From contig JAHRAN010000041.1 of assembly GCA_020027245.1 (NCBI GenBank), forward strand, positions 1-32,403: DNA of 32,403 bases, in the 5' to 3' direction. The position numbers and the translations under genes are program-made. Within the stretch, counting starts at the first letter, position 1. Every line of letters begins with the position of its first letter. The notes under the pieces are model-generated. The model did no database searches. It was not told the origin of the DNA and saw only the letters and a program-made list of their open reading frames with translations. Below are positions 1 through 32,403 of this stretch, piece by piece. Source of the DNA: Myxococcota bacterium (lineage in GTDB: Bacteria > Myxococcota_A > UBA9160 > UBA6930).

Positions 1-1742
1 CGCGCATCGGAACCCCATGCGAAGGTACGATGCGCGAAAGCGATCTCCAACCCGTAGCGGTCAAAGAGGAGCGGCCAGAGTTGCGCAACCTGCTCGCCCT
101 GCGTGATGGAGTTGCTCGCAACGAAGCCGACGCGCGGCGCTGAGCGATGTCCCCGCGGGGGGGGGGGCAACTGTGTGTATTCGCCAGCTTTAATGAACCA
201 CGCCGCAACATAATCGAGCGTGCCGCCACCTCCACCAAGACCGGCAATGCGATGCACCTGCGCGCGCTGCTCGTTGCTCTGATACTTCGCCCCGCCGAAC
301 GGCGGGTTGCCGAGGATGTATGAGCAGTCCCCGGGCGGCAGCACATCGGCCCAGTCGGTTTCGAGCGCGTCGGCGTGGTGAATGGTCGGCGATTTTTCGA
401 GCGGGATGCGCGTGAAGCTCTGCCCGAACTCGAGGCTGAGCTGGTTGTTCATGATGTGATCCATCATCCACAACGCCGTCTCGGCGATACGCACCGGGAA
501 TTCCTTGATCTCGATGCCGTAGAACTGGTCCACATCAATGCGCGACAGAATCTCCACGTTCAGTTCGCGCTGCTCCGTGAGTTCACGCAGAATTTCGATT
601 TCGAGCTTCCGAAGCTCCCGGTAGGCGATGATCAGAAAGTTCCCGCAGCCACAGGCCGGGTCGAAAAATTTCAACTTGCCGAGCCGCTCGTGAAACTTCC
701 GAAGCTCGGCGTGGCGACCGCTCTTGCGTTTTCTGATTCGCTCGAACTCGGCGCGCAGGTTGTCGAGAAACAGCGGGCCGATCACCTTCATGATGTTCTT
801 CTCGGTGGTGTAGTGCCCACCCGTCTGACGTCGCTCCACGGGATCCATCACCGATTGAAAGAGCGAGCCGAAGATGGCGGGCGAGACTTTGGACCAGTCG
901 AAGCGGCTGGCGGCGATGAGTTGCATGCGCATCTCGGAATCGAAGGCCGGGGTGCGCAGCACGCCATCGAAGAGATCGCCGTTCACATGAGGGAAGCGCG
1001 CGAGGTCTTCGTCGAGCTTCGTCTGCCGTTTATCTCCGTGTGTATTCAGCACCTGAAAGAGTTGGATCAAAAGCCCGCCGAGGTCAGAGCCGTCCTCCCT
1101 GGTGCGGTCGAGCAGAAAATCGAGAAACAAATCGCGCGGTTCGAAGATGCCGGTGTCGTCGGCGAACAGACAGAAGACGATGCGCACCAGAAGCCGCTCG
1201 AGATCGTGACCCGTATAACCGGAGTGCTCGAGCGCGTCGTGCAGCGCGCCGACGAGTTCTGCGGCGTCGTTGTTGACGGGGTCCTGGTCTTCGAAAGAGC
1301 GCCTTTCGAGGCCGAGGATGAAGCCGAATTTCTCGACATTATGCGGCAACTCCGGGAGCGCAAAGTGCGTTTCCTCGCGTTCGTCCCGGTCGAGCAACTC
1401 GAAGTTCTGAAAGTCGCAGAGCAGTTGGTAGCGCGGGCGTTCGCCTTCGGGCAGCGCGTCGAAGTACGAATCCGCCTGCTCGCGCGCTTTCTTGAGACTG
1501 CGCCCGGCGCTCTTTTGCTCGACGAGCAGTACGCCGGGCCAGAAGAGATCAATGTAACCGTGCGTGTTGTCGAGGCGCTCTACCTGCTCTTCGTAGCGCG
1601 CCACACTGCGGCGCTTCACACCGAAGATTTCGAAGAAGTCGTTGTAGAAGCTCTGCGTCTCGCTCTTTTCGCGGGTCGCACCTGCCCACTGCTTCGCAAA
1701 GGCAGCGGCGCGCGCGCGGATTTCGTTCCAGGACAGGCGCAT
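1..1742 (-). CDS. MmeI-like class I SAM-dependent DNA methyltransferase / single-chain restriction-modification protein (3' end outside window)
   Basis: Minus-strand frame not in the ORF track because it runs off the window. Translation MRLSWNEIRARAAAFAKQWAGATREKSETQSFYNDFFEIFGVKRRSVARYEEQV...; nuclease-like GYIDLFWPGVLLVEQKSAGR (D...ExK); methylase motifs FFDPACGCGNFL and ILGNPPFGGAKYQ; then VGFVASNSITQGEQVAQLWPLLFDRYGLEIAFAHRTFAWGSDA. Confidence 0.9.
   Translation of the reverse strand, partial: MRLSWNEIRARAAAFAKQWAGATREKSETQSFYNDFFEIFGVKRRSVARYEEQVERLDNTHGYIDLFWPGVLLVEQKSAGRSLKKAREQADSYFDALPEGERPRYQLLCDFQNFELLDRDEREETHFALPELPHNVEKFGFILGLERRSFEDQDPVNNDAAELVGALHDALEHSGYTGHDLERLLVRIVFCLFADDTGIFEPRDLFLDFLLDRTREDGSDLGGLLIQLFQVLNTHGDKRQTKLDEDLARFPHVNGDLFDGVLRTPAFDSEMRMQLIAASRFDWSKVSPAIFGSLFQSVMDPVERRQTGGHYTTEKNIMKVIGPLFLDNLRAEFERIRKRKSGRHAELRKFHERLGKLKFFDPACGCGNFLIIAYRELRKLEIEILRELTEQRELNVEILSRIDVDQFYGIEIKEFPVRIAETALWMMDHIMNNQLSLEFGQSFTRIPLEKSPTIHHADALETDWADVLPPGDCSYILGNPPFGGAKYQSNEQRAQVHRIAGLGGGGGTLDYVAAWFIKAGEYTQLPPPPRGHRSAPRVGFVASNSITQGEQVAQLWPLLFDRYGLEIAFAHRTFAWGSDA
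157..167 (-). repeat. 11-bp homopolymer (poly-C on coding strand) inside the MmeI-like ORF
   Basis: + strand ccccgcGGGGGGGGGGGcaactg. Coding strand TTG-C11-GCGGGG reads LPPPPRGHRSAPR and keeps upstream and downstream methylase frames joined. Confidence 0.9.
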
Positions 1743-1783
1743 TCGTCAGCGGCTCCGGTTGTGCGTCAGCGTTGGCCCCGGCC

Positions 1784-3361
1784 TCAGCCCGGCAGGGTCA
1801 GCAGTTCGTGGGCGCCGGTCATGCGCTCTTTGATGGGGATGCCGACGGGGCAGGCGCCGGCGCAGGGGGCGGGGCAGGTTGCGCAAAGTGCGGCATTGCG
1901 GTCGAGCTTTGCGTACAGGCGCATGGCCTCTTTCTCGTCGCCGTAGTCCTCGAAGTACATCCGGTGACGCAACACATCGTGGATGGGAAGTCCTTCGGGG
2001 CAACTCGAAAGGCACGCGCCGCAGTGCGGGCCGCAGTAGCTACCGGCAATCTGGCGGTCGTATTCGCCGAGCACCGCCACATCGTCGCTGCTGAGCGCGC
2101 CGCCGGAGGCGTGCAGGTACTCGTCCACGTGCTGATGCTTGTAGAAGGAGATCACCGCGGCGGAAACCAGCGGGTTCGAGAGCACCCAGCGCAGCGCGGC
2201 CTGACTGTAGGCCGAAGCGTGGTCGTGGAACGCGCCCAGGTTCTCGTGCTTCGCGCCCTTCAGCGTCTTCATCGCCACCACGCCCATGTCCTGCTCGCGC
2301 ACCGCGCGCTCGATCAGCGCGGGCAACTCCGGCCACGCGCCGTGGTGATAGGCGACCATCATCACATCGAAGCGGCCAGACTCGATGCCGGTGCGCACCA
2401 CCTCGACCAGATTCGGCGTGTGGGTCGAGAAGCCGAGGAAGCGCACCTTGCCCTCCTGCTTCAACTCGTCGAAAGCCTGATGAACATTCGGGTCGAGCAG
2501 GCGCGCGGTGGAATCGCAGGCGTGAATGTGCACCAGATCCACATAGTCGGTGCGAAGCCGCGTGAGGCTGCCCTCGACGGCCTCCTTGTAAGCGGCCACC
2601 GGCGCGCCGGCGCCGAGGTGTCCCCAGGGCGTGCAGAACTTGGTGGCCAGAAAGACGCGGTCGCGCTGGCCCTCGATGGCGGTGGCGATCGCACTCTCGC
2701 TGCCCGTCTCCGAATAATCCGGCGATGTGTCTATGTAGTTGACGCCGCGCTCGAGCGCCCGCTTCACGATGTCCGCACCGCTCTGCTCGCCAGTCAGCCG
2801 CCCGATGCGACCCGCACCGACGACAATGTCCGAAACCGGCCAGCCGCTGCGCCCGAGTCGCCGCGTCTGCCGGATGCGCGCGCCCTTCCACGCACTGAGA
2901 TGCTCGGGATGCGTGGGCACGACCTTCGCCTGAATGTTGCGGTTGACATCGAGCCAGCCGCTCGGCGCGCGTCCCCAACCGAATGCGCCGCGCAGGAACG
3001 CCGCGCCGCCGGTGAGCACCGCCGCGCCGAGGCCAGCGCCGACGGAGAGCAGGCCGCGGCGCGCCAGGTCTGCGCCCGCTCGGGGAGCGGCGTCGTCGGC
3101 GTCGTGGCGGCTTAGATGAAAAACGAGGGCGCCGCAGAACAGCGCCGCCGCCAGCATGCCGCCCGCGATATAGAAAAGCCCGGTCATCGCGTTTCGCCCG
3201 GCGATGCCGAGCTTTTCAAAGAGCGCGTGAATCCCGTTACCCAGCGGATATGCGCTCCAGTCGAGCCCGATGAAGAGCTCGTAAGCGAAGCCGCCGAGCA
3301 CGAAGAACCCGAACGCGGCGACACCCAAACACCAAGCGGCAAAGCGAGCAAAGCGAATCAT
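1784..3361 (-). CDS. Aldo/keto reductase with N-terminal membrane segments and C-terminal Fe-S (ferredoxin-like) Cys clusters
   Basis: AKR core GVNYIDTSPDYSETGSE, TDYVDLVHIHACDS, KVRFLGFSTH; C-terminal CGPHCGACLSSCPEG and CATCPAPCAGACPVG; hydrophobic N-terminus from MIRFARFAAWCLGVAAFGFFVLGG. Confidence 0.88.
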   Translation of the reverse strand: MIRFARFAAWCLGVAAFGFFVLGGFAYELFIGLDWSAYPLGNGIHALFEKLGIAGRNAMTGLFYIAGGMLAAALFCGALVFHLSRHDADDAAPRAGADLARRGLLSVGAGLGAAVLTGGAAFLRGAFGWGRAPSGWLDVNRNIQAKVVPTHPEHLSAWKGARIRQTRRLGRSGWPVSDIVVGAGRIGRLTGEQSGADIVKRALERGVNYIDTSPDYSETGSESAIATAIEGQRDRVFLATKFCTPWGHLGAGAPVAAYKEAVEGSLTRLRTDYVDLVHIHACDSTARLLDPNVHQAFDELKQEGKVRFLGFSTHTPNLVEVVRTGIESGRFDVMMVAYHHGAWPELPALIERAVREQDMGVVAMKTLKGAKHENLGAFHDHASAYSQAALRWVLSNPLVSAAVISFYKHQHVDEYLHASGGALSSDDVAVLGEYDRQIAGSYCGPHCGACLSSCPEGLPIHDVLRHRMYFEDYGDEKEAMRLYAKLDRNAALCATCPAPCAGACPVGIPIKERMTGAHELLTLPG

Positions 3362-3420
3362 CGGGAATCCTCCTGCGCTGAGCATAGAGCTTTCGGACGG
3401 GTTGTGGTTGCGGACGCGAG

Positions 3421-4221
3421 CTAGCCGCTGCGCGCGTCGAGCAGGGGAACGGCGGCGGCCAGCGGGTCGGCGGCGGTGGGGTTGATGACGACCCAGGCGT
3501 CGCAGTCGCCGCCACCGCCGCCACCCGGCTTTGCGCTGCGGCTGAGTTGCGCGGCCTCGCCGGTGTGGGCGCTCTGCCCTTGCCGGCCGCGCGCCGCGCA
3601 GGCCTGGTAATAGGGCGTGGCGTCGCAGCCGGCTTCGAGCAGCACGCCGAGTTCGAGTTCGGCCGCGCGCCGCAGGCCTGCCACCGTCCGCGCGCCCACC
3701 CAGAGCGGCGGGCCGCCGGGCCTTTGCGGCTTCGGGTGAACATCGGTGTCCGCAAACGAGAAGTGCTCCCCCGCAAAGCGCAGCGGCGCATCATTGAAAG
3801 CCGCGCGCAAAATCGTCACCGCCTCCTCGAAGCGCTTGCCGCGCGCACCCGCACCCACTTCAAGGCCGAAGCCGGCCTGCACTCCGCGCTCGGCGCCGAG
3901 TCCGATGCCGAGTTCGAAACGCCCGTCGGAGAGGCCGTCCACGGTGGCCGCATCCTCGGCCACGCGCAGCGGGTGATGCAGCGCGAGCGGCAGCACGGCG
4001 GTGGCGATGGCGATGCGCGTTGTCGCAGCGGCGATCGCCGCGCAAACTGGCAGGGCCGCCGGCACACCGCCGTCACCCAGACGCTCGGGCACGGCAAAGA
4101 GATCGAAGCCGCGCTCTTCGGCCAGCCGCGCAAGCTCGACGAGACGCGGCAGCAGCGCGGGGTCGTTCCCCGAATGCACAACCGGCCGCACACCGACACG
4201 CCGCCAACGCCTCGTAGTCAA
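3421..4221 (-). CDS. LLM-class flavin-dependent oxidoreductase
   Basis: RVGVRPVVHSGNDPALLPRLVELARLAEERGFDLFAVPERLGD...RIAIATAVLPLALHHPLRVAEDAATVDGLSDGRFELGIGLG. TTG start at 4221 preferred (GGAGG upstream); the tracked ORF start at 4377 would read through palindromic repeats. Confidence 0.82.
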   Translation of the reverse strand: MTTRRWRRVGVRPVVHSGNDPALLPRLVELARLAEERGFDLFAVPERLGDGGVPAALPVCAAIAAATTRIAIATAVLPLALHHPLRVAEDAATVDGLSDGRFELGIGLGAERGVQAGFGLEVGAGARGKRFEEAVTILRAAFNDAPLRFAGEHFSFADTDVHPKPQRPGGPPLWVGARTVAGLRRAAELELGVLLEAGCDATPYYQACAARGRQGQSAHTGEAAQLSRSAKPGGGGGGDCDAWVVINPTAADPLAAAVPLLDARSG

Positions 4222-4230
4222 AACGCCTCC

Positions 4231-4339
4231 CGGGGGTGCTGACGCGCCCCGCCCATCCCGTTGACCGCGCCGAGCGGCTGACCGGGGCGCTTGCGCGCCC
4301 CGTCCCACCTTGTTGACCGCGCCGAGCCGCTGTCGGAAG
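4231..4339 (+). repeat. Palindromic repeat family, locus 1 (two units, period 52 bp)
   Basis: ...GCCCATCCCGTTGACCGCGCCGAGCGGCTGACC GGGGCGCTTGCGCGCCCC GTCCCACCTTGTTGACCGCGCCGAGCCGCTGTCGGAAG; TTGACC at 4261 and 4313. Confidence 0.75.
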
Positions 4340-4365
4340 TGCTGGCGCCAAACCATCCAACTTTT

Positions 4366-4509
4366 GAGAACCCTCACTCTAACCCTCTACCAAAGGGAGA
4401 GGGAACCGAACCTTAATGGGGCGGCGGTTTTGTCTCTTGTTCCCCTCTCCCTCCGGGAGAGGGGTTAGGGGAGAGGGTTCTTAAGGTTGGGGAGGGGCGA
4501 AGCCCCTCC
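4366..4509. repeat. Composite intergenic palindromic (MITE-like) element, copy 1
   Basis: GAGAACCCTCACTCTAACCCTCT...GGGAGAGGG...CCCTCTCCCTCCGGGAGAGGGG...GGGGAGAGGGTTCTTAAGGTTGGGGAGGGGCGAAGCCCCTCC: inverted termini, internal hairpins, trailing GGAGGGGCGAAGCCCCTCC hairpin. Confidence 0.75.
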
Positions 4510-4579
4510 GGGCGGGTGCAGCCCGCCGGGGCTACGCTCTTTGGTCACACGCCCCAGCCTTTCGCGCCCGGGATGAACG

Positions 4580-5053
4580 ATGGCCGAGCCGCTGCACATC
4601 TCCGATCTGGAAGCGCTGCGCGACATCGTCGGCAGGGAGCTTCCGCCCGCTGACTGGCTCACGATAACGCAGCAGCGCATTGACCGCTTTGCGGAGGCGA
4701 CCGACGACAGGCAGTGGATCCACACCGACCCGGAGCGCGCGCGGCGCGAGTCGCCATACGGAACCACCATCGCCCACGGCCACCTGACCATGTCGCTGAT
4801 GCCGATGATGCTCGCGCAGATCATCCAGGTGCAGGCGCGGATGCTGGTGAACCCGGGTGTCGAGCGGGTGCGGCTGCGCGCACCGGTGAAGTGCGGCGAC
4901 CGCGTGCGCATGCACGCCAAGCTGACCGCGCTGCGCACGGTTCCGGGCGGCGGCGTGCGCGCCAGGTTCCGCGTCTCCTTCGAGATCGAGGGCGAAAGCC
5001 GGCCCGCCGCCTTCGGCGATGTGCTGCTGGTCTACTACCTCGAGGCGGGCTGA
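4580..5053 (+). CDS. MaoC-like (hot-dog fold) dehydratase family protein
   Basis: ITQQRIDRFAEATDDRQWIHTDPERARRESPYGTTIAHGHLTMSLMP is a characteristic MaoC/R-specific hydratase motif. Confidence 0.9.
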   Translation: MAEPLHISDLEALRDIVGRELPPADWLTITQQRIDRFAEATDDRQWIHTDPERARRESPYGTTIAHGHLTMSLMPMMLAQIIQVQARMLVNPGVERVRLRAPVKCGDRVRMHAKLTALRTVPGGGVRARFRVSFEIEGESRPAAFGDVLLVYYLEAG

Positions 5054-6723
5054 TGGCGAAGGGGAGCACGGTGAAGCTCGGGATCGCGCAGTTGAATCCG
5101 ACGGTTGGCGATCTGGCCGGCAACCGCCGCCTGATTGAAGACGCGGCGCGGCGCGCGGCGGCGGCGGGGTGCGACCTCGCGCTGTTTCCCGAACTCGCGC
5201 TCCCGGGCTATCCGCCGCTCGATCTCCTCGAGCGCGACGACTTCGTGCGCGATCAGTTGCGCGAACTCGCCGCGCTCGAACAGTTGACGGCGCATCTCGG
5301 CGACACCGCGCTGCTGCTCGGCGCGGCGCTGCCAGCCAGCGGCCGCGGCGGCAAGCGACTTCAGAACGCGGCGCTGCTGCTTCAGGGCGGCGAGCGGCGC
5401 GCGCATCAGGCAAAAACGCTTTTACCCAGTTACGATGTGTTCGACGAGAAGCGCTACTTCATCCCCGCCGAAACCGTCACGCCTGTTGAACTCGGCGCGC
5501 TGCGGCTTGGGATGAGCGTCTGCGAAGACGCCTGGGTGGACGCGGTCGGTTACCCGAGCGACCCGATCACCGAGCTTTCGCAGGCGGGCGCCGGGCTGAT
5601 TGCGAACCTGTCGGCGTCGCCCTGGCACCTCGGCAAACCGGAAGCGCGGCGTCGTCTCTTTGCGGAACTCGCCGCGAAACACGGCGTGCCGATTGCGTTC
5701 GCCAATCAGGTCGGCGGCAACGACGAACTCATTTTCGACGGCGGCTCCTTCGTGGTGGATGCGCGCGGCCGGCTCGTCAAAGCGCTGCCGCTCTTCGAGC
5801 CTGCGCTCGAAGTCATCACCCTCGATCTGGAAACGCCGGGTGAGGGTGAAGAAATCCTGCCCGGCGATGCGGAGGACATCGCCCAGCTCGCCGCCGCGCT
5901 GCAGCTCGGCATCCGCGACTATTTTTGCAAACAGAAGCTGCCGCCGCGCGCCGTGGTCGGGCTCTCGGGCGGCATAGATTCTGCGGTCACGGCCTGGCTC
6001 GCCGCCACAGCACTCGGCCCCGAAAACGTACTCGGCATCGCCATGCCCGGCCCCTACTCATCGAAGCACAGCATCGAGGACGCAATCGCCCTCGCTGAAA
6101 AACTCGGCATCGAGTTGCGCCGCGCCGACATCCGCCCCGTTTATGAAAGCTACCGGGACATTTTCGCCACGCTGTTCGGCGCGCGCGAAGACTACGGCCT
6201 GGCGCAGCAGAACATTCAGAGCCGCATTCGCGGCGCGCTTTTGATGGCGGCGTCCAACGCGGAGGGCCGGCTGGTGCTGGCCACCGGCAACAAGAGCGAA
6301 CTTTCGGTTGGTTACTGCACCTTGTATGGCGATACCGTCGGTGGTCTCGCGGTGCTGGGCGATGTGTACAAGCGCGATGTCTATGCGCTGGCGCGCTACG
6401 CGAACCGGGAGCGCGAGCAGATTCCGCGCCGCAGCCTCGACAAAGCGCCCTCCGCCGAGCTGGCGCCCGGCCAACTCGACAGCGACGACCTGCCCGAATA
6501 CGCGGTGCTCGACGCCGTGCTGCATCAGGCCATCGAGGGCGGGCTCGGCGCCGCCGAGATCACCCCGCCCGAGGGCGCGAGCGCTGCACAGGCCCGCGAG
6601 ATTGTGCGGCGTCTCGACCGCAACGAATACAAGCGGCGTCAGGCGCCGCTGGTGCTGCGCGTTTCCGAAAAAGCCTTCGGGGGAGGGCGACGACTCCCGA
6701 TCGCCCAGCGCTACGCCTTGTAG
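5053..6723 (+). CDS. nadE: Glutamine-dependent NAD+ synthetase
   Basis: N-terminal nitrilase/amidase domain (LGIAQLNPTVGDLAGN, LFPELALPGYPP) plus synthetase domain (VVGLSGGIDSAVTAWLA, LVLATGNKSELSVGYCTLYGD). ATG overlaps upstream stop (TGATG). Confidence 0.96.
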   Translation: MAKGSTVKLGIAQLNPTVGDLAGNRRLIEDAARRAAAAGCDLALFPELALPGYPPLDLLERDDFVRDQLRELAALEQLTAHLGDTALLLGAALPASGRGGKRLQNAALLLQGGERRAHQAKTLLPSYDVFDEKRYFIPAETVTPVELGALRLGMSVCEDAWVDAVGYPSDPITELSQAGAGLIANLSASPWHLGKPEARRRLFAELAAKHGVPIAFANQVGGNDELIFDGGSFVVDARGRLVKALPLFEPALEVITLDLETPGEGEEILPGDAEDIAQLAAALQLGIRDYFCKQKLPPRAVVGLSGGIDSAVTAWLAATALGPENVLGIAMPGPYSSKHSIEDAIALAEKLGIELRRADIRPVYESYRDIFATLFGAREDYGLAQQNIQSRIRGALLMAASNAEGRLVLATGNKSELSVGYCTLYGDTVGGLAVLGDVYKRDVYALARYANREREQIPRRSLDKAPSAELAPGQLDSDDLPEYAVLDAVLHQAIEGGLGAAEITPPEGASAAQAREIVRRLDRNEYKRRQAPLVLRVSEKAFGGGRRLPIAQRYAL

Positions 6724-6740
6724 CTACGCCACGCCGGCAT

Positions 6741-7220
6741 TCACCCCGCCGGTTCGGAGACGGCGCGGACGTGCTCGGCGCGCGCGCCGCGCGGGCTCTC
6801 CTGGGTGACATACTCGACCGTGTCGCCCTCGCTCATCGCATCGTAGTCGCCGCTGTTCATGCCGGAGCGATGAAAGAAAACCTCTTTGCCATTTTCACCC
6901 CGGATAAAACCGAAGCCGCGGTCGCGCACCATTTTCTTGATCTTGCCCTTCGAGCGCGGGCCGGTGGGCGCCGGTGCGGGGCCAGCGCCGTAGCGGCCAC
7001 GGCCCCGCCCGCGGCCACGACGCGGGTCGCTGTAGCGGTCGCCGAGTACGAACTCGGCCTGAAACAGACTCGCGGGAACCGTCAACGGCTCGTGCCCCTC
7101 GGCCTCGGCTTCGAGCAGCACCTCGCAGGCCTTCGCATCCACATCCACCACCGTGTAGCGCAGACGGGTGTTCTTGTGCGTGCACTGCGCGCCAGCTTCG
7201 ATTTCGTCGAGCGCAATCAT
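6741..7220 (-). CDS. Cold-shock-domain protein with extra N-terminal domain and RG-rich linker
   Basis: GKIKKMVRDRGFGFIRGENGKEVFFHRSGM (CSD); RRGRGRGRGRYG linker; N-terminal MIALDEIEAGAQCTHKNTRLRYTVVDVDAKACEVLLEAEAEG. Confidence 0.85.
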   Translation of the reverse strand: MIALDEIEAGAQCTHKNTRLRYTVVDVDAKACEVLLEAEAEGHEPLTVPASLFQAEFVLGDRYSDPRRGRGRGRGRYGAGPAPAPTGPRSKGKIKKMVRDRGFGFIRGENGKEVFFHRSGMNSGDYDAMSEGDTVEYVTQESPRGARAEHVRAVSEPAG

Positions 7221-7329
7221 GGCGCCCTCCCATGTTTCGCTCGCGTCGCGGCCAGTGGCGGGCTGCGAGAAGTACCGGCCGTGGCGTCGGATTCCGGGCG
7301 ACGCACTTTAGGGAATCGCCCGGGGAGCG

Positions 7330-7896
7330 TCAAACGGCGCTGCGGGCGAGCCAGCGCCCGACGCCGTGCACCAGCAGGCCCGCCGCAAGTGCGAGCAGCA
7401 GCGAAAGCGCGTAGCGCAGCAACGCGAAACGCGGGCCGAGGATGGGCAACTCCCAGGCCAGCAAGCGGTGCACGGAGAGCAGCGACCAGGCCACGAGAAA
7501 GGCGATCACCGGGCCGGGCGCCGCGCCGGAGCGCAGCAGCGTGAGTGCGATGGGCATCGAGACGAAGGGGCCCGAGGGTGTGATGGCGCCGGCGAAGGTA
7601 GCGAGTGCGATGCCCCGCAAACCGGCCTCGCGCCCGAGGCTCTGCTCGACAAGGCCTTGCGGCAGCAGCGTGCTGATGAACCCCGCGGCCAGAAACGAGA
7701 CGACGATCAGCAGGCCGAAGCGCAGCAGCAACCCAACGCCCTCGCCGAAGCCTGCGGACAAGAGGGCGCTGCCGCCACGCCAGTGCGCGAGGGCCATCAG
7801 CGCAAGCAGCAGACCAAGCAGAAACAAAAGCTGCGGCTCGAAGATTCTGCGGTTCCTCCAGCCCTCCGCGCGCGCGGGTGTGGCGTTCATCCCCAC
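7330..7896 (-). CDS. Predicted permease (ArsP/PF03773-like), multi-span membrane protein
   Basis: Multiple hydrophobic segments; FVSFLAAGFISTLLPQG-like and FAGAITPSGPFVSMPIALTLLRSGAAPGPVIAFLVAWSLLS motif typical of the family. Confidence 0.75.
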   Translation of the reverse strand: MGMNATPARAEGWRNRRIFEPQLLFLLGLLLALMALAHWRGGSALLSAGFGEGVGLLLRFGLLIVVSFLAAGFISTLLPQGLVEQSLGREAGLRGIALATFAGAITPSGPFVSMPIALTLLRSGAAPGPVIAFLVAWSLLSVHRLLAWELPILGPRFALLRYALSLLLALAAGLLVHGVGRWLARSAV

Positions 7897-7929
7897 AAGA
7901 TACCGTGGCGAAGGCGCGGCGCCGCGCCG

Positions 7930-9096
7930 TTACAGCGCGCGCAACCCGGTCAGGTGTTCGCCGAGGATCAGGGTGTGGATGTCGTGGGTGCCCTCGTAGG
8001 TGCGCACGGTTTCGAGGTTCATCATGTGGCGCATGGACTGGTAGTCGTCCACGATGCCGTTGGCGCCGAGCAGGTCGCGCGCGCCACGCGCAATGGTGAG
8101 CGCCACGTCCACGTTGTTGCGCTTGGCCATGCTCACCATCGTCGGCGTGAGCAAGTCCTTGTCCTTGAGCCGCCCGAGGCGCAGAGCCAGAAGCTGCGCC
8201 TTGGTGATTTCGGTGAACATGTCGGCGAGCCGGGCTTGCGTGAGTTGTTTGCCCGCGAGCGGGCCGCCCTGCACCATGCGCTCGCGCGTGTATTCGACCG
8301 CCTCCTCGAAGCAGGCCATCGCCGCGCCGATGGCGCCCCAGGCGATGCCGTAGCGCGCCTGCGTCAGACACGAGAGCGGCGCCTTCATGCCCAGGGCATC
8401 CGGCAGCCGGTCGGCCTCGTCGAGCGCTACGTCCTTGAAGTAGAGCTCGCTGGTCACCGAAGCGCGCAGTGAGAATTTGCCCTTGATGTCCGGCGCCTCG
8501 AAACCGGGTGCGCCCTTCTCGACCAGAAAGCCGCGCACGCCGTCGTCGGTTTGCGCCCAGACGATGGCCACATCCGCAAGCGAGCCGTTGGTGATCCAGC
8601 GCTTGCTGCCGTTCAACACCCAGCCGCCGCCCCGCCGTTCGGCGCGGCTGCGCATGCCCTGGGCGAAGCTGCCGAAGTCGGGCTCGGTCAGACCGAAGCA
8701 GCCGATGGCCTCGCCCGCCGCCATCTGTGGCAGCCACTTCTCTCGCTGCGCGTCTGTGCCGTAGCGGTGAATCGGGTACATGCAAAGCGAGCCCTGCACG
8801 CTGGCGAAGGAGCGCAGGCCCGAGTCGCCGCGCTCGAGTTCCTGCATCACCAGCCCGTAGGCCACGTTGTTCATGCCGGCGCAGCCGTAGCCCTCGAGGT
8901 TCGCGCCGAAGAGGCCGAGTTCGGCGATCTGCGGGACCAGCTCCATCGGGAACGAGCCGTCGCGCCGGATGTGCTGCTGAATGCGCGGCAGGAACTCGCT
9001 GCTGACCCAGGCGCGCACGGTGTCGCGCGCGAGGCGCTCTTCGCTCTCGAGTTCCTCGTCGAGGAGCAGAAAGTCCGCGCCCTGAAAATCGCCCAC
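7930..9096 (-). CDS. Acyl-CoA dehydrogenase, glutaryl-CoA dehydrogenase-like
   Basis: FGLTEPDFGSFAQGM, GWVLNGSKRWITNGSLADVAIVWAQ, YEGTHDIHTLILGEHLTG. Confidence 0.9.
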   Translation of the reverse strand: MGDFQGADFLLLDEELESEERLARDTVRAWVSSEFLPRIQQHIRRDGSFPMELVPQIAELGLFGANLEGYGCAGMNNVAYGLVMQELERGDSGLRSFASVQGSLCMYPIHRYGTDAQREKWLPQMAAGEAIGCFGLTEPDFGSFAQGMRSRAERRGGGWVLNGSKRWITNGSLADVAIVWAQTDDGVRGFLVEKGAPGFEAPDIKGKFSLRASVTSELYFKDVALDEADRLPDALGMKAPLSCLTQARYGIAWGAIGAAMACFEEAVEYTRERMVQGGPLAGKQLTQARLADMFTEITKAQLLALRLGRLKDKDLLTPTMVSMAKRNNVDVALTIARGARDLLGANGIVDDYQSMRHMMNLETVRTYEGTHDIHTLILGEHLTGLRAL

Positions 9097-9153
9097 CGCT
9101 TACCTCCAAGTCGGCGCAAGCGTAGCGGCGGGCTCCGCCCACCGGCAGACCTC

Positions 9154-9289
9154 AAGAACCCTCACCCCCCGCGCTCTCCCATAAGGAGAGGGGGGAATCA
9201 ACCAAGCGCGAGAGGGACTCTGCTCCCTCTCCCTGTGGGAGAGGGTTGGGGTGAGGGTTTCTTAAGGCCGGGGAGGGGCGAAGCCCCTC
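9154..9289. repeat. Composite intergenic palindromic (MITE-like) element, copy 2
   Basis: AAGAACCCTCACCCCCCGCGCTCTCCCATAAGGAGAGG...CCCTCTCCCTGTGGGAGAGGGTTGGGGTGAGGGTTTCTTAAGGCCGGGGAGGGGCGAAGCCCCTC; same termini and trailing hairpin as copy 1. Confidence 0.78.
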
Positions 9290-9292
9290 GGT

Positions 9293-9679
9293 TCAGGCAG
9301 GCCGGGCGGGCGTAAGCCGACCGGCGCGCTTTGCCTTCGACTTCTCGAGCGCGCGCACCTTGCGGTTCAAGCGCTCGACCTTGCGCTCGAGCTTGCCGAG
9401 TTCACTCGAGCGAGCGACGGGCAGGTTTTCGAGCAGGGTGTTCACGCGCTCGCGGGCGTTCTGGTCAGCGGCGAGGCGGATGCCTTTGATGTGCTGACCG
9501 ACGGGGGTCTCTTCGAACTCGGCCTGCATCTTGCCGATGCGCTGCCCGAACTCGCGCCGGCGCTTGTCGGCCTGCTTCTGGAAGCGCGCAAAGTCCCTCT
9601 GGAATGTGCCAACCGTGTTCTCGATGCGTGCGCGGCCCGCTTCGAACAGGTCGGGAAGGGTGTTGTCTTGCCAGTTCAT
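9293..9679 (-). CDS. Small helical/coiled-coil protein (phasin-like size and composition; hypothetical)
   Basis: MNWQDNTLPDLFEAGRARIENTVGTFQRDFARFQKQADKRRREFGQRIGKMQ...; AGGAG ribosome binding site upstream of the ATG at 9679. Confidence 0.7.
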   Translation of the reverse strand: MNWQDNTLPDLFEAGRARIENTVGTFQRDFARFQKQADKRRREFGQRIGKMQAEFEETPVGQHIKGIRLAADQNARERVNTLLENLPVARSSELGKLERKVERLNRKVRALEKSKAKRAGRLTPARPA

Positions 9680-9761
9680 CGGGGTTCTCCTCGTGCCCGG
9701 CGCGCCACGAGGGCAGCGGGCTGTGGAAAGTTTCAATGGGTTCGGGGTCAGATGGCGAGCA

Positions 9762-9789
9762 AATCTAACACGCTGCGTCAGTGCGTCAA
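9762..9789 (-). promoter_or_regulatory. Putative sigma70-type promoter for the 9293-9679 gene
   Basis: Minus strand TTGACG - 16 bp - TAGATT, followed by about 75 nt to the ATG. The -35 overlaps one arm of the inverted repeat CAGTGCGTCAA/TTGACGCACTG. Confidence 0.45.
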
Positions 9790-9911
9790 GTACATTGGTG
9801 AAATTTTTATTTCTCTTTGATTTCAACGGCTTATGGTTGACGCACTGTGGCGTCAGCGAGCCGGGAAGCGCCAGGTTAGACGCACTGCGGCAGAGTCTCG
9901 GCGGCCTCGTC

Positions 9912-11618
9912 TCAGGCGCTGCGCCGGGCCGGGAGGGCGACGCGCTGCGCGTCCTGCTCTTCGTCCCGCTCGAACAGCGCGTGCTCGGCGCGCTCGATCA
10001 GCGCCTCGAAGCCGCTGTGCAGGGCGGCGGAAATAGGTACCGCGCCTGCCAGCAAAGCCCGGCCCACGCCCTCGCCCGGCGGCAACTGGTCAATCTTGTT
10101 GAAGAGCAGAATTTCGGGCTGCTCGCGCAGGCCGATCTCTTCGAGCACATCGCGCACGGCGGCGATGCGCCGCTGAATATCGTCGCCGCAGGCATCCACT
10201 ACATGCAGCAGCACATCGGCCTCGTGCAGCTCTTCGAGCGTGGCGCGGAAGGCGCTCATCAACTCCGTCGGCAGGTCGCGGATGAAACCGACCGTGTCGG
10301 TGATCACCACCTCCCGGTCGCGCGGGAAGCGCAGCCGCCGCGACGCCGGGTCGAGCGTTGCGAAGAGCTTGTCCTCGATCGCCACCTCGGTGCGGGTCAG
10401 CGCTTGCAGCAGGGTGCTCTTGCCGGCGTTCGTGTAGCCGACGATGGCGAGCACCGGCACGCCGCGCTGCTTTCGCCTCGCGCGACGGTGCGCGCGCTGC
10501 CGTTGCAGCTTCTTGAGGTCGCGTTCGAGACGCGCCACGCGCTCGCGCACGCGCCGCCGGTCGAGTTCGAGTTTGGTCTCACCGGGGCCGCGTCCGCCGA
10601 TGCCGCCTGCGAGCCGCGACAGCGACGGGTCGCGCTGCGCGAGCCGGGGCAGGGTGTAGCGGAGCTGGGCCAGCTCGACCTGAAGTTTGCCGTCGCGGGT
10701 GCGCGCGCGCCGGGCGAAGATGTCGAGAATGAGTTGCGTGCGATCTATCACGCGCAGGTCGAGACGCCGGGCGAGGTTGCGCGCCTGGGTCGCGTTCAAA
10801 TCGCTGTCGAAGATCAGCAGGTCCACATTGGACTGGAAGCAGCGAATCATCAGCTCCTGAAGTTTGCCGCTGCCGATGACGGTCTTCGGGTCCGGCCGCG
10901 GGCGCTGCTGCACGATGCAGTCCACCACCTCGACCTCGGCGGAGCGCGCGAGCTCCCGAAGCTCGGCGATGTGGCGTTCGGTCTCGGGGCGGCTGCGGCC
11001 CGCGGTCACCACCACCAATATCGCGCGCTCGCCAGCGGAGGTGGCGCGCTGCCCGGCAGTCCGCGCAAGTTCATCCTCGAGCGCGCGGATCCATACCTGA
11101 AAGTCGAGCTCGAGCTCGGCGGGTCGCTGCGCTTCCAGGTACTGAATGCCCGCGCCGCTTTCGTTCGCCGGCAACAGCGCCGCCGTGTGCGCGAGACCGG
11201 GCAGCCCGTCGGCTTCGACCACGACTGCGGTCAGCGCGTCGAAGCGCAGCACCGCGAGGTCGCTCTGGTCGTCGCGTGAAATCGGCTCGCCGCCGAGCCG
11301 CGTGTGGATGCAGCGCAGACCGCGCAGCCGTCCCGGCCCGGCGCGCATGCGTCCCCAGTCCGGCATCTCGATGTGGCTGGCGTCGCCCACCATCACATGC
11401 GTCACGGCGCCCCGCCGGTCGGCCAGCACTCCGACCAGCCGGTGCAACTCGTGCGACAGCGCACAGAGCTCGCGCGCGAGCTCCTGACTGAGCAGCAGCG
11501 AGGGCGACATCCGCCGCCGCCCGAGGCGTTCGAGCCGCCGCAACTGGCTCGCCTTCAACCCATGTGTGTTGCCTTCGACGCGAATGGGCTGCTCCTGCCG
11601 GGCGGGTTGCCAACGCAA
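9912..11618 (-). CDS. hflX: GTPase HflX (with extended N-terminal domain)
   Basis: GGIGGRGPGETKLELDRRRVRERVARLERDLKKL, VGYTNAGKSTLLQALT, LFATLDPASRRL, ITDTVGFIRDLP, NKID. Start uncertain because the 5' end abuts palindromic repeats. Confidence 0.93.
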   Translation of the reverse strand: MRWQPARQEQPIRVEGNTHGLKASQLRRLERLGRRRMSPSLLLSQELARELCALSHELHRLVGVLADRRGAVTHVMVGDASHIEMPDWGRMRAGPGRLRGLRCIHTRLGGEPISRDDQSDLAVLRFDALTAVVVEADGLPGLAHTAALLPANESGAGIQYLEAQRPAELELDFQVWIRALEDELARTAGQRATSAGERAILVVVTAGRSRPETERHIAELRELARSAEVEVVDCIVQQRPRPDPKTVIGSGKLQELMIRCFQSNVDLLIFDSDLNATQARNLARRLDLRVIDRTQLILDIFARRARTRDGKLQVELAQLRYTLPRLAQRDPSLSRLAGGIGGRGPGETKLELDRRRVRERVARLERDLKKLQRQRAHRRARRKQRGVPVLAIVGYTNAGKSTLLQALTRTEVAIEDKLFATLDPASRRLRFPRDREVVITDTVGFIRDLPTELMSAFRATLEELHEADVLLHVVDACGDDIQRRIAAVRDVLEEIGLREQPEILLFNKIDQLPPGEGVGRALLAGAVPISAALHSGFEALIERAEHALFERDEEQDAQRVALPARRSA

Positions 11619-11762
11619 CCCGCCCCCATCCTGTTGACCGCCCCAAGCGGCTGCCGGAAGCTAACGCAACCCGCCCCCCATCTTGCTGACCGCCCCAAGC
11701 GGCTGCCGGAAGCTAACGCAACCCGCTCCATCCTGTTGATCGCCCCGAGCGGTTGCCGGAAG
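11601..11762 (+). repeat. Palindromic repeat family, locus 2 (three units, periods about 52 and 50 bp)
   Basis: GGCGGGTTGCCAACGCAACCCGCC CCCATCCTGTTGACCGCCCCAAGCGGCTGCCGGAAG, CTAACGCAACCCGCCCCCCATCTTGCTGACCGCCCCAAGCGGCTGCCGGAAG, CTAACGCAACCCGCTCCATCCTGTTGATCGCCCCGAGCGGTTGCCGGAAG. Confidence 0.82.
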
Positions 11763-11907
11763 GCTGCGCGCCCCGGTCCGCGCCCGGCTGCTAAGCTGCT
11801 CCCGACATTTAACCTCCTCCCCCCTCGCGCATAACGCTCGCTGCTTCGACCACCTCGCTCGCCGCTTCACCCTTCTAAGCGATGCCCCCGCCATTCGAGA
11901 GGACGCC

Positions 11908-13284
11908 ATGCCCGATGCCACTGCCGGTGTCGCTGCCCGACCGCTCGCGGTGCTGATTCTGGCCGCGGGGCGGGGCGCGCGGATGAAGTCGCGGCGGCCG
12001 AAGGTGTTGCACGAAGTGGCGGGCTTGCCGCTGCTCGCCTACCCGCTGGCGCTCGCCGAAGCGCTCTCGCCGGCGCGTTTGCTGACGGTGGTCGCGCCCG
12101 ACGCCACCGAGTTGCGCGCGGCCTTCGCAGGGCGCAGCGAGTTCGCCCTGCAAAGCGAGACGCTTGGCACCGGTGATGCGGTGCGGGTGGCGCTTGCGGC
12201 GCTCAACAGTTTCGCGGGCGATGTGCTGATTCTCTGCGGCGACTGCCCGCTGCTGCGCGCCGAAAGTCTGGCGCGCCTGCTTGCACTCCGGGTCGAAAGC
12301 GAGGCGCCGCTTTTGCTGCTGACCGCACCGGCGCCGCTGCCGGGCCTGGTCGAGCGCGATGCCGACGGGCGCGTCCTGCGCATCATCGAACGCAGCGACG
12401 CCACGCCCGGGCAGCGCGAACTCGAGGAGGGCTACAGCGGCGTCATGCTCGCCGACGCCGCGTTTCTCCAGGCGACGCTCGGCGAACTCGACCGCAACAA
12501 CGCGCAGGGTGAGTTTTACCTGACCGGCGTGGTGGAGATCGCGCACCGCAAGGGTCAGCCGGCCCTCGCGCTGCAACTCGAGGACGCCGACGAGGCGCTC
12601 GGCGTGAACGACCGCGTCGAGCTTTCGCGCGCGAACGCGCTGCAGTTCCGGCGCAACGCCGAGTGGCACATGAAACAGGGTGTCACCTTTCTCGATCCGC
12701 AGAACAGTTATGTGGACAGCGATGTGGTGATCGGGCGCGACACCAGCATCGGCCCGGGCGTGGTGATCACGGCGGGGACGCGCATCGGCGAGCGCGCGCT
12801 CGTGAAGGCGCACAGCGTGATCGAGGCCTCGCGGCTCGGCGACGATGTGGTGATTGGCCCGAGCGCGCACCTGCGCCCCGAAAGCGTTCTCGGCGACGGC
12901 GTTCGCATCGGCAACTTTGTCGAGGTCAAAAACAGCCGCCTCGGCCCCGGCGTGAAGGCGGATCATCTGGCCTACCTGGGCGACGCCGACATCGGCGCGG
13001 ACGCGAGCTTCGGTTGCGGCGCCATCACGGTCAACTACGACTGGCAGAGCAAGCACCGCACCACGGTCGGCGCGCGCGCGCGCATCGGCTGCAACGCGAA
13101 TCTGGTGGCGCCCGTCGAACTCGAGGCGGACAGCTTTGTCGCCGCCGGCGTCACCGTCACCCGCAGCGTGCCGAGCGGGGCGCTGGCGAAGTCAAGCAGC
13201 CGGCAGCAGAACCGGGAAGGCTGGGCTGAAGGTCAACGGCGCGCGCGCGCGGCTGCGGATCACGCCGACGCCGAAGACGACTGA
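11908..13284 (+). CDS. glmU: Bifunctional GlcNAc-1-P uridyltransferase / GlcN-1-P acetyltransferase
   Basis: LAVLILAAGRGARMKSRRPKVLHEVAGLPLL; left-handed beta-helix hexapeptide repeats; GVKADHLAYLGDADIGADASFGCGAITVNYDWQSKHRTTVG. Confidence 0.96.
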   Translation: MPDATAGVAARPLAVLILAAGRGARMKSRRPKVLHEVAGLPLLAYPLALAEALSPARLLTVVAPDATELRAAFAGRSEFALQSETLGTGDAVRVALAALNSFAGDVLILCGDCPLLRAESLARLLALRVESEAPLLLLTAPAPLPGLVERDADGRVLRIIERSDATPGQRELEEGYSGVMLADAAFLQATLGELDRNNAQGEFYLTGVVEIAHRKGQPALALQLEDADEALGVNDRVELSRANALQFRRNAEWHMKQGVTFLDPQNSYVDSDVVIGRDTSIGPGVVITAGTRIGERALVKAHSVIEASRLGDDVVIGPSAHLRPESVLGDGVRIGNFVEVKNSRLGPGVKADHLAYLGDADIGADASFGCGAITVNYDWQSKHRTTVGARARIGCNANLVAPVELEADSFVAAGVTVTRSVPSGALAKSSSRQQNREGWAEGQRRARAAADHADAEDD

Positions 13285-13312
13285 GGCCGGGGCGAAAGCG
13301 AGGGAGCAACAA

Positions 13313-15148
<1,836 letters not shown>

Positions 15149-15151
15149 CCG

Positions 15152-17362
15152 TTGCTCGCCGATGACCTGCTCACTGGCCTGAACCCCGAGCAGGCCGAGG
15201 CCGTGCGCAGCAGCGAGGGGCCGCTCTTGGTGCTGGCCGGCGCTGGCTCCGGCAAGACACGGGTGCTGACCCAGCGCATCGCCTGGCTGGTCGGCGTGAA
15301 CGGCCTTGCGCCCGAGAGCCTGCTCGCCGTCACCTTCACCAACAAGGCGGCGGGCGAAATGCGCGAGCGCGTCGAGAAACTGCTGGGCATGGACGCGCGC
15401 GGCGTCTGGCTCTCCACCTTTCACTCGAGTTGCGTTCGCATTCTGCGCCGTGAAATCGAAGCGTTGGGACGCGAGCGCAATTTTGTGATCTACGACGAGG
15501 CCGACTCGCGCGCCGCCGTGAAGCAGGCGCTGGCGCGTCACGAACTTCCGGCGAGCGCCGCCGACGCGCGCCGCATGCGCTGGCAGATAGACCAGTGGAA
15601 GAACCGGGGCCAGGACCCCGAGCAGGCGAGAAGCGAGCGCGACGATTTGTACACGCGCCGCGCCGCCGAAGTGTATGAGAGCTACCAGCGCCTGCTGCGC
15701 GAAGCCAACGCGCTCGACTTCGGCGACCTGCTGCTGCTGACGGTCGAACTCTTCGACCGCCACCCCGAAGTTCTGACCGCCTATCGGGAGCGCTGGCAGT
15801 ACCTGTTGGTGGACGAGTATCAGGACACGAACCGCGTGCAGTACCGGTTGGTGAAGCAGCTTGCAGGCGGTCACCGCAACCTGTGCGTGGTCGGCGACCC
15901 GGATCAATCCATTTATGCCTGGCGTGGCGCCGACATCAAAAACATTCTGGATTTCGAGCGCGACTTCCCGGACGCGAAGGTCGTGAAGCTCGAACGCAAC
16001 TACCGCTCGACGCAGCGCATTCTGTCGGCGTCAACCGCGGTGATAAACAACAACACTGGGCGTCCGCAGAAGAACATGATTACCGACCGTGGCGACGGCG
16101 AGAAACTCATCCTCTACGAGGCGCGCGACGACCGCGACGAGGCGCAGTACGTGGTGCGGGACATCATGGAAGCGGCGCTTCAGGGGCGCAGTCTCGGCCA
16201 GTGCGCGGTTTTCTATCGCACCAACGCGCAGTCGCGAACCTTCGAGGAGGAGCTGCTGAAGTACGATGTGCCCTACGTCGTGGTCGGCGGCGTGCGCTTC
16301 TATGACCGCGCCGAAGTGAAGGACGCGCTGGCCTGGTTGCGCGTGCTGCTGAACCCGGCGGACAATCAGGCGCTGCGGCGCATCGTGAACCGCCCGCCAC
16401 GGGGCATCGGCAAGACCACCATCGCGCGCGCCGACGCGCTCAGCGACGCGTGCCGGGGCTCGCTGCTCGAGGCCATGCGCCTGTTGCTGCAGCGCGGCGA
16501 GGCGGGGCGCGCCGCCAGCAAAGTGCGCGCGTTTATCGCGCTGCTCGACGAGCTCGCCGCCGAGTTGCCCGAACTCGGCCCGGCGGATGCGCTGGCGCGC
16601 GTGCTCGAGCGCAGCGGCTATCAGCCCGCGCTCGAAAAGGAGCGCACGCCCGAGAGCGAGGCGCGTCTCGAAAATCTGCGCGAGCTTCTGACCGGCGCCG
16701 AGGACTTCGAAGATGCGAACGCAAACGAGGCGTCGGACGAGCGCAGCCCCTGCGCGCGTTTCCTCGATCAGGTGTCACTGGTTTCGGATGTTGACACCGC
16801 GAACTTCGATGAACAACGCGTATCGCTGATGACCGTTCACGCGGCCAAGGGGCTCGAGTTCGAACTCGTCTGGCTGGTGGGTATGGAGGAGGGTCTGTTC
16901 CCGCTGCACGCGACGGAGAGCGACACGGAGCAGATGGAAGAGGAGCGGCGCCTCTGTTATGTCGGCATGACGCGCGCGATGGAGAAGCTCTGCCTCTGTT
17001 ATGCGCTCGAGCGGCGGCGCTATGGCTCGCACAGTTTCAGCGCGCCCTCCCGTTTTCTGTCCGAGTTGCCCCGCGAGGAACTCGAAGTGAAGGGCGTCCG
17101 GCGCGCGCCCGCGCTGCCGGGTTCGCATGTTGCAGATGGCGAGCGCCGTTACGACTACTCCTTTGAACAACACGCGGAAGACGCCGGCGCGGAGGGCGCT
17201 GGCGGCATTGCAGCCGGCGTTCGCGTCCGCCACCGGATCTACGGCGCCGGCACGGTGCTGAAGGTCGAGGGCAAAGGCCCCCGACAGAAACTCAGCGTGC
17301 GCTTCGACCACGCCGGCGTCAAAAAGCTCGTGCTGCGCTACGCGAATCTGGAACTGATCTGA
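15152..17362 (+). CDS. uvrD: UvrD/PcrA-family SF1A DNA helicase
   Basis: LNPEQAEAVRSSEGPLLVLAGAGSGKTRVLTQRI, VDEYQDTNRVQY, VVGDPDQSIYAWRGADIKN, LMTVHAAKGLEFELVWLVGMEEGLFP. TTG start. Confidence 0.92.
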   Translation: MLADDLLTGLNPEQAEAVRSSEGPLLVLAGAGSGKTRVLTQRIAWLVGVNGLAPESLLAVTFTNKAAGEMRERVEKLLGMDARGVWLSTFHSSCVRILRREIEALGRERNFVIYDEADSRAAVKQALARHELPASAADARRMRWQIDQWKNRGQDPEQARSERDDLYTRRAAEVYESYQRLLREANALDFGDLLLLTVELFDRHPEVLTAYRERWQYLLVDEYQDTNRVQYRLVKQLAGGHRNLCVVGDPDQSIYAWRGADIKNILDFERDFPDAKVVKLERNYRSTQRILSASTAVINNNTGRPQKNMITDRGDGEKLILYEARDDRDEAQYVVRDIMEAALQGRSLGQCAVFYRTNAQSRTFEEELLKYDVPYVVVGGVRFYDRAEVKDALAWLRVLLNPADNQALRRIVNRPPRGIGKTTIARADALSDACRGSLLEAMRLLLQRGEAGRAASKVRAFIALLDELAAELPELGPADALARVLERSGYQPALEKERTPESEARLENLRELLTGAEDFEDANANEASDERSPCARFLDQVSLVSDVDTANFDEQRVSLMTVHAAKGLEFELVWLVGMEEGLFPLHATESDTEQMEEERRLCYVGMTRAMEKLCLCYALERRRYGSHSFSAPSRFLSELPREELEVKGVRRAPALPGSHVADGERRYDYSFEQHAEDAGAEGAGGIAAGVRVRHRIYGAGTVLKVEGKGPRQKLSVRFDHAGVKKLVLRYANLELI

Positions 17363-17400
17363 GCGCCGCGAGAGGCTTCCGCCCCCGGCGCTTTATTTTT
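17362..17400 (+). terminator. Rho-independent terminator after uvrD
   Basis: AGCGCCG...CGGCGCT stem followed by TTTATTTTT. Confidence 0.7.
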
Positions 17401-17434
17401 CACCGCTTTCGGCAGTCGTCCGGAGGGGCTTCGT

Positions 17435-17553
17435 TTCCGGCAGGCGCCACGCTCGGGTGGCGCCGGTCAACGGGCTGGGGTTGGACGTGTCGCTTCGGCG
17501 CGTCCAACCGGCAGGGGCCACGCTCGGACGGCGCCGGTCAACGGGTGGGGCGC
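17435..17553 (-). repeat. Palindromic repeat family, locus 3 (two units, opposite orientation, period 71 bp)
   Basis: Reverse strand: CCCGTTGACCGGCGCCGTCCGAGCGTGGCCCCTGCCGG / TTGGACGCGCCGAAGCGACACGTCCAA CCCCAGCCCGTTGACCGGCGCCACCCGAGCGTGGCGCCTGCCGGAA. Confidence 0.78.
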
Positions 17554-17570
17554 TTTGGTATAGTGGCGGG

Positions 17571-18836
17571 ATGAGAGCGAAGGGCCGCACGCTTCTGCTC
17601 CTGCTCGGCTTCCTGCTGCTGGGTGGCGCCGTCGCCTGCGAGTCGCCGCCGCCTACGCCGCCCACGCCATCGCCGTCGCCGTCCGAGTCGTCGCAATCGA
17701 AGTCCAAACAGTCGCAGTCATCGTCGCAGTCCAGCCAGTCGCCATCCGCTTCTTCCGCTCAATCCGGTGCTGACTCCACTTCGAGTCCCTCTTCGCCGTC
17801 GCCGAGTGGCAAGCAGCCCGCATCCCCCGGCGAGCAGGCCGGTGCGGACGGCGCACAACCGGGCGCGCCCGGCGCGCCGTCCACAACGGGTGGCCTGCGG
17901 GGTGTGCTTGATTCCATCTTCGGCAAGCGCGATGAGGCCCCGGAAGCCGACGGCGAAAGTGGCGACGCAGCGGGCAAACCCGGCGCGGACGGCGCTGACC
18001 GCTCGGCGGAAACGGGGCCGGCTGGAACGGACAGGGCCGGATCGGGTTCGGTTGGGGCAGACCCAAGGGAAGCGCCCCCCGGTGAAGCAGGTGCTGACAA
18101 TCGCGGCGAAACAACAGGCGCGCCCGCTGGCGCGCAGGGCGACGCTGGCTCGTCCGAGGTGGCTGGCGCTCCACGCGCGGGCGAGCGTGATGCGACGACG
18201 GGCGAACTCGGCGCGCCGGGCGATGCCGCTGCGCCGGGCTCCGGCATCGCCGGGCCGCCGCCGAACACCGAGTCCGGCGCGCCGGATGCGCATCGTGGTG
18301 CGGGTGGTGACGGTGAGCCGGGTGCGCCGGGTTCGAGCGCCGGGGCTGGCGAGCCCGGCGGTCAGGACGTGGTGCTGCGCCTGCCGTCGCGTGGTGTCAG
18401 CGAAACCGATCATCTGCGCGGCGCGTTCGAGCGCTCCCTCGGCGTCTTCGACGAAGCGCTGCGCGAGGAGCAGGATCTCCTCTCGAGCATCGCGCGCGGT
18501 GGCGACGAGGCGGGCGGCGATGCTGCGGCGGACGCCGCGTCGGGGCAGGGCGCGGGGCAGCCGGGCGATCCGTCGTCGGCGCGCTCCGGTGGTGGCAGCG
18601 AGGCTGCGGACGACGCCGACCAGAGCGGCGACGAGCGCGGGTCGCCGCGCCGCAGCCCGGGCCCGGGCGGCCGCGGCAACCAGGACGCATACCCGCCGCC
18701 TGCGGATGTGGGCGATGGCCGTGGCGACGACATCGTCGCGCGCAACCTGCGCGAGGCGGCGATGCAGGAACCCGACCCGGAGCTGCGCGAAAAACTCTGG
18801 GACGAGTATCGCGCCTACAAAAAAGGCATAGACTGA
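17571..18836 (+). CDS. Low-complexity Ser/Gly/Ala/Pro-rich lipoprotein (cluster gene 1)
   Basis: MRAKGRTLLLLLGFLLLGGAVAC lipobox; S/Q/K-rich then G-A-P-rich region; conserved-looking C-terminal segment DDIVARNLREAAMQEPDPELREKLWDEYRAYKKGID. Confidence 0.75.
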   Translation: MRAKGRTLLLLLGFLLLGGAVACESPPPTPPTPSPSPSESSQSKSKQSQSSSQSSQSPSASSAQSGADSTSSPSSPSPSGKQPASPGEQAGADGAQPGAPGAPSTTGGLRGVLDSIFGKRDEAPEADGESGDAAGKPGADGADRSAETGPAGTDRAGSGSVGADPREAPPGEAGADNRGETTGAPAGAQGDAGSSEVAGAPRAGERDATTGELGAPGDAAAPGSGIAGPPPNTESGAPDAHRGAGGDGEPGAPGSSAGAGEPGGQDVVLRLPSRGVSETDHLRGAFERSLGVFDEALREEQDLLSSIARGGDEAGGDAAADAASGQGAGQPGDPSSARSGGGSEAADDADQSGDERGSPRRSPGPGGRGNQDAYPPPADVGDGRGDDIVARNLREAAMQEPDPELREKLWDEYRAYKKGID

Positions 18837-18858
18837 CGAGAGGGAAGGGAGGAATTAA

Positions 18859-20187
18859 ATGGTTAAAAGAGTTGGAAGTCAAACAGCCCTGCTGCTCGCC
18901 GTGCTCGCGCTGCTGGCGCTGGCCTGCCGCACGCCCACGAAACCGTTGCAGGTGCAGGTGCTCCGCGCCGCGCAGCCGCCGCCCGAGGAGACGCTGCTCG
19001 ATGTCGGCGTGCTGTCCTTTCACCCCGGCGTCGAGCCGGACGAGGAGCCGCCGGAGCGCGTGTGGCCGCGGGTGCGTCAGGCCGAGGCGACCTACCTGCC
19101 GGTGCTGCTGCGCCGCACGCTGGCGGACACCGGTTACTGGGGCGTGGTGCGCGTGCTGCCGGCGCCGAGCCACAATGTGGATCTGACCATCGCCGCAAAA
19201 ATTCTCGAGTCCGACGGCGAGCACGTGGCGATGCATGTCAATGCGACCGATGCGACGGGCCGCGTCTGGCTCAATCGAAAGTACGAAACCGGCACGGCGG
19301 CTTTGAACTTCGCGCCGCCGCAGACGCCGCACCCGACTTCGTCCTTGCCCACCGCCACACAGCCGTTGGCGCCGAAGCGGGAAGACCCCTATCAGGCCAT
19401 CTTCAACCAGATTGCGAACGACCTGCTGGCCGAGCGGGGCAAGCTCGCGCCCACCGAGATCGAGCGTCTGCGTCAGACGGCGGAGTTGCGTTTTGCGCAG
19501 GAGTTCGCGCCGGAAGCTTTTGCGGGGTACCTGAAGGAAAAGCGCGCGCGCTTCGAACTCGAACGCCTGCCCGCCGAGGGTGACCCGGCCCTCGACCGCG
19601 TCCGCGCCGTGCGCGAGCGCGACGCCCTCTTCGTTGACACCATGAACGAGCACTACAACCGCTTCGTGGAAGAGATGGCGGAGCACTATCTGGAATGGCG
19701 TAAGGTCTCCCGGGAAGAGACGCTGCGCTACATGGAGTTGAAGAATCAGGTGGACCGGGAGCGCGCGGGGGCGGCCCTGCTGGCGGGTCTGGCCGTGGTG
19801 CTCGCCGCTCAGGATTCCAGCAGCCGGAGCGTGGATCGCGCCACCACCGCCGCAGCCGTGGCGAGCGCGGCCGCTGCGCTCGGGGCTTTCGTCCACTCCT
19901 TCGAGACGAGCGAAGAGGCGAAGATGCACCACACCTCGCTTCAGGAACTCGGCGAATCGTTCAACGCCGAGGTCACGCCGATCGTGGTGCGCATTGCGGG
20001 CGACGAGGCGCGGCTCACCGGCAACGCCGCGGCGCAGTACGAGCAGTGGAAGGAGTGGATGCGTCGTCTGTATGAAGCGGAGACCGCCATCGGCGAGCAG
20101 CAGATTGTTTTTGAAACTTCGCCCGTGGTGGAGGATAAAACTTCGCCCGACGGCGCGACGCCGAGCGACCGCGAGGCGCCGCTCTGA
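18859..20187 (+). CDS. Lipoprotein of unknown function (cluster gene 2)
   Basis: MVKRVGSQTALLLAVLALLALAC lipobox; beta-rich N-terminal half, helical C-terminal half with an internal hydrophobic segment; G+A-rich RBS (GGGAAGGGAGG). Confidence 0.82.
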   Translation: MVKRVGSQTALLLAVLALLALACRTPTKPLQVQVLRAAQPPPEETLLDVGVLSFHPGVEPDEEPPERVWPRVRQAEATYLPVLLRRTLADTGYWGVVRVLPAPSHNVDLTIAAKILESDGEHVAMHVNATDATGRVWLNRKYETGTAALNFAPPQTPHPTSSLPTATQPLAPKREDPYQAIFNQIANDLLAERGKLAPTEIERLRQTAELRFAQEFAPEAFAGYLKEKRARFELERLPAEGDPALDRVRAVRERDALFVDTMNEHYNRFVEEMAEHYLEWRKVSREETLRYMELKNQVDRERAGAALLAGLAVVLAAQDSSSRSVDRATTAAAVASAAAALGAFVHSFETSEEAKMHHTSLQELGESFNAEVTPIVVRIAGDEARLTGNAAAQYEQWKEWMRRLYEAETAIGEQQIVFETSPVVEDKTSPDGATPSDREAPL

Positions 20188-20205
20188 GCCAACCCGGTCC
20201 AGCCG

Positions 20206-21759
20206 ATGCCTGCGTCGAAACCCACCGAGCCCCCGGCTTCTTCTGGCGTTCGCATCGAGCCGGTTCGCTTCCGCCCCGCTGCCGAGGCGCAAGCCGCCGC
20301 CGACGATGCGCCGCCGGCACAGTCCAGCCGTCGAGCCGCCACCCTCAAGCTCGTGTCGGTGCCGCTCTTTCTGTTTCTGGCGCTCGCTGCGTTGTTGTAT
20401 TACCGAACGCGGCCAGCGGAGGGCGAGTTGGCGGCGCAGGACGAACCGGCAGCGGTGACGGCGCCACGTCCGCGCGCCACAGCACAGCCGCCGCCAGCGT
20501 CACCGCCACCGACGGCGCCGACACCACCACCGCCTGCCGCCGCCGCGCTTTCGCAGCGGCGCGCCGAGCTGCAGGCGCTCTTCGCCGAGCTCGAGACCCA
20601 TGCGCCACTTTGGGCTGCCGCTGAGTTCGAAAGCGCGAAGCAGAGTTTCGAGCGCGCGCAGCAACTGACCCTCACCGGCGATGTGACGCCGGCGCGCGCG
20701 CAACTCGAGGCGACGCACACGCAATTGCGTGCGCTCATCGAGCGCGCGCCGGCGGTGCGCGACGCGGCGCTCGAAGAGGTCGAGCAGGCGCTCGCCACAG
20801 CAAATCTCGAAGCGGCGCGCGCGCCGCTCCAGGTTGCGCAGGCGATATCGAAGGATGCGACGCGGGTGCAAGCGCTGGCGCAGCGCGTGGCGACCTTCCC
20901 CGAAGTGCTGGCGCTTATCGAGGCGGGAGCGGCGCACGAGCGGGTGGGCGAGTGGCCAGCGGCGCGCCGCGCCTACGAGCGCGCGACCGAACTCGATCCC
21001 CTGTACCCGCTGGCCGCCGAGCGCCTCGAAGCGCTGACGGCGCGGCAAAGCAGAGCCGACTTCGATACCCGGCTGCGCCGCGGCCTGGCAAGGCTGACGA
21101 GTGGCGATCTCGCCCGCGCGCGCCGTGAGCTCGAGGCGGCGCTGGCGTTGCGTCCCGGTCACGCCGAGGCGCAGCGCGCGTTGCAGCAGGTCGAAAGCGA
21201 GGCGCGCGCCGCCGCCTTCGACAAGCTGGTCGAGGCAGCAGCGCAGGCGGAGGCGCGCGAGGCCTGGGCGCAAGCGCTCGCTCACTACAAGGCCGCGCTC
21301 GCGCAAGATCCCGGCCTGGCTTCGCTGCGTGAGGGCGCAGCCCGCAGCGAGTTGCGCGCGCAGTTGGATGAGCGCCTCGAATGGTTCGCCGCCGATCGCA
21401 CGCGGCTCTTTGCGCCGAACCCGCTGACGGAAGTGCGCGAGCTTCTCGAGCTGGCCGCGCGGGTATCGCCACAGGGGCCGCGTCTCGAAGCGCAGACCCG
21501 CCGCGTCAGCGCGCATCTGCAAGTCGCAAGCCAGCGGTTTCCGGTCGAAGTCAACTCCGACGGGCTGACCGAGGTGACTGCCCTGAAGCATGGAACGCTC
21601 GGCGTCTTCACCACGCAGCGCATTGAACTGCGCCCCGGCGTCTGGAACTTTGTCGGCACGCGCAAGGGCTACCGCGATGTGCGGCGTACGCTGACGCTCA
21701 GACCGAAGCCCGGCGACGCGCCATCGCGCGTGGTGTTGCGTTGCACGGAGCCCATCTGA
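20206..21759 (+). CDS. Membrane-anchored TPR-rich protein with PEGA-like C-terminus (cluster gene 3)
   Basis: One TM (LVSVPLFLFLALAALLYY), Pro-rich spacer, repeated A/E/R helical pairs (GEWPAARRAYERATELDPLYPLAAERLEAL), C-terminal LGVFTTQRIELRPGVWNFVGTRKGYRDVRRTLTL. Confidence 0.78.
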   Translation: MPASKPTEPPASSGVRIEPVRFRPAAEAQAAADDAPPAQSSRRAATLKLVSVPLFLFLALAALLYYRTRPAEGELAAQDEPAAVTAPRPRATAQPPPASPPPTAPTPPPPAAAALSQRRAELQALFAELETHAPLWAAAEFESAKQSFERAQQLTLTGDVTPARAQLEATHTQLRALIERAPAVRDAALEEVEQALATANLEAARAPLQVAQAISKDATRVQALAQRVATFPEVLALIEAGAAHERVGEWPAARRAYERATELDPLYPLAAERLEALTARQSRADFDTRLRRGLARLTSGDLARARRELEAALALRPGHAEAQRALQQVESEARAAAFDKLVEAAAQAEAREAWAQALAHYKAALAQDPGLASLREGAARSELRAQLDERLEWFAADRTRLFAPNPLTEVRELLELAARVSPQGPRLEAQTRRVSAHLQVASQRFPVEVNSDGLTEVTALKHGTLGVFTTQRIELRPGVWNFVGTRKGYRDVRRTLTLRPKPGDAPSRVVLRCTEPI

Positions 21760-21773
21760 ATGGGCGGCAGCAG

Positions 21774-24197
21774 ATGATCGAAGCCATCGTCGTAATCCAG
21801 AACCGCGAGGAGCAGCGGCACGGCCCCGGTGCGCGCCTCGAACTCGGCGGCGACGCATCGGTGATTCCGCTTCCCGGCGCGCCGCCGCTTTTGGCTTGCA
21901 TCGAGTTGAGCGACGGGCAGGTGTTTCTCGATGCGGCCGCCGGCGCCAACCTGCGGGTGAACGGCGCGAGGCTCGGCGCCGGCGATGCGCGGCTGCTTCA
22001 GGCTGGCGACCTGATCGAGTTGCCCGGCGGCGGCGCGACGATCGAGTGCCGGGGCGGCGGCGCGGAGTTGCGCCTGCGGGTCGTGGCCGATGCCCCTCCC
22101 GCGCCGACGGTCGAGGCTTCCGGCGAGACCACGCCCGAGGCGCCCATCATCAAGCCGGAGCGCGTGCGGCGCGCGGTCGCAAAGACGCCGCCCGCCGCGC
22201 TGCTGGCCGGCGGCGCTCGGCGCTGGCGCATTCCCATCGTGGTGCTGGCGATTGCGCTGCCCTTCGTCGCTCTCGGCATCCTCAGCCTGCTGGCCGTGCC
22301 CGTCGAGATTCGGATCGAGCCGCCGCCCGATTCATGGCGCGCGAGCAACTCGCTGCTGCGCCTGAACTTCGGCGGGCGCGTGCTGCTGCTGCCGGGCGCG
22401 CACCGGCTGCGCGCCGAGCGCGAGGGGTATCACCCGCTCGACCTCGAGTACCGGGTGAGCGACGCCGAAGGTCAACGGGTGACGCTGCAGATGCAACCGC
22501 TTCCGGGCATTCTCGAAGTCAGCAGCGCGCCGGTCAGCGGGCGAGCCGTATTCATAGACGGGGAGGCGCGGGGCGTGACGCCGCTGCGCGGGTTGAAACT
22601 CCCCGGCGGCCGCCACCGCATCCGGGTGCGGGGCGACGACTATCAGGACTTCGAGACCGAGCTTGTGATCGAGGGTTTGGGGCGCGTGCAGCAGTTGGCG
22701 GTGCAACTGCGTCCGGCCTGGGCCGTGGTGCATGTCAACACCCGGCCGCCGGGCGCCACGGTGGCGGTTGACGGGACGGAGCGCGGCGTGACGCCGGCTG
22801 CGCTCGAACTCAAAGCCGGCGCGCACACCTTGCGCTTCACGCGGGATGGCTTCCGCCCCGTGCTTCAGTCGCTGGTCGCAGAGGCGGACACGGAAGTGAC
22901 TCTGCCCGATGTGGTGCTTGGCGCCGCCGTCGGGCGGCTGGTCGTCGAGACCGAGCCCCGTGGCGCGCGGCTCAGCGTGGATGGCCTGGACCGGGGCGCC
23001 ACGCCGTTGTCTCTCGACCTCGACCCGGGGCGCCACAGCCTGCAACTTTTCACGCCCGGTTACGCGCGCCTCGAGCACAGCGTCACGATCGAAAGCCGAA
23101 AGACCGAGCGGTTGAAGCTTCGCCTCGAAGCCATGTATGGCGAGATTGACTTGCGGGTTGCGCCCTCGGGCGCGCAGGTGCGGGTGGGCGACGACGAGCC
23201 CTTCGTCGGAAGCCGCGTGCTGCGCCTCATCGCCCTGCCGCACCCGATCGAGATTTCACTCGACGGTTACGGCGCGGAGCAACTCAGCGTGACGCCCCGT
23301 CCGGGAGAGCGGCGCGTGGTCAGCGTCCAACTGGAGACGCTGCGCGCGCTGCGTGAGGCGCGTCGTCCGCAGGTCATCGAGACGAAGGCGGGTCAGAAGC
23401 TGCTGCTGCTGCGGCCCGGTCGCTTCTCGCTCGGGAGTTCGCGCCGTGAAGCCGCGCGGCGCGCGAACGAGGCGCTCTACGAGGTGCAACTCACCCGGGC
23501 CTACTACCTGGGCGAGCAGGAGGTGACGAACGCGCAGTACCGGCTCTTCGACCCGAGCCATGCCTCGGGCCGCTTCGCCTCCCACAATCTCGATGCGGAT
23601 GAGCAGCCGGTGGTGGCCGTCGGCTGGGAGCAGGCTGCGCATTACTGCAACTGGTTGAGTGCGCAACAGGGCTTGCCGCTCGCCTATCCACCGGATGCGT
23701 CGGGTCGTCCGCAACGCGCAGCCGTGCCCAACACGGGGTACCGCCTGCCGACGGAGGCCGAATGGGTCTGGGCCGCGCGCTATCGGGGCGGCCAGCGCAC
23801 CCCGGCGCCGCGTTACGACTGGGGTTCCGAGCTGCCGCCCCCCGCCGGCGCTGGCAACTTCGCCGACCTCGGCGCGCATCCGACGCTCAGCAACGTGCTG
23901 CGTGCGTATCGCGATGGCTTCATCGCAAGCGCCCCGTCGAGCGCCGGCGTGGCGAACCCGCTCGGCTTCTTCGGCCTGGCCGGCAATGTGGCCGAGTGGA
24001 TGAACGACGCCTACGCGACGCCGAAAGCCGGCGCGCTGCTGCGCGATCCACGCGGCCCCGGCGAGGGCGAGCACCATGTCATCCGCGGCGCGAGTTGGCG
24101 CCACTGGAGTGAGACCCAACTTCGGTCTAGCTTCCGGGACTATGGCAGCAAGCCCCGCGACGACCTGGGGTTCCGCCTTGCGCGCAGCGGCGACTGA
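21774..24197 (+). CDS. FHA-like / TM / PEGA-repeat / SUMF1-fold (formylglycine-generating-enzyme-like) protein (cluster gene 4)
   Basis: TM IPIVVLAIALPFVALGILSLL; PEGA repeats (VHVNTRPPGATVAVDGTERGVTPAALELKAGAHTLRFTRDGF and others); SUMF1-type YYLGEQEVTNAQYRLF, YRLPTEAEWVWAARY, GLAGNVAEWMND, VIRGASW...LGFRLAR. Confidence 0.9.
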   Translation: MIEAIVVIQNREEQRHGPGARLELGGDASVIPLPGAPPLLACIELSDGQVFLDAAAGANLRVNGARLGAGDARLLQAGDLIELPGGGATIECRGGGAELRLRVVADAPPAPTVEASGETTPEAPIIKPERVRRAVAKTPPAALLAGGARRWRIPIVVLAIALPFVALGILSLLAVPVEIRIEPPPDSWRASNSLLRLNFGGRVLLLPGAHRLRAEREGYHPLDLEYRVSDAEGQRVTLQMQPLPGILEVSSAPVSGRAVFIDGEARGVTPLRGLKLPGGRHRIRVRGDDYQDFETELVIEGLGRVQQLAVQLRPAWAVVHVNTRPPGATVAVDGTERGVTPAALELKAGAHTLRFTRDGFRPVLQSLVAEADTEVTLPDVVLGAAVGRLVVETEPRGARLSVDGLDRGATPLSLDLDPGRHSLQLFTPGYARLEHSVTIESRKTERLKLRLEAMYGEIDLRVAPSGAQVRVGDDEPFVGSRVLRLIALPHPIEISLDGYGAEQLSVTPRPGERRVVSVQLETLRALREARRPQVIETKAGQKLLLLRPGRFSLGSSRREAARRANEALYEVQLTRAYYLGEQEVTNAQYRLFDPSHASGRFASHNLDADEQPVVAVGWEQAAHYCNWLSAQQGLPLAYPPDASGRPQRAAVPNTGYRLPTEAEWVWAARYRGGQRTPAPRYDWGSELPPPAGAGNFADLGAHPTLSNVLRAYRDGFIASAPSSAGVANPLGFFGLAGNVAEWMNDAYATPKAGALLRDPRGPGEGEHHVIRGASWRHWSETQLRSSFRDYGSKPRDDLGFRLARSGD

Positions 24198-24204
24198 GGC
24201 GAGG

Positions 24205-24495
24205 GTGTTGCGCGTCGCGCTGCTGCTCGTGGCGCTGCTTGGCTTTGCCGCGCCGGCGCTGGCCCAGCCCGAGCCGCCCGGGGCGCCAGCGCGCCCCGTC
24301 CCGCCCGTTGACCGCGCCGAGCCGCTGCCGGAAGGTACCGAGCCGTCGGCGGCTGAGGGCGCGCCGGCGCAAAGCCCGCCGCCCGACAAAGCGGTGGGCG
24401 ACGAGGGCGCGGCGCCCGGGCGCAGCCCGGAAATTTTCGTGCCCTCACAGGAGGTCGCGCCGGGCGCGATCGTCGCGTTCCCTGCCGACATCTGA
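24205..24495 (+). CDS. Small exported Pro-rich protein (cluster gene 5)
   Basis: GTG start; signal peptide VLRVALLLVALLGFAAPALAQ; ends SPEIFVPSQEVAPGAIVAFPADI. Confidence 0.65.
   Translation: MLRVALLLVALLGFAAPALAQPEPPGAPARPVPPVDRAEPLPEGTEPSAAEGAPAQSPPPDKAVGDEGAAPGRSPEIFVPSQEVAPGAIVAFPADI
24280..24336 (+). repeat. Palindromic repeat family, locus 4 (single unit inside the CDS 24205-24495)
   Basis: GGGGCGCCAGCGCGCCCC GTCCCGCCCGTTGACCGCGCCGAGCCGCTGCCGGAAGG, encoding GAPARPVPPVDRAEPLPEG. Confidence 0.78.
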
Positions 24496-24528
24496 AGCAT
24501 CTCATCCGTACATCAATTGGAGAAACAG

Positions 24529-25329
24529 ATGAAGCGAGCGTTCCCCTTCGAGTTCATCTATCAGGTGCTGGCGCTGTTGATCGCCTTCGTGCTGGTGCAC
24601 ACGGCGTATGTCACGGTGATTCGCCCGGCGGCCGCCGCCATCGAGGCTGAGCAGCGCTTTCATCTGACCCGGGATCCCGGCTACATCCCGGAGCGCTCCG
24701 CCTTCGTGGTGCTGCGCGACTTCGAGCAGGAAATGTGTCTGGTGCTCATGCTCTGGGCGATGGCGATCATGGGTTACAAGGCGCTGCTCGTCTGGCGCGA
24801 GCGGGGGCTGCTCGAACACGATCTGCTGAAGGCGCCGGCGGGCGCGCGCATTCTGCCCGAGGACGGGCGCGACTACGTGCGTCACCTCGAGTCTTTCGAC
24901 AAGGGCGATCAGCAGCACTTTCTACCGCGTTGTCTCTCCGCCGCGCTGCACCGCTTCGCTGCGACACGGGATATTTATGATGTGTCGGCCATGACCCGCG
25001 CCATGTGCGAGTCCGAAAGCGAGCGCCTCGAGTCGGAGCTTTCGATGGTGCGCTACATCGCCTGGGCGATTCCATCCATCGGTTTCATCGGCACGGTGCG
25101 GGGTATCGGTCAGGCGCTCGGGCTCGCCCATCAGGCCATGGATGGCAACATTACCGGCGTTACCGAAAGCCTCGGCGTGGCCTTCAACAGCACCTTCATC
25201 GCGCTGCTGCTCAGCTTGCTGCTGATGTTTCTGGTGCACCAGCTTCAGCTTCAGCAGGAGCGTCTGGTGCGCGACGCTGGAAGTTACTGCGACCGCGAAC
25301 TCGTGCAGAAGATGTCGGTTCCGTCGTGA
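24529..25329 (+). CDS. MotA/TolQ/ExbB-type proton channel family protein (cluster gene 6)
   Basis: TM pairs; signature YIAWAIPSIGFIGTVRGIGQALGLA and GVTESLGVAFNSTFIALLLSLLLMFLVHQ. Confidence 0.88.
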   Translation: MKRAFPFEFIYQVLALLIAFVLVHTAYVTVIRPAAAAIEAEQRFHLTRDPGYIPERSAFVVLRDFEQEMCLVLMLWAMAIMGYKALLVWRERGLLEHDLLKAPAGARILPEDGRDYVRHLESFDKGDQQHFLPRCLSAALHRFAATRDIYDVSAMTRAMCESESERLESELSMVRYIAWAIPSIGFIGTVRGIGQALGLAHQAMDGNITGVTESLGVAFNSTFIALLLSLLLMFLVHQLQLQQERLVRDAGSYCDRELVQKMSVPS

Positions 25330-26768
25330 ACCCGGACGGCGTTCACCTGATTTCCATCAGCGACGCCCAACTGGCGCTGCTCGGCTCCGACGGTGTGCTG
25401 CACAGCGAGCCCGGCGCGGCCATCACCGTCGGCAAGCAGTTGCTCTTCGGCCGGGACGCGACCCGCGCGTTGCGGCGCAGGCCACGGGCTGCTGTACGAA
25501 GTTTCTGGTCGGAACTCGGTCACGAACAAAGCGCCGATGGCCAGAGCCATGCCGAGCTGGCGCACGCCCAACTCGGGGCGCTCTGGCGAAGCAAAGCTTC
25601 GCCGGATGACCCGGCGGTGCTGATCGTCCCGCCCTATTACTTTGATCGCGACCAACTGGGCCTGCTGCTCGGCATCGCCGAGGACTGCGGCATAAGAGTG
25701 CGTGCGATGGTCGAGTCGCCGGTGGCGGCGAGTTGCGAACCCTGGCCCGATGTCGCGCTGCTGCATCTCGAACTCGATGAGAACGACTGCGTGCTGACCC
25801 TGCTCGATCAGGAAGAAGGCGTGCGGCGGCGCGAGTGCCGGGTGCTGGCCGACCACGGCCTGTGGCGTTACCGCGAAGCGCTGTTGCAGCAGGCGTCGCG
25901 CGCTTTTCTGACATCGCCCACACGCTTCGATGTATTCGGCAGCGGGGACAGCGAGCAGGCTGTCTTCGATGCCCTGTTCGAAGCGCCGCCCACCGCTTCG
26001 GGCGAGAGCGAGGGTTGCATGTTGAGCGTCGTGTACCGGGGCCGCCGCTACGAGGCGCCGCTCGAAGCCAGCGCCTTCGAGACCGCCGCCGCAAAGCTGG
26101 TGCAGGCCATCCGCGGTTTCGTCGCGCGCGCGGGCGGTGCTGCGGCGCCGCTCGGCATTCAACTTGGCGCGCGCGCGGCCGCGCTGCCCGGTCTCGTCGC
26201 CGCCCTGCAGAATCTCGACGCCGCCAAGCTCCGGTGCCTGCCGCCGAATGCGGACCTCGAGGGCGCGCGCGCGCGGCTCGCCAGCTTCGGCCCGGACGAG
26301 GCGGTGCGTCTTTTGACGACGCTGTCATGGCCCACGGGCGGCGGACGAGCCGAAGCGTCTCGTCCCCAGTCTGCTGACCGGCGCCGCCCGGGCGCGGCGC
26401 CTGCCGAACGAGCCGAAGCAGCTCGTCCCCAGTCTGCTGACCGGCGCCGCCCGGGCGCGGCGCCTGCCGGAGCCGCGCCCACCCCAACGCACCTGCGGGT
26501 TGGCGACCTGCTGCACGCGCTCGGCGCGAATCCCCTGCTTCTCGAGGCGACGGGTCAGCCCTTGCCCGCAAAGGCGAAGCAAAGCGCAGCCGGTCTCGAG
26601 GTGTCGCTGCGCGCAGGTCAGGTGTTTCTGAATGGCGAAGCCGCGCGCGCGGCAGAGCGGAACGGCAAAACCTTCGACCCTGCGCAACCGCTCGCGCTCG
26701 GCGACCGCATCGCGCTCAAAACGGGGGTCGAACTTCACTTCGTGGCGGTTACCCGGGATGGCGCGTAA
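25326..26768 (+). CDS. Degenerate Hsp70/actin-like ATPase-fold protein with C-terminal FHA-like segment (cluster gene 7)
   Basis: GTG start overlapping upstream TGA; SDGVLHSEPGAAITVGKQLLFGRDATRALRRRPRAAVRSFWSELG; VALLHLELDENDCVLTLL; GIQLGARAAALPGLVAAL; C-terminal GQVFLNGEAARAAERNGKTFDPAQPLALGDRIAL. Confidence 0.65.
   Translation: MNPDGVHLISISDAQLALLGSDGVLHSEPGAAITVGKQLLFGRDATRALRRRPRAAVRSFWSELGHEQSADGQSHAELAHAQLGALWRSKASPDDPAVLIVPPYYFDRDQLGLLLGIAEDCGIRVRAMVESPVAASCEPWPDVALLHLELDENDCVLTLLDQEEGVRRRECRVLADHGLWRYREALLQQASRAFLTSPTRFDVFGSGDSEQAVFDALFEAPPTASGESEGCMLSVVYRGRRYEAPLEASAFETAAAKLVQAIRGFVARAGGAAAPLGIQLGARAAALPGLVAALQNLDAAKLRCLPPNADLEGARARLASFGPDEAVRLLTTLSWPTGGGRAEASRPQSADRRRPGAAPAERAEAARPQSADRRRPGAAPAGAAPTPTHLRVGDLLHALGANPLLLEATGQPLPAKAKQSAAGLEVSLRAGQVFLNGEAARAAERNGKTFDPAQPLALGDRIALKTGVELHFVAVTRDGA
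26343..26470 (+). repeat. Palindromic repeat family, locus 5 (two 63-bp tandem units, in frame inside CDS 25326-26768)
   Basis: (A/G)ACGAGCCGAAGC(GT/AG)CTCGTCC CCAGTCTGCTGACC GGCGCCGCCCGGGCGCGGCGCC TGCCG, repeated with period 63 (ACGAG at 26345 and 26408). Confidence 0.9.
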
Positions 26769-27822
26769 ACGCCTCGAACCCTTCAGCATGTCCTTTCTCG
26801 ACTGCATGTCCTGCGGTTTCGGCGCCATCCTGCTGCTGTTTTTGATTCTCTCCTCGCAGGTGCGAGAGCAGAGCGAGCAGGATGTAACCGAGTTGCGGGG
26901 CGAGGCCGAGCACAGCGAGGCGCGTCTTTCCGCCGCCGAGAGTCATCTGGCGCGCCTGACCGAATTGCTGGGCGAGTTGTTCTCGCGCCGTGAAAAACTC
27001 GACGCGCGAACCCGTGGCGCCCGCGCCGCCGTGCGCGAAACCCAGGCGCCCCTGAAGCAGAACACGGCGAAGATCGAGGAGAAAGAGCAGCAGTTGGCGA
27101 GCTTGCAACTGCAACTGCTCGATCTCGAAAAGCAGAGCGAGGCGGCGCGGGCGTCGAGCGCGCTCGAGATCCGCAAACAGGGCCGGCGTCAGTATCTGAC
27201 GGGCCTTCGCATCGGCGGGCAGCGCGCGCTGATTCTGATTGACGCCTCGGCGAGCATGCTCGCCGAGGACATCGTGAATGTGCTGCGGCTGCGCAATCAG
27301 AGCGAGGCGCAGCGCCGTCGCGCGCCCAAGTGGCAGCGCGCGGTCGCCGCCGTCGAATGGCTGACAGCGACGCTGCAAAGCGGCGCCGAGTTTCAGATCT
27401 ACCTCTTCGACACCAGCGCGCGGCCAGCCCTCGAAGGCACGGCCGGAACCTGGCTCGAGGTGGACGACACGGAACTTCTGAAGCGCGCCTTCACCGCCGT
27501 CACCCGCACCGCGCCCAGCGGCGGCACCAGTCTCGACGCCGCGTTCCGCGCCATCCGCGAACTTACGCCGCTGCCCGACAATGTGTATCTGCTGGTGGAC
27601 GGCCTGCCCACGCAGGGTGGCCGGCGCACGCGGCGCGGCGTCGTGGATGGCTCGGACCGGCTCAGGCTGATGAACGGCGCGATGAAGCTGCGGCCCCGGA
27701 ACGTTCCGATCAATGTGATTCTGTTTCCCATGCAGGGCGACCCCCATGCGATGTATGCATACTGGCAACTCGCAAGGCTGAGCCGTGGCTCGCTGATTTC
27801 TCCGTCGCGGGACTGGCCCTGA
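26758..27822 (+). CDS. VWA-domain protein with N-terminal TM and coiled coil (cluster gene 8)
   Basis: MARKRLEPFSMSFLDCMSCGFGAILLLFLILSSQ TM; coiled coil; MIDAS LILIDASASML, SGGTSLDAAF, YLLVDGLPTQGG. Confidence 0.9.
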   Translation: MARKRLEPFSMSFLDCMSCGFGAILLLFLILSSQVREQSEQDVTELRGEAEHSEARLSAAESHLARLTELLGELFSRREKLDARTRGARAAVRETQAPLKQNTAKIEEKEQQLASLQLQLLDLEKQSEAARASSALEIRKQGRRQYLTGLRIGGQRALILIDASASMLAEDIVNVLRLRNQSEAQRRRAPKWQRAVAAVEWLTATLQSGAEFQIYLFDTSARPALEGTAGTWLEVDDTELLKRAFTAVTRTAPSGGTSLDAAFRAIRELTPLPDNVYLLVDGLPTQGGRRTRRGVVDGSDRLRLMNGAMKLRPRNVPINVILFPMQGDPHAMYAYWQLARLSRGSLISPSRDWP

Positions 27823-28799
27823 TGGCGCGGCGTCGCAAACGCGAAGTGGAGCCCATGGGGCTCGCCTTTCTGGATGTGGTCTGCTGCGGCTTCGGCGCGG
27901 TGCTGCTGCTGCTGGTCATCACCAAGGTTCATCAGCCGGTTGCTGTGGAGGCGAGCCAGCTTGCGTTTGCGCAGCGCATCGAAGACGCCGAGCAGAAGCG
28001 TCTCGAAGCGGCGCAGCGTTCCATCGAGACGGAGCAGCGCATCAATGAACTGGCGTCGGAACTCGAGCAGGAGGACGCCGAGTTCGAGCGCTTGCGCGCG
28101 CAGGTCGAGGCGCTTTCGCGCGCGCGCGAGCAGAACGAGCAGCGCGCGAGCGTTCAGCAGAGCATTGAGCAGCGTCTGAAGATTGCGCAGCAGGAGTTGA
28201 GCCGGGAGATGCAGCGCCTCGCCCTGCGCGATTCGGGCAAGGTGATCGGCGGCGTCCCGGTGGACAGCGAGTACATTATTTTCATCATTGATACCTCCGG
28301 CAGCATGCAGCACTACAACTGGAACCGGGTGCTCGAAAAAGTGGAGCAGACGCTGGACGCCTATCCGACGGTGAAAGGCATTCAGGTGATGAACGACATG
28401 GGGCGTTACCTGTTCTCGGGTTACGCCCGGGAGTGGATTCCCGACACGCCCTCGCGCCGCAAGGTGATTCTGAGCCGCATGCGGCGCTGGCGCGCGTTCA
28501 GCAACAGCAGCCCCGCCGAGGGTGTGGCCGAGGCGATCCGCACCTTCTACGCGCCCGACAAACGCATCAGCCTGTATGTGTTTGGCGACGAGTTCAGCGG
28601 CGGATCCATCGCCTCCGTGGTGCGGCAGATTGACCGCATCAACCTCGAGGATGAAGAAGGGCGGCGCCGGGTGCGCATCCACGGCATCGGTTTTCCGATT
28701 CCGGTCGAGGAAGGGCAACCGACGAGCGAGCGCTTCGCCGCGCTGATGCGCGAGCTGTGTCAGCGCAACGGCGGAACCTTCGTCGCGATTGCGAACTGA
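27822..28799 (+). CDS. Second VWA-domain protein with N-terminal TM and coiled coil (cluster gene 9)
   Basis: MARRRKREVEPMGLAFLDVVCCGFGAVLLLLVITKV; coiled coil; EYIIFIIDTSGSMQHYNW; SLYVFGDEFSGGS. ATG overlaps upstream TGA. Confidence 0.9.
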   Translation: MARRRKREVEPMGLAFLDVVCCGFGAVLLLLVITKVHQPVAVEASQLAFAQRIEDAEQKRLEAAQRSIETEQRINELASELEQEDAEFERLRAQVEALSRAREQNEQRASVQQSIEQRLKIAQQELSREMQRLALRDSGKVIGGVPVDSEYIIFIIDTSGSMQHYNWNRVLEKVEQTLDAYPTVKGIQVMNDMGRYLFSGYAREWIPDTPSRRKVILSRMRRWRAFSNSSPAEGVAEAIRTFYAPDKRISLYVFGDEFSGGSIASVVRQIDRINLEDEEGRRRVRIHGIGFPIPVEEGQPTSERFAALMRELCQRNGGTFVAIAN

Positions 28800-28811
28800 G
28801 GCGGCGGCGGC

Positions 28812-29897
28812 TTATCCGCTCTCCCGACGGTGGCAGAGCGCCTGCCGCGCCCGGCCGCGCTCGAGGGCGAGTTGGATCAGCCGGTCGAGCAGCGCGGGGT
28901 AATCGAGCCCGCTGGCCTTCCAGAGCCGCGGGTACATGCTCACTTCGGTGAAGCCGGGCAGGCTGTTCACTTCGTTCAGGTAAATGTTTCCGCTGCCGCG
29001 TTCGACGAAGAAGTCCACGCGCGCAAGCCCCGCGCCCTCGAGCGCGACGAATGCCTCGAGCGCGAGTTGCTGAAGGCGCCGCGTCGTCGCCGCGTCGAGT
29101 TCGGCGGGCGCGTGCAGCTCGGTCGAGTCATCGGCATACTTTGCCTCAAAGTGGTACCACTCGGCATGCGGGATGATCTCGCCGGGCGCCGATGCTTCGG
29201 GCGCGTCGTTACCGAGCACGGCGACTTCGATTTCGCGCGCGTCCACGGCCTTTTCGACGAGCAGCTTCGTGTCGTAGCGCGCGGCTTCGCGCAGCTTCGG
29301 CAACAACTCCTGCGCCTGCTTCACCTTCGCAATGCCGACGGAGGAACCCGAGTTGGCCGGCTTCACAAAGGCCGGCAGGCCGATCTCTTTCAGCGCGCGC
29401 GCGACGCAGGCCTTCGCATCCGCTTCCAGTTCATGCGCGCGCAGCACAAGCCACGGCGCCACCGGGATGCCCTCGGCGCGCAGCAGGCGCTTGGCCACAT
29501 CCTTGTCCATCTGCAGCGCCGAGCCGAGGATGCCCGCGCCCACGTAGGGCAGGCCGGCCAGTTCGAGGAAGCCCTGCAGCGCGCCGTCCTCGCCGCCCCG
29601 GCCGTGAACGATGGGCAGGATCACTTCGAGTTCGGCGGCGACCTGGCCGCCTTCGACCGTGCGCAGCGTGTGTGCGCCGGGCGTCGCCGGCAGCGTCACC
29701 TCCTCGCCCTGCGACACGGTCTCGGGCAGCATGTCGGGCGTGCCGAGATGCCAGCGCCCGTCCTGAGCGATGGCGATCAGCGTCACCTCGTAGCGCGCCG
29801 GGTCGAGCGCGCGCAGCACACCGCTGGCCGACGCGATGGAAATTTCGTGCTCCACCGAGCGCCCGCCGAACACGATGCCAACCCGCAGCCTGCCCAC
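28812..29897 (-). CDS. ddl: D-alanine--D-alanine ligase
   Basis: RVGIVFGGRSVEHEISIASASGV, ILPIVHGRGGEDGALQGFLELAGLPYVGAGILGSALQMDKDVAKRLL, YLNEVNSLPGFTEVSMYPRLW. GTG start at 29897. Confidence 0.95.
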   Translation of the reverse strand: MGRLRVGIVFGGRSVEHEISIASASGVLRALDPARYEVTLIAIAQDGRWHLGTPDMLPETVSQGEEVTLPATPGAHTLRTVEGGQVAAELEVILPIVHGRGGEDGALQGFLELAGLPYVGAGILGSALQMDKDVAKRLLRAEGIPVAPWLVLRAHELEADAKACVARALKEIGLPAFVKPANSGSSVGIAKVKQAQELLPKLREAARYDTKLLVEKAVDAREIEVAVLGNDAPEASAPGEIIPHAEWYHFEAKYADDSTELHAPAELDAATTRRLQQLALEAFVALEGAGLARVDFFVERGSGNIYLNEVNSLPGFTEVSMYPRLWKASGLDYPALLDRLIQLALERGRARQALCHRRESG

Positions 29898-30190
29898 CGG
29901 CTCACCCCCTGAACAATCAACCTGACAAAATAGCAACCGAACCCGGTCTGACGCCGGTCGCCGGGGCGACCGTGGCGCAGGATTGCCGGGCTGGCCGGTG
30001 TGCGCGCTGGCGCCGGGTTCAAGGCGGTCACCCGGGCGCAGGCGCTGCGGGCCGCACAGGTCGAAGACCACCGCGTGGGGCGCGCCTTTTGTACCCCGTT
30101 GTTGTATCGTCTGCTTCACGGCGCTGCGCGCATCTTTGCGGCGCCGGTTGATTCCCGCGAGCGCAGGCACAGCAGACAGGGCATCCAGGC

Positions 30191-30631
30191 ATGTTCAACT
30201 TTTTCAACAAGATCTGGCTGCGCCTGACGCGCCACCGCACCTTTATCAAGTTCGCCCTGACCGGCATCTGCGGGGTGGTCGTCAATCTCGGCTCCTTCCA
30301 GATCCTGCTCGGCATGGGCGTGCATAAGCTGCTGGCTTCGCCGGTCGCCATCGAGTTGTCCGTCATCTCCAACTTTCTCATCAACAATTACTGGACCTTC
30401 GCCGACCGTGCTCTGGCCGGGCGCAATCGCGTGCGGGGAGTGAAGTTCAATCTGGTCTCGCTGCTGACGCTGGCGCTGAGCTACGGCACCTTTGTCGCGC
30501 TTTCCATCCTGCACCCGGAGGCCAACCCGCTGCTGCTGCAAGGCTGTGGCGTCGTGCCGACCGCGCTGCTCAGCTATTTTGTCAACTCCAATTGGACATT
30601 TCGCGAAGTGAAGCCGCGCGGTTCGGGGTGA
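30191..30631 (+). CDS. GtrA-family membrane protein
   Basis: FIKFALTGICGVVVNLGSFQILLGMG; SVISNFLINNYWTFADR; ALLSYFVNSNWTFRE: four-TM GtrA pattern. Confidence 0.9.
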   Translation: MFNFFNKIWLRLTRHRTFIKFALTGICGVVVNLGSFQILLGMGVHKLLASPVAIELSVISNFLINNYWTFADRALAGRNRVRGVKFNLVSLLTLALSYGTFVALSILHPEANPLLLQGCGVVPTALLSYFVNSNWTFREVKPRGSG

Positions 30632-30634
30632 GCC

Positions 30635-32403
30635 CTACGGCTCGACACTCCGCAGCACCCGCTCGCGGTTGGCGCGCGCGTCGGTCAGCGACGGATCCAA
30701 CGCAAGCGCGCGGTCAATGCTTCGCAGCGCCTCGTCGAACCGTTTCAAGCCGGCCAGCGCGACGCCCTTGCCGGAATGGTAACGCGCGTTGTCGGGTTGC
30801 AACTGGATCAAACTTTCAAACAACTTGAGCGCGTCATCGTGCCGCCGTTGTCGCAAGCGAAACGCGGCGAAGTGACCGAGGACATCGGTGTCGTCGGGCG
30901 CGATGGCGCGCGCGTCGGCAAAATGTTTTTCCGCGTCATCGTGCCGACCCAAGTCCGCCGCCGCCTTGCCCATGCCGAGGTGCGGCCAGAACCAATCGGG
31001 ACGCGCATCGGCGGCGGCGCGATACGACGCCAGCGCGTCGGCAAACCGGCCGGCGCGGTGATGTTCTTCGCCAAGTTCGTAATCTTTCGCGCCCGGCCGG
31101 TTCTGTTTCTCGTAGTCTGCGACCACCACCCGCCGCGTGTCGCGCGCTTGCTGCAACTGCGGATCCAGTTCAAGCGCGCGGTCAATACTGTTTAATGCGT
31201 CGTCGTGACGGCCGAGGTTAAACAACGCGACGCCCTTGCCGGAATAGTAGGTTGCCTTTTTGGGTTCCAGGCGGATGATTTTGTCAAACAACGCGAGCGC
31301 GTCGGCGTATTGTTGTTGTCCCAGCCGAAACTCCGCCAGTTTGCCGAGCGCGTCGGTGTCGTCGGGGTCGAGTTCCAGCGCGCGTTTGAACTGCGCTTCG
31401 GCGTCATCGGTGCGCCCCATTTTTTGAAACGCGATGCCGATGTTGACCGGCACGCTCGCCGAGTCCGGAATCTGTTCGGCGGCGGTCGCGTATTCGGCGA
31501 ACGCTTGGTCAAACTTTTCTTCGTCGCGCAGTCGGTTGCCCTGTTCCACGAACCATTGGCCATAGTTGTTGCGCGCGCCGCGCGCGTCGGGGTTGTGCGC
31601 GAGGATGTGCGCGAAGAACGCGCCGGCGTTTTGGTAGATGCCAACTTGCTGCCAAGTCAGCGCGGTCAGCGGCAACAACATCGCGAGCGCGGCGACGGCG
31701 ACGGTTGCGGTGCGCGACGCCGGCGGCAAACGGTGAATCAGTTGCACGACGACGGCGACGACGGCGGCGATGACCGCGCTTGAGGCGAGGTATTGATAGC
31801 GGTCGGCGACGAACGCGAACTGCATGTAGCCGTAATCCACGAAGCCCAGCACCGGCGACAACACCACCGCGAACACCGTCGCCGCGGCGAACGGCGCGCG
31901 GGTGATGCGACGGCGGGCGAACCACAACGCTGCCGCCAGCGCGCCGGCGGCGGCGAGGTAAATCCACGCGACAACATCGCCGACGCCGACGGTGAAGTGC
32001 GGATAAATCACCATCAACTTGTCGGGCCATAAAATTTTGCCGAGGTAAAACCACAACGCGCCGGCGGCGATCTGCGCGCGTTCAATTAATGTGTAGTCCA
32101 GCGGCGTGTCTTCCACGCTTTTGTAATACGACCAGTCGGCGAAGGAAATCCCAGCCGCCAGCAGCACGAACGGCAATACGCGCATCGTGTCGGCGGCGGT
32201 GACGCGAGCGTGCCGCCACCAATGCCAGAGCAACAACGCCGCCGGCAGCATCACCACGGTGGACTTGCTGAACATCCCGGCGACGAACAACGCCAGCGCG
32301 ATGAAGTAATCGCGTCGGCGACGGTGGTCATTGAAGCGAAGATACAACAACGCCGACGCGAAAAAAAACAACGCCGCCAGCACATCCTTGCGCGCGATGA
32401 CCC
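30635..32403 (-). CDS. Polytopic membrane protein with C-terminal TPR repeats (TMTC/PMT-glycosyltransferase-like; 5' end outside window)
   Basis: Multiple TM segments; MFSKSTVVMLPAALLLWHWWR; FYLGKILWPDKLMVIYP; TPRs such as ALELDPDDTDALGKLAEFRLGQQQYADALALFDKIIRLEP. Open frame continues to the window edge. Confidence 0.82.
   Translation of the reverse strand, partial: VIARKDVLAALFFFASALLYLRFNDHRRRRDYFIALALFVAGMFSKSTVVMLPAALLLWHWWRHARVTAADTMRVLPFVLLAAGISFADWSYYKSVEDTPLDYTLIERAQIAAGALWFYLGKILWPDKLMVIYPHFTVGVGDVVAWIYLAAAGALAAALWFARRRITRAPFAAATVFAVVLSPVLGFVDYGYMQFAFVADRYQYLASSAVIAAVVAVVVQLIHRLPPASRTATVAVAALAMLLPLTALTWQQVGIYQNAGAFFAHILAHNPDARGARNNYGQWFVEQGNRLRDEEKFDQAFAEYATAAEQIPDSASVPVNIGIAFQKMGRTDDAEAQFKRALELDPDDTDALGKLAEFRLGQQQYADALALFDKIIRLEPKKATYYSGKGVALFNLGRHDDALNSIDRALELDPQLQQARDTRRVVVADYEKQNRPGAKDYELGEEHHRAGRFADALASYRAAADARPDWFWPHLGMGKAAADLGRHDDAEKHFADARAIAPDDTDVLGHFAAFRLRQRRHDDALKLFESLIQLQPDNARYHSGKGVALAGLKRFDEALRSIDRALALDPSLTDARANRERVLRSVEP

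What the first reader, a model, noticed from the sequence alone, without database searches (positions are those of the whole stretch)
61..190. Poly-C(11) tract inside an MmeI-like RM gene: candidate phase-variation switch
Seen: coding-strand GEYTQ-TTG-C11-GCGGGGACATCG..., in frame at exactly 11 C (GEYTQLPPPPRGHRSAPRVGFVASNSITQ). Adding one C shifts to a frame that meets a TGA at positions 61-63. Upstream and downstream motifs are both clearly methylase, and the C-tract peptide LPPPPRGHRSAPR looks like an insertion between them. Established: long G/C tracts cause slipped-strand phase variation of many RM genes. Because nuclease (D...ExK) and methylase are in one chain, a frameshift would remove the distal target-recognition part and should silence both activities together, avoiding self-restriction.
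Basis: partly seen in the sequence, partly recalled or inferred. Interest (0 to 1): 0.75.

Follow-up and report, generated by a model that had tools for sequence, protein, structure and literature searches.

The report
Phase-variable restriction gene in uncultured bacterium
A run of 11 identical DNA letters inside a restriction–methylation gene of an uncultured bacterium looks like a real on/off genetic switch, because the same genome, and a related one from another genus, carry dozens of such runs in just the kinds of genes known to be switched this way (surface receptors, sugar-modifying enzymes, other DNA-modification genes).

Summary
A C11 run (window 157-167, minus strand) lies in frame inside an MmeI-like Type IIG gene (3-1742, minus), which is cut by the contig end. 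One extra C meets TGA at 61-63. The run encodes PPPP in a coil loop between methylase motif IV and the next strand. That loop is 7 residues in 62 of 77 homologs, 13-14 in six and 15 here. No homolog has a C/G run above 7, so the tract is private to this genome.

The genome-wide context is the strongest evidence. The same 2.18-Mb draft has 28 G/C runs of 9 or more and 10 of 11 or more (about 0.6-1.1 expected). They favour TonB-dependent receptors (6 of 18), FkbM methyltransferases and secreted proteins; several are out of frame across the run, as in an OFF state. A sister-genus genome shows the same pattern: 12 receptors, about 10 Calx-beta proteins, DndC, a methylase-Mrr fusion, and a single-chain Type IIG gene broken exactly at G14.

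I judge this a slipped-strand phase-variable gene captured ON: a new member of a known kind (Cj0031, JHP1272) in a lineage where I found no earlier report. Length variation itself was not observed; no reads or second strain were available.

The parts
3..1742 (-). MmeI-like Type IIG (IIL) restriction endonuclease-methyltransferase gene, 3' part missing (contig end)
   Evidence: 580-aa open frame; Pfam MmeI_N / MmeI_hel / MmeI_Mtase; PDB 5hr4; 80 relatives at 66-73% identity kept
157..167 (-). C11 homopolymer tract on the coding strand, residues 526-529 (PPPP); proposed slipped-strand switch, in the ON frame
132..176 (-). Variable loop TQLPPPPRGHRSAPR (residues 523-537) between helix 511-524 and strand 537-540; 15 aa here, 7 aa in most homologs, 13-14 in six
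   Evidence: predicted coil
61..63 (-). TGA met after +1 C (or -2 C): predicted end of the OFF product (560 residues)
1512..1550 (-). Nuclease motif D65 ... E75-x-K77 (VEQKS), invariant in 31 aligned homologs
636..662 (-). Methyltransferase motif I, DPACGCGNF (residues 361-369), invariant
297..308 (-). Methyltransferase motif IV, NPPF (residues 479-482), invariant, upstream of the tract

Best explanation
The C11 tract is a slipped-strand phase-variation switch. Gain or loss of C residues during replication moves the MmeI-like single-chain restriction-methylation enzyme between a full-length ON form (8, 11 or 14 C) and truncated OFF forms. Truncation falls after motif IV and before the rest of the methylase and the target-recognition domain, so methylation and cleavage should be lost together. 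The assembled genome shows the ON frame. The switch is one of roughly two to three dozen G/C-tract loci of this genome, alongside TonB-dependent receptors, FkbM methyltransferases and secreted proteins, i.e. a phasome whose RM member would vary phage and DNA-entry resistance, and possibly the methylome, between siblings. Shown: the tract, the reading frames, the loop position, the genome-wide excess and its bias to particular gene classes, and out-of-frame tract genes in the same and a sister genome. Inferred: actual length switching of this tract, loss of both activities when OFF, and benefit against phage.
For: The tract is in frame within a conserved gene, in a tolerant coil loop. G/C run lengths in the genome are bimodal: 60 runs of 7 and 20 of 8, but then 9, 9, 5, 1 and 4 of length 9, 10, 11, 13 and 15. 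Extrapolation gives 1.1 of length 11 or more against 10 seen (P about 3e-7); a Markov model gives 0.6. Genes hit in this genome: TonB-dependent receptors on C55 (ON), C113 (ON), C141 (OFF), C155 (OFF), C89 (OFF) and C211 (5' side); FkbM methyltransferases on C29 (OFF), C132 (OFF) and C223; an S8-protease lipoprotein on C210 (OFF); LRR/secreted proteins on C197 and C65. Six of 28 tracts fall in receptors against 0.6 expected by length (P about 5e-5). Sister-genus genome G003 has 48 runs of 11 or more, with 12 of 27 receptors carrying one, typically between signal peptide and plug domain, and three DNA-modification genes: DndC (in frame), N6/N4 methylase-Mrr (in frame, in the loop after its DPPF motif) and a Type IIG enzyme whose halves match the same model on either side of G14 in different frames. 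Precedents: Cj0031 (PMC4889913) and JHP1272/HP1353 (PMC3936762).
Against: No tract-length polymorphism was observed; there were no reads, no second strain, and a single allele. None of 77 readable homologs has a tract here. The tract lies 157 bp from a contig end, and about 5 of 28 tracts in this assembly lie within 260 bp of contig ends, more than their share of sequence, so local assembly quality is uncertain. The C-terminal part of the gene is missing, so an intact gene in the ON state is not proven.
Confidence: 0.77

Rival explanations
1. Chance poly-proline codons: the tract is a passive by-product of CCC codons in a GC-rich (67.6%) genome, slippage-prone but not maintained as a switch.
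For: The tract is private to this gene among 77 homologs. Proline-rich loops without a tract occur in related genes (L034 ASPPPR). In C. jejuni most Cj0031 homologs also lack the tract, so presence of a tract in one allele need not mean selection (PMC4889913).
Against: About 0.009 such runs are expected per window and 0.6-1.1 per genome against 10 seen, and the length distribution is bimodal. The gene otherwise prefers CCG over CCC. Long runs concentrate in phase-variation gene classes while 7-8-base runs hardly do (at most 2 of 80 against 6 of 28 in receptors).
Confidence: 0.15
2. Sequencing or assembly artefact: the true run is shorter, or a poly-G read artefact near a contig end created it.
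For: The tract is 157 bp from a contig end. Relatives' assemblies have poly-G piles at contig ends typical of two-colour sequencing, and some G003 runs are of that sort (L153, L162, L175).
Against: The sequence continues in frame into conserved motifs on both sides, with a loop length close to that of six relatives. The genome's other long runs are mostly interior and cluster at the same point of receptor genes, which sequencing error would not do.
Confidence: 0.06
3. Rather than ON/OFF only, the tract alters activity: in-frame steps (8, 11, 14 C) tune loop length, or the OFF product keeps a function. In JHP1272 a second tract changes DNA specificity.
For: JHP1272/HP1353 show that tracts in Type IIG genes can switch specificity (PMC3936762). 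The loop varies from 3 to 15 residues among homologs.
Against: The window tract lies inside the methylase domain before the target-recognition part, so a truncated product should have no specificity; only one tract is seen in the part available.
Confidence: 0.06

Closest known systems
Cj0031 (Type IIG), Campylobacter jejuni NCTC11168 (PMC4889913)
   Same: Single-chain Type IIG enzyme with a poly-G/C tract in the coding sequence; length changes are predicted to switch methylation and restriction together; many homologs lack the tract; C. jejuni genomes hold 12-29 such tracts
   Different: Eco57I/TaqI-type domains rather than MmeI; tract at bp 2573 of 3732; switching shown by experiment; host-adapted pathogen
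JHP1272 / HP1353-HP1354 (Type IIG/IIL), Helicobacter pylori (PMC3936762)
   Same: C tract read as PPPP in a Type IIG gene whose recognition region was aligned to MmeI-family enzymes; first tract acts ON/OFF
   Different: Also carries a second tract that changes specificity; different organism; activity and methylome tested
MmeI (PDB 5hr4)
   Same: Same family and domain order over residues 1-580
   Different: MmeI has a short loop and no PPPP at this position
HmbR / HpuAB phase-variable TonB-dependent receptors, Neisseria meningitidis (PMC3786947)
   Same: Poly-G tracts within the reading frames of TonB-dependent receptors, as in the companion loci here
   Different: Here the tracts usually sit at the signal-peptide/plug junction, and a third to nearly half of all receptors in the genome carry one

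Membership tests
MmeI-like Type IIG (IIL) enzyme | N-terminal D...ExK nuclease domain (MmeI_N) | tested here: met
   Pfam MmeI_N E=9.6e-43; D65, E75, K77 invariant in 31 sequences
MmeI-like Type IIG (IIL) enzyme | Helical spacer and gamma-type methylase with motif I and NPPF motif IV in the same chain | tested here: met
   MmeI_hel and MmeI_Mtase; motifs invariant
MmeI-like Type IIG (IIL) enzyme | C-terminal target-recognition domain in the same chain | not testable with these tools
   Gene cut by the contig end; remainder not found in the assembly; full-length homologs of about 940 aa exist
SSR phase-variable gene | Homopolymer tract long enough to be hypermutable (9 or more G/C) | tested here: met
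   C11
SSR phase-variable gene | Tract in coding sequence, unit changes shift frame and lead to premature stop | tested here: met
   12 C or 9 C gives TGA at 61-63; 10 C or 13 C shifts frame but runs off the contig
SSR phase-variable gene | Genome shows excess of such tracts in surface, glycan or RM genes | tested here: met
SSR phase-variable gene | Tract length varies between cells or strains and changes expression | not testable with these tools
   No reads and no second genome of the species or genus among those held

The most novel reading that the evidence does not exclude
An uncultured bacterial family carries a G/C-tract phasome on the scale of Campylobacter (28 runs of 9 or more in 2.2 Mb; 48 of 11 or more in a 2.8-Mb sister genus). 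It switches the likely phage and nutrient receptors (TonB-dependent receptors, at a recurrent tract site between signal peptide and plug) together with several unrelated DNA-modification systems: MmeI-type IIG, another single-chain IIG, a methylase-Mrr fusion, and DndC of the phosphorothioate system.
Probability: 0.6. Interest if true: 0.65.

Novelty: new member of a known kind. Interest (0 to 1): 0.52.

Why it matters
Most experimentally described homopolymer phasomes come from host-adapted pathogens. Finding one, with RM genes in it, in an uncultured lineage known only from drafts would extend the strategy to that lineage and make it testable from existing metagenome reads: tract lengths can be counted directly without culturing. 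The G003 tract in DndC would extend switching to phosphorothioate DNA modification, for which I found no report in the library searched.

Tried and rejected
1) A tract conserved in homologs was tested and rejected: no C/G run above 7 in 77 readable homologs. 2) The rest of the gene was sought with a full-length relative; only a degraded 53-residue C-terminal piece with a TAG was found on contig C172. 4) Taxonomy: the 16S gene is about 79% identical to E. coli (a first try used the flank by mistake and found nothing). No database gave a name, so the lineage is left unnamed. 5) Raw poly-G counts in relatives are not all biology: many are piles at contig ends, so only G000 and G003 were used for the argument. 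G005 has 16 receptor matches but at most one run of 11, so receptors alone do not imply tracts. 7) The automatic 'same/different frame' flag mis-scored some genes (e.g. L167); one search was used for the final frame calls.

Full report
OBSERVATION. The window holds exactly 11 G at 157-167 on the + strand, C11 on the coding strand. The minus-strand frame is open from ATG at 1742 to the window edge, 580 residues. Recomputing the frames gives 8, 11 or 14 C in frame; 9 or 12 C meeting TGA at 63-61; and 10 or 13 C shifting frame without a stop before the contig ends. It is the only C/G run longer than 6 in the window; about 0.009 runs of this length are expected. The window is part of contig C200, from its first base, in a draft genome of 2.18 Mb in 223 contigs, so the gene is cut at its 3' end.

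THE GENE. Pfam finds MmeI_N, MmeI_hel and MmeI_Mtase, all far above cut-off. PADLOC calls it a Type IIG restriction enzyme-methyltransferase, E=2e-219. The only solved relative is MmeI itself, 5hr4, over residues 1-580. D65, E75 and K77 of the nuclease site, DPACGCGNF (motif I) and NPPF (motif IV) are invariant in 31 aligned sequences. The rest of the gene was not found in the assembly.

THE TRACT'S PLACE. The run encodes PPPP in the peptide TQLPPPPRGHRSAPR, after motif IV and before VGFVASNSITQG. In 77 homologs the same loop has 7 residues in 62, 3-9 in nine others, and 13-14 in six. The predicted structure places it as coil between helix 511-524 and strand 537-540 (mean pLDDT 79.4). The tract itself is private: no homolog has a C/G run above 7. 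That matches Cj0031, where many homologs also lack the tract (PMC4889913).

GENOME-WIDE CONTEXT. A search of the whole draft gives 28 distinct G/C runs of 9 or more (C84 and C211 share one at overlapping contig ends). Exact runs of 7 and 8 number 60 and 20. Continuing that decay predicts 10, 3.3 and 1.1 runs of at least 9, 10 and 11; observed are 28, 19 and 10 (P about 2e-6, 3e-9, 3e-7). A Markov model agrees. Long runs are therefore a separate population in this genome.

WHICH GENES. Reading frames and codon-position GC on both sides of each run, with Pfam, show the following. TonB-dependent receptors carry runs on C55 (in frame), C113 (in frame, inside the barrel), C141, C155 and C89 (signal peptide and plug in different frames) and C211 (just before the signal peptide). 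FkbM methyltransferases carry them on C29 and C132 (out of frame) and C223 (near the 3' end). An S8-protease lipoprotein on C210 is out of frame. A secreted LRR/PKD lipoprotein on C197 and a secreted protein on C65 have the run upstream. The window's MmeI gene is in frame. Six of 18 receptor genes carry a run, against 0.6 expected by length (P about 5e-5), while at most 2 of 80 runs of 7-8 fall in receptors.

SISTER GENUS. G003, same family but another genus, has 48 runs of 11 or more. Pfam of the flanking frames gives 12 TonB-dependent receptors out of 27 in the genome (P about 8e-9 by length), about ten long Calx-beta proteins, a carbamoyltransferase, and three DNA-modification genes. L161 is DndC with G11 in frame. 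L171 is an N6/N4 methylase fused to Mrr with G14 in frame, in the loop just after its DPPF motif, which is the same relative place as in the window. L173 is a single-chain Type IIG enzyme; its two halves match the same models (to position 363 upstream and from 388 downstream in PDLC03631) but lie in different frames across G14. L173 is in effect the OFF counterpart of the window gene. Some G003 runs (L153, L162, L175) look like read artefacts and are not used as evidence for switching. A relative with 16 receptor matches (G005) has at most one run of 11, so the pattern is not a property of receptor genes as such.

MECHANISM. Slipped-strand mispairing in long G/C runs is established biology (Campylobacter, Helicobacter, Neisseria). 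Here an OFF shift would end the product within the methylase, after motif IV, and remove the target-recognition part. Because nuclease and methylase share one chain, both activities should be lost together; the same prediction was made for Cj0031 (PMC4889913). That step is inferred. The companion switching of outer-membrane receptors suggests phage exposure as a selective setting, also inferred.

KNOWN OR NEW. Two close precedents exist: Cj0031 (Type IIG, G9 ON and G10 OFF; PMC4889913) and JHP1272/HP1353 in H. pylori, where a C tract read as PPPP lies in a Type IIG gene with an MmeI-like recognition region (PMC3936762). The window tract is therefore a new member of a known kind. The broader pattern, a large G/C phasome with several DNA-modification systems in an uncultured lineage, was not found in the papers searched, which is weak evidence of absence.

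LIMITS. No tract-length variation was seen; there were no reads, no second strain, and metagenome contigs could not be scanned. The organism could not be named (16S about 79% identical to E. coli). The tract is 157 bp from a contig end.

Noticed in passing
L161 (G003:C35:12000-17000), tract at 2455-2465: DndC gene of a DNA phosphorothioation system in a sister-genus genome carries an in-frame G11 run inside its coding sequence.
   Followed up: partly
L173 (G003:C53:5500-10500), tract at 2484-2497: Single-chain Type IIG restriction-methylation gene split into two frames exactly at a G14 run between motif I and motif IV.
   Followed up: yes
L125 (G000:C87), 2551-2571: Adjacent C11 and G10 runs (CCCCCCCCCCCGGGGGGGGGG) with the coding frame changing across them; the downstream part resembles a phosphotransferase (APH, Pfam).
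   Followed up: partly
L138 (G000:C172:13912-14070): A degraded C-terminal piece of an MmeI-like gene with an internal TAG, the only other MmeI-family trace in the genome.
   Followed up: no
L147, L148, L152, L156, L166, L174, L181 (G003): Very long Calx-beta repeat proteins, each with a G/C run of 11-19 nearby, mostly near the start of the frame: candidate phase-variable adhesins.
   Followed up: partly
window 4364-4484 and 9226-9244: Intergenic palindromic element CTCCCTCnGGGAGAGG, two inverted copies about 60 bp apart plus a similar palindrome near 9.2 kb; REP-like.
   Followed up: no
L124 and L133 (G000 C84 and C211 ends): The two contigs end in the same sequence around a C10 run before a TonB-dependent receptor, an overlap of about 127 bases as left by a k=127 assembly graph.
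   Followed up: partly
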